NCBI GenBank assembly: GCA_036504445.1
Contig: DASXVE010000023.1
Location: forward strand, 1-64,000
From: Candidatus Aquicultor sp.
Lineage (GTDB): Bacteria; Actinomycetota; Aquicultoria; Aquicultorales; Aquicultoraceae
DNA: 64,000 nt
Direction: 5' to 3'
Made by a program: the position numbers and the translations under genes
Notes under the pieces: generated by a model
What the model was told of the DNA's origin: nothing
The model's input: the letters and a program-made list of their open reading frames with translations, nothing else
The model's database searches: none
Part shown: positions 1 through 64,000 of the stretch, one piece after another
Layout of the letters: the number at the start of each line of letters is the position of its first letter
Numbering within the stretch: the first letter of the stretch is position 1

Positions 1-2
1 AT

Positions 3-125
3 GAAGCAATTGGTCATATTCCCCCAGCGGAAAAGGAGGCGATGTATTATTGTGAAAACATGTCTGAGGAAAGCGAAAACCTATCTGAAAAAACATTGGA
101 AATTGTAGGTTCAAAGTCTCTATGA
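3..125 (+). pseudogene. IS3-family transposase, C-terminal part (cut by window edge)
   Basis: An open frame enters from the left edge and ends at TGA 123-125. Its residues include IGHIPPAEKEAMYYCEN, which matches the usual C-terminus of IS3-family OrfB transposases (the I-G-x-I-P-P-A-E block followed by a Tyr-rich stretch). The conserved DDE core would lie outside the window, so I cannot say whether the element is intact. The bases just after the stop, about 126-141 (CCCGGGGCTGTTCA at the end), have the look of an IS3-type right terminal inverted repeat, but the left end is not visible. If so, the insertion sequence ends here and the following genes are chromosomal. Confidence 0.6.
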
Positions 126-220
126 AACCCGGGGCTGTTCAATCCTTGTGTCAGAAGGCATTCGCCTTGTTTTATCACATTAAAACTGGGTACAAAAAAG
201 TGATGCTAAGGGGGTCGATT

Positions 221-406
221 ATGGCTACGAAGGCTTCCGGGATGTTCTGGAACATTATTTATGCGGTGCTCATCATATTTGTAATCGCTGTGTTGCTACA
301 GCTTCTTGGGGTGTTTGCGTTAAGCATAGCGGTCGCAAACGTTATCTACATTCTGGCAATTGTGTTTCTAGTATTGGCGCTCATCCATTGGGCGGGATTA
401 TTGTAA
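221..406 (+). CDS. small two-helix membrane protein (DUF1328-like)
   Basis: A 61-residue protein made almost entirely of two hydrophobic helices (about residues 8-30 and 33-57) with a short loop, resembling the DUF1328/YtjA group of small membrane proteins. I chose ATG 221 because GGGGG lies at 210-214. A longer reading from ATG 122 adds 33 residues with no membrane or domain character and starts inside the end of the IS-like remnant. No function is known for the family. It stands alone between the IS end and the convergent mscS-like gene. Confidence 0.6.
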   Translation: MATKASGMFWNIIYAVLIIFVIAVLLQLLGVFALSIAVANVIYILAIVFLVLALIHWAGLL

Positions 407-451
407 GCGATGACGCTCGTCGCAGCTTAACCGGAACGTTAATCAGCAGTT

Positions 452-1336
452 TTACTGCGCCGGCTTGCCGATAACTTCAATTTGTTCCTTCGTTAGCCTG
501 GCGGCAATCCGTTCTCTAATAAGCCGCTCGACCCGGTCTTGTTCACTTGATGCCGTACGGACTGCGATCCTGAACACCATCGCGTTATCTCTAAATTCTT
601 CGATACCGGTAACCTGAGGAAGCTCTTGAAGGACGTCTTTGACTGTAGGGTCATCAGCCAGCTTGGTCATCTCGTCGCACACCGTGTCGAGTACCCGTTG
701 GGGGTTTTGCGTAGTAGGCACGCCGAACTCAACCACGGCGCGTGCCCAACCACGCGAATGATTTATTACTACCGTAACTTGGCTGTTAGGTATAATGTGC
801 AGGCTTCCCTGAAAATCACGAAGCAGGGTAGTGCGTAGGCTCAGCTGCTCGACGGTACCCTTATCGCTGCCGATTTGTACGAGATCGCCGACGCTGTACT
901 GGTTTTCAAACAGGATAAAAAACCCCGAGAGAAAATCTTTAATCAGGCTTTGCGCCGCGAGACCGACTGCGACGCCGAGAACCCCGGCACCCGCAAGGAG
1001 GGCTGTGATCTCAACCTTTGTCGTGGATTGAAGGATGACGAGCACGGCGAGAAAGAATATCGTGAATTTCGCGAGTGCATCAAGCACGTTGGCCAATGTG
1101 AGCGCGCGTTGCTTGGCTTGATCCTCGGATATAAACGGGTTTTTGCTAATGAGGGACACCGAACGGTTAATGGCAATACTCAGCAGCCTATATATGATAG
1201 CGCTTGCCAGCAGAACCAGAATCACAATAAGGGCATTATCTCTCAGCCAATTAACAGTCTGCTCGAGGGTCGTGCCTGCTTTTACCGGCAGATTACTCTG
1301 CATTAAGCTATTCACCGCTCCACCTGTCTGTGCCAT
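452..1336 (-). CDS. MscS-family mechanosensitive channel
   Basis: A 294-residue protein with a hydrophobic N-terminal helix (about 35-55), a second segment (about 88-110), then the Gly/Ala-rich pore helix containing LLAGAGVLGVAVGLAAQSL. This is followed by the MscS beta domain (FENQYSVGDLVQIG) and a C-terminal alpha/beta domain. It is a short YkuT/YbdG-like channel; the family opens under membrane tension and releases solutes during hypo-osmotic shock. The start ATG has a weak AAGGAA upstream on the minus strand. It is convergent with the small membrane protein gene and divergent from the ncRNA/rRNA-like locus. Family assignment is firm; no further specificity can be read. Confidence 0.92.
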   Translation of the reverse strand: MAQTGGAVNSLMQSNLPVKAGTTLEQTVNWLRDNALIVILVLLASAIIYRLLSIAINRSVSLISKNPFISEDQAKQRALTLANVLDALAKFTIFFLAVLVILQSTTKVEITALLAGAGVLGVAVGLAAQSLIKDFLSGFFILFENQYSVGDLVQIGSDKGTVEQLSLRTTLLRDFQGSLHIIPNSQVTVVINHSRGWARAVVEFGVPTTQNPQRVLDTVCDEMTKLADDPTVKDVLQELPQVTGIEEFRDNAMVFRIAVRTASSEQDRVERLIRERIAARLTKEQIEVIGKPAQ

Positions 1337-1624
1337 AATCGGGTACCTATTCCTTGTGATATCGAGTTACCTCTACATCGATTATTTAATCATAACAGGG
1401 GGGTGCTCAGTAGTCTTCAGGAAATAATTATAAAAAGGTTAAGGAAAATTATGGTAATGCCGATATAGTAATTACCGTCAAAAACACCAGGCAATAAGCC
1501 AGCCCAGCGCAGTTCAAATCTTACTACCGGACAAGAATGGTTTATTTTGATTAAAGAGCGCGCATCTGGGTATAAACTAATTGGTAGAAAGCAGTGGCTT
1601 GCTACCCACTTTGATAATTAAAAA

Positions 1625-1832
1625 TGGAAGGACTTAAGATCGCAGATCAAGACCGGCGTATCCCACCGAGAGGATGGGACCGGCGGTTGGGCATAAGTTG
1701 TCATGAAGCCGAGGGACCTGATAGGTATGTTGGATAGGTAAATCCAAGGTGCTTACAGGAAAACCCTTAAGCGAGCCCCGGTAAGGGGAAGGGCGACGAT
1801 GCGAAGGCAGTCTTAGGTCCTTTCTTTTTTTG
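1625..1832 (+). ncRNA. structured non-coding RNA, candidate raiA-motif RNA
   Basis: No coding frame covers this interval, but it folds well by eye. An 11-bp closing stem pairs 1628-1638 (AAGGACTTAAG) with 1812-1822 (CTTAGGTCCTT) and runs straight into a T-run (1821-1831), like an intrinsic terminator. Inside are hairpins UCCCA/UGGGA near 1661-1682, GGAU/AUCC around 1732-1745, GCUUA/UAAGC near 1750-1772 and CCCC-GGUAA-GGGG near 1776-1790. A possible promoter is TTGATT 1547-1552 with TATAAA 1571-1576. Size, architecture and the GGATAGGTAAATCC segment remind me of raiA-motif RNAs of Firmicutes and Actinobacteria, but I am recalling that consensus, not searching it. That it is a structured RNA is much surer than its class. 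Confidence 0.6.
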
Positions 1833-1951
1833 TCTTGAAACGCCTCAGATTCCTTAATTTCTGCAAATAAATATTGCCATGTTTAGCGGCCAAGTAAGTT
1901 GCCGGATTTGTGATTAAACTCCGGGATTCCGGGTATATAAATCGCCCTGAT

Positions 1952-1983
1952 CGTTCTTTGAAAAATGAACAGATTGGCCGGAC
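1952..1983 (+). promoter_or_regulatory. rRNA leader: boxA-like antitermination site and 16S processing half-stem
   Basis: CGTTCTTTGAAAAATGAACA (1952-1971) resembles the boxA/leader sequence in front of Gram-positive rrn operons, and a related CTTGTTCATTGAAAAC recurs in the spacer at 3985-4000. Immediately after it, TGGCCGGAC (1975-1983) is perfectly complementary to GTCCGGCCA at 3768-3776 beyond the 16S-like RNA. This gives the 9-bp stem expected for RNase III-type processing. I see no convincing -35/-10 pair upstream; TATATAA near 1934-1940 is a possible -10. Confidence 0.6.
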
Positions 1984-2045
1984 AAAAACCAAAAATATTA
2001 ATCTTGTTACCTCGCTTGTGATGCCTGGCATCCAGTGAGGTTTAT

Positions 2046-3690
2046 TAATCTGCGGGTCTGGTCCCGGCCCAGGACGAACGCTGGCGGCATGCACTTGCCC
2101 CGACAAGTCGAGCGGACTGTTCCTACAATTTCTGTAACCGTAGCACGTTTGCTATGGATTAGGAAAAGGACGGTTACGCGGCGAACGGCGGAGTAACACG
2201 TAGGTGACCTGCCTCAAAGACCGGAATAACCTCACCCCGGGAGGCCCTAAAAAGGTCACTTGGGATGAGCTAATGCCGTATAAGCTCACACTGCTCATGC
2301 GGCGTGAGAAAAGGTAGCCCTTAATCAAGGCTTCCGCTTTGAGATGAGCCTGCGCCCCATCAGGCAGTTGGTGGTGTAAAAGACTACCAAGCCGATGACG
2401 GGTAGCTGGCCCGAGAGGGTGGTCAGCCCGACCGGAACTGAGACAAGGCCCGGGCCCGAAAGGGCTAGCGGGGTGGAATCTATCGCAATGCGCGAAAGCG
2501 TGACGATGCAATGCCGCGTGAAGGAAGAAAGCAGGTGAAAACACCTGTCGTAAACTCCAGTCGGTGGGGAGTAAGCGTGGCCGGTTAAGAGCCGGACCAC
2601 GTGAAAGTACCTGCCGGTAAGAGCGCCGACAAACTGCGTGCCAGCAGTCGCGGTCAAACGTAGGGCGCAAGCGTTGTCCGGAATTACTGGGCGTAAAGGG
2701 TACGTAGGCGGCTTGGGCGTATCGGCTGTGAAAGCCCTCCGCAAAACGGAGGAAGGGCAGCCGAGATTACTCGGCTAGAGCCCGGCGGAAGGAAGTGGAA
2801 CTTCCGATGTAGCAGTAAAATGCGTTGATATCGGAAAGAACCCCAAACGGCGAAGGCAGCTTCCTATACCGTGGCTGACGCTAAAGTACGAAAGCCAGGG
2901 GAGCGATGCGGTTTGGTACCCGCGTAGTCCTGGCTGTAAAAGATGGGCACTAGCTCCCGACCCTCAGGAAGGCCGGAGGCGAAGCTAACGCATTAAGTGC
3001 CCCGCCTGGGGAGTACGGCCGCAAGGCTGAAAACCAAGGGACTTGTGGAAACCTGCACAATCGGCGGCGAGTGTGGTTTAATGCGATTTCGAGCGCAGAA
3101 TCTTACCAAGGTCGCCCGTGCGTGAAAGCCGGTGGAAACACTGGCATGCCGTTCAAACTGTGGGCAACCCACGGTGACGCGGAAACTCGCACAGGCAGGC
3201 ATGAATGGTCACCGTCAGCCCGTGCCGTGAGGCGTGAGGTCAAATCCTCGTAACGGGCGCAACCCCTTACCCCATGTTGCCATCGGACACACGCCGGGCA
3301 CTCATAGGGGACTGCCCGCGTTCGAAGTGGGAGGAAGGCGGGGACGACGGCAGATCCGTATGTGCTGAGTACCTTGGGCTACACACACGCGACAGTGATC
3401 GGGACAAAGAGGGCCGATCCCGCGAGGGGGAGGAAATCTCAAAAAACCGACCGAGGTACGGATTGCAGTCTGGAACCCGACTGCATGAAGATGAAGCCGA
3501 TAGTAATCGCAGATCATCAAGCTGCGGTGAATACGTTCTCAGGTTTTCTTCATATTGCCGGCCGCATCCGCCATAGAAGAAGCAGCTGAAGCTACGCGGC
3601 CCAACCGGACCCCAGCGGGCCTCATTTTTGAGGTTTACTGGGACCCGGAGGACGGTAGCGAGGCTGCTCCGACGAGGCGGTCGTAGGATG
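2046..3690 (+). rRNA. 16S-like rRNA with altered functional centres
   Basis: Homology to 16S rRNA is unmistakable along its length (AGGACGAACGCTGGCGGCAT near 2071, GGAATTACTGGGCGTAAAGG near 2680, GAAGCTAACGCATTAAGTG near 2982), at about 1645 nt. It departs from consensus at sites that are nearly invariant in life. The 27F, 515F, 806R and 926R priming sites all carry changes. The 790 loop is UUUGGUAC (2912-2919). The C1400/A1408 strand and the A1492/A1493 strand (3647-3655) are rewritten, the h45 tetraloop is CGAC (3670-3673), and CCUCC is absent at the 3' end. Helices are kept by paired changes: h1 2054-2058/2066-2070, pseudoknot 2062-2064/3038-3040, h18 2629/2648, h24 2908-2911/2920-2923, h28 3049-3055/3540-3546, h31 3082-3085/3094-3097. 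Numbering follows E. coli, aligned by eye from memory. I infer a paralogous, structure-conserved RNA rather than the cell's working 16S. Confidence 0.9.
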
Positions 3691-4021
3691 GGCATACTGC
3701 CCGTACCGAGAGGTGTGGGCGTAAACTTGGAGCTCAGGCTCTTCTTTTAAGATGCCAAAAGCTCGATGTCCGGCCAGGAGTTCCGGCTCCGGGTTCCCCC
3801 GGGGGCAACCCCCAGGCAACACCCGTCCGGACGATCTCCAAGGTTTGCACATAAACCTTGGGGCTGAAGGTTCAAGGCTAAAAGTCCAATGGTGAAGATG
3901 CCGATTTTCATTGTTGGGTGGGGCCGAGCAGCCCAACCAGCCTTGAGCCTTGAGCCCGCACGGCGCGTAAACCGTGCGTCTCACCTTGTTCATTGAAAAC
4001 AATATAGCGTGCATTAGAAAG
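3691..4021 (+). other. 16S-23S spacer without tRNA; second boxA-like site and processing stems
   Basis: No tRNA can be folded here. The spacer carries GTCCGGCCA (3768-3776), pairing with the leader. It has a stem of GGTTCAAGGCT with AGCCTTGAGCC (about 3869-3955), a GCACGG/CCGTGC hairpin (about 3959-3979), and a boxA-like CTTGTTCATTGAAAAC (3985-4000). ATAGCGTGCA (4004-4013) is perfectly complementary to TGCACGCTAT at 7271-7280 beyond the 23S-like RNA, the expected 23S processing stem. Keeping these parts argues that the locus is still transcribed and processed as one precursor. Confidence 0.7.
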
Positions 4022-7261
<3,240 letters not shown>

Positions 7262-7311
7262 TTAACCTAGTGCACGCTATTTCTTTTGATAATTCTATAA
7301 ATATATAACCC

Positions 7312-7346
7312 AAAAAGCTGTTCACTGATTGCGAACAGCTTTTTTA
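7312..7346 (+). terminator. intrinsic terminator of the rRNA-like operon
   Basis: AGCTGTTC (7316-7323) pairs with GAACAGCT (7333-7340) across a 9-base loop, preceded by A5 and followed by T-rich sequence. It closes the operon directly after the 23S processing stem, leaving no room for a 5S gene. The remaining bases to 7557 show nothing I recognise. Confidence 0.85.
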
Positions 7347-7570
7347 TTCTTATCCTAACGGGTGCTTGTGTTTAGCGCATGGTTTCCATACACTATACGT
7401 TAACCGAACGTTAGGATCGCCTTGAAATACAGAGAAGCACTGATCCCGCACTATATATAAAGACCTACAAGTATAAACAGCGGAATCACCTAACTTGGTT
7501 GCTTTATCCTGCTAATTTAGATAAAATTAAGACGAGAAGGCGAAAGGTTTTTTGATTGGAGGCTGCTTTC

Positions 7571-8149
7571 GTGTTCGCAAAATTGATTCGTAAATTAAAA
7601 GCAATGAACAAGAAGACGTTAATCATTTTAAGTGTGGTGGTGGTGGTCGCAGTTGTAGGTGGCGGTTACTTAGTATCAAATGCCTCCGACAAATCATCAA
7701 CGGAACAAACACAGAAACAAGTTGACATCGCCAACGCAGCTCTAGCCGGTTGGCGTGTTAAAAATGATGCTCGCCTTGAGGTCAACAAGGCAAAAGTCGC
7801 TGAATTTAAGCAGAAACTCATGAATTATTACGATCCGAGCACCGGTGCGTTGGCCGAACAACAGCGGCTTATTAACGCATTGATTGCTGCCGATGAGGCA
7901 GCCGCTAAGGATGATAATTCAGGTGAGGCAATAAAAAGCTTCGATATTTCCAGCGTAGCCATTAAAGCGCTCGATATTAAAAGCGAAACGGCAAAATTGA
8001 CTGCGGATGTTGAGTATTACATTAAGTATGAAACCCAAAACCAAAGCTACAGCACATTTGGCAAGAATCGCATAAATTGGGAGCTTAAGAAAGAGGGCAA
8101 GAGCTGGAAGATCACTAAAGAAGCACTAGTCCCTGGTGATAATTCCTAA
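7571..8149 (+). CDS. membrane-anchored exported protein of unknown function
   Basis: GTG 7571 has GGAGG at 7558-7562 with 8-base spacing, so I prefer it to a codon 15 bases upstream inside that site. The 192-residue product has a basic N-terminus, one transmembrane segment (about residues 16-35, ILSVVVVVAVVGGGYLV) and a hydrophilic Lys/Ala-rich domain ending in a beta-rich part (VEYYIKYETQNQSY, INWELKKEGKSWKI). That tail resembles exported NTF2-like or lumazine-binding-like domains. It probably sits outside the membrane on an N-terminal anchor. No function can be named. Confidence 0.65.
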   Translation: MFAKLIRKLKAMNKKTLIILSVVVVVAVVGGGYLVSNASDKSSTEQTQKQVDIANAALAGWRVKNDARLEVNKAKVAEFKQKLMNYYDPSTGALAEQQRLINALIAADEAAAKDDNSGEAIKSFDISSVAIKALDIKSETAKLTADVEYYIKYETQNQSYSTFGKNRINWELKKEGKSWKITKEALVPGDNS

Positions 8150-8271
8150 TGAACGAAGAGCGACCAAATGTTGTGTTAGCCGGCGGGTGATGCACAGACT
8201 CTGGTGCTGGTCAGCACTGTGTGAGCGCTACCTCGATATACGATAAACATGCGAGGGGGGCAACTAATCCT

Positions 8272-9012
8272 ATGTCGGCAGACCGAATTGATAATTGCTC
8301 TGTATGCAGTGTATCACTCGAATACCTTGAAGACAAAGAAACGTTAAGCTGCTACTTTTGCGGAATGCAAGCGAGTACTGATGTGTGGTGCCCGGAAGGT
8401 CACTTTGTATGCGAATCGTGCTATAACATGTCTGTGCTTGATTTTATTGATGAGACAGTTCGCACAAGCCGCGCAACGAACCCATACGATCTTGCATCAA
8501 TTATGATGACATACCCCCGGCTTGCTTCGTATCGAAACCCTTGCGAACACGCTCTCGTTTTCGCTGCTGCAATGCTTATCGCTGTTAAGAATGAGGGAAC
8601 GATTAAGATTTCCAGTGAGGACATTCTTATAGCCCTCGGGACCATACAGTGCGATGAAAATAACCTTGAGTTCTGCGGCCCCGATGCCGCTTACGGGTGC
8701 TGCATGAGGTCCGGCATTATCGCGACTTTCGGCACGATTTTCAAAGCCGCCGAAGGCGACGCGGAACCTGACAGCGTAACAGTAAGGGTTATACGACGCG
8801 TGATAAAGAGTCTTTCCGATAATACGGAACAGCACAAGTGCCTTAAGAACATTGTTCTAACAACAATGGACCTTTTCACGCCAATCATACAGGCCAGGTT
8901 CGGTGTAAGGCTTGAGGGGTCCGCTCACGAGATAATTTGCTACCAAATAGGTCAAGCAAGAGATTGCAGTCCTACAACATGTCATTACAGTCCACTGTTA
9001 AGTGCCAAGTAA
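8272..9012 (+). CDS. DUF5714 cysteine-rich protein
   Basis: A 246-residue protein with a paired-cysteine N-terminus (CSVCSVSL, SCYFCGMQ, CPEGHFVCESCYN) typical of DUF5714, likely a metal site, then a helical domain with several more Cys (FCGPDAAYGCCMRSG). The family is common in anaerobes, often near methyltransferase or radical-SAM genes, without a demonstrated reaction. I chose ATG 8272 because GGGGG lies at 8256-8260; an in-frame GTG at 8221 has no site and overlaps a short inverted repeat (GTGCTG/CAGCAC). It stands alone on the + strand with no obvious partner. Confidence 0.75.
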   Translation: MSADRIDNCSVCSVSLEYLEDKETLSCYFCGMQASTDVWCPEGHFVCESCYNMSVLDFIDETVRTSRATNPYDLASIMMTYPRLASYRNPCEHALVFAAAMLIAVKNEGTIKISSEDILIALGTIQCDENNLEFCGPDAAYGCCMRSGIIATFGTIFKAAEGDAEPDSVTVRVIRRVIKSLSDNTEQHKCLKNIVLTTMDLFTPIIQARFGVRLEGSAHEIICYQIGQARDCSPTTCHYSPLLSAK

Positions 9013-9129
9013 ATTGCCTCTATCACATTATTAGTTTACCGCCCTTTATAATGTAAGCTTGTGGCTAAAAAGTAAGTCAAGTTAGGCTGCTGGGTAAGCC
9101 TTAACAATGTACTTACGCATGGAGGACGA

Positions 9130-9660
9130 GTGGAAAAATACGTCTGCTATGAAGGAAAGGATCGCCGCGGTGGTTGCAAGCGTCACTGTGAGGGTTGCGA
9201 AAGCTTTGCTATAGACCGGCGAAAAAAAGATCGGCGACATAACTCGGTGAGCTTTCGCGTTAGGGAGCGCCGTGAGGGTTTTGATAGGCGGCAAAACCAC
9301 ATCACGCGCAAAGGCTTCTATCATTTCGTATTCCGACGCGGGTCGTTGCATCTGCGCCACAACCAGATCGCTCTACTTATTCTTCTTATAGTGTTTAACT
9401 TGCTCAGCATCGCAGACTACATGTTTACGCTTAAGGCGCTTAACGCCGGTTTTGCAGAAGGTAACCCTATTATGGATGCCATGTTTACCGTGGGCCCTGC
9501 CGTAGCGGCTTGTTTCAAAATCGGCCTGACGATGTTCGTGGCAGCCATGGTGTGGTTATTCCGACGCTATCGTGCCATCCTAGAGATCAGTATCTTATTC
9601 ATCCTGATGTATATGCTGTTGATCATCTACCATATCTACGGGGCGATTAGGTTCTATTAA
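9130..9660 (+). CDS. DUF5658 membrane protein with Cys/His-rich N-terminus
   Basis: The 176-residue product begins with a charged, cysteine-containing segment (GGCKRHCEGCES) and two RR-rich patches (DRRKKDRRH, RERREGFDRR), then has three hydrophobic helices (about 80-100, 118-140, 148-170). The helical part carries the DUF5658 pattern ADYMFTLKALNAGFAEGNP, where an acidic residue and E-x-N-P-x-M are conserved. Start GTG 9130 has GGAGG at 9121-9125, spaced only 4 bases. The basic R-x-x-R patches are a recurring motif in signalling and envelope proteins, but their role is unknown. Confidence 0.7.
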   Translation: MEKYVCYEGKDRRGGCKRHCEGCESFAIDRRKKDRRHNSVSFRVRERREGFDRRQNHITRKGFYHFVFRRGSLHLRHNQIALLILLIVFNLLSIADYMFTLKALNAGFAEGNPIMDAMFTVGPAVAACFKIGLTMFVAAMVWLFRRYRAILEISILFILMYMLLIIYHIYGAIRFY

Positions 9661-9787
9661 TCCGTCCGCTTCATCACACAGTTTGCTCTAGTTGCAATAC
9701 AATAATTGTCTTTACCATGCGCATGTTTAATGCGGCACTATTTTGGGAAGTAATTAAGTGTACGGTGCATGTAGCTGGTGTTTTCAT

Positions 9788-9816
9788 GTTAAAGGCCCTT
9801 AACAAGGGCCTTTAAC
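9788..9816. terminator. bidirectional terminator-like hairpin
   Basis: A perfect 13-bp stem, GTTAAAGGCCCTT with AAGGGCCTTTAAC, and a 3-base loop, flanked by A/T-rich sequence on both sides. It probably ends the DUF5658 transcript. Confidence 0.75.
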
Positions 9817-9946
9817 ATTTTGCTATCTTTGACGTCATCTTGAACCTCGCGTTTGCGTGCAATAATCGCCGGTCATTTTGAGTTGCCTTCTATGGTTCCG
9901 TTATGCAATTATGTGCCTAGCCGGTTTTTGTTCTAGGAGGGAGCTC

Positions 9947-10087
9947 ATGATCAAACTATGCAGCACAGCGCTTATCATTATGTTAGTTGCATCACTTGTT
10001 CTTGGATGCCAGTCAGGCAAGAGTAGAAATGATGATTTTAGGACTGCAAAGTCCGTGAAGTCCGTCGAAACCCAGCAAAAAAACTAA
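9947..10087 (+). CDS. very small lipoprotein
   Basis: A 46-residue precursor with a lipoprotein signal (MIKLCSTALIIMLVASLVLGC; lipobox L-V-L-G-C at the hydrophobic end) and only about 27 residues after the modified Cys. ATG 9947 has GGAGG at 9937-9941, which settles the start against a longer upstream reading. Small lipoproteins of this kind cannot be assigned a function from sequence. Confidence 0.65.
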   Translation: MIKLCSTALIIMLVASLVLGCQSGKSRNDDFRTAKSVKSVETQQKN

Positions 10088-10156
10088 GTTAATTTGGGTA
10101 AAAAGTTTGCACAGTCCGGTTAGAAAATTTATATGCCAACAAGGCGGGTGCATGGT

Positions 10157-10555
10157 ATGAATCGGAGTACTATCGAGCGCGCTTGTAGAAAAGGGAACGT
10201 TATCGCCATAGTGGGCGCATCAAACGACCACGGAAAATACGGGTACCGTGTTTATAACGATTTAAAGAACGGTGGCTATAAAGTGTATCCTGTAAACCCA
10301 AACGAGAAGCATATACAGGACGACCAGGCATACCCTGATGTACAGAGTCTTCCCGAGAAGCCGGATGTTGTCGATATAGTAACACCGCCGAATGTCACCG
10401 AAAAGGTCGTAAAAGAGGCGGTGGAGCAAGGCATCAATATTATTTGGATGCAACCCGGCTCGGAAAGCCAAGCGGCAATAGAGTATGTCGAGAACAGCCC
10501 CTCGGATGTCGTTTACGATACCTGTATTATGGTGGAACGACGCCACTACGCGTGA
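10157..10555 (+). CDS. CoA-binding domain protein (YccU-like)
   Basis: A 132-residue single-domain Rossmann protein with the CoA-binding pattern IAIVGASNDHGKYGYRV at the start, YPVNPN in the middle and DVVDIVTPPN, INIIWMQPGS and YDTCIMVE in the second half. The family resembles the CoA-binding domain of succinyl-CoA synthetase and binds CoA or acyl-CoA; its cellular role is not established. ATG 10157 has AAGGCGG at 10141-10147; ATG 10133 is possible but lacks a site. Confidence 0.85.
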   Translation: MNRSTIERACRKGNVIAIVGASNDHGKYGYRVYNDLKNGGYKVYPVNPNEKHIQDDQAYPDVQSLPEKPDVVDIVTPPNVTEKVVKEAVEQGINIIWMQPGSESQAAIEYVENSPSDVVYDTCIMVERRHYA

Positions 10556-10760
10556 TGCACGCCAAACCATTATTTGCTAAAGATTTCCAATTATCTACCG
10601 ATATTACTTAGTGTATGAAAGATAGCAAGTTTGTGAATGAATTATAGATCAACGCATTACACTTCTACGCACCATCGTACACATTGCATCACCATCCAAA
10701 GATTTATACCTTACTTTAATCGAGCTACCTTAGGGACGGATTTACAAAGGAGCTTTATTA

Positions 10761-11159
10761 ATGCGAAAACTCGTTGTCGGGTTGCTTCTATTGATTGCAC
10801 TCAGTCAACTCCCCGTATTCGCGGAAAGTTTTAAGGAAGAGAGAGAGGGCGTACAGGCGGCGTACGGAAAGGCTGCCGGCGCATATAAGACCGCTTCAGA
10901 CATATATGGTAAGGCGGGCAACAGGTTAAGTGATGAGAGCACAGCTGTAAAGGCACCGGCTTCTACATCACAAAAAAGTGCGAACCCCACGGGCGTGAAG
11001 GAGGATGCCGGTGACCGGATCGGCGAGCAAGCGGCGAGTTTAATAACCGCTGTGAGTTCGTTGGCTGCTGAGGTCAAGGGCACCATCGCACAGGATGATA
11101 TGGCTCATAAAGGTCAATCGCCTGGTGCCGGTGCTACTAAGACGGCGTCTCATAAGTAG
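10761..11159 (+). CDS. secreted low-complexity protein of unknown function
   Basis: The 132-residue product has a clear signal peptide (MRKLVVGLLLLIALSQLPVFA, likely cut after Ala-Glu near residue 22). An Ala/Lys/Ser-rich mature part follows, with probable helical segments and no cysteines or known motif. AAAGGAG precedes ATG 10761. A terminator follows, so it is monocistronic. Confidence 0.6.
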   Translation: MRKLVVGLLLLIALSQLPVFAESFKEEREGVQAAYGKAAGAYKTASDIYGKAGNRLSDESTAVKAPASTSQKSANPTGVKEDAGDRIGEQAASLITAVSSLAAEVKGTIAQDDMAHKGQSPGAGATKTASHK

Positions 11160-11175
11160 AGTGCCTGCGGGTTAG

Positions 11176-11209
11176 AAAAAAGAGCCAGCAATCAGCTGGC
11201 TCTTTTTTA
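11176..11209 (+). terminator. intrinsic terminator
   Basis: AAAAAAGAGCCAGC pairs with GCTGGCTCTTTTTT around a 5-base loop, directly after the secreted-protein gene. Confidence 0.88.
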
Positions 11210-11290
11210 TACGTCATTTCTCTTTCTATCAGCAGCTAATATATGATAGCGTACAAAGCAAGTCTTGATTCTGTCGTTTGAGGTGTTTTT

Positions 11291-12013
11291 GTGTACGAAC
11301 CCCGGCTTTATCGTAACCGTATGCTTGCCCAAGGCCTAAGTTCCTTTGAGGTAAGCGTTAAAGAAACAGACCTCCTGATTTGCGCATCCCACGACCTAGC
11401 CGATGTCGCTTATGATCTAGTAAATCGTTGCCGCGGAGAGCTTGAATCGTTTATAGATACGCATCGCATTTTTGTTGATACGTTTACGCCAATTGAGGTG
11501 CCGGATAGCGCTCCTGAAATCGTAAAGTCTATGGTACACGCTGCACGGCTCGCCGGCGTTGGCCCGATGGCGGCAGTGGCAGGCGCGATTGCCGAGTATG
11601 TCGGCACCGGTCTCCTCGAATACAGCGATGAGATTATCATTGAAAACGGCGGCGACATCTTTATTAAGACCAATGTCGAACGCAATATCGGTATCTTTGC
11701 CGGCGATTCACCACTTAGTAATAAGCTTGCAATTCTTGTAAAACCCGAAGATACGCCCTTGGCGGTTTGTACGTCTTCGGGGACGGTCGGTCATTCGGTT
11801 AGCTTTGGTAAAGCTGACGCTGTTATTATTATGGCGTCGAGCGGGGCGTTGGCCGATGCGACCGCTACAAAAGTAGGAAACCTGGTTCAAACAAAAGACG
11901 ATATCAAAAAAGCGATTGAATACGCGCAAGATATTCCTGGTATAGAAGGCGTTATCGTTATTATCGGGGACTCGCTCGGCGGATGGGGAAAGTTCGAGTT
12001 CTTACCGGTATAG
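11291..12013 (+). CDS. UPF0280 family, ApbE-like protein
   Basis: A 240-residue protein matching UPF0280: AARLAGVGPMAAVAGAIAEY, EIIIENGGDIFIK, CTSSGTVGHSVSFGKADAV and GALADATATKVGN. These blocks parallel the flavin transferase ApbE (the A-G-A-I-A and N-x-G-G-D elements), which attaches FMN to Thr/Ser of target proteins, but UPF0280 lacks a proven activity. GTG 11291 has a weak TGAGGT upstream. No flavoprotein target gene is adjacent. Confidence 0.88.
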   Translation: MYEPRLYRNRMLAQGLSSFEVSVKETDLLICASHDLADVAYDLVNRCRGELESFIDTHRIFVDTFTPIEVPDSAPEIVKSMVHAARLAGVGPMAAVAGAIAEYVGTGLLEYSDEIIIENGGDIFIKTNVERNIGIFAGDSPLSNKLAILVKPEDTPLAVCTSSGTVGHSVSFGKADAVIIMASSGALADATATKVGNLVQTKDDIKKAIEYAQDIPGIEGVIVIIGDSLGGWGKFEFLPV

Positions 12014-12175
12014 ACTGGCATTATCATGGTATCAGAATTATAATAAGCTTAGGATTCAACAAGCAACCCCTTGATTCACTTTGTAACACGCTGGTTACTA
12101 TATGCCTGCGTGATTTCTGTTTGGCTTTACGTAATGATCTCAGTTCGTGACGTAGCTGTGCTTTGGAGGTGAGCC

Positions 12176-13288
12176 ATGGATTATGAACGACCCCCTGAAA
12201 GAAGACGACCGCAACACAGATCTAGACCTCAAAAGCGCTCTCTAGCGCGATGGAACTATAAACGTATTGCTGCCGCACTAACGGTGTTGGTTTGTGTGGT
12301 ATCATTAGCCGCATACGGTGGCTACAGCTTTGCTCATTGGTTGAGCACCCCGGCCGATACCGGTAAAAAGGTTGCAAAAAAAGTGGTAGGGGCAAAGAAG
12401 ACTGTTGTGAAAGCCGAACAAACAACCACGACGACCGAACCAATATATATTCTCAGGTACAAGGTAAAATCGGGTGATACACTGTACGGTATCGCGCAGA
12501 TAAATAAGACGACGGTTGGCAAGATTAAAGAGTTGAACGATATCAAGCGCGATGACCTTAGTGTCGGCGTTACGCTCAAGGTCCCGACCAAAGTGAAGCC
12601 ACCGGACGTAGATCCCAATCAGGGGAAAGAAGCAACAGCTACTGCCACTGCGGTAAAGTTGCAGAAAAGTGTGGCAAGCATGAAGGCATCGGCTCAGGAA
12701 ATATATCGAGGCCCAATGGATGCCAAGAAAATAGCGCTCACCTTTGATGCGGGCGCCGCCAGTGAATCCACGCCGCGAATTCTTGATGTGCTCAAGCAGG
12801 AGAATGTAAAGGCAACATTTTTCTTAACCGGCAAATGGGTTAACGATAATCCTAGACTAACAAAGCGTATTGCCGGCGACGGGCATATTATAGGCAACCA
12901 TACATATTCGCACCCGGATCTAGCAAAGATGACCGATAAGCAGATTTCCGACCAGTTGCAATCGACGGATGACCTCATCAACCAGACAGTTGGTTTTAGC
13001 TCAAAACCACTGTTTAGATTTCCGTACGGTTCTCGCGATACACGGGTGCTTAACGCCGTAGCAAAAGCAGGATACCGGTCGATATACTGGACTACCGATT
13101 CGCTTGATTGGAAGCCCGACATGACCCCTGAAAAAGTTAAGGAACGTGTTCTTGGCAGCCTTGGCAACGGGGCGATTATTCTCGTGCATTGCGGAAGCGA
13201 AAAAACCGCTGAAATACTCCCCGACCTCATCCGGCAAATCAAAGGCCGGGGCTATAGTCTTGCAACAATCCCGGAGCTGCTTAACTAA
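12176..13288 (+). CDS. LysM-containing polysaccharide deacetylase
   Basis: The 370-residue protein has a basic cytoplasmic head, one transmembrane helix (about 32-52), a Thr-rich linker, a LysM domain (about 94-140, YKVKSGDTLYGIAQINKTT) and a NodB deacetylase domain (about 183-368). NodB motifs are visible: LTFDAGAA (catalytic Asp, with Ala in place of the second Asp), GNHTYSHPDL (His-x3-His metal ligands), FRFPYGSRD and ILVHCG. It is a membrane-tethered cell-wall enzyme, probably removing N-acetyl groups from peptidoglycan glycans. GGAGGTGAG precedes ATG 12176. Single gene with its own terminator. Confidence 0.92.
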   Translation: MDYERPPERRRPQHRSRPQKRSLARWNYKRIAAALTVLVCVVSLAAYGGYSFAHWLSTPADTGKKVAKKVVGAKKTVVKAEQTTTTTEPIYILRYKVKSGDTLYGIAQINKTTVGKIKELNDIKRDDLSVGVTLKVPTKVKPPDVDPNQGKEATATATAVKLQKSVASMKASAQEIYRGPMDAKKIALTFDAGAASESTPRILDVLKQENVKATFFLTGKWVNDNPRLTKRIAGDGHIIGNHTYSHPDLAKMTDKQISDQLQSTDDLINQTVGFSSKPLFRFPYGSRDTRVLNAVAKAGYRSIYWTTDSLDWKPDMTPEKVKERVLGSLGNGAIILVHCGSEKTAEILPDLIRQIKGRGYSLATIPELLN

Positions 13289-13355
13289 GTTTTAATAAGC
13301 TTTATTGATAGCTGCCAGTTTTGGGATTCAATAGGTTTTGATTAGTATTGAATGG

Positions 13356-13389
13356 TAATAGCCCGGCGAACGGGCTATTACTTTTTATT
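13356..13389 (+). terminator. intrinsic terminator
   Basis: TAATAGCCCG pairs with CGGGCTATTA around GCGAA, followed by CTTTTTATT. Confidence 0.87.
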
Positions 13390-13503
13390 GTTCACCGATT
13401 GATTGATAATGTCCAAGCGGTTAATAAGTACTTCATTTCTTACGTCAATACGATAAAATTAAATGCGTGCAGCTGGTGATATATATCCCTAACTACACGA
13501 TAA

Positions 13504-16378
<2,875 letters not shown>

Positions 16379-16494
16379 CACGATGCGCCCCGCGTCGAAA
16401 TAAAGCCGGTGTCCCGGTACGTTTTTATGCGCACGCGGTGTGCAACCCAACTACTTCGAGTTAACTTTTTAGATATATATGCATGGAGGTATTT

Positions 16495-16779
16495 ATGGCC
16501 ATTAGTGAGAAAGAAGTCCGGCACGTGGCATGGCTGGCACGCCTTGGGCTAACCGACGCCGAGGTCGAAAAGTTTGCACATCAGCTCGACGTGATACTTG
16601 AGCATGCCGGGCGTATAGCCCGGCATGATGTATCGGACGTTCCGCCGACATCGCACGCTATACCGTTGATAAACGTGTACCGGGAGGATAAAATAGGCGA
16701 GTGCTTGACGCCGGAAGAGGCGTTAGCGAACGCACCGAAGAGAGAAGACCAAGCGTTTGCTGTACCGCGGATTGTATAA
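16495..16779 (+). CDS. gatC: Asp/Glu-tRNA amidotransferase subunit C
   Basis: A 94-residue GatC: ISEKEVRHVAWLARLGLTDAEVEKF at the N-terminus, the conserved middle proline-rich stretch (DVPPTSHAIP) and the C-terminal REDQAFAVPRIV tail. GatC stabilises the GatAB amidotransferase that converts Asp-tRNA(Asn) and Glu-tRNA(Gln). ATG 16495 has GGAGG at 16485-16489; an in-frame ATG at 16483 overlaps that site and is rejected. First of gatC-gatA-gatB. Confidence 0.95.
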   Translation: MAISEKEVRHVAWLARLGLTDAEVEKFAHQLDVILEHAGRIARHDVSDVPPTSHAIPLINVYREDKIGECLTPEEALANAPKREDQAFAVPRIV

Positions 16780-16901
16780 GTATCGCTTATGCGATGCGAT
16801 TGACCGGAAGGCTATATTATAACTAAACGTTATAATTAGATGTAAAGCGAGATCGGTATTATATAACCGATCATTATATATCCTGATAATATGGAGGATG
16901 C

Positions 16902-18356
16902 ATGGAACTCTATCAAATGACGATTCATGAGCTTCATAAGAAGCTTAAAAATAAAGAAATCAGTTCGAAGGAGCTTACGGAGAGCGTATTTTCGCGCATC
17001 GACGCGGTCGAGGACGACGTTAAGTCGTACCTTACGGTTACCAAAGATGTTGCGCTCGAGCAGGCGGCAGCGGTTGATGCAAAAATCGCAGCGGGCGTGG
17101 CTATTGGGCCGCTTGCCGGCATACCGACGGCGATAAAAGATGTTATGTGCACGAAAGGTATCCGTACGACGTGCGGTTCTAAGATACTCGAGAATTTCGT
17201 GCCGGTCTACACGTCCACAGCGGTGCAAAATCTTCTCAATGAGGGGATCGTCATGACCGGTAAGACGAATATGGACGAGTTTGCAATGGGCTCGTCAACC
17301 GAGAATTCAGGCTATTTCCCGACGCGAAATCCCTGGGATATCGAGAGAGTGCCCGGTGGCTCAAGCGGCGGTTCTGCGGCCGTTGTCGCTGCCGACGAGG
17401 CGATATTTTCACTGGGCTCCGATACCGGCGGTTCGATCAGACAGCCCGCGGCGCTATGCGGCATCGTCGGCATGAAACCGACATATGGCCTGGTGTCACG
17501 CTTCGGGCTCGTTGCGTTTGCCTCATCGCTCGATCAGATTGGGCCGTTTACAAAAGACGTAACCGATTGCGCGATTGTTTTGAACCATCTCGTCGGACAC
17601 GACGCGAACGACTCAACGTCGGTTCCTATCGATAAACCCGATTATACGAAAGCACTGGTAAACGACCTCAAAGGCATGCGTGTGGGTGTGCCGAAAGAGC
17701 TTATGGCGGAAGGCATCGACCCGGAAGTGCGAAAAGTAGTAGAAGATGCGCTTAAACTTTTTGAGGAGAACGGAGCAACCGTCGCCGAGACATCGCTTCC
17801 GAATCTTGAGCACGGGCTGTCGGCATACTACATTATCGCGCCGGCCGAGGCGAGTTCGAACCTGGCACGTTTTGACGGCGTGCGCTACGGTTACCGTGCG
17901 TCCGATTCCGAAGATCTCATGGATATGTATATGCGCACGCGCGCCGAAGGGTTTGGCGACGAGGTCAAGCGGCGTATTATGCTTGGCACCTACGCGCTCA
18001 GCGCCGGTTATTACGAGGCATATTACGGTCAGGCGCAAAAGGTTAGAACGCTTATTACGCGTGATTTCAATAACGCATTTGAAGATTTTGACGTGCTGGT
18101 ATCACCGACATCGCCGACAACCGCATTTAAGCTCGGCGAGAAAACGGCCGATCCGCTTCAGATGTATTTATCGGATATCTGCACGATTCCGGTTAACCTT
18201 GCGGGCTTGCCGGGAATTTCCGTTCCGTGCGGTACTGTCGATGGCCTACCGGTCGGCCTGCACATTATGGGTAAGATGCTCGGCGAGGAAATGTTGCTTC
18301 GCGCCGCCTATAGTTTCGAACAGCAATTCGGCTGGAACGAGAAGCCGAAGCTTTAG
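16902..18356 (+). CDS. gatA: Asp/Glu-tRNA amidotransferase subunit A
   Basis: A 484-residue amidase-signature protein. The Ser-cis-Ser-Lys triad is visible: Lys in [11 protein letters not shown] (about residue 77), and [13 protein letters not shown] with [11 protein letters not shown] (about 150-177). It releases ammonia from glutamine for the GatB reaction. GGAGG lies 7 bases before ATG 16902. A 122-base gap separates it from gatC, and gatB follows closely, an ordinary gatCAB order. Confidence 0.97.
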
Positions 18357-18493
18357 ACATGGACGATAAGGAATGGCGGGAGCGACAGCTGGTTGAATCG
18401 CTCATGGGCTTAATCCCCTTTCATGTAGAATATAATCCGGCGGGAACCTCTGAGGCTCTTGAGCTGGAGCAATTTATAAATAATGGAGGCACT

Positions 18494-19945
18494 ATGGAGT
18501 ACGAACCAGTAATCGGCTTGGAGATACACGTCGAGCTCGATACGGAAAGCAAGATGTTTTGCGATTGCAGCACGCGCTTTGGCGAAGCCCCGAATACGCA
18601 AACCTGCCCGGTTTGCTTGGGAATGCCGGGCTCACTGCCGGTTCCAAATAAGAAAGCTGTTGAATATGTTATAACATCGGGGCTTGCTACGGGTTGCGAT
18701 ATTTCGCTGTACAGCCAGTTCCACCGCAAGAACTACTTCTATCCCGACATGCCGAAGGATTATCAGATATCGCAGTACGACCTTCCGTTGTGCATAGGCG
18801 GGCTTGTCGATCTCGATATGGACGATTACAAGACGAGGATCGGCATCACTAGGATTCACCTCGAGGAGGACACCGGTAAACTTATTCACGTCGGCGGCGC
18901 GGGCAGGATAGCGGGAGCGGACTACAGCCTGGTCGATTTTAACCGTGCAGGTGTGCCGCTCATGGAAATTGTCTCCGAGCCGGATATTCGCACGCCGGAG
19001 GAAGCGAAAGCGTACGCTCAGAAACTGCGCGCTATCTTGGTGTCGCTTGGTGTGTCTGATTGCAACATGGACAAGGGTTCGATGAGGGTTGACGCGAATA
19101 TATCGATCAGGCCTAAGGGCGCAACCGAGTTCGGCACGAAAGCCGAGCTTAAGAACCTTAATTCGTTCAGGTCGTTGCAGCGGGGGCTTGCCTATGAGAT
19201 CGTACGGCAGACAAAAGCGCTTGAGGAGGGCAGGCCTGAAGAGATTATTCAGGAAACCCGCCACTGGGATGAAAACAAAGGCGTAACGAGCTCGCTTCGC
19301 TCCAAAGAGTACGCGCACGACTATCGCTATTTCCCCGATCCCGATCTCGTACCGATGGAGTTTCAAACAAGCTGGGTCGAGGGCTTGCGGGCGCAACTGC
19401 CCGAGCTTCCCGATCAGCGCAGGGAGCGCTTTATGCGCCAATACGGTCTGCCGGCTTACGATGCGAATCTGCTCACGGAGAACAAAGCGATGGCTGATTT
19501 CTTCGAAGAAGCGGTTACGCTATACAAGGGCGATACAAGGGTAATAAGTAACTGGATGCTCGGTGATATTTTGTATTACCTCAACACCGAGAATCTTGAG
19601 ATCGATGAGGCCGCGCTTACGCCGAAGCATCTGGCAGAACTTCTCAAGCTTATCGATAAAGGAACGATCAGCGGCAAGATTGCAAAAGAGATATTCCCGG
19701 AAATCTTCGAGACCGGCAAGCTGCCGCACGTTATTGTCGAAGAAAAGGGCATGACGCAGATCAGCGGCGAAGATGAAATAGCACAAATCATTGACATGGT
19801 GCTCGAAGAAAACCCGGCTGCCGTGCAAGAATATCGTGATGGCAAGGAGCGCGCCTTTGGCTTCCTCGTCGGGCAGGCAATGCGCCTTACAAAAGGCCGT
19901 GGCAACCCACAGCTTATTAATAAGCTGCTTCGGGAAAAACTGTAG
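18494..19945 (+). CDS. gatB: Asp/Glu-tRNA amidotransferase subunit B
   Basis: 483 residues from ATG 18494, which has GGAGG at 18485-18489 and gives the standard start MEYEPVIGLEIHVEL. Signature parts: DCSTRFGEAPNTQTCPVCLG (zinc-binding Cys), HRKNYFYPDMPKDYQISQYD, KAELKNLNSFRS and a C-terminal Yqey-like helical tail. It phosphorylates and amidates misacylated tRNA. The frame stays open upstream to ATG 18359, two bases after gatA, adding 45 residues (MDDKEWRERQLVESLMG...) unlike known GatB; a leader peptide or fortuitous opening is likelier. Confidence 0.96.
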   Translation: MEYEPVIGLEIHVELDTESKMFCDCSTRFGEAPNTQTCPVCLGMPGSLPVPNKKAVEYVITSGLATGCDISLYSQFHRKNYFYPDMPKDYQISQYDLPLCIGGLVDLDMDDYKTRIGITRIHLEEDTGKLIHVGGAGRIAGADYSLVDFNRAGVPLMEIVSEPDIRTPEEAKAYAQKLRAILVSLGVSDCNMDKGSMRVDANISIRPKGATEFGTKAELKNLNSFRSLQRGLAYEIVRQTKALEEGRPEEIIQETRHWDENKGVTSSLRSKEYAHDYRYFPDPDLVPMEFQTSWVEGLRAQLPELPDQRRERFMRQYGLPAYDANLLTENKAMADFFEEAVTLYKGDTRVISNWMLGDILYYLNTENLEIDEAALTPKHLAELLKLIDKGTISGKIAKEIFPEIFETGKLPHVIVEEKGMTQISGEDEIAQIIDMVLEENPAAVQEYRDGKERAFGFLVGQAMRLTKGRGNPQLINKLLREKL

Positions 19946-20156
19946 GACAAAAATATAGCACCGTAACACGCATATAGACCTTTGAAATGCATAACGCCTG
20001 GTATTCTTGCCTAGTAAACGCAGGGGCTATGCGCTATCATATCAGGGATATAGTAATACTTTTATAGGGAATATCGATACAATGTTGCAAAATCCTAGCA
20101 TCAGTCATCAACTAGATAGCAGCCAACCGTTACGTCGTTTCGAGCCGGGAGCCGGC

Positions 20157-20840
20157 ATGAAGTTATCCGTGATCATCCCTTGCTACAACGAAAAGGGCAC
20201 GATTAGCGAGCTGTTGGCAAAAGTACAGGCCGTTGATATCGACAAAGAGATTATTGTTATCGACGACGGGTCGACCGACAGCACCCGCGATATCCTAGCG
20301 TCAATTCCGCAAAGCAGTGATATTACAGTTATTTACCATGAGAAAAACAAGGGCAAAGGCGCGGCAATTCGTACCGGTATCGTGCACGCAACCGGCGATT
20401 TGATTATCATCCAGGACGCAGACCTCGAATACGATCCAAATGATTACCATGCGCTTATAGGGCCGTTTTTAAACGGTAGCGGGGTCCGAGTGGTCTACGG
20501 ATCGCGTCTCTTAAAGAATAACGGCAGATCGTACTGGCGGTATTTTCTTGGCGGCAAGGTAGTCACGCTGGTTACAAACCTTCTATACCGGACGCATATT
20601 ACCGATGAGCCGACATGCTATAAGGTCTTCCGATCCGACGTGCTAAAAAGCATGGATCTAAAATGCAACCGCTTCGAGTTCTGCCCGGAGGTAACGGCCA
20701 AGGTCGCCAAGCGTCAAATAAAGATTCATGAAGTGCCGATTGCGTATTATCCTCGCAAACTGGAAGAGGGTAAGAAGATCGGCTGGAGAGACGGCGTGGA
20801 AGCTATCACAACATTACTTAAGTACCGCTTTCGCGGCTAA
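20157..20840 (+). CDS. GT2 glycosyltransferase, dolichol-phosphate mannosyltransferase-like
   Basis: A 227-residue GT-A enzyme: KLSVIIPCYNEKGTISELL start, IVIDDGSTDSTRD, GKGAAIRTGI, and the metal-binding IIQDADLEYDP (D-x-D equivalent). This compact form without membrane helices usually transfers a sugar from NDP-sugar to a polyprenyl phosphate at the inner membrane face. ATG 20157 has GGGAG at 20147-20151; a longer reading from 20007 adds 50 unconserved residues. The slipin gene follows closely, possibly in one unit. Confidence 0.9.
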   Translation: MKLSVIIPCYNEKGTISELLAKVQAVDIDKEIIVIDDGSTDSTRDILASIPQSSDITVIYHEKNKGKGAAIRTGIVHATGDLIIIQDADLEYDPNDYHALIGPFLNGSGVRVVYGSRLLKNNGRSYWRYFLGGKVVTLVTNLLYRTHITDEPTCYKVFRSDVLKSMDLKCNRFEFCPEVTAKVAKRQIKIHEVPIAYYPRKLEEGKKIGWRDGVEAITTLLKYRFRG

Positions 20841-20863
20841 TAATTAGTACAGGTGAGATATCA

Positions 20864-21877
20864 GTGCCAACTATTTGGGATGTCTTAAACGATATATCGA
20901 AATCCGTCCAGGAGCAGCAACAGGGGCAGCAGGGCGGAGGAGGAGGACAAGACAATATGTCATCGACGAGTCCGGTACCGAGAAGGCAATTTGGGTCACC
21001 TACAGGAGTACATATATCTCTTGGAGGAACATTGCGAGCGGTGCTCGTTATTGTTCCGGCAATTATTGTTGGTGCCATTCTTTACGCGATATACGGCACT
21101 ACAAATCCAACTTTGGCGATAGTCATCGAAGCTGTCTTTGTAATTATTCTTTACATCATAGTGTCCGGTGTTCGCGTTGCCGCACAGTGGGAACGCGGCG
21201 TGGTTTTGCGCCTCGGCCGTTTTGAAGCTGTCAGGGGACCGGGTGTTATCTACATAATCCCGTTCTTAGACACGGTACGCTTTGTTGATAACAGGGTACT
21301 GGCGCTTAACGTACCCGGCCAGCACGTCATAACCAAGGACAATGTACCGGCCCAGATTGATGGTGTTATCTTCTTCTACGTTGCCGATGCGGAGCTAGCG
21401 ATCACAAAAGTACAGGACTTTACCTTTGCGATCGGTCAATATGCACAAGCAGCCCTTCGTGACGTTGTTGGGGCCCTCTCGCTTGATGATCTCTTAACGG
21501 AACGTGAGCAGATTCAGGAACGAATCGGCATGATTGTCGAGAAGCACATTAAAGAGTGGGGCATACATATTGATTCGATCCGGTTGCTCGATATCGACAT
21601 GCCGGAAGAGCTAAAACGCATGATGTCACGCCAGGCATCCGCCGAGCGTGAGAAACGCGCCACGATTACAAAGGCCCAGGGCGATAAAGAGGCAGCCGTC
21701 AACCTGGCCGCCGCCGCTGCGACAATGGCGCAGAGCCCAGGTGCGATGCAGCTGAGGACGCTGCAGACAATCGATGGTCTAGGCTCAGGTTCGTCAAACA
21801 CGGTTGTGCTGTTCCCGACAGAGTTTTCAGATATGGCGGATAAGGTATCGCAGATATTTAGAAAATCCGAAAAATAA
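20864..21877 (+). CDS. slipin/stomatin-like SPFH membrane protein
   Basis: A 337-residue protein with a Gln/Gly-rich head (QQGQQGGGGGQ), two hydrophobic segments (about 57-77 and 84-104), an SPFH domain (ERGVVLRLGRFEAVRGPG, then FIxVDNRVLALNVP-like block) and a coiled-coil Ala-rich tail. It matches slipins, which oligomerise into scaffolds on the cytoplasmic membrane. GTG 20864 has AGGTGAG upstream. ATG 20958 sits behind GGAGGAGGAGG and may be the true start, removing the Gln/Gly head. Confidence 0.9.
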   Translation: MPTIWDVLNDISKSVQEQQQGQQGGGGGQDNMSSTSPVPRRQFGSPTGVHISLGGTLRAVLVIVPAIIVGAILYAIYGTTNPTLAIVIEAVFVIILYIIVSGVRVAAQWERGVVLRLGRFEAVRGPGVIYIIPFLDTVRFVDNRVLALNVPGQHVITKDNVPAQIDGVIFFYVADAELAITKVQDFTFAIGQYAQAALRDVVGALSLDDLLTEREQIQERIGMIVEKHIKEWGIHIDSIRLLDIDMPEELKRMMSRQASAEREKRATITKAQGDKEAAVNLAAAAATMAQSPGAMQLRTLQTIDGLGSGSSNTVVLFPTEFSDMADKVSQIFRKSEK

Positions 21878-22130
21878 TCTTACGAAGTAAGCGTGCGAGC
21901 GTTTGCAGCATAGTCTAGCATACCCGGTAGCAGCGGTTTTGCGCTTCGGGAATTGATGTTGGCTGCACCATATTATGGAAATCGCCAGCTATGGCGCCAA
22001 TAATTCTTGCCTTAACCACCATTTTTCCTCTAAAATAGGAGTCTACAGCGAAGTTTAACTTATCCGGATAGATCGATAGATCGCTTGGATTGATCATCCT
22101 TGATTTCAGATACGGCATGGAGGTAGTAAG

Positions 22131-23339
22131 TTGACCGAATATAAACTAGATAGTTTTGACCTAAAACATTCATATGTGGATGTTGACCTTACTAAGGTAA
22201 AGATCGATGATACAACGCTGCGTGATGGCGAGCAGACCGCCGGTGTCGTATTTTCGAACCATGAGAAAGTGAGGATCGCCCAGCTTCTCGATCAAATCGG
22301 CGTTCAACAGATCGAGGCCGGTGTTCCCGCAATGGGCGGCGACGAGAAGGCCGTTATCAAAGAGATCGCGAGTATTGGCCTGCGCGCCAGCGTACTCGGT
22401 TGGAACAGGGCCGTTATTGAAGATATCCAGCATTCAATTGATTGCGGTGTTGATGCGGTCGCGGTATCAATCGCAACATCTGATATCCATATACAGCATA
22501 AGCTGAAAAAAGACCGTCAGTGGGTTATCGACAGTGCTGTTGAATGCGTAAAATTTGCAAAATCACATGGCGTATATGTTTCCGTTAACGGTGAAGATGC
22601 GTCACGCGCAGATATCGGTTACATGATCGAATTCGGCCAGGCTGTTAAAGAAGCCGGTGCCGACCGTTTGCGCTTCTGCGATACCATCGGCGTTCTCGAC
22701 CCATTCCAGACCTTCACGGTAATCAAAGAGCTTCGCGAGGGAACCGGTCTTGAGATTGAAATGCATACGCACAACGATTTCGGAATGGCCACGGCAAACG
22801 CGCTTGCCGGTATAAAAGCAGGTGCAATGTGGGTTAACACAACGGTTAACGGGCTTGGCGAGCGTGCGGGCAATGCCGCTCTCGAAGAAGTTGTTATGGC
22901 GCTCAAGTTTCTTGGCCATGTCGACCTCGGCTTTAAGACAGTAATGTTCCGCGACCTTTCCGAGTACGTGGCGATGGCGTCCGCACGGACTATCCCGATT
23001 TGGAAAGCAATTGTCGGCACCAACTGCTTTGCGCATGAGAGCGGTATCCATGCCGACGGTATGTTGAAGAACCCGACAACCTACGAGGTATTTGCACCGG
23101 AAGAGGTCGGCCTGCAGCGCCAGATCGTTATCGGAAAGCACTCGGGCTCGGCATCGATCGTTGCGAAGTTTAGGGAATTCGGCATAGAGCTCGATCCGGA
23201 ATCGGCCAAGGAGATCCTGGCAGAAGTACGCAAAGCAGCAATAGAACTCAAGCGTCAGTTGTTCTCGAAAGAGCTCGTATACATCTATCAGGACTACATG
23301 CGCAGGAAAGGAAAGGAGCTTGAGCCTGAACGTGGGTAA
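22131..23339 (+). CDS. NifV-type homocitrate/Re-citrate synthase
   Basis: A 402-residue DRE-TIM metallolyase: DDTTLRDGEQTAGVVF, QIEAGVPAMGG, HTHNDFGMATANA and CFAHESGIHADG. These are NifV/homocitrate-synthase signatures. It lacks the C-terminal LeuA regulatory domain present in the leuA at 40878. Re-citrate synthases of anaerobes fall in this same subfamily and cannot be separated from homocitrate synthase by motif. The following LeuCD-like subunits and an isocitrate-type dehydrogenase, with no nif genes nearby, favour citrate as product (acetyl-CoA + oxaloacetate), feeding 2-oxoglutarate and glutamate. TTG 22131 follows GGAGGT. No other gene is supportable in the 253 bases before it. Confidence 0.85.
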   Translation: MTEYKLDSFDLKHSYVDVDLTKVKIDDTTLRDGEQTAGVVFSNHEKVRIAQLLDQIGVQQIEAGVPAMGGDEKAVIKEIASIGLRASVLGWNRAVIEDIQHSIDCGVDAVAVSIATSDIHIQHKLKKDRQWVIDSAVECVKFAKSHGVYVSVNGEDASRADIGYMIEFGQAVKEAGADRLRFCDTIGVLDPFQTFTVIKELREGTGLEIEMHTHNDFGMATANALAGIKAGAMWVNTTVNGLGERAGNAALEEVVMALKFLGHVDLGFKTVMFRDLSEYVAMASARTIPIWKAIVGTNCFAHESGIHADGMLKNPTTYEVFAPEEVGLQRQIVIGKHSGSASIVAKFREFGIELDPESAKEILAEVRKAAIELKRQLFSKELVYIYQDYMRRKGKELEPERG

Positions 23340-24585
23340 AACGATTGTTGAAAAGATATTAAGCGAGCATTGCACGACCGATGCTTATGCGGGAGATATA
23401 GTTGTAGCCGAAATCGACGCGGCGTTAGTACAGGATGGAACCGGACCACTGGCGGTTCAGCAGCTTCAAAAACTTGGGATGGAAAAGGCGGCAAAGCCGG
23501 AGCGTACGGTTCTCTTTATCGACCATGCGGCCCCAAGCCCACGAAAAGAGCTTTCAAACGCTCATAAGATATTAAGGGATTTTGCGGCAAAAACGGGAGC
23601 AATCCTCTCGGATGTTAACGAGGGCGTGTGCCACCAGCGGATGGTCGAGCGCTACATGAACCCCGGTGAAGTCTTAATCGGTGCGGATTCGCACACCTGT
23701 ACGGCGGGTGCGCTCGGTGCATTTGCGACAGGCATGGGCTCGACCGATGTTGCGATAGGTATTGCATCGGGGCAGACCTGGCTTCGGGTGCCGGAGACGT
23801 TTAAGGTGTATGTTACCGGAGAATTTCAGCACGGTGTGTACCCGAAAGACTTTATGCTGCATTTTATAGGTATGATCGGCGCCGATGGCGCTACATATAA
23901 AGCCCTCGAGTTTTGCGGGCCGACCATTGATGCTATGGATATGTCGGGTAGGTTTACCCTGGCAAACATGGCGGTCGAAGCCGGAGCAAAAGCGGGGCTC
24001 TTCCAATCCGATGAAACCACGAAGAAGTACCTTGAAGAGTGCGGTCGCGGCGATAAGTGGAGCGAAGTAAAAGCGGATGAGGACGCCGTATACGAAGCGG
24101 TTTATGAGATCGACATATCGACGTTGGAGCCGACGATTTCGTGCCCCCACACAGTCGATAATACAAAGACGATACAAGAAGTTGCAGGCACCACAGTCGA
24201 CCAGGTATTTATCGGCACGTGTACGAACGGCCGCATTGAGGACCTGCGGATTGCAGCGCAAATTCTGGCAGGCAAAAAACGTAACCCGAACACCAGGCTT
24301 CTGGTATGTCCGGCATCAAATGACGTGTACTTAAAGGCGATTGAAGAGGGCATCATCGCGAAGTTGGTTGCCGCAGGTGCAGCAATCGTTAACCCCGGCT
24401 GCGGTGCGTGTGTCGGCGTTCATGGCGGTATTTTAGGTGACGGCGAGGTGTGCCTCGCAACGCAGAACCGCAACTTCCAGGGCCGCATGGGTAACCCGGA
24501 AGGGTTTATCTATTTGAGCTCACCGGCGGTTGCAGCGGCGACGGCAATCGAGGGCGTCATTGCCGACCCGCGAAAGTATCTATAA
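23320..24585 (+). CDS. aconitase/homoaconitase large subunit (LeuC-like)
   Basis: About 421 residues of the LeuC/HacA type. Iron-sulfur ligands are in GTCTNGRIEDLR and NPGCGACVG, with [20 protein letters not shown] in the active site. It should dehydrate and rehydrate citrate/isocitrate or the homo-series analogue with the next gene's product. It overlaps the synthase gene by 20 bases if TTG 23320 is used, or 8 bases from GTG 23332. The purine-rich AGGAAAGGAAAGGAG before it fits either poorly, suggesting translational coupling. It is a clear paralogue of leuC at 42574. Confidence 0.92.
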   Translation: MSLNVGKTIVEKILSEHCTTDAYAGDIVVAEIDAALVQDGTGPLAVQQLQKLGMEKAAKPERTVLFIDHAAPSPRKELSNAHKILRDFAAKTGAILSDVNEGVCHQRMVERYMNPGEVLIGADSHTCTAGALGAFATGMGSTDVAIGIASGQTWLRVPETFKVYVTGEFQHGVYPKDFMLHFIGMIGADGATYKALEFCGPTIDAMDMSGRFTLANMAVEAGAKAGLFQSDETTKKYLEECGRGDKWSEVKADEDAVYEAVYEIDISTLEPTISCPHTVDNTKTIQEVAGTTVDQVFIGTCTNGRIEDLRIAAQILAGKKRNPNTRLLVCPASNDVYLKAIEEGIIAKLVAAGAAIVNPGCGACVGVHGGILGDGEVCLATQNRNFQGRMGNPEGFIYLSSPAVAAATAIEGVIADPRKYL

Positions 24586-24600
24586 ATTCGAGGAGTAACG

Positions 24601-25104
24601 ATGCAAATACAAGGAAACGCATGGAAATTTGGAGATAGTATCAGCACCGACCACATAGCCCCGGGAAGGTTGTTTCATTTGAGAACCAATCTGCCGGAGC
24701 TTGCAAAGCATGTTCTCGAGGATGCCGACCCCGAGTTTGCGGGCAAGGTGCAACCGGGCGACTTTGTCGTAGGCGGCAAAAACTTTGGCCTTGGCTCAAG
24801 CCGCGAGCATGCGCCGACTATCATTAAACTGGCCGGCGTAGGTGCCGTACTTGCCGAATCGTATGCCAGAATCTTCTATCGCAATGCGATCAATGTAGGG
24901 CTTCCGGTTCTTATCTGCGACACCACGCAGATCGACCAGGGCGATGAGCTCGAAGTTGATGTCAGTAAAGGTGAGGTAAGAGATATCACGAAGGGCATTA
25001 CCATTAAGGCTAAACCGCTGCCGGATGTCATGATTAAAATCCTCAATGACGGCGGTTTGCTCGAGCACTTCCGCAAGAACGGCGGGTTTGCACTCGAGGC
25101 ATAA
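24601..25104 (+). CDS. aconitase/homoaconitase small subunit (LeuD-like)
   Basis: 167 residues: ISTDHIAPGRLFHLRTNLPE start, GGKNFGLGSSREHAPTIIK core and FYRNAINVGLPVLIC. The substrate-recognition loop reads HLRT, with an Arg as described for archaeal homoaconitases that grip a distal carboxylate; the second LeuD in this window has YLKT. That difference supports a tricarboxylate substrate here, as inference. GGAG precedes ATG 24601, 15 bases after the large subunit. Confidence 0.9.
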   Translation: MQIQGNAWKFGDSISTDHIAPGRLFHLRTNLPELAKHVLEDADPEFAGKVQPGDFVVGGKNFGLGSSREHAPTIIKLAGVGAVLAESYARIFYRNAINVGLPVLICDTTQIDQGDELEVDVSKGEVRDITKGITIKAKPLPDVMIKILNDGGLLEHFRKNGGFALEA

Positions 25105-25178
25105 GCTCATCTAAAACGCCAGGTGATTTACTAAACACCAGCTACGTGATATAAATAATACTTTAGGGAGTTCATTCA

Positions 25179-25206
25179 GCGGAGCGCGATGCTCCGCTTC
25201 TTTTTA
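25179..25206 (+). terminator. intrinsic terminator/attenuator before the dehydrogenase gene
   Basis: GCGGAGC (25179-25185) and GCTCCGC (25191-25197) pair around GCGAT, then TTCTTTTT. It lies between the small aconitase subunit and the dehydrogenase, so only part of the transcripts should continue unless a separate promoter serves the latter. Confidence 0.82.
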
Positions 25207-25239
25207 GATGCACATCGTTTTAAGGAAAGGTGGCAAAAC

Positions 25240-26310
25240 GTGTATACGATTACGATGATTCCCGGTGACGGTATCGGGCCGGAGATTTCTGAAGCAATGC
25301 GCCGCGTTGTCGAGTCGACCGGTGTAAAAATTGATTGGGACGTGCAGGAAGCCGGAGCGGATGTTATGGATAAATACGGGACACCGCTTCCCGACCACGT
25401 GCTTGATTCAATCAAGAAGAATAAAGTCGCTATAAAGGGGCCGATTACCACACCGGTTGGTACGGGATTTCGAAGTGTAAATGTAACCCTGCGGAAAGCG
25501 CTCGATCTCTATGTAAATCTTCGCCCCGTATATAGCTTAAAAGGCGTAAGGAGCCGATTCGAAGACATCGACCTTATAATCGTTCGCGAGAACACTGAGG
25601 ACCTCTATGCCGGTATCGAATTCGAAGAGGGCAGCAAGGACGCGAAAGAGCTTATCGATTTCTTGAAAGCACGCGGCGCTAAGATTCGCTTTGAGGATGC
25701 GGGGATTAGCATCAAGCCGATCTCGATTTCGGGCAGCGAGCGCATTGTGCGTTTTGCCTACGATTACGCTCAGCGCGAAGGCCGCAAGAAAGTAACCGCT
25801 ATTCACAAGGCGAACATCATGAAGTATTCGGACGGATTGTTCCTGCGCGTAGCAAACCAAGTCGGCGAGCAGTATCCGGATATCGAGACCGAAGATAGAA
25901 TCGTCGACAACATGTGCATGCAGCTTGTCCAGAAACCTGAACTCTACGACGTGCTGGTATGCCCTAACCTCTACGGGGATATCTTGAGCGATCTTTGCTC
26001 GGGCTTGATCGGCGGTTTAGGCATGGCCCCCGGCGCAAATATCGGCACCGAGCATGCGGTGTTCGAGCCGGTTCACGGCAGCGCGCCGAAATATGCCGGG
26101 CAGAACAAGGTAAACCCGGCCGCTCTAATATTATCGAGCGTTTTAATGCTCAAGCATATCGGCGAGCGCGAGGCGGCTGACAAAGTATTTAACGCCACCG
26201 CCGATGTTATTGCAGAAGGCAAACGCGTGACCTATGATCTTGGCGGTACTGCCGGTACATCGCAAATGGCCGATGCCATTATCGATAAGATATTGCCTAC
26301 GAACCCTTAG
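25240..26310 (+). CDS. isocitrate (or homoisocitrate) dehydrogenase
   Basis: A 356-residue beta-decarboxylating dehydrogenase. The substrate motif [12 protein letters not shown] with LDLYVNLRP has the Ser/Asn arrangement of isocitrate dehydrogenases and differs from the leuB at 44462. [16 protein letters not shown] and [15 protein letters not shown] follow. Lys-Tyr in the last block matches NADP-specificity residues of E. coli Icd, but the later Arg position reads Gly ([10 protein letters not shown]), so the coenzyme is unclear. GTG 25240 has AAAGGTGG at 25225-25232; an earlier in-frame ATG lies inside the terminator stem and is rejected. It completes the acetyl-CoA to 2-oxoglutarate route. 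Its last 14 bases overlap the convergent sortase gene. Confidence 0.88.
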
Positions 26311-27157
26311 CGATAACCACATACCTCTGCGCCGCGCTATATAACGGATGGCATGCAAATATAGTAAGCGTTCGATCGGGTGTCGGATTCGTTATGCTCA
26401 TCTCTGTCGGCAATACGACTTTTTGCCCCACCACTTTATATACGTACTGGTGCGACCCTCTGGTTATGTAAATGGGGTCCCCCACTTTCAACGCATCTAT
26501 ATAGTAGAAGGGCCGGGTGTGCGTTACCCGGTGTCCACCGATGACGGCATTGCCCACATCCCCGGGAAGCGCGGTTTCTTCTAAATGACCGGGTCCGAGT
26601 GCAAGGACATCTTGCCCTGCGCCTTCATAGACGGTTTCGTTGACCCCGATTTTAGGGATTACGATTTTCGCGATGGCCGACCCATACTTAGGTCTCTCCT
26701 GCGCCGTTGTTGGGATCGTGACAGGAGCCGGGGCAGGAGGCGGATCGGCTGGTTGCGCTACGGCGGCTTGTTTAGGAGCGCTCGCGGGCTTTGTGGTATT
26801 TGCTTGTGTAACGGCAGTGCTCGCCGGTTTTACAGCGCCGGTTTGCTCAGCCGTCTTTGCCGGCTTTATATCGCCGGCTCGTTCGGCGGCACGGGCTTGT
26901 CTTATCGCCTCGCCTCCCGCTGCGGTCTCTTGTTGCCGGGCTGCGGTGTCTTTCAGGCGTTGTGCCGATTGGGATGAGCCCGAACGAGGCGGCACATACT
27001 TTTCCGGAGTTTTCAACTGAGCGCTTTGCACGATTGTCTTTCCGCGTGCTTCGGCGTTTCGGTCTAAGGGTGCGGTTTTAATCATGAGAACGCTTAACGC
27101 ACTCACGAATGCTACGGCGGCGATTATCAATGCAATGATGCTGCGTTTTCGATACAT
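26297..27157 (-). CDS. class E-like sortase
   Basis: 286 residues: N-terminal signal anchor (about 5-27), a long Ala/Pro/Lys/Thr-rich linker (about 40-150, with repeated KPA/KTAEQ-like units), then the sortase domain. Catalytic elements are [11 protein letters not shown] (His), [12 protein letters not shown] (Cys) and SAAQRYVV (Arg). Sortases of this class join cell-wall proteins by transpeptidation at LPxTG-like or LAxTG-like motifs. No obvious substrate with such a motif and C-terminal anchor is encoded in the window. AAAGGTAG lies before the start. Confidence 0.9.
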
Positions 27158-27337
27158 ATTGTTTAGCTACCTTTCTGTAAATCGCAAGTCTCCAAGGCAA
27201 AGCCTGTATTGGATTTTTTACGCAGCATCAATTATATGAACCTGGGCACCGTGAGTCTAGAAAAGAGGGCTAAGGTGAGAAGCGTTGAGCTAAGAGGAGT
27301 AGGCATACGAACCGCCCGATATATCCTGCGGATTTAC

Positions 27338-27367
27338 TTGACACCCACCACTCGAATTTTATATAAT
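27338..27367 (+). promoter_or_regulatory. sigma-A promoter of the ilv operon
   Basis: TTGACA 27338-27343, 18-base spacer, TATAAT 27362-27367: both hexamers are consensus. Transcription would begin about 27374, at the 5' edge of the T-box leader. Confidence 0.9.
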
Positions 27368-27373
27368 ATCATC

Positions 27374-27751
27374 TAATATTCTCCAAATAGGGAGAACATA
27401 GCTGTAATGCTAAAGGCTATGAAGGGGAGTAGTAAGCTTTCTTACTGTAGGAGCGAGCCGGGGATGGTGCGAAGCCGGTACAAGACGAAAGCCGAATGTC
27501 GCCCCGGAGCCGGCCACCTGAACAGCAATAGGGTTGATAATGATAAGGTTTATAACCATAGCGCTTAGTAGTTTGGCCCGTGATATCCGCGTTACGGATA
27601 CAAGTGCAGCACGCCCGTAAACCAAGAGATAATGAAATAGCTTGGCGAAGAAACGCCCGGTTACGTAAGAGTCGGTTTGGCGCGCTGAAGTTGGGTGGTA
27701 CCGCGTGAGAATCCTCTCGTCCCATATGGGGCTGAGAGGTTTTTATTTTTT
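27374..27751 (+). promoter_or_regulatory. T-box riboswitch leader of ilvD operon, probable valine specifier
   Basis: The T-box sequence AAGTTGGGTGGTACCGCG (27688-27705) is present in full. Downstream, CCTCTC/GAGAGG with an inner CCC/GGG stem and T-run (27713-27750) forms the terminator that competes with the antiterminator. Stem I upstream has the usual AGCGAGCCGGGGATGGTGCG distal part (near 27452-27471). In the specifier loop GAATGTCGCCCCGGAG, the likely codon is GTC 27498-27500 (Val); reading one base off is possible. Uncharged tRNA would switch on ilvD and the genes behind it. Confidence 0.92.
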
Positions 27752-27780
27752 ATAGTACAAGCCGAGGATATGGAGGCGCT

Positions 27781-29445
27781 ATGTCAACGAGAAGTGATGA
27801 GGTTAAAAAAGGGGTTATTCGGGCACCGCATCGGTCGCTTCTGCGAGCAACCGGTCTTACGGATGAGGAGATATCGCGGCCGTTTATCGGTATCGCCAAC
27901 TCCGCAAACGATGTAATTCCCGGGCACATACACCTTGATAAGATAGCCGAGGCCGTAAAAGCGGGAATTCGTCTCGCGGGCGGCACCCCGTTCGAGTTCT
28001 CAACCATCGGGGTGTGCGACGGTATTGCGATGAATCATCCGGGCATGAAGTATTCGCTTCCAAGCCGCGAGATTATCGCCGATTCCGTTGAGCTTGTCGT
28101 TGAAGCCCATCGCTTCGATGCGCTCGTTCTTATTCCAAGCTGCGACAAAGTAACGCCCGGTATGCTGATGGCGGCCGCCAGGGTTAATATCCCAACGGTT
28201 GTTGTAAGCGGCGGGCCGATGCTTGCCGGTAAATACGATGGGAAGGACATCGACCTGATCAGCGTCTTCGAGGCGGTCGGTGCGGTGTCGTCGGGCGCGA
28301 TGACCGAAGAAGAGCTTGCCGAGTTTGAAGCTTGCGCCTGCCCGACATGCGGTTCGTGCGCCGGTATGTTCACGGCTAATACTATGAACTGCCTGACCGA
28401 GGCCATCGGTTTGGGTCTTCCTGGTAACGGGACGATTCCCGCCCCGTACTCTGAAAGAATCAGGCTTGCCAAGCATGCCGGCATGGCGGTTATGAACCTG
28501 CTTGCAAAAAATATTACGCCGGATAAGATACTTACGAACGATGCGTTTCGCAACGCGCTCACTGTTGACATGGCGCTCGGCGGCTCGACGAACACTATGC
28601 TGCACCTGGCGGCGATCGCTCACGAAACCGGTTTGGAATTCGATTTGAAACTGGCGGATAAGATCAGCCAGAGCACGCCGAACCTGTGCAAGATAAGCCC
28701 TGCGGGCACACAGCATATCGAAGATCTGTACCGCGCAGGCGGCATCATGGCGGTTATGGCCGAGCTGAATAAGGGCGGCTATTTGAAGACGAACACCGTG
28801 ACGGCAACAGGGAAAACCCTTGCCGAGAATCTCGAGGGCGTTAGCGTTCTCGACAGCAATATTGTTCGCCCGCTCGACAATCCGTACTCAGCGACGGGTG
28901 GCCTTGCCATACTCTTCGGAAACCTGGCGCAAGACGGCGCTGTGGTCAAGCAGGCGGCGGTCAAAGAAAGCATGCTCGTTCATTCGGGGCCGGCTCGCGT
29001 ATTTGATGGTGAAGCTGAAGCGACCGACGCGATAATCGGTGGAAAGATAAAAGCCGGTGACGTTATCGTTATCCGATATGAAGGGCCGAAAGGCGGCCCC
29101 GGTATGCGTGAAATGTTAACGCCGACTTCCGCGCTCGCCGGTATGGGCCTGGATGATAAAGTGGCGCTTATCACCGACGGGCGTTTCTCGGGCGGCACAC
29201 GAGGTGCTGCGATAGGGCACGTCTCGCCGGAGGCACAAGAACGTGGCCCGATTGCCGCAGTGCAAGAAGGCGATACTATCGAGATCGATATTCCCGGCAG
29301 GAAGCTTAACGTAAAGCTCTCAGACGAGAAGATCCAGGAGAGGTTGAAGAGCTGGACAACTCCTGCACCGCGGGTTACAAAAGGATATCTCGCGCTTTAC
29401 GCGCGGATGGTTTCATCCGCCGCAAAAGGTGCTGTTATAGAGTAA
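27781..29445 (+). CDS. ilvD: dihydroxy-acid dehydratase
   Basis: 554 residues, full length. Iron-sulfur Cys lie in [12 protein letters not shown] and [35 protein letters not shown] near the C-terminus is the other family mark. It forms 2-oxoisovalerate and 2-oxo-3-methylvalerate for Val, Leu and Ile. GGAGG precedes ATG 27781. First gene behind the T-box, followed by ilvB after 51 bases. Confidence 0.97.
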
Positions 29446-29496
29446 TTGTAAGACTTGCCCTTACCGGGGCGGACAAAGATCAGGAGGTGATGTGTT

Positions 29497-31272
29497 ATGC
29501 GCATTACAGGAGCAGAAGCATTAATTAAAAGTTTGGAGATGGAGGGCGTAGAGGTACTCTTCGGCTATCCCGGCGGGATGGTCCTTCCCATCTATGATGC
29601 GCTTTACGATTGCAAGACGATCCGTCACGTCCTGGTTCGACACGAGCAGTGTGCCGGCCACGCGGCGGACGGTTACGCGCGAGCGACCGGTAAAGTGGGC
29701 GTCTGTCTGGTGACATCCGGGCCGGGCGCAACAAACCTGGTTACAGGGCTGGCGAACGCATTTATGGATTCCGTTCCCATGGTTGCCATAACCGGACAGG
29801 TAGCAACGACGGTGCTTGGCACCGATGCGTTTCAGGAAGCGGACGTCACAGGGATAACCCTGCCGATTACCAAACATAATTTCCTCGTGAAAGATGTGAG
29901 CCTGTTGCCGACGATTATCCGCCAGGCGTTCCAGCTTGCCGGATCAGGCAGGCCCGGACCGGTTCTCATCGATATACCAATCGATGTTGCGCGAGCGGAA
30001 ATTGATTTCAAATATCCTGACGCAATGACGATTCCGGGGTATAAGCCCACGTACAAAGGCCATGCGAAGCAGATCAAAGAGGCGGCTAAGCTTATCACCC
30101 AAGCCAAAAAACCGATCATCTACGCGGGCGGCGGCATTCCGAAATCGGAAGCGTGGGAAGAGCTGCGCGCTCTCGCGGAAATGGTACAAATCCCGGTCAC
30201 GACAACGCTTATGGGCAAGGGCGCATTCCCGGATAGCCACGAACTGGCTCTCGGGATGCTCGGCATGCACGGTACACGCTATGCTAATTACGCCATCATG
30301 GACAGCGACTTAATCCTGGCGCTCGGCGTTCGCTTCGACGATCGTGCAACCGGCAAGGTCTCGGCTTTCGCGCCGCACGCGAAAATCGTTCACGTGGATA
30401 TCGACCCGGCGGAAATCGGCAAAAATGTCGCAGTTGACCTGCCGATCGTTGGTGACGTGAAGATAGTTATTAAGGACATGATCGCGGCGGTGCACAAAAT
30501 CGAGGGTCCGTATGCCGACAAGTCGGCGTGGCACGCCAAGATCAATGGATGGAAAGAGCGGTATCCGCTCCATTACCACCAGGAAGACGTGATCAAACCG
30601 CAGTACATTATTGAGAAGATCAGCGAGCTGACGCGTGACAGGGATTCGGTTATCACCACCGGTGTCGGTCAGAATCAAATGTGGTCGGCGCTGTTCTGCG
30701 GGGTGGACAGACCCAGAAGTTTCCTCTCGTCGGGCGGTTTAGGTACGATGGGATTCGGTTTGCCGGCGGCAATCGGTGCTCAGCTCGGTCGCCCGGACGC
30801 AGTTGTTGTCGACATTGACGGTGATGGATGTGTCCAGATGGTATCGCAAGAGCTTGCTACCATTGCGGCGGAGAAGCTGCCGGTCATTGTAGCGATTTTG
30901 AACAACCGTTATCTCGGTAACGTTCGCCAGTGGCAGGAACTCTTTTATAACCACCGCTACTCAAGCGTTGATCTCGATGTTGGCACGCCGGACTTCGTTA
31001 AGCTGGCCGATGCCTATGGCATTAAGGGAGTTCGCGTGACCGAAGTTGCGGATGTTGAAACAACGCTTAGGGCGGCGATAGAGGCACGCGAGCCGATTGT
31101 CATAGATTTCATGGTCGCGCGCGAAGAAAATATTTACCCCATGGTGGCCCCGGGTTCGTCAATCGACGAGATGCTCGGTGGCATCCCCGGTGCGCCGCTA
31201 AGCCAGATGCTAGACGAGGAAGAGGAGGTTGAGGAGAATGAAGCATATCCTGTCGGTTCTAGTAGAGAATAA
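29497..31272 (+). CDS. ilvB: acetolactate synthase large subunit
   Basis: 591 residues with the three ThDP-enzyme domains: EVLFGYPGGMVLPIYDAL and the catalytic Glu region (VRHEQCAGHAADGYAR), a central FAD domain, and the C-terminal ThDP motif GDGCVQM ... NNRYLGNVRQWQ. It condenses pyruvate into acetolactate or acetohydroxybutyrate. AGGAGGTGA precedes ATG 29497. The acidic tail (DEEEEVEENEAY) overlaps the start of ilvN. Confidence 0.97.
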   Translation: MRITGAEALIKSLEMEGVEVLFGYPGGMVLPIYDALYDCKTIRHVLVRHEQCAGHAADGYARATGKVGVCLVTSGPGATNLVTGLANAFMDSVPMVAITGQVATTVLGTDAFQEADVTGITLPITKHNFLVKDVSLLPTIIRQAFQLAGSGRPGPVLIDIPIDVARAEIDFKYPDAMTIPGYKPTYKGHAKQIKEAAKLITQAKKPIIYAGGGIPKSEAWEELRALAEMVQIPVTTTLMGKGAFPDSHELALGMLGMHGTRYANYAIMDSDLILALGVRFDDRATGKVSAFAPHAKIVHVDIDPAEIGKNVAVDLPIVGDVKIVIKDMIAAVHKIEGPYADKSAWHAKINGWKERYPLHYHQEDVIKPQYIIEKISELTRDRDSVITTGVGQNQMWSALFCGVDRPRSFLSSGGLGTMGFGLPAAIGAQLGRPDAVVVDIDGDGCVQMVSQELATIAAEKLPVIVAILNNRYLGNVRQWQELFYNHRYSSVDLDVGTPDFVKLADAYGIKGVRVTEVADVETTLRAAIEAREPIVIDFMVAREENIYPMVAPGSSIDEMLGGIPGAPLSQMLDEEEEVEENEAYPVGSSRE

Positions 31273-31726
31273 AGCTGGTGTTTTGGCACGAGTCTCCGGC
31301 CTCTTTAGCAGGCGCGGCTTTAACATCGACAGCCTCGCTGTCGGCCCAACGGAGAACCCCGATATCTCACGCATGACAATCGTTGTTGATGCGGATGAGA
31401 CCAGGCTCGAGCAAATAACTAAACAGCTGCACAAGCTGGTAAACGTGTTAAAAATCAGCGACCTCGATCCGAAAGAGACGGTCACGCGGGAACTTGTACT
31501 TATCAAGGTGAATGCCAACCCGAACATACGGGCGGAGATCATAGAAACCGCGAGCATCTTCAGGGCCAATATCATCGATGTAAGCAAGTCGACGCTTACC
31601 ATAGAGATTACCGGAACGTCGGACAAGATACAGGCTCTCGAGGACCTTTTGCGCCCGTACGGTATAAAAGAGCTGGTGCGCACAGGTAAAATAGCGCTAG
31701 CTCGCGGCAAAATAGCTGAAGCTTAA
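31238..31726 (+). CDS. ilvN: acetolactate synthase regulatory subunit
   Basis: 162 residues: N-terminal ACT domain (HILSVLVENKAGVLARVSG, GFNIDSLAVGPTE) and second ACT-like domain ending RTGKIALARG. It confers valine feedback on IlvB. ATG 31238 overlaps ilvB by 35 bases and has AGAGGAGG at 31221-31228 inside ilvB; a TTG at 31229 is less likely. The overlap implies coupled synthesis in matched amounts. Confidence 0.95.
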   Translation: MKHILSVLVENKAGVLARVSGLFSRRGFNIDSLAVGPTENPDISRMTIVVDADETRLEQITKQLHKLVNVLKISDLDPKETVTRELVLIKVNANPNIRAEIIETASIFRANIIDVSKSTLTIEITGTSDKIQALEDLLRPYGIKELVRTGKIALARGKIAEA

Positions 31727-31770
31727 TATCTGGGGAGCCAGTATAATATTAGCTTGTCAACATGCAAGCA

Positions 31771-31791
31771 AGCATAAGTTTATGCTATAAT
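31771..31791 (+). promoter_or_regulatory. extended -10 promoter with overlapping dyad before ilvC
   Basis: TGCTATAAT (31783-31791) is an extended -10. AGCATAA-GT-TTATGCT (31771-31786) is a perfect 7-bp dyad ending on the -10, a likely operator. This suggests ilvC can be transcribed separately from the T-box unit. Confidence 0.55.
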
Positions 31792-31802
31792 TGTTGGATT
31801 GA

Positions 31803-32837
<1,035 letters not shown>

Positions 32838-32960
32838 ACTGCTTCCGGCAGGTCAAATGTACAAAACGGTTAAGCGATAGTATAATAAAACACAATAGTT
32901 TGTACCTACATTCACAAGCTTTCACAAAGTGTGGGATTGTGCGATACAGGAGGAATGTTC

Positions 32961-34109
32961 ATGCGTAAGGATTACATGATGACACCAGGGCCTACGCCCG
33001 TCCCATCTGAGGTTCTGTTGTCACAGGCGCGACCGATGTTTCACCATAGGACGCCTTTATTCGAGGAGCTTCTTGTCTCAGTCGAGGAAGGGCTAAAATA
33101 CGTATTCCAGACAGAGAACGAGGTGCTGATCTATACGGCTTCGGGAACAGGCGTTATGGAATCATCCGTAGTCAACCTGCTATCTGCCGGCGATACGGTA
33201 CTGTGCTGTTCGAACGGTAAATTTGGTGATCGCCTGGTCAAGATTAATGAAACTTACGGCATGAACGTTATCAAGCTCGAGTATGCATGGGATCAAGTTG
33301 TAAAACCCAACGATATCAAGCGCGAGCTCGATGCTCATCCTGATATAAAAGCGGTCTTTGTTGTTCAAAGCGAGACATCGACCGGCGTTCTCAACGACGT
33401 GAAGACGATCGGCGGCATCGTTAAAGATTACCCAGCCGTTTTCGTCGTCGACTCGATTACCGGCATCGGTGCCGTTGAGTGCAGAACCGACCAGTGGAAT
33501 CTCGACATTGTTATGACCGGTTCGCAAAAAGGTCTCATGATGCCGCCGGGGCTCGCCTGTGTGTCGGTGAGCAAAAAAGCATGGGCTAAGACTGAGACCT
33601 CGACCCTTCCGAAATTCTATTTCAGCTGGAAGAAAGCAGCCGATACGCTGGCTAAGAAGACGACGGCGTTTACGCCCGCGGTCTCATTGGTCGTAGGTCT
33701 CGGTGAAGCGCTCAATCTTATGCGTAATGAAGGTTTGGACAATATTATCCATCGGCACAAAATTCTTGCCGATGCCATAAGAGCCGGTCTTGAAGCAATG
33801 GGGCTAAAGCTCTTCGCACCGCCGGAAGGTCGCGGCAGCGCGGTTACTCCGGCATGGGTGCCTGAAGGCGTCGATGGCGGCAAACTCGTTAAGCTGCTTA
33901 AGAGCGAATACGGTATCACTATAGCCGGCGGTCAGGATCATCTTAAAGGTAAGATATTTAGAATCGGCCACCTCGGCTATTTCGATAGGTTCGATATTAT
34001 GACAACGCTTGCGGGCGTTGAGATGGTTCTCTCTGAGCTCGGCTATCCTGTGACATTAGGTATCGGCGTCCAGGCGGCTGAGAAGATTTTCATGGAGAAT
34101 CCGTTCTAG
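32961..34109 (+). CDS. class V aminotransferase, serine-pathway type
   Basis: 382 residues of the alanine-glyoxylate/serine-pyruvate aminotransferase family: TPGPTPVPSEV start, ASGTGVMESSVVNLL, VDSITGIGAVE, and PLP lysine in MTGSQKGLMMPPG. Next to serA, it most likely acts as the 3-phosphohydroxypyruvate (or hydroxypyruvate) aminotransferase in serine synthesis, replacing a classical serC, as seen in other bacteria. ATG 32961 has AGGAGG at 32949-32954; ATG 32955 and 32931 are alternatives. Confidence 0.9.
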   Translation: MRKDYMMTPGPTPVPSEVLLSQARPMFHHRTPLFEELLVSVEEGLKYVFQTENEVLIYTASGTGVMESSVVNLLSAGDTVLCCSNGKFGDRLVKINETYGMNVIKLEYAWDQVVKPNDIKRELDAHPDIKAVFVVQSETSTGVLNDVKTIGGIVKDYPAVFVVDSITGIGAVECRTDQWNLDIVMTGSQKGLMMPPGLACVSVSKKAWAKTETSTLPKFYFSWKKAADTLAKKTTAFTPAVSLVVGLGEALNLMRNEGLDNIIHRHKILADAIRAGLEAMGLKLFAPPEGRGSAVTPAWVPEGVDGGKLVKLLKSEYGITIAGGQDHLKGKIFRIGHLGYFDRFDIMTTLAGVEMVLSELGYPVTLGIGVQAAEKIFMENPF

Positions 34110-34150
34110 AAACACGACCGGCGTTTCAATGCCGGTCGTGTTTCTAGCTT
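34107..34150 (+). terminator. strong hairpin between aminotransferase and serA
   Basis: TAGAAACACGACCGGC (34107-34122, including the aminotransferase stop) pairs perfectly over 16 bp with GCCGGTCGTGTTTCTA (34131-34146), with an 8-base loop. The following GCTTTT is a weak T-run, so it may be a partial terminator or an RNA-stability element between the two genes. Confidence 0.72.
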
Positions 34151-34173
34151 TTAGAGTGTAGGAGGCGATAACT

Positions 34174-35754
34174 ATTAAGGTTCTAGTTAAAGAGAAGATT
34201 TCCCAGGCAGGTATAGATAAACTCAAAGCTGCCGGTTTTAGCGTCGATGTGCGAACCGACATGACGGCCGACGAGCTGCTTGAAGAAATCGGCCAGTATG
34301 AGGCGCTAATCGTAAGAAGCGCAACCAAGGTGACGGAAGACGTCATCAGCCGTGCGAACAATATGAAGATTATCGGTCGTGCAGGTATCGGTGTTGATAA
34401 TGTCGACGTCGAAGCGGCGACAAAGCGGGGCATTATCGTTGCGAACGCCCCGCAGAGTAATATCGTATCCGCCGCAGAGCAGACGATCGCGCTGCTATTG
34501 GCGAGTGCCCGCAACATAGCCCAAGCCAGTGCTTCAATGAAAGCCGGTAAATGGGAGCGGAGCAAGTTTCAGGGTGTCGAGGTATACGAGAAGACGCTCG
34601 GTTTGATCGGCCTCGGCAGAATTGGGACGCTTGTCGCACAGAGGGCGCACGGCCTTGGTATGAAAATTATCGCCTATGATCCATATATTTCGAAGGAGAG
34701 AGCCGCCCAGCTCGGCATTGAGCGGGCAGCGAGCCTTGAAGATGTTCTCAAAGTTTCTGATTTCCTTACGGTTCACCTTCCAAAAACAAAAGAGACCATC
34801 GGTATGTTCGGCGAGCGCGAGTTCGCCTTAATGAAAGACGGTGTGCGTCTTATTAATACAGCTCGCGGCGGTATTTACCAGACAGACGCTCTGGTAAACG
34901 CGATTCAGAGCGGTAAGGTCGCCGCTATGGGTGTTGACGTCTACGAGGAGGAGCCGCCGACCGGCAACCCGCTTCTCGAGCTTGACGCGGTTACCTGCAC
35001 GCCGCATCTCGGTGCCTCGACAATTGAGGCGCAGGATAGAGCAGGCACTCAGATAGCCGAGCAGGTTATCGCAGGGCTTAACGGCGAGTTCGTGTCCAAC
35101 GCCGTTAATATCCCGCTTATTCCCGTTGAAGCGATGGAAGCGGTTAAACCGTTCCTTCCACTAGCCGAGAAACTGGGAAAACTCTTCACCAAGCTTGCAG
35201 AAGGCGGCGTGTATTCGGTTGATATCGATTACATTGGACCGATTTCTAAATTCGATACCAAGCTTTTAACCATAGCAATTCTTAAAGGGTTGTTTGAGGG
35301 TGTTGTCGAAGAGCCGGTCAACTATGTTAACGCACCGGTCTTTGCCGAGGAGCGTGGTATCGAGGTTAACGAGTTAAGAAAAGCCTCGTCACAGGATTAC
35401 CTTAACGTCATCCGTGTAACCGGCAAGAACAATGGCGAGCCGATAACGGTTGCAGGTACGCTGGTCGGCAAAAAGAACCAACCGCGTTTCGTAAACGTCT
35501 ATCAGTTTGATATCGATATGGCTCCGAGCAAGTACCTGGCATTTTTCCGCTATGAGGATATCCCGGGCATGATCGGTAAAGTCGGAACCATTCTAGGTGA
35601 GCATGGGATTAATATCTCCAACATGCAAGTCGGCCGTAAGAAAATCGGTGGGGAAGCGCTTATGGGCATCAACGTCGATATTCCGATACCGGATGCAGTA
35701 GTGGAAGAGATTAAGGGTGCGACCGGGAGTTTTGCAACTTTCCTGACATTGTAG
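34174..35754 (+). CDS. serA: D-3-phosphoglycerate dehydrogenase, apparent ATT start
   Basis: The conserved SerA N-terminus KVLVKEKISQAGIDKLKAAG is encoded from 34177, and the only codon at the expected initiation site is ATT 34174, with GGAGG at 34161-34165 (8-base spacing). The first ordinary start (GTG 34249) would delete 25 conserved residues. From ATT the protein has 526 residues: substrate domain, NAD domain (LGLIGLGRIGTLVAQRA), catalytic Arg/Glu/His region (ARGGIYQTDAL, CTPHLGAST), intervening domain and C-terminal ACT domain (RYEDIPGMIGKVG). It makes 3-phosphohydroxypyruvate for serine. Confidence 0.93.
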   Translation: MKVLVKEKISQAGIDKLKAAGFSVDVRTDMTADELLEEIGQYEALIVRSATKVTEDVISRANNMKIIGRAGIGVDNVDVEAATKRGIIVANAPQSNIVSAAEQTIALLLASARNIAQASASMKAGKWERSKFQGVEVYEKTLGLIGLGRIGTLVAQRAHGLGMKIIAYDPYISKERAAQLGIERAASLEDVLKVSDFLTVHLPKTKETIGMFGEREFALMKDGVRLINTARGGIYQTDALVNAIQSGKVAAMGVDVYEEEPPTGNPLLELDAVTCTPHLGASTIEAQDRAGTQIAEQVIAGLNGEFVSNAVNIPLIPVEAMEAVKPFLPLAEKLGKLFTKLAEGGVYSVDIDYIGPISKFDTKLLTIAILKGLFEGVVEEPVNYVNAPVFAEERGIEVNELRKASSQDYLNVIRVTGKNNGEPITVAGTLVGKKNQPRFVNVYQFDIDMAPSKYLAFFRYEDIPGMIGKVGTILGEHGINISNMQVGRKKIGGEALMGINVDIPIPDAVVEEIKGATGSFATFLTL

Positions 35755-35790
35755 TGTTGCATTACTGCCGGTAATCGTTTAATAATTGGG

Positions 35791-35819
35791 CTGGGCGGCA
35801 ATCATGCCGTCCAGTTTTT
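35791..35819 (+). terminator. intrinsic terminator of serA unit
   Basis: CTGGGCGGCA pairs with TGCCGTCCAG (one G-U) around ATCA, followed by TTTTTG. Confidence 0.85.
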
Positions 35820-35837
35820 GCTTTCAAGGAGGAGCTT

Positions 35838-36290
35838 ATGAAACGTGCTTTAATAACCCTAGTCAGCCTTCTTGTTGTGGCTGCTGTTTTTGGAACGGGG
35901 GGTTGTGCAAAGAACAATACAACAGCTGCAAACAAGGCTTCGGAAAAGCCAGTGGCGGTGCCTGTTGTTAAAGGATTCCCGGCTGATTTCCCGCTGATCG
36001 ATGGCGGTGTCGTAACATCGAGTATGACCTACAACTCGGTCGGCAACAAAGAGGGCGAAGGGCAACCTACCGGAGTTAGTTACTACACGCAGGTCAAGAC
36101 AACAAAAACTGTCGATGAAGTTATTAGATTCTATAAGTCGAAATTCTCTTCGATCAAGCAGGAGGCAAAGCCGAAGAAAGGCACCACTTTGATAACCGGC
36201 TTCATCAATAAATATCCAACGAGCATCTATTTTACCGAGAAAGATTCACAGACATTGCTAACCATTATCATCAGCAAAAAGAACAGCTAG
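35838..36290 (+). CDS. lipoprotein of unknown function
   Basis: 150 residues: signal peptide with lipobox GTGGC (Cys about residue 23), a short Lys/Ala linker, then a small folded domain with PADFPLIDGGVVTSS and a VDEVIRFYKSKF helix. That helix pattern occurs in exported lipoproteins of no known role. AAGGAGGAG precedes ATG 35838. Single gene. Confidence 0.75.
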   Translation: MKRALITLVSLLVVAAVFGTGGCAKNNTTAANKASEKPVAVPVVKGFPADFPLIDGGVVTSSMTYNSVGNKEGEGQPTGVSYYTQVKTTKTVDEVIRFYKSKFSSIKQEAKPKKGTTLITGFINKYPTSIYFTEKDSQTLLTIIISKKNS

Positions 36291-36322
36291 CATCGAATGG
36301 CCGCTTAACGGCTGGGGCTTCA

Positions 36323-37075
36323 TTATTTCAGAAGCCTCGTGATAGGCAGATGGAACCTGTGCAATAGATGCCCGATAAACCACACGCCAAAGAACACATG
36401 GACATGGTGCTTCTCGAACAACTCTTGGTATATCTTTTTAACCTTAGATCGGGCACGGTGCAGGATAGTATCGACGGAAGATACGGAAATGTCCATGATT
36501 TTGGCTACGTCTTTTGAGGGGAGTTCTTCGCAGCCGCGCAAGACCAAGACTTGGCAGTAATGCGGCGGCAGCGCATCCATGGCTTTATGGATTAACTCCA
36601 ACGTTTCTTCCATATCGATGTTTTGGCCGAGGTCAATTACCTTCATAAGTAATTTGCATTTTTGTTCGAGAATGTCAGCAACATAACAGCCATCGAGGCT
36701 GATCAATTGAACATTCTTGCCTTTTCTCGCATTGTCTATACAGAGGTTGGTCGCAATTTTGCATAACCAGGTAAAGATAGGGGCTCGCGGGTCGAGTTTA
36801 TCGAAATTCCTAAATGCCCGTAAAAACGTCTCTTGCGCTATGTCTTCGGCATCTTCTCTTCTTCTTACCATCCGGTAGGCTAACGCGTAAATACGCTTAT
36901 AGTGCATCTTGTATAGAGCGTTGAAAGCCTCATCGTCAAAGGTATGGTTTTCATTACCGGTAATTTTGGGCAGATGGAGACGCCCGTTCTCAAGGTTTTT
37001 GTTACGAGAGCACGGCATGATGCACGAATCACAGTCACAGCAAGTCTTTGTGATACTATTCACTTCGTTTTGCAT
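36323..37075 (-). CDS. ECF-like sigma factor with Cys-rich N-terminal segment
   Basis: 250 residues. Region 2 is clear (FNALYKMHYKRIYALAYRMV, EDAEDIAQETFLRAFRNFD) and region 4 as well (MDALPPHYCQVLVLRGCEEL, VSSVDTILHRARSKVKK). Unlike standard ECF factors it carries about 40 extra N-terminal residues with CCDCDSCIMPC, a likely metal or redox site, and a hydrophobic C-terminal tail (about 225-250). No anti-sigma gene adjoins it. It diverges from the cytochrome gene region. AGAGGCG lies before the start on the minus strand. Confidence 0.88.
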   Translation of the reverse strand: MQNEVNSITKTCCDCDSCIMPCSRNKNLENGRLHLPKITGNENHTFDDEAFNALYKMHYKRIYALAYRMVRRREDAEDIAQETFLRAFRNFDKLDPRAPIFTWLCKIATNLCIDNARKGKNVQLISLDGCYVADILEQKCKLLMKVIDLGQNIDMEETLELIHKAMDALPPHYCQVLVLRGCEELPSKDVAKIMDISVSSVDTILHRARSKVKKIYQELFEKHHVHVFFGVWFIGHLLHRFHLPITRLLK

Positions 37076-37921
37076 AATTCGCCTCTAGCGCATCGTGTGT
37101 TTTCTGATTACTACAGGTGTTTTAGGAAAGAAGGGTATATATGTATCACCACGGCTTAATAATACTATAGGGTTACCGTGATATCAAACTTTTGGTGGAA
37201 ACAAGCCAACGGAGTTAGCTTGTTGAGCGCTAATCAAATATATCAGGAAGATTTTCAAAATATTTTCAAATATAGTGTAAGGTATTACGTGATATAACGT
37301 TGTATATAGTAGCAGCAGCAAAATCGTATACCCTACCGGGTAGCCTATATTTGGAGATACACATAGATATGCGGTACGTAAGCATGGTACCGCATATTGC
37401 TTCTAGCGCCATTTTATACTGCAAAATATTATCACATCGCCTCAAGACAAGGTCGCTTGCCTATTAGCGCTGCTCACATATCCTTTCGAAAACAGATACC
37501 CCTATAATAATTGATTGTTTCGTGAAGACTTGTACAAATACTTGTAACAAAAGTGTAAGAAAGAATGGCAGCTTACGTTTTAACTAGGTAGACGCTTAAA
37601 AGTAGGGCATGGAAATATCAAACGAATAAAGAAAGACTGGAGAGATACCAGCTCTCCAGTCGAGTGCAAAGAAACCTGGGACAGGCTTCGATTTGCTTTT
37701 CTATTTTATCAAGAAAGCAAGCTTGTATTCAACACTTTGAAAGCAAGCATACTTTGATTAACTGCGGACATCTCAAGACTCCTATCCCAAAAACTTTGCG
37801 GCACATTGTATTTTCGTATGCAATCCCGTTGCTCAAGCGGGTGTAAATCTAGCTAAGAAGGGAGGGGTTTAAAAGAATGATTGAGCGCTTAATAATAGGG
37901 AATTACAAGGGAGGAAATTTC
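37076..37921 (+). other. long non-coding leader between sigma gene and cytochrome gene
   Basis: No supportable gene in 846 bases. Perfect hairpins are visible: ATATGCGGTAC/GTACCGCATAT (37369-37399, 11 bp), GACTGGAGAG/CTCTCCAGTC (37634-37660, 10 bp), a nested GCAAA ... CCTG/CAGG ... TTTGC (37667-37697) and CCCG/CGGG near 37827-37843. The second half looks like a structured 5' leader of the cytochrome mRNA, but I could not match it to c-di-GMP, T-box or other riboswitch consensus. Confidence 0.5.
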
Positions 37922-40600
37922 GTGAGAAAGCATTTTATAACACTGGCCATCTTAGTAATTGCGGCGATGGTTCTGTGCGCTCCGGCGGCATTTGCGGCGG
38001 CTCCGACGGTAACAATTACCACTCCTGCCAGCGGAGCAACCGTTGCGGGAACGATACCGATCAATGCCACCTGTGCAGCCTCCGGTGCGACAATTAGTAG
38101 CGCAAGCTACCAGATCGACGGCGGCGTTGCGGTTAGCATGTCGGGCCCAACCGGCGCTGCATCGGGTACCTGGACAAGCTGGTGGGACACAAGCAAAGTT
38201 ACCAACGCCAGCCATACCATTAAAGTTACAACCACAGATTCACTCGGTGTAACCGGATCGGCTCAAATCACCGTTACGGCAAACAATCCAACTCCGGCGC
38301 CGCCAACAGTTAAAATTACGGCTCCGACAGCGGGCGCTACGGTTGTCGGCAGCAACGTTGCCATCACCGCTGATTGCACCGGGGGTAGCGGCTACACTGT
38401 AACCGATGTGTCGTATAAAATCGGTACCGGCACACCGCAGGTCATGGCGGGCCCGGACGGCTCTATTGCCGGCACCTGGAACAGCCTGTGGGACACCACC
38501 AAGGAGAAAAACGCTACATATACGCTCGCTGTGACCGTAACCAACTCCGCGGGCAAGACGGCGACGGCAAGCATCTCGGTCAAGGTAAACAACTCGTCAT
38601 CAACATTGAGCATTCAAACGGTATCGAACAAGTACCGGTATAATCCGAGCAATGTTGTTGTCGTCAGGGCTATTGCGCAAAATGGCCTCAACAGGCTCAC
38701 AAGCGGGCGCATCAGCACTGCTAAAGTTACCATCAAAGATCCGGCTAACAAGGTTATTGTTAACGCCGTTGCTATGAGCAAAGACTCAACGACCGGGTTC
38801 ATGTTCTATAGCTATACGCTCCCAGCAGCACCGGCAAAGGGTGTCTGGACTGTTAGCGTAGCTGTTACGGATACACGTGCCTGGACTGGTACCGGTACCA
38901 ACACCTTTAAGGTAGAGCTTCCGGTTCCGGATCACTCGCAGTACATCACTGCTAGCAATCCATACCTGGGCACCAAGACCTGTATCACCAGTGCTTGCCA
39001 TGCAACACAGGCAAACACAATGTTTAGCTCGCTTCACTATCAGTGGAGAGGAGACAACTCGAAAGCTATCGAGCTTGCAGGTTCAAACCCACAAGTTTCA
39101 AAGATGGGCGGTATTAACAATTACTGCGTATGGGCCGAGGGTAACTGGATCGGCACCATGACCAATCTTGACAACACCGCTAATAACAAATGCGGTTGCG
39201 CATGGTGTCATGCCGGTCTCGGTTTGAAGCCGGCGACCGTTTCAAGCCAAGCTCAGCTTGAGAACATCGACTGCTTGATCTGTCACAGCACAAGCTACAA
39301 GAGGATTGTTCAAACCAATCCAGACGGTACGTTTGTTTTAGTGCCGGATCCGACAATCGACATTCAAGCTGCCGCCAAGACTATCAGCCGTCCAACTAAA
39401 GCGACCTGCTTGCGTTGCCACGCAAACGCCGGTGGCGGCGACAACAACAAGCGCGGCGACATCGATTCAAAACTGCCAACGTGCGTCAAGAGCTATGACG
39501 TACACATGGGTACCGACGGCCAGAACTTCGAGTGCCAGGATTGCCATAGAACGATCAGTCACAAGATGGCCGGTCGCGGCAACGATATGCGAGCGGTTGA
39601 TCTTAACTTCGACATGAGCTGTGAAACCTGCCATACAAAGGTTCCGCACCGCTCAACGAACGTTAACTATAAATATCTTGATCGACATACAGACAGACTC
39701 AACTGTACGACCTGCCACGTGTCTGCTTTTGCGAAAGCAGTTTCAACGGATATGGTCAGAGACTGGAGAACGCTAGAACCGATTCCTGCTATCAACAGGT
39801 GGGATCCGACAATTACGCGTGGGTCGAATGTCATGCCAACCTATGCATGGTTCAATTCGTTTAGCCACTTCTACAAGTTCTTAGATCCGGTTACGTATGC
39901 GGCGAACGGCAAGGTACAAATGGCGTATCCGGATGGTGCATATACCGATATTCCAGGAAAACCGATGGCAAAACTGTATCCGTTTAAGGTACACGAAACC
40001 TGGCAGCCGAAGAACAACGCCGTTGGCAACAAGTTTGATAACATCTTGCTGCCGATCAGGAACAAAGTCGCCTTTGAAACCGGCGATGTCAACGCCGCTA
40101 TTATCGAGGGTACCAATATCGCAAACGTAACCTACAACGGACATACCTTCGTGCAGACGCAAAGTTACCAGAGCATCCATCACGCAGTAGGCCCGAAATC
40201 AACGGCGCTTAGCTGCGCGACTGCTACGGTTTGCCACGCGCAGCTCGGCGGCACCGTTGCAAGGATTCCGTTTAGCAGTCTCGGTTACGTAAGAAGAGGT
40301 ACCGACGCACAGCTCTGCGACGTATGCCACAGCATGCACAGCAGGTCGAGCATGTCCTTTACTTCGTTCCATGCCGAGCACAGGGACAGGAATAACTGTG
40401 CGACATGCCACGGTGTAGGCTATCCACTTAAAGAGCCGAGAACGACGCTCTGCGATAACTGCCATAGCTACAAATCAGTGTCCGACCCGAACTGGATTCA
40501 CAATAAACACGTCCAGGGCAAGGGCTACGATTGTAGTAACTGCCATACCTTTACCAGGAGTCTTACCAGTGGCGGTCACTTAAAGAGTCATGACGATTAA
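37922..40600 (+). CDS. secreted multihaem cytochrome c with Ig-like repeats
   Basis: 892 residues from GTG 37922 (GGGAGG upstream). Signal peptide (HFITLAILVIAAMVLCAPAA), then two tandem Ig-like repeats of about 90 residues (each with a TAPTAGATV/TTPASGATV start and a GTWxSxWDT core), a third beta domain, then a haem-rich region from about residue 345. Ten CxxCH motifs are present (CAWCH, CLICH, CLRCH, CQDCH, CETCH, CTTCH, CDVCH, CATCH, CDNCH, CSNCH), plus CITSACH and CATATVCH with longer spacing, so 10-12 haems. It probably carries electrons outside the cell membrane to or from an external partner. No cytochrome maturation genes adjoin. Confidence 0.92.
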   Translation: MRKHFITLAILVIAAMVLCAPAAFAAAPTVTITTPASGATVAGTIPINATCAASGATISSASYQIDGGVAVSMSGPTGAASGTWTSWWDTSKVTNASHTIKVTTTDSLGVTGSAQITVTANNPTPAPPTVKITAPTAGATVVGSNVAITADCTGGSGYTVTDVSYKIGTGTPQVMAGPDGSIAGTWNSLWDTTKEKNATYTLAVTVTNSAGKTATASISVKVNNSSSTLSIQTVSNKYRYNPSNVVVVRAIAQNGLNRLTSGRISTAKVTIKDPANKVIVNAVAMSKDSTTGFMFYSYTLPAAPAKGVWTVSVAVTDTRAWTGTGTNTFKVELPVPDHSQYITASNPYLGTKTCITSACHATQANTMFSSLHYQWRGDNSKAIELAGSNPQVSKMGGINNYCVWAEGNWIGTMTNLDNTANNKCGCAWCHAGLGLKPATVSSQAQLENIDCLICHSTSYKRIVQTNPDGTFVLVPDPTIDIQAAAKTISRPTKATCLRCHANAGGGDNNKRGDIDSKLPTCVKSYDVHMGTDGQNFECQDCHRTISHKMAGRGNDMRAVDLNFDMSCETCHTKVPHRSTNVNYKYLDRHTDRLNCTTCHVSAFAKAVSTDMVRDWRTLEPIPAINRWDPTITRGSNVMPTYAWFNSFSHFYKFLDPVTYAANGKVQMAYPDGAYTDIPGKPMAKLYPFKVHETWQPKNNAVGNKFDNILLPIRNKVAFETGDVNAAIIEGTNIANVTYNGHTFVQTQSYQSIHHAVGPKSTALSCATATVCHAQLGGTVARIPFSSLGYVRRGTDAQLCDVCHSMHSRSSMSFTSFHAEHRDRNNCATCHGVGYPLKEPRTTLCDNCHSYKSVSDPNWIHNKHVQGKGYDCSNCHTFTRSLTSGGHLKSHDD

Positions 40601-40640
40601 TCGTCGTAGCTAGCAAACAGTTAGAAGGTTGAAAAAACAC

Positions 40641-40676
40641 AAGAAGGCCGCCTTAATCGGTGGCCTTCTCTTTTTA
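40641..40676 (+). terminator. intrinsic terminator
   Basis: AAGAAGGCCGCC pairs with GGTGGCCTTCT around TTAATC, followed by CTTTTT, behind the cytochrome gene. Confidence 0.87.
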
Positions 40677-40782
40677 TGATTGAAAAGCTGTATTGAAAAT
40701 AGGCCGGACCTTGCTAAGCACGATCATCGTTGGAATCTCGCAAATATAGAGGGGTCTCATAAAGCTGCAAATATTTTGCTAA

Positions 40783-40818
40783 AAGTGCACGTGCAAAGAG
40801 CTGCACTTATGTTATAAT
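40783..40818 (+). promoter_or_regulatory. leuA promoter with overlapping inverted repeat
   Basis: TGTTATAAT (40810-40818) is an extended -10. AAGTGCA (40783-40789) and TGCACTT (40802-40808) form a perfect dyad covering the -35 zone, a candidate operator for a leucine-type repressor. Confidence 0.55.
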
Positions 40819-40877
40819 CATAATTTAATACTGTTGACTTACGTACTTTTAATTTAAGAACAAGGTGGTTGTAACAA

Positions 40878-42392
40878 GTGACAGCAGACGCTAATCGTAT
40901 TTATCTGTTTGACACAACATTACGAGACGGGGAACAGTCGCCCGGTATTTCTCTTAGCACCAGGGAAAAGCTGGAGATTGCCGAGCAACTGGCGCGCCTT
41001 GGCATCGATGTTATCGAGGCCGGGTTTCCAATTACGTCACCCGGTGATTTCGAGGCGGTCAGCAAAATAGCGGCGAAGGTAAAAGAACCGGTCATCACTG
41101 CTCTGGCCAGGGTAGTTGAAGCCGATATCGATAGAGCTGCCGAAGCGATAAAACATGCGGAGAGGCCTCGCATCCACACGTTTGTCATGTCTTCGGATAC
41201 GCAGATCGAACGTCAGCTTAGGAAGACCAAAGATGAGGTTTTGATGATGGCGGTTAACGCGGTTAAGCACGCCAAGTCGTATGTTGACGATGTCGAGTTT
41301 TCACCGATGGATGCAACGCGCGCAGACTTCGATTTTTTATGCAAGCTTATCGAAGCGACAATCGAGAGCGGTGCGACCGTCGTTAATATCCCGGATACCG
41401 TCGGCTATGCGACGCCGGATGAGTTCGGCAAGCTTATCGCCGACCTTATTGCGGCCGTGCCTTCGATGAATGATGTTATTATAAGCGTACATTGCCACAA
41501 CGATCTGGGTATGGCTACCGCAAATTCACTGGCCGGTGTTGTAAACGGCGCCACTCAGGTAGAGGGTGCGATTAACGGTCTCGGCGAGCGCGCCGGCAAT
41601 ACGTCCATCGAAGAAATTGCGATGATTCTCGATACCAGGCGCAACATGCTTGGCAAACATACGAATATTAAAACCGAAGAAATCAGCAAGACGAGCCGTC
41701 TTGTAAGCAGCTTGACCGGCTACCAGGTACAATACAATAAAGCCATAGTCGGGCGCAACGCGTTTGCCCACTCTTCCGGCATTCACCAGGACGGTGTCTT
41801 AAAAGAGCGCTCCACATTTGAGATTATCGACCCCAAAAGGGTCGGTGTGACCGAAAGCGCGCTCGTGCTCGGCAAGACATCGGGCCGCCACGCCTTTAGA
41901 ACGCACTTGGAATCGCTTGGCTACCGCCTGTCGGATGATGAGCTTGAGAATGCGTTCGAGCGCTTTAAAGCTTTGGCTGACAAAAAAGCGGAAATCACGG
42001 ATATCGATGTCGAAGCGTTGGTCGCCGACGAGGTTCGAACCGCGTCCGATATCTATACGCTTGAGTATCTCTATGTGTGCAGCGGCACCGATTCAACTCC
42101 TACTGCGACAGTTCGCCTCAAGAAAAACGGCGATGTAATTGAGGGTGCAAGCGCCGGCGACGGGCAGGTTGACGCTGCCTGTAAAGCCATTAAGATGGCG
42201 ACTGGGGTGAAAGGGCGACTTATTAGCCTTAACATTAACTCGATTACGGAAGGCCTCGATGCGCAGGGCGATGTTACAATCCAGCTCGAGATAGACGGTA
42301 AGTCCGTTCTCGGCAGGGGCGTAAGCACCGACATTATTGAGGCCAGCGCCAAAGCCTATCTAAATGCAATCAACAAGGCTATGAGTAGCTAA
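40878..42392 (+). CDS. leuA: 2-isopropylmalate synthase
   Basis: 504 residues: DTTLRDGEQSPGISLS, IDVIEAGFPITSPGD, VHCHNDLGMATANS and NAFAHSSGIHQDG in the TIM barrel, then a C-terminal leucine-binding regulatory domain (about 385-504). First committed step of leucine synthesis. GTG 40878 has AAGGTGG 8 bases upstream. It heads the leuA-leuC-leuD-leuB-ilvE-cimA series. Confidence 0.95.
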   Translation: MTADANRIYLFDTTLRDGEQSPGISLSTREKLEIAEQLARLGIDVIEAGFPITSPGDFEAVSKIAAKVKEPVITALARVVEADIDRAAEAIKHAERPRIHTFVMSSDTQIERQLRKTKDEVLMMAVNAVKHAKSYVDDVEFSPMDATRADFDFLCKLIEATIESGATVVNIPDTVGYATPDEFGKLIADLIAAVPSMNDVIISVHCHNDLGMATANSLAGVVNGATQVEGAINGLGERAGNTSIEEIAMILDTRRNMLGKHTNIKTEEISKTSRLVSSLTGYQVQYNKAIVGRNAFAHSSGIHQDGVLKERSTFEIIDPKRVGVTESALVLGKTSGRHAFRTHLESLGYRLSDDELENAFERFKALADKKAEITDIDVEALVADEVRTASDIYTLEYLYVCSGTDSTPTATVRLKKNGDVIEGASAGDGQVDAACKAIKMATGVKGRLISLNINSITEGLDAQGDVTIQLEIDGKSVLGRGVSTDIIEASAKAYLNAINKAMSS

Positions 42393-42573
42393 GTAGACGT
42401 TTGCTGATCGTAGCACAGATTAAAACCAATGTAGGCTTTATGAGCAGGGGGCGTACCGGCTATTAATTCAGGACTAAATTAGTCCTGAATAGGGAAGCGA
42501 CATAGTAACAAGTCGAATGCGTCGCACTAAATTGATGGCTCGATGACAACCGCAAAAGGAATGGAGTATAGAT

Positions 42574-43860
42574 ATGGGAATGACGATAACCGAGAAAATC
42601 TTAGCGGCGCATGCCGGAAAAGATAAGCTCACACCGGGAGACCTGGTAAATGTTAAGGTTGACCTGGTGCTGAGTAACGATATAACTGCGCCGATCGCGA
42701 TTAAAGAGTTCAAAAAGATCGGCGTCGATAAGGTATTCGATAAAGACAAAGTAGTCATGGTTCCCGACCACTTTGCTCCCAATAAAGACATCGATTCCGC
42801 GGAGCAGTGCAAGATGGTGCGCGGTTTTGCCCACGAGCAAGAGCTCTCCAACTATTTTGAGGTTGGTCGCATGGGCATCGAGCACGCGCTGCTGCCCGAG
42901 CAGGGTTTGGTTTTACCGGGCGACGTGATAATCGGGGCCGATTCCCATACCTGTACGTACGGCGCGCTCGGCGCGTTTTCGACCGGAATGGGCTCAACCG
43001 ATATCGCCTCAGCTATGGCGATCGGCGAGACATGGCTGAAAGTTCCACAGACCATAAAGTTCGTATTTCGAGGTACCGCTTTTAACCCGTGGGTGTCGGG
43101 CAAGGATTTGATCCTCTACACCATCGGTAAAATCGGCGTCGACGGTGCGCTCTACCAGGCTATGGAGTTTACCGGTGAAGCGATCTCCAAGCTGTCGATG
43201 GACAGCCGTTTTTCGATGTGCAATATGGCGATTGAAGCGGGCGGCAAATCGGGCATCATAGAGCCCGATGAAAAGACGCTAGATTATGTTGAAGGGCGTG
43301 CAGCCCGCGAGTTCACAGTATATAAGAGCGATGCTGACGCTGAGTATGCGCAGGTTTTTGAGTGGGATGTGGCGGACATCGAGCCGCAAGTCGCATTTCC
43401 GCACCTGCCGTCGAACACCCGCGGTATAAGCGACGTCGGCGAGGTTGCTATCGATCAGGTCGTTATCGGATCTTGTACAAACGGCCGTTTGGAAGACCTG
43501 CGCATTGCGGCGCAGATCCTGAAAGGCCACGAGGTCGACAAGCGAATCCGCTGTATTGTTATCCCGGGTACGCAAGCGATTTACAAACAGGCAATGAAGG
43601 AAGGCCTGATTGATATATTTATTGACGCAAAAGCTGCGGTAAGTACACCAACATGCGGCCCATGCCTCGGCGGGCATATGGGTATTCTGGCGAAGGGTGA
43701 GCGTGCTCTGGCTACAACCAACCGTAACTTTGTCGGCCGGATGGGGCATCCGGAGAGTGAAGTATACCTGTGCGGTCCGGCTGTTGCTGCGGCTTCGGCT
43801 ATCGCCGGTAAGATCGTCAGCCCTGATTATGTAATGCATAAAGAGCCGAGTATCGGATAA
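42574..43860 (+). CDS. leuC: 3-isopropylmalate dehydratase large subunit
   Basis: 428 residues with iron-sulfur Cys in [12 protein letters not shown] and [11 protein letters not shown], and [20 protein letters not shown]. Within the leu cluster it is the isopropylmalate isomerase; its paralogue at 23320 probably serves citrate. GGAATGGAG precedes ATG 42574. The 181-base gap after leuA holds a small TTCAGGACT/AGTCCTGAA hairpin near 42466-42489. Confidence 0.94.
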
Positions 43861-43876
43861 TTGGGAGGTTAAACTC

Positions 43877-44374
43877 ATGATATATAAAGGACGCTCGTGG
43901 AAATTCGGCCGGGATATCGACACCGACGCAATCATACCGGCCAGGTACTTGAAAACAAGCGACCCGGACGAGCTGGGCAAGCACTGTATGGAAGATGCCG
44001 ACCCGGAGTTCGTCAACAAGATGAGCAGGGGCGATATTATTGTTGCCGATGAAAACTTCGGTTGCGGCTCGTCGAGGGAGCACGCACCGATTTCGATTAA
44101 AGCAGCCGGTGTCTCCGTCATAATCGCCAAGTCGTTCGCCCGCATTTTCTATCGGAATGCAATCAATATGGGATTGCCGATTATGGAGAGCGCTGAAGCG
44201 GTAGACGGCATTAGTAACGGCGATGAAGTTCAGGTTGATACCGATAAAGGTGAGATCATCAACATCACGACCGGTAAAACATATAAGGCTAAGCCGTTCC
44301 CTGAGTTTGTCAATAATATTATGCAGCAAGGCGGCTTAATCGAGTACGCGAAAGCGAAAGTAAAGAACGCTTAA
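43877..44374 (+). CDS. leuD: 3-isopropylmalate dehydratase small subunit
   Basis: 165 residues: DIDTDAIIPARYLKTSDPDE, DENFGCGSSREHAPISIKA and FYRNAINMGLPIME. The recognition loop YLKT differs from the HLRT of the paralogue at 24601. GGGAGG precedes ATG 43877, 16 bases after leuC. Confidence 0.94.
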   Translation: MIYKGRSWKFGRDIDTDAIIPARYLKTSDPDELGKHCMEDADPEFVNKMSRGDIIVADENFGCGSSREHAPISIKAAGVSVIIAKSFARIFYRNAINMGLPIMESAEAVDGISNGDEVQVDTDKGEIINITTGKTYKAKPFPEFVNNIMQQGGLIEYAKAKVKNA

Positions 44375-44461
44375 GCTAATCTTGAGAGGGAGACTACCCA
44401 CGCCGGTGTGCGACGAATGCATACGAAGAAGGCTAGAAGACTAAGAGGTGGAGGAGAGAAC

Positions 44462-45523
44462 TTGTATAAGATAGGAGTTATCCCCGGGGACGGAACCGGG
44501 CCAGAGGTTGTAAGAGAAGCGCTGAAAGTGCTGGAAGCCGTAAGTGAGGTCGAAGGCTTTAAATACGAGCTTACGCACTATGATTTTGGCGGTGACAGGT
44601 ATCTGCGCACAGGCGACATATTGCCCGACTCGGCGATCAATGAGTTTCGCCAGCAGGATGCGCTGCTGCTTGGCGCTATCGGCCACCCTGACGTGAAGCC
44701 CGGTATTTTGGAGAAAGGTATCCTTTTAAAGGCCCGTTTTGCGCTCGACCAATACATCAACTTGCGGCCGGTTAAGCTGTTTCCCGGCGTTTACACTCCT
44801 ATCAAGGATAAAGGCCCGGAGGATATCGACTTTGTGGTTGTCCGTGAGAACACCGAAGGCTTATATGCAGGAGCAGGCGGTTTCCTGAAGAAAGGGACGG
44901 CCGATGAGGTCGCGACACAGGAAAGCATCAACACCAGGAAAGGTGTCGAGCGCTGCATCCGCTATGCGTTTGAGTATACGCGCAAGCGCAATAAGGAAAA
45001 CAAGTTGACGCTGTGCGGTAAAACCAACGTGTTGACTTACGCGTTTGATCTGTGGGAGCGTGCCTTTAACGAGGTAGGGCAGGAATATAAGGATATTAAA
45101 ACCGATTACGCGCACGTTGATGCGATCTGCATGTGGTTCGTGAAAAACCCGGAGTGGTTCGATGTCATCGTAACGGATAACATCTTCGGCGATATCATCA
45201 CCGATCTTGGCGCTATGATTCAAGGCGGCATGGGTATTGCGGCCGGCGGAAACATCAACCCGGAAGGCGTTTCTATGTTCGAGCCGATCGGCGGCTCTGC
45301 GCCAAAATATACCGGTATGAATATCATCAACCCGCTTGCCGCTATCGGGGCGGTCCAGCTGTTGCTTGAGACGCTTGGCGAGAAGGAAGCAGGCCGGAAG
45401 ATAGAGAACGCTATCGTGACGGTTACATCGTCAAAGATACAAAGCCTGGCGGCCGGCAAGATGGGCTATGGTACATCCGAAGTCGGCGATATGGTTGCCG
45501 AGCTCGTAAAAGAAGCTATATAA
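44462..45523 (+). CDS. leuB: 3-isopropylmalate dehydrogenase
   Basis: 353 residues from TTG 44462, which follows GGAGGAG (44450-44456); an earlier in-frame ATG at 44408 gives unconserved residues. Motifs: [46 protein letters not shown] and [11 protein letters not shown]. This is the LeuB subgroup with a long [15 protein letters not shown] region found in Actinobacteria and relatives. Confidence 0.93.
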
Positions 45524-45559
45524 GACTCTCTAAGAGCATACAACTAGGAGGTAGGATTA

Positions 45560-46477
45560 ATGCCATTAGACAAAGCTGACAAGATATGGATGAATGGCGA
45601 ATTTGTGGATTGGGACAAAGCGCAGGTCCACGTGCTGACTCACGCCCTGCATTATGGTTCGGGTGTATTTGAAGGCATTAGAGCCTACGAGACGCCTCGC
45701 GGCACGGCGGTCTTTCGGCTTACCGAGCACATGGAGCGGTTGTTTAATTCGGCTAAGGTATATATTATGCCGATGCCGTATACAGTTGCTGAGCTGGTTG
45801 AAGCGACCAAAGAGCTCGTTCGCGCCAATAACTTCTCAAGCTGCTATATCCGGCCGATCGCCTATCGTGGTTACGGCGAGATGGGTATCAATCCGCTTAA
45901 TTCAAAGGTCGATATGGCGATCGCGGCGTGGTACTGGGGCTCGTATCTCGGCGATGAAGGCCTCGAGCACGGCATTCGCGCTATGATATCTTCGTTTAGA
46001 AGAATCGACCCGAACTCGCTTCCGCCGGCGGCCAAAGCAACCGGACAGTATATCAACTCGATTCTTGCCAAAATGGAGGCGATCCATAGTAATTACGAGG
46101 AAGCGATCCTTCTGGATGCACGAGGTTTTGTCTCCGAGGGGACCGGTGAGAACTTGTTTGTCGTAAAGAACGGGATTATTCACACGCCGTCGACATCGGC
46201 GAGCATTCTTGAGGGCATTACCAGGGATACGGTCGTAACGCTTGCGGAAGACCTCGGCTATGAAGTGGTCGAGCGTGATCTTGTACGAACCGACCTCTTC
46301 CTGGCCGACGAGCTTTTTGTAACCGGAACTGCGGCCGAGATTACACCGATCCGCGAGGTTGATAAACGAGTGATAGGCGAGCCGGGCCCGGTCACAAAAG
46401 CCCTGCAAGAGAAGTTTTTCTCGGTTGTAAAAGGCGAAGATGAGAAGTACGCGCACTGGCTTGAGTATGTTGGGTAA
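45560..46477 (+). CDS. ilvE: branched-chain amino acid aminotransferase
   Basis: 305 residues, PLP fold class IV: IWMNGEFVDWDKAQVHVLTH, HYGSGVFEGIRAYET, PLP lysine region AAKATGQYINSILAK and GFVSEGTGENLFVVK. It transaminates the 2-oxo acids to Val, Leu and Ile, closing the pathways encoded around it. AGGAGGTAGG precedes ATG 45560, 36 bases after leuB. Confidence 0.95.
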   Translation: MPLDKADKIWMNGEFVDWDKAQVHVLTHALHYGSGVFEGIRAYETPRGTAVFRLTEHMERLFNSAKVYIMPMPYTVAELVEATKELVRANNFSSCYIRPIAYRGYGEMGINPLNSKVDMAIAAWYWGSYLGDEGLEHGIRAMISSFRRIDPNSLPPAAKATGQYINSILAKMEAIHSNYEEAILLDARGFVSEGTGENLFVVKNGIIHTPSTSASILEGITRDTVVTLAEDLGYEVVERDLVRTDLFLADELFVTGTAAEITPIREVDKRVIGEPGPVTKALQEKFFSVVKGEDEKYAHWLEYVG

Positions 46478-46564
46478 GCTGTAGCTATTGAAAACGGCTG
46501 TATTACGCCGATAATTTAGTAAGTGCGATGTAAGAAATAAAAGTAGTTACGCGGGAAGTTTGAT

Positions 46565-48169
46565 ATGGTTAACGTTACACTATACGACACGACACTGCGA
46601 GACGGCGCGCAGCGGGAGGGCATTTCCTTCTCGGTGGCCGATAAATTAAAGATAGTACGCGAGCTGGATAAGCTTGGTATCCACTATATAGAGGGTGGCT
46701 GGCCGGGCTCTAATCCAAAAGATAACGAGTTCTTCAAGCTTGCCAAAAATGTAAAACTGAAGAATTCAAAAATCGTCGCGTTCGGGAGCACGCGCCGCAA
46801 AGGCGTTAGCCCCGAAGACGACCAAGTCCTTAAGAATCTTGTTGCATGCGGTGTGGGCGCTGCCTGTATCGTGGGAAAGGCATGGGACGCTCACGTTACG
46901 CACGCCTTAAACACGACCCCCGATGAGAATCTCAAGATGATCGCCGACTCGGTCGCATTCTTAAAGAAGAACGGGCTCGAAGTGTTTTTTGACGCCGAGC
47001 ATTTCTTTGACGGATATAAAAGCAATCCTGAGTATGCCCTGGCAACGCTGCAAGCAGCCGAGGAAGCCGGTGTTGATTGCCTGGTACTCTGCGATACGAA
47101 CGGCGGCATGCTTCCCCACGATATCAAAGAGATTATTACCACAGTGAAGCAGCGTGTACGTACGCCGCTTGGTGTGCACGCGCATAATGATTCAGATTGC
47201 GCAGTCGCCAATTCAATAGTCGCGGTGCAAGCAGGCGCGACCCATGTGCAAGGTACGATCAACGGCTACGGTGAGCGTTGCGGTAACGCGAACCTGTGCT
47301 CCGTTATAGCGGCGCTTCAACTTAAGCTCGGGATTGAACTAATCCAGCCCGAGCAGCTCAAACTCTTAACCGAAGTGTCGCACTTTGTAAGCGAAATCGC
47401 GAATTTAAGCCCGTATCCGCAGCAGCCCTATGTGGGGCAGAGCGCGTTTGCGCACAAAGCCGGTATCCATACCAGCGCTGTCGAACGTGAAGATACGCTT
47501 TATGCACATATCGATCCAAGTTTGATCGGCAACATTCAGCGCGTTGTGGTGAGTGAGCTTGCGGGTCGCAGCACGATCATCATGAAAGCCCAGGAGCTTG
47601 GCATCGATCTTTCGAGCCAGCCGCATCGCGTTAACGATATCCTCAACCGCATCAAGGGCTTGGAGCACGTCGGGTATCATTTCGAAGCGGCCGATGCGTC
47701 GCTCGAGATTTTCCTGCGCAGATCACTCGGGATACTGCCGGTCTTCTTTAAGCTGGAGCGGTTCCGGGTAATCATGGAGAAGCGCGAAGACGGCCATGTT
47801 GCGACCGAAGCATCGATTAAGCTTGAGGTCGGCGGCAAAGAAGTCATAACGGCGGCCGAAGGAAACGGTCCGGTGAACGCGCTCGATTCGGCGCTACGAA
47901 AAGCCATACAATCCGTCTACCCGGCGCTCTCTGAAATCGAGCTCAACGATTTTAAAGTGCGTGTCCTCGACGAGAAAAAGGGAACGGGCGCTGTTACCAG
48001 GGTTCTTATCGAGAGCGGTGACGGCCAGAAGACATGGGGCACAATCGGCGTGTCGGAAAACATCATCGAAGCAAGCTGGCAGGCACTGGTTGACAGTGTT
48101 GAATACGGCTTGATGCACAAGCGTGTGCACGTAACTAACGGTCTCAAGATGAACGGGGATGCAAATTGA
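46565..48169 (+). CDS. cimA: (R)-citramalate synthase
   Basis: 534 residues: [44 protein letters not shown] and [12 protein letters not shown] distinguish CimA from LeuA, and the C-terminal regulatory domain is present. It joins pyruvate and acetyl-CoA for threonine-independent isoleucine synthesis via LeuCD and LeuB. AGGAAGTTTGAT, only GGAAG-like, precedes ATG 46565. Its stop overlaps the next start. Confidence 0.94.
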
Positions 48170-48924
48170 AATTCGTTCGTTTTTCGTACGGCGGCCCGGT
48201 CGCATTCGGGCTCTTAGAAGGAAATACCGTTCGCCTGATCAAGGGAAATCCGCTCGAAGATTATACTCCTACAAAAATGGGGTACCCGCTTGATAAAGTG
48301 CGGTTGCTTGAGCCGGTCCTCCCGTCGAAAATCATCTGCGTGGGCTTAAACTACACCGACCATGCCGCAGAGCTCGGTATGGCCATGCATGATAACCCTA
48401 TCATATTCTTAAAGCCGCCATCGTCTGTTACCAGAACAAACGATGATATTATCTATCCTGAAATGAGTCAACAGGTTGATTATGAAGGCGAGCTTGCCAT
48501 TGTAATCAAGGGTATCGCTCGCAAGGTGAGCGTAGGGCGGGCGAAAGAGCATATCATGGGTTATACCTGCGCTAACGATGTTACCGCCCGCGACCTGCAA
48601 AACCAGGACGGCCAGTGGACCAGGGCAAAGAGCTTTGATACGTTTGCCCCGATCGGCCCCTGCATCGAGACCGAAATCGACCCGAGCGACTTGCATATCG
48701 AGACCAGGGTCAACGGTGAGGTCAAGCAGTCTTCAACAACCGCTAATATGTATTTCAAACCGGATTACCTCGTGTCATTCATCTCAAATATTATGACCTT
48801 ATGCCCGGGCGACGTTATCCTCACCGGTACACCGCCAGGCGTCGGCCCCATCCAGCCCGGCGACCAGGTAGAAGTAGAAATCGAAGGCATCGGGATGCTA
48901 TCCAATAAAGTCACCCGCCCGTAA
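48166..48924 (+). CDS. fumarylacetoacetate hydrolase family protein
   Basis: 252 residues: small N-terminal beta domain, then the FAH fold with [26 protein letters not shown], metal-binding [22 protein letters not shown] and [12 protein letters not shown]. The family includes 2-hydroxyhepta-2,4-diene-1,7-dioate isomerases, fumarylpyruvate hydrolases and oxaloacetate decarboxylases; which applies here is unknown. TTG 48166 overlaps the cimA stop by 4 bases. Confidence 0.9.
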
Positions 48925-48988
48925 GATGCCTCCAACAGTACTGGTCGCCTAATCCTCATTTAATGATGACTCTCACGATTTCTTCGAG

Positions 48989-49171
48989 AGTTCGAATCCG
49001 ATCCGGGGAGCCAAGATGGAAGAATCTGGCAATACAGGCGTTTTAGGGCTCTGTAGAGCTAAAATATCGGTTCGAATTTTTGCGAAAGTTTGGACCAAAA
49101 ATAACTCAATTTATCGAAAATGGCTCTGCACAGCCATTTTTTTGGTTCGAAGATTGACCGCTCCGGGGTCT
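48989..49171 (+). repeat. accessory-region repeat copy 1 (long form)
   Basis: Left core AGTTCGAATCCGATCCGGGG (48989-49008) plus AGCCA has the look of a tRNA T-loop, acceptor strand and CCA end, but no tRNA precedes it. Right core GGTTCGAAGATTGACCGCTC (49144-49163) repeats it. Between them an AATGGCT/AGCCATT hairpin with T7 (49117-49143) can act as a terminator. It is most similar to copy 5 at 56496 throughout, including GGCTCTGTAGAGCTAAAATA. It marks the left limit of the accessory modules. Confidence 0.8.
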
Positions 49172-49254
49172 AAAAATACTGAGAAAATTGCTTTTTTTCT
49201 AATAACACAACCGTAGTATAATGTGAATCATCAATACTAATAGAGGAGTTTAAT

Positions 49255-49467
49255 ATGTCGAAAACGACTGAAATTTCTATCCGATGCTTGCATTGTCAAC
49301 AGTGGTTTAGTTCTCCGATATGGATTGGCGACAGCGAGTCATTTGATACCTCAACTTTGTTTGCTAACCAAGCTCAGTGTCCTCATTGTGGCAAAATGAC
49401 AGGCTGCAACAAAGAAAATTTCCATGCTCGGTTTGAAGACGGCGGTTTTATAGGAATCGAGACTTAA
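49255..49467 (+). CDS. small zinc-ribbon protein
   Basis: 70 residues with two knuckles, RCLHCQQWF and QCPHCGKMTGC, forming a likely four-Cys zinc site. TAGAGGAG lies before ATG 49255. It sits alone with the RhuM remnant between repeat copies 1 and 2. Function unknown; such ribbons often bind nucleic acid or partner proteins. Confidence 0.7.
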   Translation: MSKTTEISIRCLHCQQWFSSPIWIGDSESFDTSTLFANQAQCPHCGKMTGCNKENFHARFEDGGFIGIET

Positions 49468-49653
49468 AGAAACTATCTTTAGTGTTTTTAATTAATACTA
49501 AGCACATAAACACAAATGCTCTAAAAGCTCGAAGATTACTAGATCCCAGGATCATCCTTTGCTCAGAAAAGGCCAACACGACAAAATCCCATTTTAGGCC
49601 ATGCAAACCTGTTGTATAATGAGGGCGCAAAGTAAAGCGAAGAGAATACTACG

Positions 49654-50681
49654 ATGATGAAAAACAATCCAGAATCACAACTAATCATTTATAAATCCGA
49701 AGATGGCCAAACTAAGATTGACGTTCGTTTTGACGGCGAAACAGTTTGGCTCACGCAAAAACTCTTGGCCGAGCTTTTTCAGGTTACTGTTCCAACTATT
49801 AATGAACACATAAGGAACATTTACCAAGAAGGAGAATTAAGCAAAGATTCAACTATTAGGAAATTCCGAATAGTTCAAAATGAAGGCGAAAGAGAAGTCG
49901 AAAGAGAAGTCGATTTTTACAATCTCGATCTCATCATCTCTGTTGGTTATCGTGTTAAAAGCTCTATCGCAACAGCATTTCGCCAATGGGCAACAGCACG
50001 TCTGCGTGAATATATCGTCAAAGGTTTTGTATTAGACGATGAACGCCTTAAGAACCCAGATTTACCTTTTGACTATTTCGAAGAATTACTGCTTCGCATT
50101 CAAGATATCCGCACTTCTGAAAAACGCTTTTACAGAAAGATCACTGATATCTATGCGACCAGTGTTGATTATGATCCGACCGATGAAACAAGCATCCTGT
50201 TTTTTAAAACGGTGCAAAACAAAGTCCACTACGCTATTACCGGCCAAACAGCCCCCGAGATTATAAGTTCTCGCGCTGATAGCCAAAAGCCATTTATGGG
50301 TCTTACTTCGTGGCGCGGTACAAAACCCCGCAAAGATGATGTGACGATCGCTAAAAACTATTTGAAAGACCGGAACTGCTTGCACTCAACAATCTTGTTG
50401 AGCAGTATCTTGTGTTTGCTGAAGGCCAGGCTATGCGGCGCGTACCAATGTATATGAAGGATTGGATAGAAAAACTACACGGCTTCCTAAAACTAAACGA
50501 CAGAGATATCTTAACTGATGCTGGCAAAGTATTACATGAGCTAGCAGTAGAAATAGCCGAAAAGCACTTTGATCAGTACAAGAAGAACGAAGCAAAAAGC
50601 ATAGGTAATGATTTCGACACAGCAGCACTAAAAGCTGCTCAAATCGCAAAGAAAAAGGTTGCAAAAAAGAAGAAACAATAA
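49654..50681 (+). pseudogene. RhuM-family protein gene broken by a frameshift
   Basis: The first frame (49654-50457) encodes typical RhuM sequence (DGETVWLTQKLLAELFQV, TINEHIRNIYQEGELSKDST, SVGYRVKSSIATAFRQWA) but ends in nonsense after NYLKD. The second frame carries the missing part (LNNLVEQYLVFAEGQAMRRV, PMYMKDWIEKLHGFLKLND). Reading passes cleanly if one C is added at about 50368-50372 (GACCGG to GACCCGG), so this is a one-base deletion or a sequencing error. RhuM proteins often occur in mobile regions; their role is poorly known. Confidence 0.88.
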
Positions 50682-50701
50682 GGTTAGACGGTTGCATAAA
50701 G

Positions 50702-50746
50702 GCACAACTGCTCCAAAAGTTCGAAGATTGCCCGATTCGGGGAGCA
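50702..50746 (+). repeat. accessory-region repeat copy 2 (short form)
   Basis: GCACAACTGCTCCAAAAGTT followed by CGAAGATTGCCCGATTCGGG and GAGCA: the same core as copies 3, 4 and 6 with a shared 15-base left extension. It separates the RhuM module from the dehydrogenase-cupin module. Confidence 0.8.
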
Positions 50747-50885
50747 CTGGTAGATTATGGCTTCCCCAGGCCAAAATCTTTTTTGTTTTCAGTTCCTTTG
50801 CAATAATATTGCGACTAGATGCTCTCTATACAATTAAGGTTTTTGTGGGATGGCCTTAAATCCAAGCAGAATAATACATCAGGTA

Positions 50886-50910
50886 GCGAGCCTAAAGTGG
50901 CTCGCTTTTT
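50886..50910 (+). terminator. intrinsic terminator
   Basis: GCGAGCC pairs with GGCTCGC around TAAAGT, followed by TTTTT. It lies in the 475-base gap before the alcohol dehydrogenase gene; the rest of that gap shows nothing else clear. Confidence 0.8.
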
Positions 50911-51156
50911 GCGTTTACAATGTCGCAATCCAGTCTCAATGGCTTGGAACACTGTAATCTGCGGCTCCATGTAATGGCTCGCGCTGAGTAGTTATAGTGA
51001 ATAGGTCGTGGGGAATAATATAAAGCGCGTTCTATCAAATGATCATTAACTGGGAGAATATTTTTGGAACTTTGCTCATATTAACTCAACGTGTCTTTTG
51101 GTACTGTGCTTACGTCAAATCCAAGATGAGTAATATCGAAGAAAGGAGAGAATGAT

Positions 51157-52233
51157 ATGCCTTCCAACATTGGTTACGCCGCTCCTAGCGCCACTGAACC
51201 GCTCGCCCCTTTTGAATTTGAGCGGCAGCCTGTCGGTCCCGAGGATGTGCGCATTGACATCAAGTTCTGCGGTATCTGCCACTCCGATATCCATCAGGTG
51301 CGCGATGAGTGGAGCGAGGCTCTCACGACTAACTACCCGTGCATGCCGGGCCACGAAATTGTCGGCATCGTCAAGGAAGTCGGCAGCAATGTTAAAAAGT
51401 ATGCGGTGGGTGACCGTGTGGGCGTCGGCTGCATGGTTTACTGGGGATCCGAGGATCAGCGTGGCGTCTCGGATGAGCAGTACCAGTCACCACCACCGGT
51501 CTTCACATACAACTCAAAGGATCCAAGGACCGGCGAGGTAACGTTTGGGGGATATTCGGACGAGATCGTTGTAAACGAGCACTTTGTGTTGCGCATTCCC
51601 GACTCATTGCCGCTGGAGAAGGCTGCCCCAATCCTCTGTGCAGGCGTCACGACGTGGTCGCCGCTGCGGTATTGGAACGTTGGCGCCGGGCACATTGTAG
51701 GCGTAGCTGGCATCGGGGGGCTCGGTCACATGGCGGTTCAGCTCGCCAAGGCGAGGGGTGCCGAGAAGGTAATCGCCTTCACGACAACCCCCGATAAGAA
51801 GGAGCAGGCGATGCAACTCGGTGCTGACGAAGTTGTGGCGATGAGTGACGCAGACGACGTTGCTGCACGAGCCGCTTCCCTTGACTTTCTATTAGCGACG
51901 ATTCCTCAAGCTTTCGACATGAAGCCGTACATCTCGCTTCTTAAGCATGACGCAACATTCGTAACAGTAGGTGCGCTGGCTCCTGTTCCGCCCGAGGCAA
52001 TCGATTTGACCTACGTAACATTGACGCGCACCGCCATCGCCGGTTCTCTGATTGGCAGTATTGAGGAAACCCAAGAGGTGCTCGACTTCTGCGCTGAGCA
52101 TAACATCACCGCCTCCGTAGAGGTTATTCCGATCAACAAGGTCAACGAGGCATACAACAAAGTCGTCGCTAAGGAGGTTCGCTTCCGTTACGTTATCGAT
52201 AACTCGACGCTGCCCCTGCCGGGCATACGGTAA
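51157..52233 (+). CDS. zinc-type alcohol dehydrogenase lacking the structural-zinc cysteines
   Basis: 358 residues of the cinnamyl-alcohol/YahK subgroup: catalytic zinc ligands in FCGICHSDIH, MPGHEIVG and LCAGVTTW, and nucleotide motif VAGIGGLGHMAVQLAK. The usual four-Cys lobe after VGCMV is replaced by VYWGSEDQRGVSDEQYQ, so the structural zinc should be absent. It probably reduces aldehydes with NADPH. GGAGAGAATG precedes ATG 51157. Base composition is visibly GC-richer than the neighbouring modules, consistent with separate acquisition. Confidence 0.9.
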   Translation: MPSNIGYAAPSATEPLAPFEFERQPVGPEDVRIDIKFCGICHSDIHQVRDEWSEALTTNYPCMPGHEIVGIVKEVGSNVKKYAVGDRVGVGCMVYWGSEDQRGVSDEQYQSPPPVFTYNSKDPRTGEVTFGGYSDEIVVNEHFVLRIPDSLPLEKAAPILCAGVTTWSPLRYWNVGAGHIVGVAGIGGLGHMAVQLAKARGAEKVIAFTTTPDKKEQAMQLGADEVVAMSDADDVAARAASLDFLLATIPQAFDMKPYISLLKHDATFVTVGALAPVPPEAIDLTYVTLTRTAIAGSLIGSIEETQEVLDFCAEHNITASVEVIPINKVNEAYNKVVAKEVRFRYVIDNSTLPLPGIR

Positions 52234-52295
52234 TTGGCCGTATTCTTGCAACATGAAGGGATATGCCCAGTACGTTTTGAAACTGGTAGCGATAA

Positions 52296-52327
52296 GGTCG
52301 TCCGCCTTGGCGGACGACCCTTCTAAA
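52296..52327 (+). terminator. intrinsic terminator
   Basis: GGTCGTCCGCC pairs perfectly with GGCGGACGACC around TT, followed by CTTCTAAAT, behind the dehydrogenase gene. Confidence 0.75.
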
Positions 52328-52423
52328 TAAAGCTAGAGAGAATCATGAAAATCATTGACCAAGTTAGTAATGTTTTACAGTATCTCTTCGAAAAATCCTT
52401 AATGAATCAATGGAGAATAAGAC

Positions 52424-52840
52424 ATGAATAAACCGATCGATTTAAGTGAAAGCATAATCTTCCCGAAAGGTGAAAAACTCCCGAATGACTATTTCATGGG
52501 GACAGCATGGCTTGAAACGCTAGTTTCTAATGATAATACCTTTAATTATTCGATAGGTAACGTAACTTTTGAGCCAGGCGCACGAAATAACTGGCACAAA
52601 CATCCAGGAGGCCAGATTCTGCTTGTTACCGGCGGCAAGGGTTACTATCAGGAAGAAGGCATGCTGGTTCAGGTAATTCAGACAGGGGACGTAGTGAAGA
52701 TTTATCCGAATGTAAAGCATTGGCACGGTGCCACATCGGATCGTTGGCTTGTGCATATTGCGATTAGCAATGATACTCCGGCGGGAGTCGTCGAGTGGCT
52801 GGAACCAGTAACTGATGAAGAATATGACAACTTAGAGTAA
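52424..52840 (+). CDS. cupin-domain protein
   Basis: 138 residues with both cupin motifs: NWHKHPGGQILLVTGGKGYY and IYPNVKHWHGATSDRW, leaving three or four His/Glu-type metal ligands. It resembles the small cupins often found beside carboxymuconolactone-decarboxylase-like and aldo-keto/alcohol dehydrogenase genes. Here it shares a repeat-bounded module with the alcohol dehydrogenase. TGGAGAAT precedes ATG 52424. Confidence 0.85.
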   Translation: MNKPIDLSESIIFPKGEKLPNDYFMGTAWLETLVSNDNTFNYSIGNVTFEPGARNNWHKHPGGQILLVTGGKGYYQEEGMLVQVIQTGDVVKIYPNVKHWHGATSDRWLVHIAISNDTPAGVVEWLEPVTDEEYDNLE

Positions 52841-52907
52841 CATAGTGGATTGTATATGCACCTAGTAAAAAGGCGCATGCTTTAGCCTTGCTGAATTATG
52901 CACACAA

Positions 52908-52944
52908 GCACAATTGCTCCAAAAGTTCGAATCCGATCCGGTCT
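52908..52944 (+). repeat. accessory-region repeat copy 3 (short, 3' end altered)
   Basis: GCACAATTGCTCCAAAAGTT then CGAATCCGATCCGGTCT. The left half equals copies 2 and 4; the right half ends in GGTCT as in the right cores of copies 1 and 5, as if formed by recombination of two core types. Confidence 0.75.
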
Positions 52945-52993
52945 AAAATGGCTAACTATTGCTAGTCAATCCTATTTGGGCTAGCCTATAAAT

Positions 52994-54754
52994 ATGAAAC
53001 TTAAGTATGTTAATATTGCCAATTTTCGTTCTATCAAAGACATAAGATTTGAATTCCCTCAGTCTGGAATTTTAATTCTAGTAGGCGCAAACAATGCCGG
53101 TAAGTCAAACATTATTCGGGCCATTAACAATGTTCTTGGTAGCGATTGGTTTAGCAGTGAGAAGTTAGAAGACCATGATTTCTACAACCGGTGCAAAACA
53201 AATGAAATTAAAATTTCCCTAACTTTCGATACTGGGGCAGTAGCTGGCTTTAAATGGTGGACTAATCAGGGCGACTATAAGGGGTTCAAGAGGCTTGGTG
53301 TCGGTCAGGATACCTTTATGTCAAACGAGTTCAAAGAGAAATGTCCGTGTACTTATCTTGGTGCTGATAGATCTTTCGATAGACATACATCATTTTATGA
53401 TTGGACACTTATCGGGAAAATTAGAAAGGCTTTTCATAATCGTGCAGCTCCACTACAAAGCCAACTTCAAGAAAAATACAATGAGCTTGCTAGCGTCTTT
53501 GATCAAGTAGATGGGTTCACAGACTTTAAGGACGATTTTGCTAGGTATTTTCAGGAAATGCAGGCCGATACACCTGCTAGATTGTCCATAGATTTTAAGC
53601 CGTTCACTCCATCTAACTACTTTAAAACCATGCACATACTCGCTACGGACCCTAACCAAAGTGATGAGCCGCTAGATCTTTCCGAACTTGGTGAAGGAAG
53701 TAGAAATATGGTTCTTTTAGCCTTGTTGCGAAGTTATACGGTTAACTTCCGAAATACCCCTGATGAGATAAGCGGGATTCTTGCCTTAGAAGAGCCTGAA
53801 ATATATCTTCACCCGCAAGCCAGAAGACATCTCTATAAGATTCTTCGAGATATCGCTAATAATGGAATTCAAGTGATTATTTCAACGCATTCTAGCTCTT
53901 TCGTTGATACAGAATTTTTCGATTCAATTGGCCAAGTTATTAAAGTGCAAGACGATGAAGAGCCAAACAAGATGCATACGTCGCTCGTTCTGGTGTCCAA
54001 AAGCATGCTTGTTGCACAATGTCGCAATACTGGTGTTCCGGCTAATAAGGTTTGCGAAGCCAATATTACTGAATTTTATAAAACAACATCAAACCACCGT
54101 TTGAACGAGAGCTTCTTCGCAAAGTTTCTGATATTAGTTGAGGGTGAGACGGAAGAACTAACACTACCCGAACTTTTAGTCGCTGAGTGTATTGACTGTG
54201 ATTTGCAAGGAATATCCATCATTGCAGTGAAGGGCAAAAATCAAATTCCCAAATATTGGCGATTGTTTAGTCAGTACAAGACCCCTATCATGGTCGTATT
54301 TGATAACGATGATGATGGTACCGATGCAAATGGCCAAATGAGGGCTAAGAGAAAATCAAATCTTAATCTGCAGAGTTGCTTTGGCCTAGAACTCGATGAA
54401 ATAATTGAGAATATCGATATATACAAAACAATTAGCTGCAGATCCGAGCCAAATACACCCCTACTAATTCTAGAGAATGATTTTGAAACCGCATTGCGCA
54501 AGGATTTTACCCGCACATTTCCTGGTGAAACCGCATTGCTAGATGATTGGGAGGCTCAAGCTAAGGATTTAATTAAGCCGGTTGGCAATCAGAACAAAGG
54601 TCAGATAGCACGTTTTATTGCACGTAAAATGCATGAGACACATCCTGCATATTGCCCTAGTTTCGTTCGCGAAATAGCAAGCATTGTAAAAACACAACTG
54701 TTTATGGACACTGAAACAGAGAGTGAACCGGATATTGAAGAAGTGCCATTCTAG
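52994..54754 (+). CDS. OLD-family ATPase/TOPRIM nuclease
   Basis: 586 residues. N-terminal ABC-type ATPase with Walker A VGANNAGKSNIIRA, signature-like LSELGEGSRNMVLLALL, Walker B GILALEEPEIYLHPQA and ISTHSSSFVD. The C-terminal TOPRIM domain starts FLILVEGETEELTLPELL, with VVFDNDDDGTD as the acidic cluster. OLD enzymes are DNA nucleases, many acting in phage defence. No Shine-Dalgarno sequence precedes ATG 52994; a TATAAA sits directly upstream. It is AT-richer than the chromosomal genes and is paired with the next gene in one repeat-bounded module. Confidence 0.9.
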   Translation: MKLKYVNIANFRSIKDIRFEFPQSGILILVGANNAGKSNIIRAINNVLGSDWFSSEKLEDHDFYNRCKTNEIKISLTFDTGAVAGFKWWTNQGDYKGFKRLGVGQDTFMSNEFKEKCPCTYLGADRSFDRHTSFYDWTLIGKIRKAFHNRAAPLQSQLQEKYNELASVFDQVDGFTDFKDDFARYFQEMQADTPARLSIDFKPFTPSNYFKTMHILATDPNQSDEPLDLSELGEGSRNMVLLALLRSYTVNFRNTPDEISGILALEEPEIYLHPQARRHLYKILRDIANNGIQVIISTHSSSFVDTEFFDSIGQVIKVQDDEEPNKMHTSLVLVSKSMLVAQCRNTGVPANKVCEANITEFYKTTSNHRLNESFFAKFLILVEGETEELTLPELLVAECIDCDLQGISIIAVKGKNQIPKYWRLFSQYKTPIMVVFDNDDDGTDANGQMRAKRKSNLNLQSCFGLELDEIIENIDIYKTISCRSEPNTPLLILENDFETALRKDFTRTFPGETALLDDWEAQAKDLIKPVGNQNKGQIARFIARKMHETHPAYCPSFVREIASIVKTQLFMDTETESEPDIEEVPF

Positions 54755-54826
54755 CTTCCGGAAAAAGAAACCAGAAATTCATATGTAAAATAACATTTAT
54801 GGAATTAACGATATTTGGAGGTTTAA

Positions 54827-55234
54827 ATGCAAGTGTCAGCTATCATAGTAGATCCAAGAGAAGAATTCTTCCTCGATGTCATCGATTTTTATCATCAGGG
54901 AGTGGAAGCCGAAAAACAATTTGAAATAACTGAGGAGCAAGGTAGCTCGGCTGGTCCTCAAGTTTTAGAAATCTATAGATACGCTAGGGCTGCAATAATC
55001 TTAATGGCATGCTCAATTGAATCCCATGTAAATGTGCTGTTGAGAATTGTAAAAGGTTATGATTTAACACAAAAACCCTATAAGCGCATGAGTATTTTCG
55101 ACAAGCTAAAAGAGCTTGGATTCAATGAGAAAGACCCATTATTTAATAGCTTTGAGGAGCTTAATGATGCGAGGAATAATATTGTCCACGAAAAAGGCGA
55201 GATGGATTATTCCAAGTATAATCCAGTCAAATAG
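54827..55234 (+). CDS. HEPN-like helical protein, OLD partner
   Basis: 135 residues, all helical. RYARAAIILMACSIESHVN resembles the first HEPN helices, and NDARNNIVHEKG contains R-N-x3-H spacing (R-x4-H) typical of HEPN ribonuclease active sites. GGAGG precedes ATG 54827, 72 bases after the OLD gene. I infer a two-gene unit, possibly defensive, but the HEPN assignment rests on motif and predicted helices only. A 39-codon open frame at 55237-55356 follows and may be a C-terminal remnant. Confidence 0.6.
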   Translation: MQVSAIIVDPREEFFLDVIDFYHQGVEAEKQFEITEEQGSSAGPQVLEIYRYARAAIILMACSIESHVNVLLRIVKGYDLTQKPYKRMSIFDKLKELGFNEKDPLFNSFEELNDARNNIVHEKGEMDYSKYNPVK

Positions 55235-55384
55235 ATATGGATGAACTTAACGAATATCTAAAATATTCCTGTAAACACTACCGGAAAATCGAATTTGAAC
55301 AAAAAATCGAAGGGTCTGCAATATCTGCCTCTAGTGTTATAGGCATAAAGAATTAGATTCGAGGCTTTAGGCACTAGCATACAT

Positions 55385-55582
55385 GCACAATTGCTCCAAA
55401 AGTTCGAAGATTGCCCGATCCGGGGAGCCAATTGGATTCAAACTGGAAATATAAGCTCTGTAGAGCCGAAATAACGGTTTGAATAATTTGATAACCCCGG
55501 GTTGGACGTTATTCAAACCACAATATAATGGCTTTGACGGGCCATTTTTCTATTTTTGGAAAAGTTCGAATCCGCCCCTGGT
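55385..55582 (+). repeat. accessory-region repeat copy 4 (long form)
   Basis: Left core 55385-55430 ends CCGATCCGGGGAGCCA. Inside, GGTTTGAATAA and TTATTCAAACC (about 55480-55518) are perfect inverted repeats, AATGGC/GCCATT (55528-55546) forms a terminator-like hairpin, and the right core AAGTTCGAATCCGCCCCTGG begins near 55562. It has the same layout as copies 1 and 5 but a diverged middle. Confidence 0.78.
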
Positions 55583-55665
55583 TTTACATTTAAGTTATCA
55601 AAAATGTTCTTGACTATTATTTGTTAATAATATTTAATAATAATTAATAATAACAGGAGGTGATT

Positions 55666-55914
55666 ATGTTGGGAAAATACAAAGTCATAACCGTGTCCAT
55701 GCCGGAAGAGATTTACGAGCAGGCCGAGGAAGTTGCCAAAGAAGAAGGCAGAACTAGAAGTGAGCTCTTTAGAGAAGCCTTAAGACAATATGTTGACACC
55801 AGAACGTGGCGCAAGCTACAGCGGGAAACCGCGGAGCGGGCCAGAAGCTTAGGCGTTACTTCAGACGAAGACGTTGAGCGCATCATTGGGGAACTCCGCG
55901 AGCAGACCTCATGA
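55666..55914 (+). CDS. RHH antitoxin
   Basis: 82 residues: ribbon VITVSMPEEIYEQAEEVAKE and helices GRTRSELFREALRQYV, a CopG/ParD-like DNA-binding fold, then a toxin-binding tail. ATG 55666 follows AGGAGGTG. Upstream TTAATAATAATTAATAATAA-type repeats (55622-55652) are the likely autoregulatory operator. Overlaps the PIN toxin gene by 4 bases. Confidence 0.9.
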   Translation: MLGKYKVITVSMPEEIYEQAEEVAKEEGRTRSELFREALRQYVDTRTWRKLQRETAERARSLGVTSDEDVERIIGELREQTS

Positions 55915-56336
55915 GACTCTTAAGACCAAAAGTAGTCTTAGATACCAATGTCCTTATCTCGGCGCTGGCACTGATTAGCGAATCCTCTGATCAAGTTATC
56001 GAACTTGCCAGGAGAGGTGAGATTGAGCTTTGTACCTCTAAGCCCATCCTTGCCGAATTCAAGCGCGTTCTCATGCTGAAATTTCGCTATAGCGAAGCTG
56101 AGGCTGATGAACGGTTAGTACTTATTCTTAAAATCGCAACCCTCGTCGATCCAAAAGTTAAGCTCTCTGAGGTTAAAGATGATGAATCCGATAACCGAAT
56201 CCTCGAATGTGCTTTTGACGCAAAGGCGCAGTTTATTGTTTCAGGAGATAAGCACTTAAAGAACCTGAAAGAGTTTAAAAGTATCAAAATCCTACCGCCC
56301 TCAGAATTCATCCGTGATTATTTTAGCGATAGATAA
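55911..56336 (+). CDS. PIN-domain toxin
   Basis: 141 residues of the putative-toxin PIN family: VVLDTNVLISALAL (first Asp), SKPILAEFKRVL, and the acidic DDESDNRILECAFDA with FIVSGDKHLKNL. These residues build the metal-dependent ribonuclease site. ATGA overlap with the antitoxin gene shows coupled translation. Together they form one module between repeat copies 4 and 5. Confidence 0.92.
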   Translation: MRLLRPKVVLDTNVLISALALISESSDQVIELARRGEIELCTSKPILAEFKRVLMLKFRYSEAEADERLVLILKIATLVDPKVKLSEVKDDESDNRILECAFDAKAQFIVSGDKHLKNLKEFKSIKILPPSEFIRDYFSDR

Positions 56337-56495
56337 TAGCGCATGGTGTTACCAATTTTTCGTACCTTTCGGTACAATATTTAGGTATCTTCTCGACATA
56401 TCATATTTTATGTGTAAATGCGCATTAATTGTGATAGGCAGCCCCATCTTTGGCTAGGCAATCAAACTGGCAATCTCTGCCAGATTATTGAATAA

Positions 56496-56661
56496 GTGCG
56501 AATCCGGGGAGCCAATATGGTAGATTATAGCATTTAGGGCTCTGTAGAGCTAAAATATCGGTTCGAAATTTTGCTATGATTTGGACCAAAAACTACATAG
56601 ATTATGAAAAATGGCTTTGAACAGCCATTTTTTGGTTCGAAGATTGTCCGGCCGGGGGTCT
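56496..56661 (+). repeat. accessory-region repeat copy 5 (long form)
   Basis: GTGCGAATCCGGGGAGCCA at the left, GGCTCTGTAGAGCTAAAATA in the middle, AATGGCT/AGCCATT hairpin with T6 (about 56610-56633), and right core GGTTCGAAGATTGTCCGGCC (56634-56653). Nearly collinear with copy 1, 7.5 kb away, in direct orientation; the two could recombine to excise modules 1-4. Confidence 0.8.
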
Positions 56662-56773
56662 GAAAATCATTGAAAAAGTTGCCATTTATCCTATAGTAAG
56701 AACAAGTAGCCGTTGGATCATGTTCTACCTGTATGTTGCTAGGTCAAGTTAAGTAATAAAACGGAGAAATATA

Positions 56774-56944
56774 ATGGCGAGAATTTTAATTGTACTCGCA
56801 GTAGTAATGCTCGTATCCACATTAATTTGTGGACTTTGGATAAAGTTTTCCGGAAAAGCAGATGCAAGCAGTGTCAACTTCCATATGTGGCCGGCTATTG
56901 CAACAACCATTGTTGTTTTAATTGCACTGTTCATAAAGAGGTAA
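56774..56944 (+). CDS. small two-helix membrane protein
   Basis: 56 residues: helix 1 ILIVLAVVMLVSTLICGLWI and helix 2 PAIATTIVVLIALFI with a polar loop. CGGAGAA lies 7 bases before ATG 56774 and the next gene starts 1 base after its stop. Function unknown. Confidence 0.6.
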   Translation: MARILIVLAVVMLVSTLICGLWIKFSGKADASSVNFHMWPAIATTIVVLIALFIKR

Positions 56945-56945
56945 T

Positions 56946-58004
56946 ATGAAAGCACTTGTCGTTTTTGATTCAAATTATGGTAATACTCAGAAGATTGCAG
57001 AGGCTATCGCAAAGGAACTTGGTGCAAAAGCAGCAACTTTTGATACAAGAGTAAAACTATTTGTTCAGGGAGATGCTATGACCAAAATAGCTAGCGAACT
57101 TAAAAGGGCTGGAGCAACGATGACAGACATCCTCTCGATTTACAAAAATTCCGAAGGAAAATCAAGATGTATGGCCTTGTATGAAAAAGCATTGGAACGC
57201 TGGCCTGTATCATACGAGCAACTTGATTTGCCGACACGGTTTGGAACCACACACATCATTGTCAGTGGGCAGAAAAATGCACCGCCGCTGATTCTCCTAC
57301 ATGGTCAGTGGGCGAGCGCCATGATGTGGTCTTCTGCTATTGGTGAGCTTAGTAAAAGCCACTTGGTATATGCACTTGACCAAATTGATGATGTTGGCAG
57401 GAGCAACCCAACCCACCCTCCTAACAGTCGATCTGATTACGCTGAGTGGCTATTAGATTTGTTTGATCAACTTAAGATTCGACAGGCCGATGTCGCCGGG
57501 TTGTCTTACGGTGGTTTCCTGGCTGTGAATTTCGCTTTAAACTCTCCCGACCGGGTGAAGCAGCTCATCCTGCTCTGTCCTGGGGTGCCATCCTTTGGGC
57601 CCCCTACCCTAAAGTGGGCGCTTCATGGCATACCGATGATATATTTCCCGTCTCGACTTACTGCTAAGTGGCTTGTTCGGGGGATGACTGCTAAGGGGCA
57701 TTGTTCCAAAGAGCCCGAAGCGGAGAGGATAATGGCTGGCGCAATGTGTCTGCGGTCCAGGATTCCTTTTCGGCCCATGTTTAGCGATGATGAATTCGCA
57801 AACCTCAAAATGCCCGTGCTCTTGCTTGTTGGCGAAGGAGAAGCCATGTATAACGCACAGTCTGCAGTAGATAGAGCGCTACAACTCATTCCTCATATCG
57901 AGGCCGAAATTATCCCAGACGCCGGACATATGCTGATATCAGACCAGCCCGAGATCGTAATTAACCGCATTGCTCAGTTTCTTCGCAACAACCGTATCAA
58001 GTGA
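56946..58004 (+). CDS. truncated flavodoxin fused to alpha/beta hydrolase
   Basis: 352 residues. Residues 1-32 (KALVVFDSNYGNTQKIAEAI) are a flavodoxin FMN phosphate-binding start. Residues 33-58 (DTRVKLFVQGDAMTKIASEL) are its C-terminal end, with the middle about 90 residues missing. From about residue 62 a complete alpha/beta hydrolase follows: RFGTTHIIVSG, LILLHGQWASAMMW oxyanion region, GLSYGGFLAV nucleophile elbow and PDAGHMLISDQP with the catalytic His. The FMN site cannot be complete, so only the hydrolase should be active. Likely a deletion and in-frame fusion. ATG 56946 is preceded by AGAGGT. Confidence 0.82.
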   Translation: MKALVVFDSNYGNTQKIAEAIAKELGAKAATFDTRVKLFVQGDAMTKIASELKRAGATMTDILSIYKNSEGKSRCMALYEKALERWPVSYEQLDLPTRFGTTHIIVSGQKNAPPLILLHGQWASAMMWSSAIGELSKSHLVYALDQIDDVGRSNPTHPPNSRSDYAEWLLDLFDQLKIRQADVAGLSYGGFLAVNFALNSPDRVKQLILLCPGVPSFGPPTLKWALHGIPMIYFPSRLTAKWLVRGMTAKGHCSKEPEAERIMAGAMCLRSRIPFRPMFSDDEFANLKMPVLLLVGEGEAMYNAQSAVDRALQLIPHIEAEIIPDAGHMLISDQPEIVINRIAQFLRNNRIK

Positions 58005-58084
58005 TTAGGCATAGCAAGCCTTTCCCATATGAAAAAATGGTGCAGCGTCAAATTTGAAAAATAATTAAATTATAGGAGGATCAA

Positions 58085-58492
58085 GTGCCTGCAATAAATC
58101 GTATATTGAATCTAAAATGGGCAAAAAGAGGAGTACTCGGATCTGTTATCACAATTTTAATTCTAACCGTATTAGAGTTTCCGCCGCCAATTGGCTTTGA
58201 AACCAGGCCTCAAAACAATGTCTCGATGATTTGGCTGGTGCTTTTTCTCGCCATTCTAGTTACAGAAATCGCAACTATTCCCCTGATTTTCAAGCGGCCA
58301 AAGCTCGGAGCAAATTTTGCCATTGTCGCCGGCGTTCTTAATATTTTCCAAATTTTCGCCGACCAATTACATTTAATGCAACCCGAGGTCGCACCTTTTG
58401 GCTACACTTTGCTTGAACTTTCGGTCGGTTTAGTTGCTTTAGCTCTTATATATTTTGCTTGGAACGCAAAACAAGAAAAGACAAATCAATGA
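58085..58492 (+). CDS. four-helix membrane protein of unknown function
   Basis: 135 residues with four hydrophobic segments (about 15-33, 48-68, 78-95, 105-125) and no catalytic motif. TAGGAGGA precedes GTG 58085. Its stop overlaps the next start (ATGA), so the two membrane proteins are co-translated. It resembles short DUF6326-like proteins, but I am unsure. Confidence 0.6.
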   Translation: MPAINRILNLKWAKRGVLGSVITILILTVLEFPPPIGFETRPQNNVSMIWLVLFLAILVTEIATIPLIFKRPKLGANFAIVAGVLNIFQIFADQLHLMQPEVAPFGYTLLELSVGLVALALIYFAWNAKQEKTNQ

Positions 58493-59112
58493 GCTTAAAC
58501 CTGAAAAAATTACCGATGACCCCTTTATCGGGGGCTTTAGCTATAATTTTTTATCTGGGGTTGGCTGTAATATCCTACTCTTTTTATCCGTTGTCTTTTG
58601 GCCCAAAGGGGAATTGGCTAAGCGATCTGGGAAACAATAACTTAAACCCCGATGGGGCAATTTACTACCGCCTGTCGGGAATTTTGGGCGGACTTATTTT
58701 AATGCTCTTTTTTATAGGGCTAAAGGATTGGTATAAAGGCCAAAAGGGCAAGCAAAAATTATTTATGAGTATTGCCCAAATATTCGGAGTTTCAACCTCT
58801 TTCGCTTTTATCATGACCGGATACTTCTCAGAGGACAAACTCGCTCCTCACTCGTTTTGGTCAATAACCAATTATATCTTTTTTGGCACTGCCGTGTTTT
58901 TCGTGGGCTTTGCCTTGTTATATGAAAAAGAGATATCAAAGCTTTTCAGCGGTTTCTGTTTTATGGTGGCGATTGTTGATATTGTTTCCGGGTTCTTTGG
59001 TAACACGTACTGGCTTGAATGGCTGGTGGTATCGATGCTGCTATTGTTTATTGCGTCGGTGTCTTACATAACAAACAAGCACCTAAACAAGACAAAAGGG
59101 GATGAAGAATAG
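58489..59112 (+). CDS. DUF998-family membrane protein
   Basis: 207 residues, six hydrophobic helices, with the DUF998 pattern YPLSFGPKGNWLSDLGNNNL in the first loop and FIMTGYFSEDK later. ATG 58489 overlaps the previous stop by 4 bases; a longer TTG start at 58459 is less likely. No function is known for the family. Last gene of the fifth module. Confidence 0.75.
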   Translation: MSLNLKKLPMTPLSGALAIIFYLGLAVISYSFYPLSFGPKGNWLSDLGNNNLNPDGAIYYRLSGILGGLILMLFFIGLKDWYKGQKGKQKLFMSIAQIFGVSTSFAFIMTGYFSEDKLAPHSFWSITNYIFFGTAVFFVGFALLYEKEISKLFSGFCFMVAIVDIVSGFFGNTYWLEWLVVSMLLLFIASVSYITNKHLNKTKGDEE

Positions 59113-59177
59113 AGCAATTGGAGTGCCCTCTCTGGCAAGTGGGCGAAAGCCTCTTAAGCCTAAACAGATACGCATAA

Positions 59178-59217
59178 GCACAACTGCTCCAATAGTTCTA
59201 AGATTGCCCGATCCGGG
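59178..59217 (+). repeat. accessory-region repeat copy 6 (short, diverged)
   Basis: GCACAACTGCTCCAATAGTT then CTAAGATTGCCCGATCCGGG. Two substitutions from copy 2 in the left part, and the AGCCA end is lost. It closes the accessory zone on the right. Confidence 0.75.
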
Positions 59218-59252
59218 TATGCATTTTTCAGGGGCATAATAACACAGGAGAG

Positions 59253-59276
59253 AACCGCTTTGTAGGGCGGTTTTTC
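59253..59276 (+). terminator. short terminator-like hairpin
   Basis: AACCGC pairs with GCGGTT across TTTGTAGG, followed by TTTC. Confidence 0.6.
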
Positions 59277-59309
59277 TTATTTCAGATAAGAATTCTTCTC
59301 TAAAGCCTG

Positions 59310-59340
59310 TTGACATTTACGTAACGTAAAGGTATATGCT
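59310..59340 (+). promoter_or_regulatory. MerR-type promoter with 19-bp spacer and operator dyad
   Basis: TTGACA 59310-59315 and TATGCT 59335-59340 are separated by 19 bases, longer than normal, as at MerR-controlled promoters. TTTACG-TAA-CGTAAA (59316-59330) lies in the spacer and is the expected operator. This implies autoregulation of the gene below. Confidence 0.82.
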
Positions 59341-59362
59341 TTTTGTGTCAGGAGGTGAGAAC

Positions 59363-60127
59363 ATGGAATACACAGTGCATAAACTAGGGCGAATAGCAGG
59401 TATTAGCACTAGGACGCTGCGCTATTATGATGAAATCGGACTACTTAAGCCGGCAAGAATTAATTCATCAGGATATCGCATTTATGGTCGAGCTGAGATA
59501 AATAGACTGCAGCAGATACTTTTTTACAGAGAGCTTGGTGTGAGTTTGGAAGGTATCGGAGACATCATATCTGCGCCGTCTTTTAATGGCGAAAGCGCAC
59601 TGCGCGAACACCGCGAAAAACTTCTTGAAAAGCGAGAACAATTAGACACCTTGATAGCTAATGTCGATAAAACGTTGGCCCTGACGGAAGGGAGGATCAC
59701 AATGAGTGACAAGGAAAAGTTTGAAGGCTTTAAACAAAAAATGATTGATGACAATGAGAAAAAATACGGCAAAGAGGCTCGAGCAAAATACGGAGACGAG
59801 CAAGTCGACAAATCGAATAAGAAGCTCAAAGGCATGACCGAGGAGCAACATGCTGAAGTTGAAAAATTGTCTGTTGATGTCATGACTACGCTTGCTGAAG
59901 CGTTTGCAACCGGTGACCCTGCGGGTGAGCTGGCCCAAAAAGCCGCAGATTTGCATCGCCAATGGTTAAGCAATTATTGGGATGGATACACCAAAGAAGC
60001 GCATGCGGGGCTTGCTCAGATGTATGTCGATGATGCAAGATTTACGGCATATTATGATGAGAAGCAACCCGGAACAGCAGAGTTCTTTAGAGACGCTATT
60101 CTTATTTACACCGGAATGAAGAAATAA
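59363..60127 (+). CDS. MerR-family regulator with TipAS-like domain
   Basis: 254 residues from ATG 59363 (AGGAGGTGAG upstream). Winged-helix MerR domain (HKLGRIAGISTRTLRYYDEI, SGYRIYGRAEINRLQQILFY), dimerising coiled coil (about 80-110), then a TipAS-type antibiotic-recognition domain (AKYGDEQVDKSNKKLKGMTE ... RQWLSNYWDGYTKEAHAGLA, FTAYYDEKQPGTAEFF). An internal ATG at 59702 could yield the TipAS domain alone, as in Streptomyces tipA. TipA regulators respond to thiopeptides by covalent capture. Confidence 0.92.
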   Translation: MEYTVHKLGRIAGISTRTLRYYDEIGLLKPARINSSGYRIYGRAEINRLQQILFYRELGVSLEGIGDIISAPSFNGESALREHREKLLEKREQLDTLIANVDKTLALTEGRITMSDKEKFEGFKQKMIDDNEKKYGKEARAKYGDEQVDKSNKKLKGMTEEQHAEVEKLSVDVMTTLAEAFATGDPAGELAQKAADLHRQWLSNYWDGYTKEAHAGLAQMYVDDARFTAYYDEKQPGTAEFFRDAILIYTGMKK

Positions 60128-60164
60128 GAACGAATACATTTTTAGAACGCATATAAATACCAGA

Positions 60165-60190
60165 GATAACCGCTCGGTGAAGCGGTTATC
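60165..60190 (+). terminator. hairpin terminator behind the MerR gene
   Basis: GATAACCGCT pairs perfectly with AGCGGTTATC around CGGTGA, followed by TTATATGTTTTT. The rest of the 320-base gap before the protease gene shows nothing distinct. Confidence 0.75.
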
Positions 60191-60448
60191 TTATATGTTT
60201 TTATGCAATGCGTACCCGAAAAAACTGCCACGATCTATTAATCCATATTAATTAAGCCTTAAAAAGTTGTTCATTTAAGCCGTTGCTGCTCTGTGTCCTT
60301 GGCAAGTATGTAAGATGGCTTTTTTAGCGTTGCGTTGGCCGTCATAATGGGTATTTCTACATTAGATGAGCACGGCGGAAGAGACGCCAAAGCGTAGATC
60401 GGAGAAACCACGCATTATTGATGATTAATAGACGTGAAAGGATCTGGC

Positions 60449-61660
60449 ATGGAAGAGAGAAGCGATCGCACCGAGAAGGGCTGGGTGCCCCACGAGGTGA
60501 ATCCTCCAAGTAAACGAACCGGGGGCGTGTCCATGGCATTCGTGGTTGCCGCCATGTTGTTGAGCGCGATCATTGGGGGTTTTGTTATTGCCTATGCACT
60601 TCCCTATATGTATGGCAGCACGCCTGGTACTGTATTTGGCGCCCAACCGGTGCAGCAAACCGGCAGTTCGGGGAGTACGCCAAAAGCAGCCGTCGATACG
60701 AGCGGGCTGGTAACGCCGGCCATGACGGCGGCAAGAAACCTTATGCCGTCGGTAATCAATGTGGGCGTTATTGCGAACTCTCAGAGCGCATCACAATCTG
60801 GCTCTGCACGTGCGGAAGGATCGGGCGTTATCTATACGGCTGATGGCTATATTATCACCAGCAACCATGTTGTGGAGGGGGCTCAGGCCATCACCGTCAA
60901 TATCGGAGCAGACGAAGAGAGGGCCAGGCTGGTTGCAGTGGACCCAGAGACGGATATCGCGGTCATCAAAGTTAACAGAACCGGCTTACAAGCCGCAGAG
61001 CTCGGCTCAACAACAAACTTGGCAATCGGCGCACCGGCAGTTGCCATCGGTAGTCCATTCGGCTTCCAACATACCGTCACCTCCGGCATCATAAGCGGAC
61101 TCAACCGTAACTTTACGGTGCCGGCAGACCAGCCCGGTGGGACCAGTACAACATATACCGACCTGATTCAAACCGATGCTCCGATAAACCCCGGCAATAG
61201 CGGTGGCGCTTTGAGCGATGCAACCGGGAAAGTTATCGGCATTAACACGCTCATAATATCCTCTACCGGGGCAAACGACGGCATCGGCTTCGCCATTCCT
61301 ATAGAGACCGCAAAAAGCGTTGCCGGCCAGCTCATCCAAAACGGTAAAGCAAGCCATCCGTACATTGGCATACTCGGTGGCGATGTTAATGATCTCGCGC
61401 AAGGGGAAATCGAGAATAATCCGGATATCGATGAAGGCGTATTAATTGTGCAAGTTACCCCCGGCGATCCGGCGGCGCAGGCGGGGTTAAAGAAAGGGGA
61501 TATTATCATCGCTATTAACGGTAAGAAGGTTACGGGAATGGCCGACCTTGTTGCTGCAATGAGAGCCAGCAAAGTTGGGGGCACAGTCGATGTTACGTTC
61601 CTTAGAAACGGCAAGAAAGACAATGTCTCGCTAACACTGGCCGAGAACCCGAAAGGGTAA
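60449..61660 (+). CDS. HtrA/DegP-type serine protease
   Basis: 403 residues: short cytoplasmic head, one transmembrane helix (about 28-50), trypsin-like domain with His (IITSNHVVEGAQAI), Asp (DPETDIAVIKV) and Ser (INPGNSGGALSDATG), then one PDZ domain (VTPGDPAAQAGLKKGDIIIA). It should degrade or refold damaged exported proteins outside the membrane. ATG 60449 has AAAGGA at 60437-60442; GTG 60434 adds five residues without a site. Confidence 0.95.
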   Translation: MEERSDRTEKGWVPHEVNPPSKRTGGVSMAFVVAAMLLSAIIGGFVIAYALPYMYGSTPGTVFGAQPVQQTGSSGSTPKAAVDTSGLVTPAMTAARNLMPSVINVGVIANSQSASQSGSARAEGSGVIYTADGYIITSNHVVEGAQAITVNIGADEERARLVAVDPETDIAVIKVNRTGLQAAELGSTTNLAIGAPAVAIGSPFGFQHTVTSGIISGLNRNFTVPADQPGGTSTTYTDLIQTDAPINPGNSGGALSDATGKVIGINTLIISSTGANDGIGFAIPIETAKSVAGQLIQNGKASHPYIGILGGDVNDLAQGEIENNPDIDEGVLIVQVTPGDPAAQAGLKKGDIIIAINGKKVTGMADLVAAMRASKVGGTVDVTFLRNGKKDNVSLTLAENPKG

Positions 61661-61738
61661 ACACCGCTCTAATTCATTCGAGCTAGCTAGAGTAAGGCTG
61701 CAGTTGGTCTGCATCCGGAGCTGAAAGAAGAGGTTGAA

Positions 61739-62470
61739 ATGAGCACGGTAATAGAGCTGCATAGCCTTAGAAAAGTATATAGGACGGGTGAAGAAGACAC
61801 AGTCGCCCTTAAAGGCATCGATCTGACAATCGACAGAGGCGAATTTGTCGCGATTATGGGCCCATCCGGCTCAGGAAAATCGACGTTGATGCATATTTTG
61901 GGGCTGTTAGATACGCCGACCTATGGAATATATATTCTCGACGGCCAGGATGTCAGCGGGCTTAGGTCGCAGCAACAAGCCGTGATCCGCAACCAAGAGA
62001 TCGGGTTCGTGTTTCAACAGTTCAATTTACTTGCCCGGACAACGGTGCTCGACAATGTCCTGTTGCCGACCATATACGGGAGGCTGCCTAATGCCAGGAC
62101 GAGGGCAATAGAGGTAATCGATGAGGTGGGGCTTAGCGATCGCATCAGCTACAAGAGCAATCAATTATCGGGCGGGCAGATACAAAGAGTAGCGATTGCG
62201 CGCGCCCTTATTATGAATCCATCTATCATACTTGCCGATGAGCCCACGGGAAACCTGGACACTAAAACGTCAAAAGAGATTATGCAGCTGTTTCGCGATA
62301 TTAACGAGAACGGTGCGACGGTTATTCTCATCACTCATGAACGCGATGTCGCACGGTATGCCGATCGTACCATCAGGCTCAGAGATGGCGAAATCGTATC
62401 GTCAACGTATGCGGGGCAGATTAAGCGCTATATCGACAGATTATTATGTGAGCGAGGTCGGGCGGCATGA
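61739..62470 (+). CDS. ABC transporter ATPase, MacB/LolD type
   Basis: 243 residues: Walker A MGPSGSGKSTLMHILG, Q-loop FVFQQFNLLART, signature NQLSGGQIQRVAIARAL, Walker B IILADEPTGNLD and H-loop LITHERDVA. It powers the permease encoded next, a MacB-type unit thought to push substrates outward by mechanical coupling. AGAGGTTGAA precedes ATG 61739. Confidence 0.95.
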   Translation: MSTVIELHSLRKVYRTGEEDTVALKGIDLTIDRGEFVAIMGPSGSGKSTLMHILGLLDTPTYGIYILDGQDVSGLRSQQQAVIRNQEIGFVFQQFNLLARTTVLDNVLLPTIYGRLPNARTRAIEVIDEVGLSDRISYKSNQLSGGQIQRVAIARALIMNPSIILADEPTGNLDTKTSKEIMQLFRDINENGATVILITHERDVARYADRTIRLRDGEIVSSTYAGQIKRYIDRLLCERGRAA

Positions 62471-63720
62471 AACTTGTAACGATAATCAGGCAATCCTTAA
62501 AGGCGATTTTCGCTAATAAAGGCAGAAGCTTTCTTACTATTCTTGGGATTATCATCGGGATTGGTTCCGTCATTGCGCTTATATCGCTCGGCACAGGGGT
62601 AAGAGCTAGTATTTCGGATCGGATATCAACACTCGGTGCCACCAATATTATTGTTTTACCCGGCTCCGGATTTAGGGGCGGCTCATCCAGCTCTAGCGGT
62701 AATCAGGGAAGAGGTCCGCAGGGCGGCTTAGGGGAGACCGCCTCGACGCTAACACTGCAAGATTTAAGATCGCTTTCGGATACAGCTAAACACCCTAAGA
62801 TTAGACGCCTTACCGGTCAGATTTCCGGCTCTACTGTGCTTACGACTACAGCAGGCGGTCAGCGTTTTACCGCGCTGGGCACCTCGGATTCCTATTTCGG
62901 AATCGAGAATTTAAGCATTCAAGATGGTAGATTGTACAATGCGCACGACATAAATACTAAAGCGAAAGCGGTTGTCTTGGGCAATCAACTCGCAAAGGAC
63001 GTTTACGGTAATAAAAATCCCGTTGGCGAGACGCTTACCGTTGAGAACACATCGTATAATGTTATTGGTGTGCTGAAGAAAGCCAACGAAAGCGGCTTCA
63101 GCAACCCAAATAACCAGGCGTTTATTCCATATACAGCGGCACAGCAAACCTTTAATACGGATAATTTCAGCTCGATTATCGTGCAGGCCAAGACCGAGGG
63201 CGACGTCAATAAAGCGAAAGACGATATTACAAAGACGCTTCTTGCAAATCACAAGATAACCAATTCGAAACTGGCCGATTTTAACGTCAACAGCTCGGCC
63301 GACCTGCTATCGACGGTCAACCAGATAACGGGTATTCTCACATCGCTTCTTGCCGGTATCGCCGCTATCTCGCTGGTGGTCGGCGGCATCGGCATTATGA
63401 ACATCATGCTGGTATCGGTTACCGAAAGAACTCGTGAAATCGGCTTGCGAAAAGCCGTAGGGGCAAAGACCAGCGATATTCTCGGCCAGTTCATAGCGGA
63501 AGCGCTTTTACTAACGGTGTTCGGCGGCCTTATCGGTATCGGTTTGGGCGTTCTTGTCGGTAGGCTTATAGCGCCGAGCATAGGATTTACCCCTATCGTC
63601 ACGACGAGCGCTATCCTGCTGGCTGTCGGTGTATCGAGCGCCGTCGGCCTGATCTTCGGTATCTATCCGGCGGCGAGAGCTGCGTTGCTTAATCCGATCG
63701 ATGCTCTACGATACGAGTAA
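62467..63720 (+). CDS. ABC transporter permease, MacB/FtsX type
   Basis: 417 residues: N-terminal helix (about 20-42, FLTILGIIIGIGSVIALISL), a large extracytoplasmic MacB_PCD domain with Gly/Ser-rich insert (about 70-90), and three C-terminal helices of the FtsX domain (GGIGIMNIMLVSVTERTREI, ERTREIGLRKAVGA, FGIYPAARAALLNPIDALR). It overlaps the ATPase gene by 4 bases (ATGA). Antimicrobial-peptide or lipoprotein export is typical of this type; the substrate here is unknown. Confidence 0.95.
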   Translation: MKLVTIIRQSLKAIFANKGRSFLTILGIIIGIGSVIALISLGTGVRASISDRISTLGATNIIVLPGSGFRGGSSSSSGNQGRGPQGGLGETASTLTLQDLRSLSDTAKHPKIRRLTGQISGSTVLTTTAGGQRFTALGTSDSYFGIENLSIQDGRLYNAHDINTKAKAVVLGNQLAKDVYGNKNPVGETLTVENTSYNVIGVLKKANESGFSNPNNQAFIPYTAAQQTFNTDNFSSIIVQAKTEGDVNKAKDDITKTLLANHKITNSKLADFNVNSSADLLSTVNQITGILTSLLAGIAAISLVVGGIGIMNIMLVSVTERTREIGLRKAVGAKTSDILGQFIAEALLLTVFGGLIGIGLGVLVGRLIAPSIGFTPIVTTSAILLAVGVSSAVGLIFGIYPAARAALLNPIDALRYE

Positions 63721-63785
63721 TCGCAAAAGGCGGCTCAGGGCGCCCGGCGTGTCGGAAGCAGATATTATACCGGGGAGTTAAACGA

Positions 63786-64000
63786 TTGCTTTTTCCGACG
63801 GAAACCCTCCTTGAATCCAACATAATAACCATAATTTTCGCCACAGTGCTCGCTATCGTTATATCGTATTTTGTGCTGCGACGTCGCAACGTACTCTACG
63901 AAGTAGCCATCGATGAGATTATCGAGCGCAAGCGCTCTGAAGAAGCGCTACAAGAATCGGAAGAGAGATACCGCACGATGTTTGAGACCATGGCGCAGGG
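63786..64000 (+). CDS. membrane-bound PAS sensor protein, N-terminal part
   Basis: An open frame from TTG 63786 (GGGAG upstream) to the window edge encodes a transmembrane helix (NIITIIFATVLAIVISYFVL), a linker helix (IDEIIERKRSEEALQESEER) and the start of a PAS domain (YRTMFETMAQG). Such an arrangement opens histidine kinases or diguanylate cyclases; the output domain is outside the window. Confidence 0.75.
   Translation, partial: MLFPTETLLESNIITIIFATVLAIVISYFVLRRRNVLYEVAIDEIIERKRSEEALQESEERYRTMFETMAQ

Follow-up and report, generated by a model that had tools for sequence, protein, structure and literature searches.

The window, that is, the whole 64,000-nucleotide stretch of Candidatus Aquicultor DNA analysed here, carries a complete and highly divergent rRNA operon. 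Judged from its sequence and location, this is a paralogous second operon, inherited vertically within one order of uncultured Actinomycetota and standing beside a normal one. The divergent copies form one clade, occupy one chromosomal site in four genera, have a compensated fold and share derived bases at functional sites, and these bases fall at the decoding, tRNA-binding, peptidyl-transfer and factor-binding sites. The explanation that we somewhat favour is that an old rRNA duplicate has been kept for its folded form, as a ribosome-like RNA that most likely would not take part in standard translation.

The operon comprises the following elements:

1914-1941, forward strand: sigma70-like promoter (TTAAAC, 16 nt, TATAAA), read by eye, with matching sites in relatives
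1954-1965, forward strand: boxA-like antitermination element 5' of the 16S, TTCTTTGAAAAA (ATCTTTGAAAA in G001 and G005)
1974-1984, forward strand: 5' strand of the 16S processing stem, TTGGCCGGACA, complementary to 3767-3776
2046-3729, forward strand: divergent 16S-like rRNA, full-length match to Rfam SSU_rRNA_bacteria (RF00177, model 1-1533, 1012 bits)
3767-3776, forward strand: 3' strand of the 16S processing stem, TGTCCGGCCA, complementary to 1974-1984
3780-3832, forward strand: conserved hairpin in the spacer, where tRNA genes usually stand, GTTCCGGCTCCGGGTTCCCC..GGGCAACCC..GGAACACCCG, in four of four family copies
3989-3999, forward strand: boxA-like element 5' of the 23S (TGCTCTTTAACAA / GTTCTTTAAAAA in relatives)
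4001-4017, forward strand: 5' strand of the 23S processing stem, AATATAGCGTGCATTAG, complementary to 7267-7281
4026-7258, forward strand: divergent 23S-like rRNA, full-length match to Rfam RF02541 (model 1-2925, 2109 bits)
7267-7281, forward strand: 3' strand of the 23S processing stem, CTAGTGCACGCTATT, complementary to 4001-4017
7312-7346, forward strand: intrinsic terminator 3' of the operon (hairpin and T run)

Against the same models, normal 16S relatives score 1450-1617 bits and the 23S of the best intact relatives 2700-2830 bits. The divergent 16S differs from normal 16S by about 33%, being 66-69% identical to a normal member of the family. Nevertheless, the full-length SSU fold with its central pseudoknot is present in the window 16S, as indicated by the RF00177 span and the pairs kept, and the 23S has the full-length LSU fold, with compensated changes in domains V-VI. 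A search of the 16S-23S spacer of the window operon for tRNA genes found none, and a 5S is part of the divergent operon in G001. Promoter, boxA elements, stems, hairpin and terminator were read by eye in alignments and are unscored. The promoter agrees in position and in its GGGT(A/G)T core with promoter-like sites in G001, G009 and G004, and the terminators of G001, G009 and G005 are alike in form and different in sequence. The inverted repeats flanking each rRNA are candidate RNase III stems that recur in relatives; the 16S stem of G005 reads CTAGGCCGGA/TCCGGCCTAG, a compensated difference.

Other features of the window were also recorded. Just 5' of the operon, at 1626-1830, lies an element that looks like a structured RNA, some 185-200 nt long, closed by a stem and followed by a T-run terminator. 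Six relatives have it at 74-78% identity, although two of these six lack the divergent operon. No Rfam family fits this element, and its identification as 6S was rejected; the 6S of this genome lies on contig C11. Further downstream, a T-box leader (27410-27727) stands 5' of an ilvD-like gene inside a long branched-chain amino acid cluster, and 37877-40600 encodes a protein of 907 aa whose many CxxCH-like motifs suggest that it is probably a multihaem cytochrome that is secreted.

The same genome (G000) carries a standard rRNA operon on contig C10, beside murA. Of this operon, the 16S and the greater part of the 23S lie inside a 5000-N gap, after which the 3' end of the 23S and then the 5S are readable; this 23S end has intact peptidyl transferase and sarcin-ricin sequences (GGGGAUAACAGG and AGUACGAGAGGA) and is 94-96% identical to that of relatives. 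The contig G000:C21 (L049), 3087 bases long and bearing a normal-type 23S, was dropped as the normal 23S of the window genome, being only 90% identical to the C10 23S end, and is possibly foreign to the MAG. Divergent and normal types also occur together in G001 and G005. The divergent operon lies between the same neighbour genes in G000, G001, G005 and G009, which represent four genera of one family, while the contigs of G002, G004 and G007 terminate at or near the site, and in G003 and G006 the site is closed and the operon missing. In genus g4 the operon is absent from a closed site, and is thus dispensable there. In the second family of the order, G011 has a divergent 16S split over contigs C53 and C5, and a divergent 23S was not found in this genome. 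One of its pieces (L024, G011:C53:1-722) consists of divergent 16S followed by a normal-type 23S fragment on the opposite strand, and is likely a chimeric contig. The 24 other genomes searched in the class, and its other families, gave normal-type matches only or none, and a scan of genome contigs for the divergent type recovered three known members, the named records being Actinomycetota MAGs. In the tree, the five divergent 16S sequences form one clade with support of 100 and a stem branch of 0.42, inside Actinomycetota, the attachment point being left unplaced. Normal 23S loci of relatives (L026, L054, L059 and others) contain large insertions, and group I introns were detected in three of them; the divergent 23S copies yielded none.

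Functional sites at which the divergent rRNAs depart from normal ribosomal RNA are these:

3549-3569, forward strand: 5' side of the decoding region, UUCAUAUUGCCGGCCGCAUCC replacing GUACACACCGCCCGUCACACC, the derived sequence conserved in five of five divergent copies
3674-3690, forward strand: 3' side of the decoding region with A1492/A1493 replaced, GGCGGUCGUAGG for GGUGAAGUCGUAAC, without AA in either alignment
6303, forward strand: H69 site A1913 changed to G, in four of four copies
6625-6626, forward strand: P-loop G2251 and G2252 changed to U (2251 is U in four of four copies; 2252 is U in three and G in G001)
6827-6828, forward strand: peptidyl transferase centre, A2451 changed to U and C2452 to G (2452 is A in relatives)
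7028-7042, forward strand: sarcin-ricin loop, AGUACGCAAGGA replacing AGUACGAGAGGA, with G2661A in all four copies

Depending on the alignment, A1492/A1493 are represented by C/U and G or by U and C, and AA occurs in none of the five copies. A new covarying h44 helix closing the decoding loop was considered and rejected; two registers explain the variation equally, and the claim is therefore limited to the adenines having been lost. The anti-Shine-Dalgarno CCUCC is absent from the 3' end of all five divergent copies, and present in the normal relatives save two atypical ends. L025 (G011:C50:8054-9508) and L019 (G044:C28) are otherwise normal 16S genes with an unusual 3' sequence and no anti-Shine-Dalgarno, and may be either assembly joints or further variants. 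In the 23S, both 2251 and 2451 are U in all four copies, which also have in common A1913G, C2394G, A2439U, A2453G, U2504A, C2573U, G2583A, U2584A and G2661A; in addition, G2252, C2452, A2503 and G2553 are altered in most or all of them (G2553 in three). The sarcin-ricin GAGA has become GCAA, or GAAA in G005. Positions that we assign to the translation centres on the basis of known ribosome contacts are altered at roughly four times the frequency seen at the remaining invariant positions (19/71 versus 138/1662 in the 23S, p 7e-6; 10/29 versus 86/752 in the 16S, p 0.001).

The main rival to the explanation given above is a specialised ribosome that still translates, with an unusual decoding and peptidyl-transfer centre, and serves particular mRNAs or conditions. 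There is a precedent in the functional divergent operon rrnI of Vibrio, whose divergent ribosomes translate (PMC10697612). The full set of operon signals, the 5S of G001 and the long conservation agree with this possibility, as does a second complete operon with vertical inheritance, apparent from synteny and clade. Moreover, G530, G926, A1339, U2506 and the A2450-C2063-C2501 pocket are retained, which is compatible with some ribosomal activity and counts against the explanation that we favour. However, intact functional centres, a mark of specialised-ribosome operons, are not found. Codon-monitoring A1492/A1493 are altered together with bases that hold the tRNA CCA end (G2251 in all copies, G2252 and G2553 in three each), and the anti-Shine-Dalgarno is gone. 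In E. coli, A1492G/A1493G is dominant lethal (PMC5270523) and G2251, G2252 and G2553 are essential, although A2451U alone reduces activity without abolishing it (PMC7049736). A second set of ribosomal proteins, sought via uS12, was not apparent either, with a single uS12 gene in the genome. Taken together, we consider a translating specialised ribosome unlikely.

It is well supported that the fold of the divergent rRNA is under selection. An earlier sequence-only reading had reached this view from helix 1 and the central pseudoknot of the 16S; the view stands, on the basis of the whole molecule and its relatives rather than of those two elements, which are located as follows:

2054-2070 (2054-2058/2066-2070), forward strand: helix 1, GGGUC/GGCCC, with pair 10-24 passing from A-U through G-U to G-C across homologues
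2062-2065, forward strand: 5' strand of the pseudoknot, UCCC (E. coli 17-20), pairing with 3038-3041; pair 20-915 goes from U-A to C-G in five of five
3038-3041, forward strand: 3' strand of the pseudoknot, GGGA (E. coli 915-918), placed by structural alignment

Helix 1 has exactly the sequence that had been reported. For the pseudoknot, UCC (2062-2064) had been paired with GGG (3038-3040); the long-range pairing is borne out, but the structural alignment shifts the register by one and replaces this arrangement, which contains a U-G wobble. As GGGA corresponds to E. coli 915-918, it forms four Watson-Crick pairs with UCCC (U2062-A3041, C2063-G3040, C2064-G3039 and C2065-G3038). The proposal that both sides changed together holds at 20-915, where U-A in 18 of 18 normal sequences and in E. 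coli is C-G in all five divergent copies. It fails at 19-916, since C19-G916, present in every one of the 18 normal Actinomycetota 16S used for comparison, is the phylum norm. E. coli has A19-U916 instead, and the pair, unchanged at this locus, seemed derived because E. coli was the sole comparison. A second derived pair is 10-24, which is A-U (15) or G-U (3) in normal sequences, G-C in four divergent copies and, as an intermediate, G-U in the outgroup divergent copy. Change on one side only, which had been named as the observation that would speak against the claim, is seen in none of the five homologues at these two derived pairs; U13-G21 has become C13-G21 by a one-sided change that retains pairing.

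For the whole 16S, the pairing test was based on 458 E. coli pairs from Rfam model lines. In the window copy 351 of 406 pairs are canonical, versus 271±5 under independent placement of the same substitutions (z 15.8), as are 67 of the 86 double-changed pairs, versus 15 expected. Because some changes may predate the duplication, the test was repeated inside the divergent clade, where compensatory changes again exceed expectation (z 7-14). The 16S comparisons within the family give 12-25 compensated pairs each against 2-5 expected (z 7.5-11), and in 23S domains V-VI 56 of 57 double changes are compensated over six comparisons, although, as branches are shared, these within-clade comparisons are not independent counts. 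Divergent 16S genes are 84-87% identical between genera of the family, whereas normal 23S 3' ends reach the 94-96% mentioned above and the fourfold sites of flanking genes in the same genome pairs are saturated (identity 0.21-0.47); the divergent copies have thus evolved faster than normal rRNA and far more slowly than unconstrained DNA. Furthermore, 80 of the 93 invariant 16S positions altered in all four copies share an identical new base.

These data bear directly on the idea that the operon is a pseudogene in decay, in which an old rRNA duplicate has lost its function and drifts. Such decay would account for the evolution faster than that of the normal operon, the loss of universal bases and the absence from genus g4. 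Nevertheless, we strongly disfavour it and regard it as highly improbable, because the operon does not display the lack of purifying and structural selection that defines a pseudogene: its identity persists beside neighbours with saturated fourfold sites, compensatory changes within the clade lie far above expectation, derived bases are conserved, and promoter, boxA, processing stems and terminators are all retained. We give equally little credence to a pair of free regulatory RNAs acting outside ribosome-like particles, for instance by titrating single ribosomal proteins, RNases or modification enzymes. This would fit the retention of folding domains and the loss of tRNA and mRNA sites, but both rRNAs appear to have been kept end to end, including helices without a role in binding any single protein, and such whole-length retention points to the assembly of whole subunits. 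Acquisition by horizontal transfer from a very divergent lineage that has not been sampled, or an assembly or binning artefact, to which the long stem branch and the unfixed attachment within Actinomycetota might point, is extremely improbable given the same locus and neighbours in independent assemblies of four genera and the absence of any match in a pattern scan of viral contigs (IMG/VR), on which a viral origin was rejected as well. An ancient transfer that preceded the vertical descent is conceivable, and would leave the functional reading unchanged.

Returning to an rRNA duplicate kept for its fold, the operon would behave as an rRNA operon does in transcription, termination and processing, and the RNAs made from it would fold and associate with the one set of ribosomal proteins, giving rise to ribosome-like subunits or particles. 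As the uS12 gene is single, any such particle would share at least uS12 with the normal ribosome. The particles would neither decode nor join amino acids in the standard way, and one may guess at a non-translational role, either in sequestering or storing ribosomal proteins or factors bound to the ribosome, or as a structural decoy. That paralogous 16S and 23S build a conserved particle which no longer decodes, binds tRNA or forms peptide bonds, and which serves another task in this one order of Actinomycetota, is a proposition that we regard as evenly balanced. Apart from the retained bases, the residual activity of A2451U alone, the absence from g4 and the split 16S of G011 are counterpoints to the favoured explanation.

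If this explanation is true, selection for ribosome architecture is separable from selection for translation, and the operon offers natural data on the rRNA bases that serve structure alone. This second operon with altered translation centres is the larger point, and lay beyond the reach of the sequence-only reading. In practice, rRNA surveys and phylogenies of MAGs may pick the wrong operon, the window 16S being the sole readable 16S in this genome. A search of freely accessible journal papers found no report of the divergent operon. Among protein enzymes, catalytically dead paralogues with new roles are common; we know of no such case for ribosomal RNA. With bacterial 16S and 23S (RF00177, RF02541) the operon has in common the full-length match, the 16S-23S(-5S) order, boxA, processing stems and helix content, and unlike them it lacks A1492/A1493, the anti-Shine-Dalgarno, A2451, G2251 and G2661. 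It resembles rRNA pseudogenes in the loss of functional-site bases, and differs from them by strong purifying and structural selection and kept signals. Mitochondrial and other reduced rRNAs likewise conserve the core fold while diverging in primary sequence, but they retain the decoding adenines and the core of the peptidyl transferase centre, whereas the divergent operon has lost these and kept the peripheral scaffold. The closest parallels are Scytonema hyalinum type 1, Haloarcula rrnA and Vibrio vulnificus rrnI, each a second complete operon with its fold kept and vertical inheritance within a group. Among reported cases of 16S divergence within a genome, indels aside, the 7.3-9.0% of Scytonema is the largest that we found (PMC5658200), as compared with about 33% here, together with altered universal translation sites.

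Follow-up and report, generated by a model that had tools for sequence, protein, structure and literature searches.

What kind of molecule is encoded by a gene that is recognisable as a bacterial 16S rRNA and differs from ordinary 16S genes at conserved positions of its 530 loop? The question arises from a locus in the window, by which we mean the whole stretch of 64,000 nucleotides from Candidatus Aquicultor sp. that was analysed. A sequence-only reading had reported a compensatory pseudoknot change and altered conserved bases in this loop, and had taken them to imply a retained fold with different chemistry.

A second rRNA operon and its chromosomal place

The gene is part of a complete second rRNA operon, 16S-23S, in the window. 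Its features are given below, with E. coli numbering placed on the window through a MAFFT alignment.

1950-1970, + strand: boxA-like leader element ATCGTTCTTTGAAAAATGAAC, like the canonical leaders of relatives
2046-3729, + strand: divergent 16S-like rRNA gene (Rfam RF00177, 1012 bits, model 1-1533; alignments)
2623-2668, + strand: helix 18 with the 530 loop, E. coli 500-545; A506-U525 (2629/2648), C532 (2655), A534 (2657), G530 kept (2653)
3551-3705, + strand: rewritten h44 and decoding region, ending where the h45 stem begins; G at 1408 (3564), U at 1492 (3684), A at 1493 (3685), G at 1495 (3687)
3698-3729, + strand: h45 region; stem kept, loop altered, no CCUCC anti-Shine-Dalgarno following
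3983-4004, + strand: boxA-like spacer element ACCTTGTTCATTGAAAACAATA before the 23S, alike in four genomes
4026-7258, + strand: divergent 23S-like rRNA gene (Rfam RF02541, 2109.5 bits, model 1-2925; alignment)
6625-6627, + strand: P-loop, G2251, G2252 and G2253 all changed to U (alignment and model alignment)
6827-6828, + strand: peptidyl transferase centre (PTC), A2451 changed to U and C2452 to G (alignment and model alignment)
7034-7037, + strand: sarcin-ricin loop, with GCAA in place of the GAGA tetraloop and the GNRA type retained (alignment and model alignment)

The 16S-like gene matched RF00177 over its full length with 1012.2 bits (Rfam cut-off 50), compared with 1546-1590 bits for 8 complete canonical 16S genes of relatives, a range that leaves aside a G011 copy of 1208 bits that looks imperfect at its 3' end. 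With both a full-length score and the canonical secondary structure, the gene is a bacterial SSU rRNA by descent, about 66% identical to the ordinary 16S of the group. Its 515F primer region reads GTGCCAGCAGTCGCGGTCA, unlike the standard primer site, so amplicon surveys could miss the operon. An Rfam scan detected no 5S beside the divergent 23S in the window; a 5S follows the divergent 23S in G001 only.

We searched 396 genomes of the phylum with the window 16S. Among the matches listed, identity above 75% over long stretches was seen in the window's own genome and in G001, G005 and G009, which belong to the same family and matched at 79-86%. G011, from a second family of the same order, gave matching pieces at 75% among the matches listed, and the other long matches listed were 66-72% identical, as expected of canonical 16S. 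Where a genome lacks rRNA contigs, failure to find the divergent operon counts for little. Scanning named genomes with a pattern yielded 5 records, 4 of them real, including Candidatus Aquicultor secundus (class Ca. Aquicultoria, Actinomycetota); the record JAJEJB010000006, without a blastn match to the rRNA operons, was taken to be a chance match.

Four genera of Ca. Aquicultoraceae (Actinomycetota) carry the divergent operon at one and the same position in the chromosome. In the window the order is MscS, operon, ARC6-like, MbdU/DUF5714, DUF5658, CoA-binding protein, LigA and GatA/GatB, and the part from MscS to DUF5658 is found in G000, G005 and G009 as far as the contigs reach. The operon of G001 is followed by the same genes and shares an upstream ORF, again as far as the contig reaches; MscS was not found in G001. 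A mobile element was considered and rejected, as the place is constant and the divergent 16S pattern had 0 matches in viral contigs. No divergent 16S was matched in seven of the 12 near genomes, namely G002, G003, G004, G006, G007, G008 and G010. In genus g4 the site is uninterrupted and empty in three of four genomes (G003, G006 and G010), where about 200-340 bases separate the ARC6-like gene from a conserved element upstream, and the operon is therefore dispensable in that genus. The G002, G004 and G007 contigs break off at the operon place. On one G011 contig, the 16S-like gene and a piece of 23S point towards each other, possibly because of a misassembly.

The leader boxA-like element TCTTTGAAAA is present in the window, G001 and G005, three of the four family copies, and was not found in the divergent operon of G009; it also occurs in the canonical leaders of G001, G003, G006, G007 and G011. 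The spacer boxA-like site was located in all four family copies, three of them recognised by eye. A promoter-like pair, which came from a simple pattern scan only, was given no weight. The 16S-23S spacer (window 3730-4025) also contains a hairpin-like motif, TTCCGGCTCCGGGTTCCCC followed by GGGCAACCC, in all four copies.

Pieces of the canonical operon were found in four of the five carrier genomes: the 3' part of the 23S in the window's own genome, the 5' part of the 16S in G001, the whole 23S in G005 and the 16S in G011. None were found in G009. The own genome's canonical operon is readable in part: a 23S fragment on contig C10 is 94-95% identical to the canonical 23S of G005. Another, on contig C21 (3 kb), has only 78% identity to canonical 23S of the family and may be misbinned, so we relied on the C10 fragment. 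A single copy of the gene for ribosomal protein uS12 was found in 11 of 12 genomes and none in the twelfth, which gives no sign of a second set for this protein. The canonical 23S genes themselves carry intron-sized inserts, of 986 bases after 2262 in G005 and of 778 bases after 1931, together with smaller ones, in G007.

Some other features of the window deserve mention. Just upstream of the operon lies a structured element of about 200 bases (1630-1835, +) that ends in a U-run and is conserved both with and without the operon. An alignment of 6 sequences has 64 consensus pairs, 11 of them with two-sided changes. Clear matches were found in 7 of 296 phylum genomes, all of this family, plus 3 short weak ones; Rfam gave no match. 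On this evidence the element is possibly a new small RNA. Farther downstream are two related leucine-type gene sets (22104-26307 and 40875-45520; HMGL-like, aconitase-like, Iso_dh), both matched by the proteins of one leucine-type set of G001, and a T-box leader (27410-27727, +) upstream of an ilvD-like gene.

Helix 18, the decoding region and the 23S centres

All four letters assigned to the 530 loop by the sequence-only reading (A506, T525, C532 and A534 in the DNA) were borne out. In a canonical reference set of five 16S genes (E. coli and Actinomycetota G007, G024, G036 and G037; the canonical G011 16S, with its odd 3' end, was kept out), G506, C525 and A532 occur in all five and U534 in four, G037 having A534. 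Ordinary 16S genes of the lineage therefore do not share the divergent bases, except for this one A534. The pseudoknot pair is also kept, as had been proposed: 506 and 525 truly covary, being A-U in three of the five divergent copies and G-C in two.

Across the same five copies, position 532 reads C, T, G, T, T and position 534 A, T, T, A, A, so neither has a fixed new state. The core of the loop (516-531) is unaltered in all five, save 525, which changes with 506. Over h18 as a whole (500-545), 36 of 40 canonical-invariant positions are intact in all four family copies, and in the same comparison 35 of 84 compared positions of the 3' minor domain. Because h18 is among the best-preserved regions and 532 and 534 are variable, the 530 loop was the wrong place to put the emphasis. 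What survives of the earlier claim is more general: a retained fold with altered conserved bases describes the whole 16S and 23S, and a changed decoding chemistry is far better supported elsewhere, at A1492U, 1408, 1404-1406, 1495-1500, 966/967, the lost anti-Shine-Dalgarno and, in the 23S, A2451U and G2251U.

In the 16S decoding region, A1492 is replaced by U in all four family copies, and at 1493 the window has A where the three remaining copies have U (the 3' end of the divergent G011 copy aligned poorly, and its letters at 1492 and 1493 were not used). Position 1408 is G in three family copies, 966/967 are UU in four, the U1406.U1495 pair is replaced by C and G, and 1404 is G. The h45 stem keeps 38 of 39 pairs and its loop differs; CCUCC after h45 is absent from all four family copies. 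G926 and 898-901 are kept. Of A1492, A1493 and G530, which together were taken to mark a functional 16S, G530 is kept and 1492 is lost.

The changes in the 23S are as extensive. A2451U, U2449A, A2453G, G2251U, G2253U, U2504A, G2583A, U2584A and G2661A are found in all four family copies, and G2252U in three; G2553 of the A-loop is changed in three, and the H69 loop is rewritten. The sarcin-ricin tetraloop is GCAA in three copies and GAAA in one. Thus neither mark of a functional 23S, A2451 with P-loop G2251/G2252 or a sarcin-ricin GAGA, is present in the family. U2506, G2505 and A2450 are kept, as is G2447 in three of four copies. In G009 and G005, two of the four, the L1 stalk (E. coli 2099-2194) is deleted; in G001 a long perfect palindrome stands in its place. 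Near 16S position 1031, G001 and G005 have a similar palindrome, of GGGGACGTTCC type. Covariance-model alignments, made for the window only, agree on the letters of the decoding site, P-loop, PTC and sarcin-ricin loop, which speaks against alignment error at these functional sites for the window.

Fold retention and age

We followed 455 E. coli 16S pairs, taken from Rfam alignments, through an alignment built from primary sequence. The window copy keeps 363 of 444 (82%), G009 367/435, G001 373/446, G005 356/416 and G011 363/431, compared with 409/453 in the canonical 16S of G007; that is, divergent copies keep 82-86% of canonical pairs, and canonical Actinomycetota relatives about 90%. Between the window and G007 there are 96 two-sided changes, 75 of them still paired (41.9 two-sided changes are expected under independence), and 67 one-sided changes, 32 still paired. 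The resulting 107 changed pairs that are kept compare with 66.6 (maximum 83) when the derived bases are randomised.

Compensatory change continues within the clade, where each comparison has 23-40 two-sided changes against 5.4-12.3 expected, with 10-25 paired in both copies. Altogether 105 two-sided paired changes fall at 42 pairs; sliding the 3' partners by 1-3 positions reduces them to 11-40, and the share of paired cells then falls from 84% to 37-43%. Many one-sided changes in the clade, however, disrupt a pair (between the window and G009, only 22 of 66 are paired in both). In 23S domain V, the window keeps 138 of 160 pairs and the other copies 131/140, 137/151 and 133/144, with 5-16 two-sided changes within the clade against 0.6-3.8 expected. 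A pseudogene would be expected to have no excess of compensatory change; an excess was found in both the 16S and 23S domain V.

In a tree of 40 rows, the five divergent 16S rows group as a single clade (support 100/100) on a long stem, outside all canonical rows including E. coli, where long branches (G011x was flagged as one) make the exact root unsure. Within the family, divergent copies are 78-87% identical in the 16S and 79-85% in the 23S, and fourfold sites of neighbouring genes are only 23-42% identical in 7 comparisons and hence saturated. Identity of 78-87% at such saturation, together with the compensatory changes, indicates that the fold is selected. In the 23S core, the divergent copies of G005 and G009 are 87% identical and the canonical genes of G005 and G007 93% (G007 and G009 are of the same genus), which puts the rate of change in the divergent clade at about double that of canonical rRNA.

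Explanations and known systems

Judged by their sequences, the divergent operons share a common origin followed by long divergence, retain a fold with compensatory changes and boxA-like elements, and carry altered nucleotides at tRNA, mRNA and GTPase contacts. To our minds there is about an even chance that the second operon is an ancient, vertically inherited paralogue beside the canonical operon that specifies a non-translating ribosome-like particle or scaffold. The operon would be transcribed as one long RNA, and the divergent RNAs would fold with the usual ribosomal proteins of the cell into bodies resembling subunits. G2251 and G2252 pair with the CCA end of tRNA; A2451, G2251/G2252 and A1492/A1493 are near-universal, and many mutants at these positions are lethal or dominant-lethal in E. 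coli. For this reason we infer that the particle would not carry out canonical translation. As a guess, it might hold ribosomal proteins or ribosome-binding factors in reserve, or act as a sink for them. The evidence may be read more broadly, with a probability we would again put near one half, as a second rRNA pair selected for the ribosomal fold and freed from canonical decoding and peptidyl transfer, having either a non-translational job or a catalytic centre of other specificity. Against a selected, non-translating particle we counted its pairing, poorer than canonical, the one-sided breaks, the roughly twofold rate and the empty site in genus g4.

The same observations favour slow decay of a relic: the operon would have arisen by duplication, lost translation and begun to erode, with its fold conserved only through selection against toxic misassembly or because decay is slow. 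Evolution faster than that of canonical rRNA, imperfect pairing with many broken one-sided pairs, palindromic inserts, loss of the L1 stalk, the lack of an adjoining 5S in the window and a genus without the operon all speak for it. Compensatory changes nevertheless continue within the clade, and a neutral relic so old should hardly align, rather than keep 78-87% identity beside saturated fourfold sites; we consider slow decay rather unlikely, and a recent pseudogene is disfavoured by the compensatory changes and the conservation. It is more doubtful still that the operon encodes a second ribosome with rebuilt decoding and peptidyl transferase centres for special messages, perhaps leaderless ones because the anti-Shine-Dalgarno is missing. 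The whole operon is kept with its boxA-like elements, as are the 530 loop core, G926, 898-901, U2506, G2505, G2447 (three of four copies) and a GNRA-type sarcin-ricin loop, and the PTC ring is 82% uniform within the divergent clade against 76% for the whole 23S. Set against these are the changes at G2251, G2252 (three of four copies), A2451, A1492 and A-loop G2553 (three of four), an L1 stalk gone or replaced in three of four copies, and the fact that no second uS12 was found in 12 genomes. Finally, the genomes are drafts, mostly named as metagenome bins, with broken rRNA contigs, which would fit an artefact through contamination, organelle DNA or misassembly. The same gene neighbourhood in four assemblies, four named public records and a single clade make an artefact of this kind extremely improbable, and the shared neighbourhood itself rules out contamination and organelle DNA.

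The functional centres of rRNA are generally taken as universal and indispensable. A fold kept over an order while A2451, G2251, A1492 and the anti-Shine-Dalgarno are changed draws a line between 'ribosome-shaped' and 'translating', opens rRNA neofunctionalisation to testing, and offers natural variants at positions whose mutants are usually lethal. If the operon is instead a decaying relic, it is a very old form of a known kind and not categorically new.

Fast-evolving organellar rRNAs are, like the divergent operon, highly diverged with an overall rRNA fold, but they generally keep A2451, P-loop G2251/G2252 and A1492/A1493, which are changed here. Engineered orthogonal or heterologous ribosomes have an altered anti-Shine-Dalgarno; the divergent operon is natural, its anti-Shine-Dalgarno is missing and its catalytic core is altered too. 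It resembles rRNA pseudogenes in having lost functional positions, and differs from them in a fold kept by compensatory change across genera. In a literature search with most subscription papers and all preprints outside its scope, we found no rRNA operon that is about 34% divergent, catalytically altered and conserved in fold. According to PMC5658200, the second operons of Scytonema hyalinum diverge by 7.3-9.0% in the 16S without insertions, stated as the highest seen, and Thermoanaerobacter, as cited there, reaches 11.6% with insertions. Like the divergent operons of Scytonema hyalinum, and also of Haloarcula and Thermobispora, for which promoters are plausible, the 16S-23S operon in the window is structurally intact and the second of its cell (PMC5658200). 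Unlike that of Scytonema hyalinum as reported there, its divergence is about 34% and extends to catalytic and decoding positions (PMC5658200).

Follow-up and report, generated by a model that had tools for sequence, protein, structure and literature searches.

The 64,000-nucleotide stretch analysed here (the window) contains at 2046-7258 a divergent rRNA operon, made up of a 16S-like and a 23S-like gene, which is an ancient, conserved second 16S-23S operon whose products, judged from their sequence, are probably non-translating paralogues that would still fold and perhaps bind ribosomal proteins. The window genome is referred to as G000, and the comparison genomes are labelled G001-G011 and so on; functional sites are given in E. 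coli numbering, with four or five divergent copies read per site. When compared with Rfam RF00177, the divergent 16S scored 1012 bits; in this phylum, normal genes of full length mostly reach 1454-1617 bits. It is ~65% identical to any normal 16S, one from the same family included, and 201 of the 921 comparable sites that are invariant in eight normal 16S genes are changed in it. The window 23S displayed 78-84% identity to the divergent 23S genes of G001, G009, and G005, and 69% identity to the normal 23S of the family. The parts of the operon and its neighbours are listed in Table 1.

Table 1. Features of the divergent rRNA operon and its flanks (positions in the window)
Feature	Position	Strand	Remarks
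Mechanosensitive-channel gene, upstream neighbour	452..1336	-	likewise upstream of the operon in G009
boxA-like leader motif GTTCTTTGAAAA	1953..1964	+	assigned by eye
16S processing stem, 5' arm TGGCCGGACA	1975..1984	+	10 bp, exact complement to 3767-3776
Divergent 16S-like rRNA gene	2046..3729	+	Rfam RF00177, 1012 bits, full length
Helix 24 apical hairpin (790 loop), GCGG-UUUGGUAC-CCGC	2908..2923	+	8-base loop
Helix 44/decoding region, 5' strand	3549..3570	+	C1399U, C1400U, C1404G, U1406C, A1408G
Decoding region, 3' strand	3680..3702	+	universal GAAGUCGUAACAAGG to GUAGGAUGGGCAUAC: A1492 to U, A1503 to U, U1498 to G
Helix 45 and 3' tail	3702..3740	+	GAGA for GGAA; no GAUCACCUCC, i.e. no anti-Shine-Dalgarno
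16S processing stem, 3' arm TGTCCGGCCA	3767..3776	+	pairs with 1975-1984
23S processing stem, 5' arm ATAGCGTGCA	4004..4013	+	10 bp, exact complement to 7271-7280
Divergent 23S-like rRNA gene	4026..7258	+	RF02541, 2109 bits, full length
P-loop region	6619..6632	+	G2251/G2252 to U/U
Peptidyl transferase centre (PTC), 2440-2460 region	6815..6835	+	A2451 to U
A-loop region	6921..6935	+	G2553 kept in the window copy, neighbours changed
Sarcin-ricin loop	7028..7042	+	AGUACGAGAGGACC to AGUACGCAAGGAAC
23S processing stem, 3' arm TGCACGCTAT	7271..7280	+	pairs with 4004-4013
Intrinsic terminator after the 23S gene	7312..7346	+	sequence
ARC6-like and DUF5714 genes, downstream	7556..9012	+	kept in G001 (DUF5714), G005, G009, and the empty-site genomes

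The 790 loop at the tip of helix 24 was the subject of a preliminary description of this DNA, according to which the stem CAGG/CCUG is replaced by GCGG/CCGC and the 9-base loop by one of 8 bases. The window reads GCGGTTTGGTACCCGC at 2908-2923, i.e. GCGG-UUUGGUAC-CCGC, an 8-base loop on a re-paired stem, and in the normal 16S genes compared, helix 24 reads CAGG-AUUAGAUAC-CCUG. Structure-guided alignment with Infernal to the Rfam bacterial SSU model placed the segment at helix 24 (model cgGG-AUUAGAUAC-CCcg), with a single loop position deleted and the stem whole, and RNAfold again predicted four stem pairs closing a loop of 8 bases, which bears out the described change. The relatives keep it as well: the 8-base loop, with a covarying stem, is present in all divergent copies readable at helix 24, as GCGG-UUCGGCAC-CCGC in G009, GCGG-UGUGGCAC-CCGC in G001, and GGCG-AUUGGAUU-CGCC (4-bp stem) in G011, which belongs to another family of the same order; an inner A-U may also pair in the G011 hairpin, which would leave a 6-base loop. 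The divergent copy of G005 starts downstream of helix 24, and the hairpin is unreadable there. At three of the four stem pairs both bases have changed, and at two of these the new pair differs between the two families. It had further been stated that the loop lost a residue and most of its invariant bases; the residue is indeed lost, but not all of the bases are gone, as U788, G791, and C795 are, as aligned, retained in every divergent copy. Given the independent genomes, the 8-base loop is neither chance nor a read error. We note that it is a symptom of a far larger change, alongside the lost anti-Shine-Dalgarno (anti-SD), decoding, P-loop, and PTC residues, and it would follow from a release of P-site constraint with the helix 24 stem still under selection.

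Orthologous divergent operons were found in four more genomes, three of the same family (G001, G005, and G009) and one of the same order (G011, Actinomycetota). Exact matches to a diagnostic 20-mer occurred in just these five divergent-operon genomes among 396 sampled across the phylum, and matches with one or two mismatches in other phylum members were at a level similar to that of the reversed-pattern control. An exact match in Trichococcus was dismissed as chance, the sequence there looking protein-coding. The viral contigs gave no exact match to the 20-mer, and among the plasmid records none covered 80% of the query, the best places being 67-69% identical. The divergent 16S genes are 83-87% identical to each other within the family and 70% identical to that of G011, and in a 16S tree the four near-complete divergent copies grouped in a single clade (support 100/100) that was separate from the normal genes, including those of G007 and G011.

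The three family members with comparable flanks (G001, G005, and G009) carry the operon at one common chromosomal locus; they partly share an upstream small gene and the mechanosensitive-channel gene and, to a varying degree, downstream genes encoding ARC6-like, DUF5714, DUF5658, and CoA-binding proteins. With these flanks conserved within the family and no match in the viral contigs, a mobile or viral rRNA operon was rejected. The genomes of genus g4 (G003, G006, and G010) carry the flanking genes with no rRNA between them, i.e. a clean empty site, and the contigs of G004 and G002 start at the operon site, as if an rRNA operon had broken the assembly, which does not by itself prove its presence. 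The sequence flanking the divergent copy in G011 was not matched to the site used in the family. In that genome, a 23S 5' fragment (L031, 304-580) lies near the contig end in the opposite orientation to the divergent 16S and is possibly a local assembly error. The simplest history is that the operon was present in the ancestor of the order and was lost in g4; its absence from g4 indicates that it is dispensable, which we count against our explanation. That the operon is an assembly chimera, contamination, or a sequencing error is scarcely credible: those relatives that have named records are metagenome-assembled or unidentified-bacterium genomes, and one contig of the window genome looks foreign (C21, described below), but independent assemblies contain orthologous operons between shared neighbouring genes, a synteny across genera that refutes this reading, and the differences are structured rather than random.

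Several other features of the window were recorded. At 1590-1832 (plus strand) lies an RNA of ~210 bases that folds strongly and has a long terminal stem and a terminator-like T run; it matched no Rfam family plausibly when E values up to 1 were allowed, and is conserved in place in G009 and G001 as well as in G003, G006, and G010, which have no rRNA operon there; it is a probable unannotated ncRNA. Further along on the same strand are a T-box leader (27410-27727) just upstream of the dihydroxy-acid dehydratase gene (27781-29445) of a branched-chain amino-acid cluster, a large protein in which multihaem cytochrome c domains are combined with a bacterial Ig domain (37877-40600), and an OLD-like ATPase/TOPRIM protein (52994-54754), a candidate defence nuclease.

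The divergent operon is a second operon, other than the main rRNA of the cell, as indicated by the normal 23S and 5S elsewhere in the genome and by canonical Shine-Dalgarno (SD) usage. A 65-kb contig of the same genome (C10) carries a normal 5S and the 3' end of a normal 23S, which shares 95% identity with its normal counterpart in G005, and the 5000-base stretch directly before this 23S end reads N and is of a size that could hold a normal 16S. Canonical SD motifs with at least 6 matching bases precede 35% of 49 window genes, compared with 8% for shuffled motifs, whereas the tail of the divergent 16S is not matched as SD partner (6%, compared with 3%). Both G005 and G007, which belong to the same family, carry normal operons; G005 has two kinds of 23S, one of them normal (2829 bits) and the other divergent (1966 bits), and G011 has two 16S genes (1208 and 956 bits). 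It is thus very improbable that the divergent operon supplies the sole working 16S and 23S of the organism, as part of a strongly derived ribosome, even though the gene at 2046-3729 is the only full 16S that cmsearch finds in the window genome; the normal 16S of the genome falls outside the sequence read. The preliminary description had implied an altered P-site loop for the subunit joining and initiation of the organism; this is not supported, as the gene belongs to a second, divergent operon and normal 23S and 5S sequence and normal SD usage are present.

A further normal-type 23S, 77% identical to the normal 23S of the family, lies on contig C21 of the window genome (L080, 3087 bases); C21 probably entered the assembly from a foreign source, and its 23S was left out of the argument because of this low identity. 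The normal 23S genes of G007 (L035, 13578-13880), G005 (L100, 10920-11243), and G004 (L103, 4240-4547) contain group I introns, and the same profile scans reported none in the divergent 23S genes. Gene conversion between the operons was not seen, domain I of the divergent and normal 23S being 75-78% identical; despite this, the invariant sites of domain I are mostly kept.

The changes in the divergent rRNAs extend to the functional centres. In the 16S, A1492 is replaced by U in all four copies read there and A1493 by U in three of the four, A1408 is replaced by G in four of five copies, C1400 is altered in all five, and U1498G, A1503U, and A1518G each occur in four; the anti-SD CCUCC (the GAUCACCUCC tail) is absent past helix 45 in four divergent copies. 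In the four divergent 23S genes, A2451U, G2583A, and G2661A are each universal, as is G2251U, with G2252U in three of the four copies; G2553, unlike in the window copy, is altered in three others. To our knowledge, every known ribosome uses these contacts with the codon helix and the CCA ends of tRNA, and changes at several of these sites are dominant-lethal in E. coli. Invariant 16S sites are kept at 49-55% in the functional centres and at 79-81% outside them, a difference with p below 1e-6 for every one of the four copies. With gaps counted as changes, G000 and G001 show a clear enrichment of this kind in the 23S, G009 a weak one (p 0.03), and G005 none; by region, 93-99% of invariant 23S sites are kept at positions 101-500 and 2701-2900 and 56% at 2101-2200 (the L1 stalk). 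The formerly universal sites that are changed are monomorphic among the copies in 67% of cases, compared with 62% for ordinary variable sites. Being about as variable as ordinary ones, they point to released constraint and no visible new active site.

The main rival explanation is a specialised active ribosome that would translate selected messages, decoding and initiating in an altered way, as has been claimed for milder rRNA variants such as Vibrio vulnificus rrnI. Both subunit RNAs and the processing stem are retained, as are G530, A1339, C1402, and U2506 in the divergent copies and A2602 in three of four, and divergent operons with preferential translation exist (PMC9586635). However, A1492, A1408, G2251/G2252, A2451, and the anti-SD are changed together in nearly all copies, and the genes for S12, S7, and L3 are single-copy and without paralogues, which makes such a ribosome unlikely. 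A Pfam scan of 30 ORFs in the window gave no ribosomal protein gene (~23 ORFs lay outside the scan), and, with S12, S7, and L3 single-copy, dedicated ribosomal proteins for the divergent rRNA were rejected.

We examined the divergent 16S copies for signs of selection on structure. On the Rfam SSU structure (456 pairs), they keep 85-90% of the pairs and the normal genes 89-93%, with the normal gene of G056 left out of this comparison. Pairs changed on both sides and still pairing numbered 28 between G009 and G000 and 18 between G009 and G001, when simulations of independent change gave expectations of 6.2 +/- 2.4 and 3.4 +/- 1.9, respectively, i.e. an excess of four to five times. Between these genera, the flanking proteins are mostly 41-62% identical and the spacers, judged by eye, largely unalignable; the 83-87% identity of the 16S against this background indicates strong constraint. 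In the divergent copies, unpaired sites have lost their lead in conservation over paired ones (84% and 83%, respectively, compared with 91% and 78% in the normal genes).

The 23S processing stem (core AUAGCGUGCA) is kept in all four operons for which both sides were available (window, G009, G001, and G005), in G005 with a G-U pair as read by eye. The 10-bp 16S processing stem was seen in the window copy and was not found in the other divergent copies. Motifs resembling boxA, again assigned by eye, lie before the 23S in the divergent operons. No 5S match was found anywhere in the window, and the divergent operons of the window, G009, and G005 end in a terminator and have no 5S. The divergent operon of G001 retains a 5S (L034, 16799-16914, 91 bits), 30 bases past the 23S.

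The kept pairs, the compensatory excess, and the conserved 23S processing stem together indicate that the operon is under selection and not in free decay. A pseudo-operon in slow decay, i.e. a duplicate inactivated in an ancestor and drifting with leftover structure, would account for the faster evolution of the divergent copies relative to normal rRNA (which we also count against our own explanation), for the absence of the operon from one genus, for the missing 5S in most copies, and for the relaxed look of the changed sites. The compensatory changes, which continue between genera, largely refute it and make it quite unlikely, and the 16S identity amid diverged flanking proteins and spacers and the kept 23S stem also stand against it.

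The explanation that we favour is the conserved, probably non-translating second operon introduced at the outset. The divergent RNAs would be transcribed, matured, and folded, and would then join the ordinary single-copy ribosomal proteins in subunit-like particles that do no ordinary translation. Both the inactivity of the divergent rRNA and its binding of ribosomal proteins are what we infer from sequence. Most likely they would act as scaffold or decoy, for instance by keeping ribosomal proteins in reserve or by drawing off ribosome-binding factors under stress, and a scaffold, reservoir, or decoy role seems the most economical idea. There is, in our estimate, an even chance that members of this order build a translation-dead, ribosome-like particle selected for ribosomal protein storage, factor sequestration, or stress protection, with rRNA exapted whole. 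If confirmed, this would be a natural ribosome-like particle released from translation and would provide a test of which parts of rRNA suffice for folding and protein binding; it would also call for caution in surveys and tree building based on 16S, which would misplace such genes.

The functional centres of rRNA are regarded as some of the least variable sequences known in biology, and copies that diverge are seen as either working ribosomes or junk. A limited and in part poorly targeted search of open-access full text gave no report of a comparable operon (35% divergence, erased centres). The known working divergent rRNA operons include Haloarcula marismortui rrnB, Vibrio vulnificus rrnI, and those of Streptomyces coelicolor (PMC9586635), and in Scytonema hyalinum a conserved rrs diverges by 7.3-9.0% (PMC6002687). 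Like these, the window operon is a second, sequence-distinct operon maintained over time beside normal operons in one genome; unlike them, it is ~35% divergent in 16S, compared with at most ~9% in the Scytonema case. The known divergent operons are regarded as working ribosomes, whereas in the window operon decoding and catalytic positions are changed: an rrnI-type operon would be expected to retain these residues and to vary elsewhere, and here the 16S functional sites are changed more often than the other invariant sites. With normal bacterial rRNA (RF00177 and RF02541) it shares the SSU and LSU secondary structure, the gene order, the 23S processing stem, and the boxA-like leader, but it differs in its altered functional centres (decoding A1492/A1493, P-loop G2251/G2252, and PTC A2451), in having no anti-SD, and, in the window copy, in having no 5S. 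With rRNA pseudogenes, such as those of filamentous ascomycetes (PMC5555474), it shares the loss of universally conserved functional sites; unlike them, it has a structure and a processing stem under selection and forms an entire 16S-23S operon whose site is conserved from genus to genus, so that the lack of structural constraint expected of a pseudogene is not seen. The operon thus lacks tested defining features of both functional rRNA and pseudogenes and by its sequence fits neither a working ribosome nor junk: its scaffold is selected and its catalytic and decoding centres are erased, across genera.

Follow-up and report, generated by a model that had tools for sequence, protein, structure and literature searches.

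What kind of RNA carries a neck helix that has been rewritten on both of its strands? In the stretch of DNA analysed here, 64,000 nucleotides from genome G000 (the window), helix 28 of a 16S-like gene departs from its usual sequence on both sides, and the initial annotation implied an ordinary 16S rRNA with a single altered helix. rRNA counts as the most constrained molecule of the cell, and its extra copies are expected to be either alike or decaying. Judged by its sequence, the locus is neither of these, but a complete second 16S-23S operon (in which no 5S was found), an old paralogue that occupies one chromosomal place across several genera. Throughout, 'odd' denotes the divergent paralogous 16S and 23S copies and 'normal' the ordinary rRNA.

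Helix 28 and its homologues

The strands aaacctg (3049-3055, forward strand; E. coli 927-933) and caggttt (3540-3546, forward strand; E. coli 1384-1390), placed by alignment to E. coli and to the Rfam SSU model, had been read correctly, and all seven pairs between them are Watson-Crick, for which the probability with seven random letters is 6e-5. In order, these pairs are A-U, A-U, A-U, C-G, C-G, U-A and G-C, where E. coli and all four normal relatives compared have G-U, G-C, G-C, C-G, C-G, C-G and G-C. The initial annotation counted four compensatory pairs in a row. Three of them, 928, 929 and 932, are indeed changed on both sides, but 927 is altered on one side only, from G-U to A-U, and the four changed pairs are not consecutive. 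As a refutation it had named a lack of homologues with coordinated changes; four homologues, from other genera and a second family, do show such changes. Pairs 928, 929 and 932 read G-C, G-U and U-G in G009, A-U, A-U and U-A in G001, G-C, A-U and U-G in G005, and A-U, G-C and then one mismatch, U-U, in G011. The lower part of the helix is altered as well, with position 923 deleted and 924-1392 unpaired in all five odd copies.

Compensation in the neck helix thus stands, with the homologues in agreement. As a picture, an ordinary 16S in which a single helix has changed fails in both scale and kind: the entire 16S-23S operon is a paralogue, deeply diverged, beside normal rRNA in the same genome, and many universally conserved sites are altered in addition to helix 28, whose double changes belong to a set of 72 pairs in the window 16S that differ from the normal copies on both sides and still pair.

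Organization of the odd operon

The 16S-like RNA (para-SSU) occupies 2046-3729 and the 23S-like RNA (para-LSU) 4026-7258, both on the forward strand. As evidenced by cmscan both are full-length homologues far above the cut-off of 50 bits, the former matching positions 1-1533 of RF00177 with 1012.2 bits and the latter positions 1-2925 of RF02541 with 2109.5 bits; complete normal 16S genes of relatives reach 1546-1590 bits with RF00177. No 5S was detected in the window at E<=1, nor at gathering score after the odd 23S of G009 and G005, and only G001 has a 5S in this position.

A boxA-like leader element, GTTCTTTGAAAAATGA, was located at 1953-1968 (forward strand). A boxA-like string is present in the leaders of three of the five odd copies (window, G001 and G005) and of the normal operon of G007, and was not found in G009 or G011. 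A further boxA-like element, TGTTCATTGAAAAC, precedes the 23S at 3987-4000 (forward strand), with TGTTCTTTAAAAAC, TGCTCTTTAACAAC and TGCTCTTTAAAAAC as its counterparts in G009, G001 and G005; it is recognizable by eye in all four copies, and a scripted pattern flagged three of the four, missing G009. The 23S is flanked by a processing-type stem, both strands of which were read on the forward strand: the 5' part, ATAGCGTGCAT (4004-4014), pairs with its complement, GTGCACGCTAT (7270-7280). The stem is kept in all four odd copies of the family, with a G-U wobble in G005. At 7312-7349 (forward strand) follows a terminator-like hairpin with a T-run, identified by eye, and T-run hairpins of differing sequence were likewise seen by eye in all four copies, after the 23S in the window, G009 and G005 and after the 5S in G001. 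A rule-based terminator scan of 7200-7560 listed none, as the loop of 9 exceeds the 3-8 admitted by the rule, and a promoter consensus scan produced one hit that was not above chance. BoxA, 23S processing stem and terminator, in part assigned by eye, are nevertheless those of an rrn transcription unit.

Comparison of the four family copies also revealed a hairpin of 50 bases in the 16S-23S spacer (3782-3831, forward strand). All four carry it nearly unchanged; three pair types occur at one pair, and two pairs are each broken in a single cell. In 15 genomes searched, its core occurs in the four family genomes only, plus one match with a single mismatch on contig C62 of G011. We rejected the latter as a chance match, since the place reads as coding (peptidyl-tRNA hydrolase-like, by eye); there is no rRNA nearby and no blast match to the operon.

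Distribution, genomic setting and phylogeny

The odd operon is also present in G001, G009 and G005, which represent other genera of the window's family (f1), and a partial, rearranged 16S-like odd copy is found in G011 of the sister family f2. An exact 22-base pattern, searched in the genomes of 84,980 species, returned three records that match G011, G001 and G009 (G005 was not returned, and G000 itself may be excluded from that collection by design), and a 33-base pattern, allowing 3 mismatches at most, occurred in 5 of 396 Actinomycetota genomes, precisely the five with an odd copy. As far as seen, the odd operon appears to be confined to one order of Actinomycetota. The five genomes belong to five different genera and are all fragmentary. 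Within f1, the odd copy is found in 4 of 11 genomes and in none of the other 7, some of which end contigs at the place.

An MscS-type mechanosensitive channel gene (452-1336, reverse strand) lies upstream; G009 and G005 likewise have one next to their odd operon. Downstream is an ARC6-like IMS-domain gene (7556-8149, forward strand), whose Pfam score is just under the cut-off. In G000, G005 and G009 the odd operon sits between these two genes; the ARC6-like gene gave no hit in G001. Further downstream, G000, G001 and G005 share genes for DUF5714, DUF5658, CoA-binding and polysaccharide deacetylase proteins together with ligA, in conserved order. In G005 two contigs share the operon, with one flank on each. 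The downstream genes are present without the odd operon in G006, and in G004, whose contig starts some 260 bases ahead of the first downstream match, the operon may be absent or only cut off.

A 16S tree of 14 rows, with the normal-type copy of G011 cut to its first 1250 bases and G005 (two pieces) left out, unites the odd copies in one clade (100/100) and places the f2 odd copy outside those of f1 (100/100), and the normal 16S of f1 and f2 are likewise sisters (97/100). The path from the window to G011 is 0.58, about four times the normal family-to-family path of 0.134. The tree does not place the odd clade either inside or outside the normal one.

Note that G011 contains additional pieces (L074, 6366-6648 on the reverse strand; L071, 723-2643 on the reverse and 304-580 on the forward strand): a second 16S-like 3' end, which over 164 columns has 83% identity to the first, and, near the first copy, a 23S-like piece in opposite orientation. 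They may reflect two copies, a rearrangement or a misassembly.

Normal rRNA in the same genomes

On contig C10 of G000 we found the 3' end of a normal 23S, 92.9-94.6% identical to the normal copies of G004, G005 and G006, and a normal 5S that is 91.4-96.6% identical to theirs. Directly before this 23S end (L120, 3700-4001) lies a run of N, where the rest of the normal operon is expected. G005 has a full normal 23S (C137, 2829 bits) besides the odd one (C28, 1966 bits), and G001 has the start of a normal 16S (195 bits, at a contig end) besides its odd operon. In the assembly of G000, the odd 16S is the only 16S match. A 3-kb contig of the same assembly, C21 (L107, 1-3087), was considered as its normal 23S and rejected, being only 78% identical to the normal copies of the family, and is probably foreign in the bin.

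Duplicated ribosomal protein genes were considered as a sign of a second ribosome and rejected: the three proteins searched, uS12, uS7 and uL2, are encoded by one gene each in every f1 genome searched. G011, a 92% complete assembly, gave no match for any of the three, probably owing to missing contigs. Two uS7 genes (C122 and C27) were seen in G013, of another family of the class, possibly due to contamination (3%).

Divergence and conservation of structure

Identity over the E. coli columns is 65.6-67.0% between the 16S of the window and four normal 16S, and 61.6% between it and that of E. coli. For the window 23S, comparison with three normal copies from the class gave 67.7-69.9%. The 16S comparisons were made with four of the eight complete normal 16S (L002, L004, L005 and L008); the normal-type 16S of G011, whose 3' end looks chimeric, was excluded from the residue and pair comparisons, and the C5 fragment of that genome was used in stated comparisons only.

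The odd copies of the family are 81-87% identical to one another. As a neutral yardstick we used fourfold-degenerate sites in four neighbouring genes: G000 shares 32-49% of them with G005 and 21-42% with G001. For the odd rRNAs the corresponding identities are 81.2-85.6% and 82.2-84.5%. The synonymous sites are near saturation, and a neutral relic of this age would hardly be recognizable.

The Rfam SSU structure, read off E. coli, placed 455 pairs, of which 433 are canonical in E. coli itself. Canonical pairs number 363/445 in the window, 374/442 in G009, 377/446 in G001, 353/399 in G011 and 185/216 in the 3' part available for G005, overall 82-88% in the five odd copies, against 34-44% in a control with the partners slid by 1-3 positions. 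Where both partners differ from the normal majority, the pair is still canonical in 72 of 91 cases in the window, 74 of 91 in G009, 76 of 93 in G001, 38 of 45 in G005 and 64 of 73 in G011. The same holds between odd copies, with pairing retained in 24 of 30 double changes between the window and G009 and in 45 of 49 between G001 and G011. Both pseudoknots take part in this: in the central pseudoknot, U-A at 20-915 has become C-G in each of the four copies that have a letter at both positions, and in the h18 pseudoknot the window and G001 carry A-U instead of G-C at 506-525. In 23S, counted over only the last 1165 E. coli bases, the odd copies keep 260-277 of 286-314 pairs (88-91%, slid control 33-50%), with 277/314 in the window (slid control 33-46%). 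In the h44-h45 region, where helix 44 and the 3' end of 16S are hard to align, the fold of the window sequence surpasses those of all 200 shuffles (z = -5.8). Losses occur as well: 31 pairs present in the normal copies are broken in all of the window, G009 and G001, and 37 pairs of the window 16S are broken by a change on a single side, somewhat more than in its relatives. Canonical pairs, pseudoknots and compensatory changes are those of a folded rRNA under structural selection, and the odd operon displays neither the neutral rate nor the freely breaking pairs of a pseudogene.

Replaced and retained functional residues

Residues of the decoding site are replaced. The strand corresponding to E. 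coli 1391-1409 has given way to a different stretch that is largely common to the odd copies; in the alignment of the window, 1391-1408 fall on 3547-3564 (forward strand), where the odd sequence is near CATATAGCCGG and the normal copies have ACACACCGCCC. The opposite strand, E. coli 1488-1498, is aligned to 3680-3690 (forward strand), with 1492 at 3684, 1493 at 3685 and 1498 at 3690, and as GTCGTAACAAGG is missing there, the tract of A1492 and A1493 is absent. The GTAACAAGG tract bearing these two residues is gone in all odd copies that contain the region. A1408 is a G in 4 of 5 copies, C1400 is replaced in 5 of 5 and A1492 in the 4 of 4 with the region; G530 is kept. The anti-SD motif CCTCC at the 3' end of 16S, present in the four normal copies compared, is absent in the window, G009, G001 and G005.

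In 23S, G2251, G2253, A2451, A2453, U2504, C2573, G2583, U2584 and G2661 are replaced and G2061 is deleted in all four copies, G2252 and A2660 are replaced in three of four, and G2553 of the A-loop is kept in only one. U2506 and C2063 are unchanged in 4/4 and A2602 in 3/4. The replaced residues are those that bind the codon-anticodon helix and the CCA end of tRNA, or that activate factors. With the exception of G530 and, in three of four copies, A2602, the features expected of a translating rRNA, namely the decoding residues, the anti-SD, the P-loop, A2451 and the sarcin-ricin loop, are thus not in place.

Change is also concentrated at such sites. At positions that we take to be functional, the window differs in 47/113 cases in 16S, against 189/868 at other invariant positions (p = 1.1e-5), and in 95/308 against 331/1618 in 23S (p = 9e-5), where the excess becomes borderline with the L1 stalk set aside (p = 0.052). 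The 530 loop is mostly kept, with 2 of 18 positions changed in the window; at 16 of these 18 invariant positions the odd copies agree with one another, none of them derived. The PTC ring is largely alike among the odd copies, for example in 17 of 19 columns at 2437-2455 that agree in 4/4. This likeness, the retained 530 loop and the presence of G530, U2506 and, in three of four copies, A2602 could mean that an altered activity has been kept.

Nature of the odd operon

The combination of lost message-reading and amino-acid-joining letters with a retained fold suggests a ribosome-derived RNA with a different job. That the odd operon is a structured and selected paralogue we regard as very probable. 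An old paralogue has been kept in place under selection for RNA structure, with rrn-type signals by which its RNA would be transcribed and processed like rRNA. The products may fold into 30S- and 50S-like bodies with ordinary ribosomal proteins, of which uS12, uS7 and uL2 are encoded once each. Such a particle would not be expected to translate ordinary messages, as the replaced residues serve decoding, tRNA CCA binding, peptidyl transfer and GTPase activation, and we consider the odd rRNAs to be probably non-translating. On balance, an old paralogue kept in place, which is transcribed and folded into a non-translating, ribosome-like RNA, seems the likeliest description. By a small preference we also lean towards a duplication of the rRNA operon in the ancestor of this Actinomycetota order that gave rise to a 'para-ribosome', a particle with ribosomal fold, pseudoknots and processing, in which new, shared decoding and PTC letters would serve something other than ordinary protein synthesis. 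Speculatively, the particle itself might do the work, for instance as a scaffold or by retaining ribosomal proteins, or factors associated with the ribosome, when growth is slow; a protein- or factor-holding role is a tentative suggestion that is rather unlikely to be correct as it stands.

The main rival is a second, specialised translating ribosome, a 70S that reads a subset of messages (leaderless ones, for example) with altered decoding and peptidyl-transfer chemistry. Both subunits being kept together with rrn signals fits this, as do the agreement of the 530 loop (16/18), the accord of the PTC segments among odd copies and the unchanged U2506, C2063 (both 4/4) and A2602 (3/4). It is nevertheless unlikely in view of the replacement of the A1492/A1493 tract, the anti-SD, G2251, G2253, A2451 and G2661, the retention of G2553 in only one of four copies, and the lack of a second uS12, uS7 or uL2 gene in the f1 genomes searched. 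Distinctly less probable is a pseudogene operon that decays without function. Universal sites have been lost, broken pairs in the window copy (37 single-side breaks) are somewhat more numerous than in relatives, and sequence search finds the odd copy in only 4/11 family genomes; at the scale of the family, however, decay is contradicted by an identity of 81-87% between the family copies against near-saturated synonymous sites, by pair retention and compensatory change in every pair of copies compared, by replaced residues that are common to the copies, by the nearly invariant spacer hairpin and by the preserved terminator-like hairpins and processing stem.

That the operon entered the bins as contamination, misassembly or foreign DNA is very improbable, although the genomes are all fragmentary and probably metagenome-assembled, the G011 copies are found at the ends of contigs and seem rearranged, and G000 does carry the foreign-looking 23S contig C21. 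The operon is located within contigs of 79, 37 and 25 kb (divided between two in G005), where its flanking genes recur, and the five genomes represent five genera whose tree mirrors the order of the families, the f2 copy outside f1 at 100/100. Almost no weight is left to the idea that the odd rRNA is a fast-evolving ordinary 16S and the sole rRNA of the organism. It draws on the odd copy being the only 16S match in the G000 assembly, and it is refuted for G000, G005 and G001, the first of which holds a family-type normal 23S 3' end and 5S in the same assembly. Moreover, 21 of 41 window genes have SD-like motifs no more than 25 nt from their earliest possible start, compared to 139 of 2000 random 25-mers, and the odd 3' end could not match these motifs. 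A transfer from a lineage of other origin may have preceded the radiation of the order. A viral origin was considered and rejected: the pattern YCTGCACAATCGGCGGCG matched 14 viral contigs, none of which has a blast match to the operon, so that these are chance hits. In phage and plasmid collections only ordinary rRNA-type matches were found among those listed, with about 70% identity; one of 34 records, outside the 20 listed, is at 90-95%.

Relation to known systems

Mitochondrial ribosomes demonstrate that strongly altered rRNAs can keep the ribosomal core fold. They also keep the decoding and peptidyl-transfer residues and are the sole known ribosome of their compartment, in contrast to the odd operon, a paralogue beside a normal one. 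rRNA pseudogenes resemble the odd operon in that essential residues are lost in an extra copy, but here the retained pairs, the compensatory changes and the conservation from genus to genus contradict neutral decay.

Closer in layout is the intragenomic heterogeneity described for Scytonema hyalinum, Haloarcula, Thermobispora and Thermomonospora (PMC5658200), where, in that account, two complete kinds of operon share one genome, secondary structure is kept and one kind is conserved among relatives. The 16S kinds of S. hyalinum differ by 7.3-9.0%, stated there to be the highest value on record at the time in the absence of indels; the same paper cites Thermoanaerobacter, where insertions bring the difference to 11.6%. 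For 23S, a within-genome diversity of 0.01-4.04% is given for 113 of 184 multi-gene species (PMC2672173). In the present case odd and normal copies are about 34% apart in 16S and 30-32% apart in 23S, with replacements among the active-site residues. The heterogeneous ribosomes described in PMC11926189 concern an extra protein copy, not rRNA. OLE, ROOL and GOLLD are, like the odd RNAs, large structured bacterial RNAs, and large bacterial ncRNAs of this type form homo-oligomeric complexes (PMC12286853); as described in that source they are not presented as derived from a 16S-23S operon. Among titles and abstracts of the open-licence literature we found no comparable divergent, paralogous or pseudogene rRNA operon or ribosome-like RNA. 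If our reading is correct, a 16S-23S paralogue that persists in several genera with other letters at its universal catalytic and decoding positions would amount to a natural experiment on the possible fates of a ribosome, and would show which parts of rRNA serve folding and assembly alone. As a warning, 16S surveys and metagenome bins may take the odd copy for a new lineage.

Minor observations

Group I introns are present in the normal 23S of G007 (L075, 9578-9880), G005 (L121, 6920-7243) and G004 (L123, 4240-4547), with one in helix 69 in G007; the odd 23S copies yielded none at gathering score. In G006 a second, lower-scoring 5S (73.7 bits; C30, L122, 6352-6467) follows the normal 5S at a distance of about 1 kb. 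Further along the window, a T-box leader (27410-27727, forward strand, 103.6 bits) lies ahead of the open reading frame at 27781-29445.
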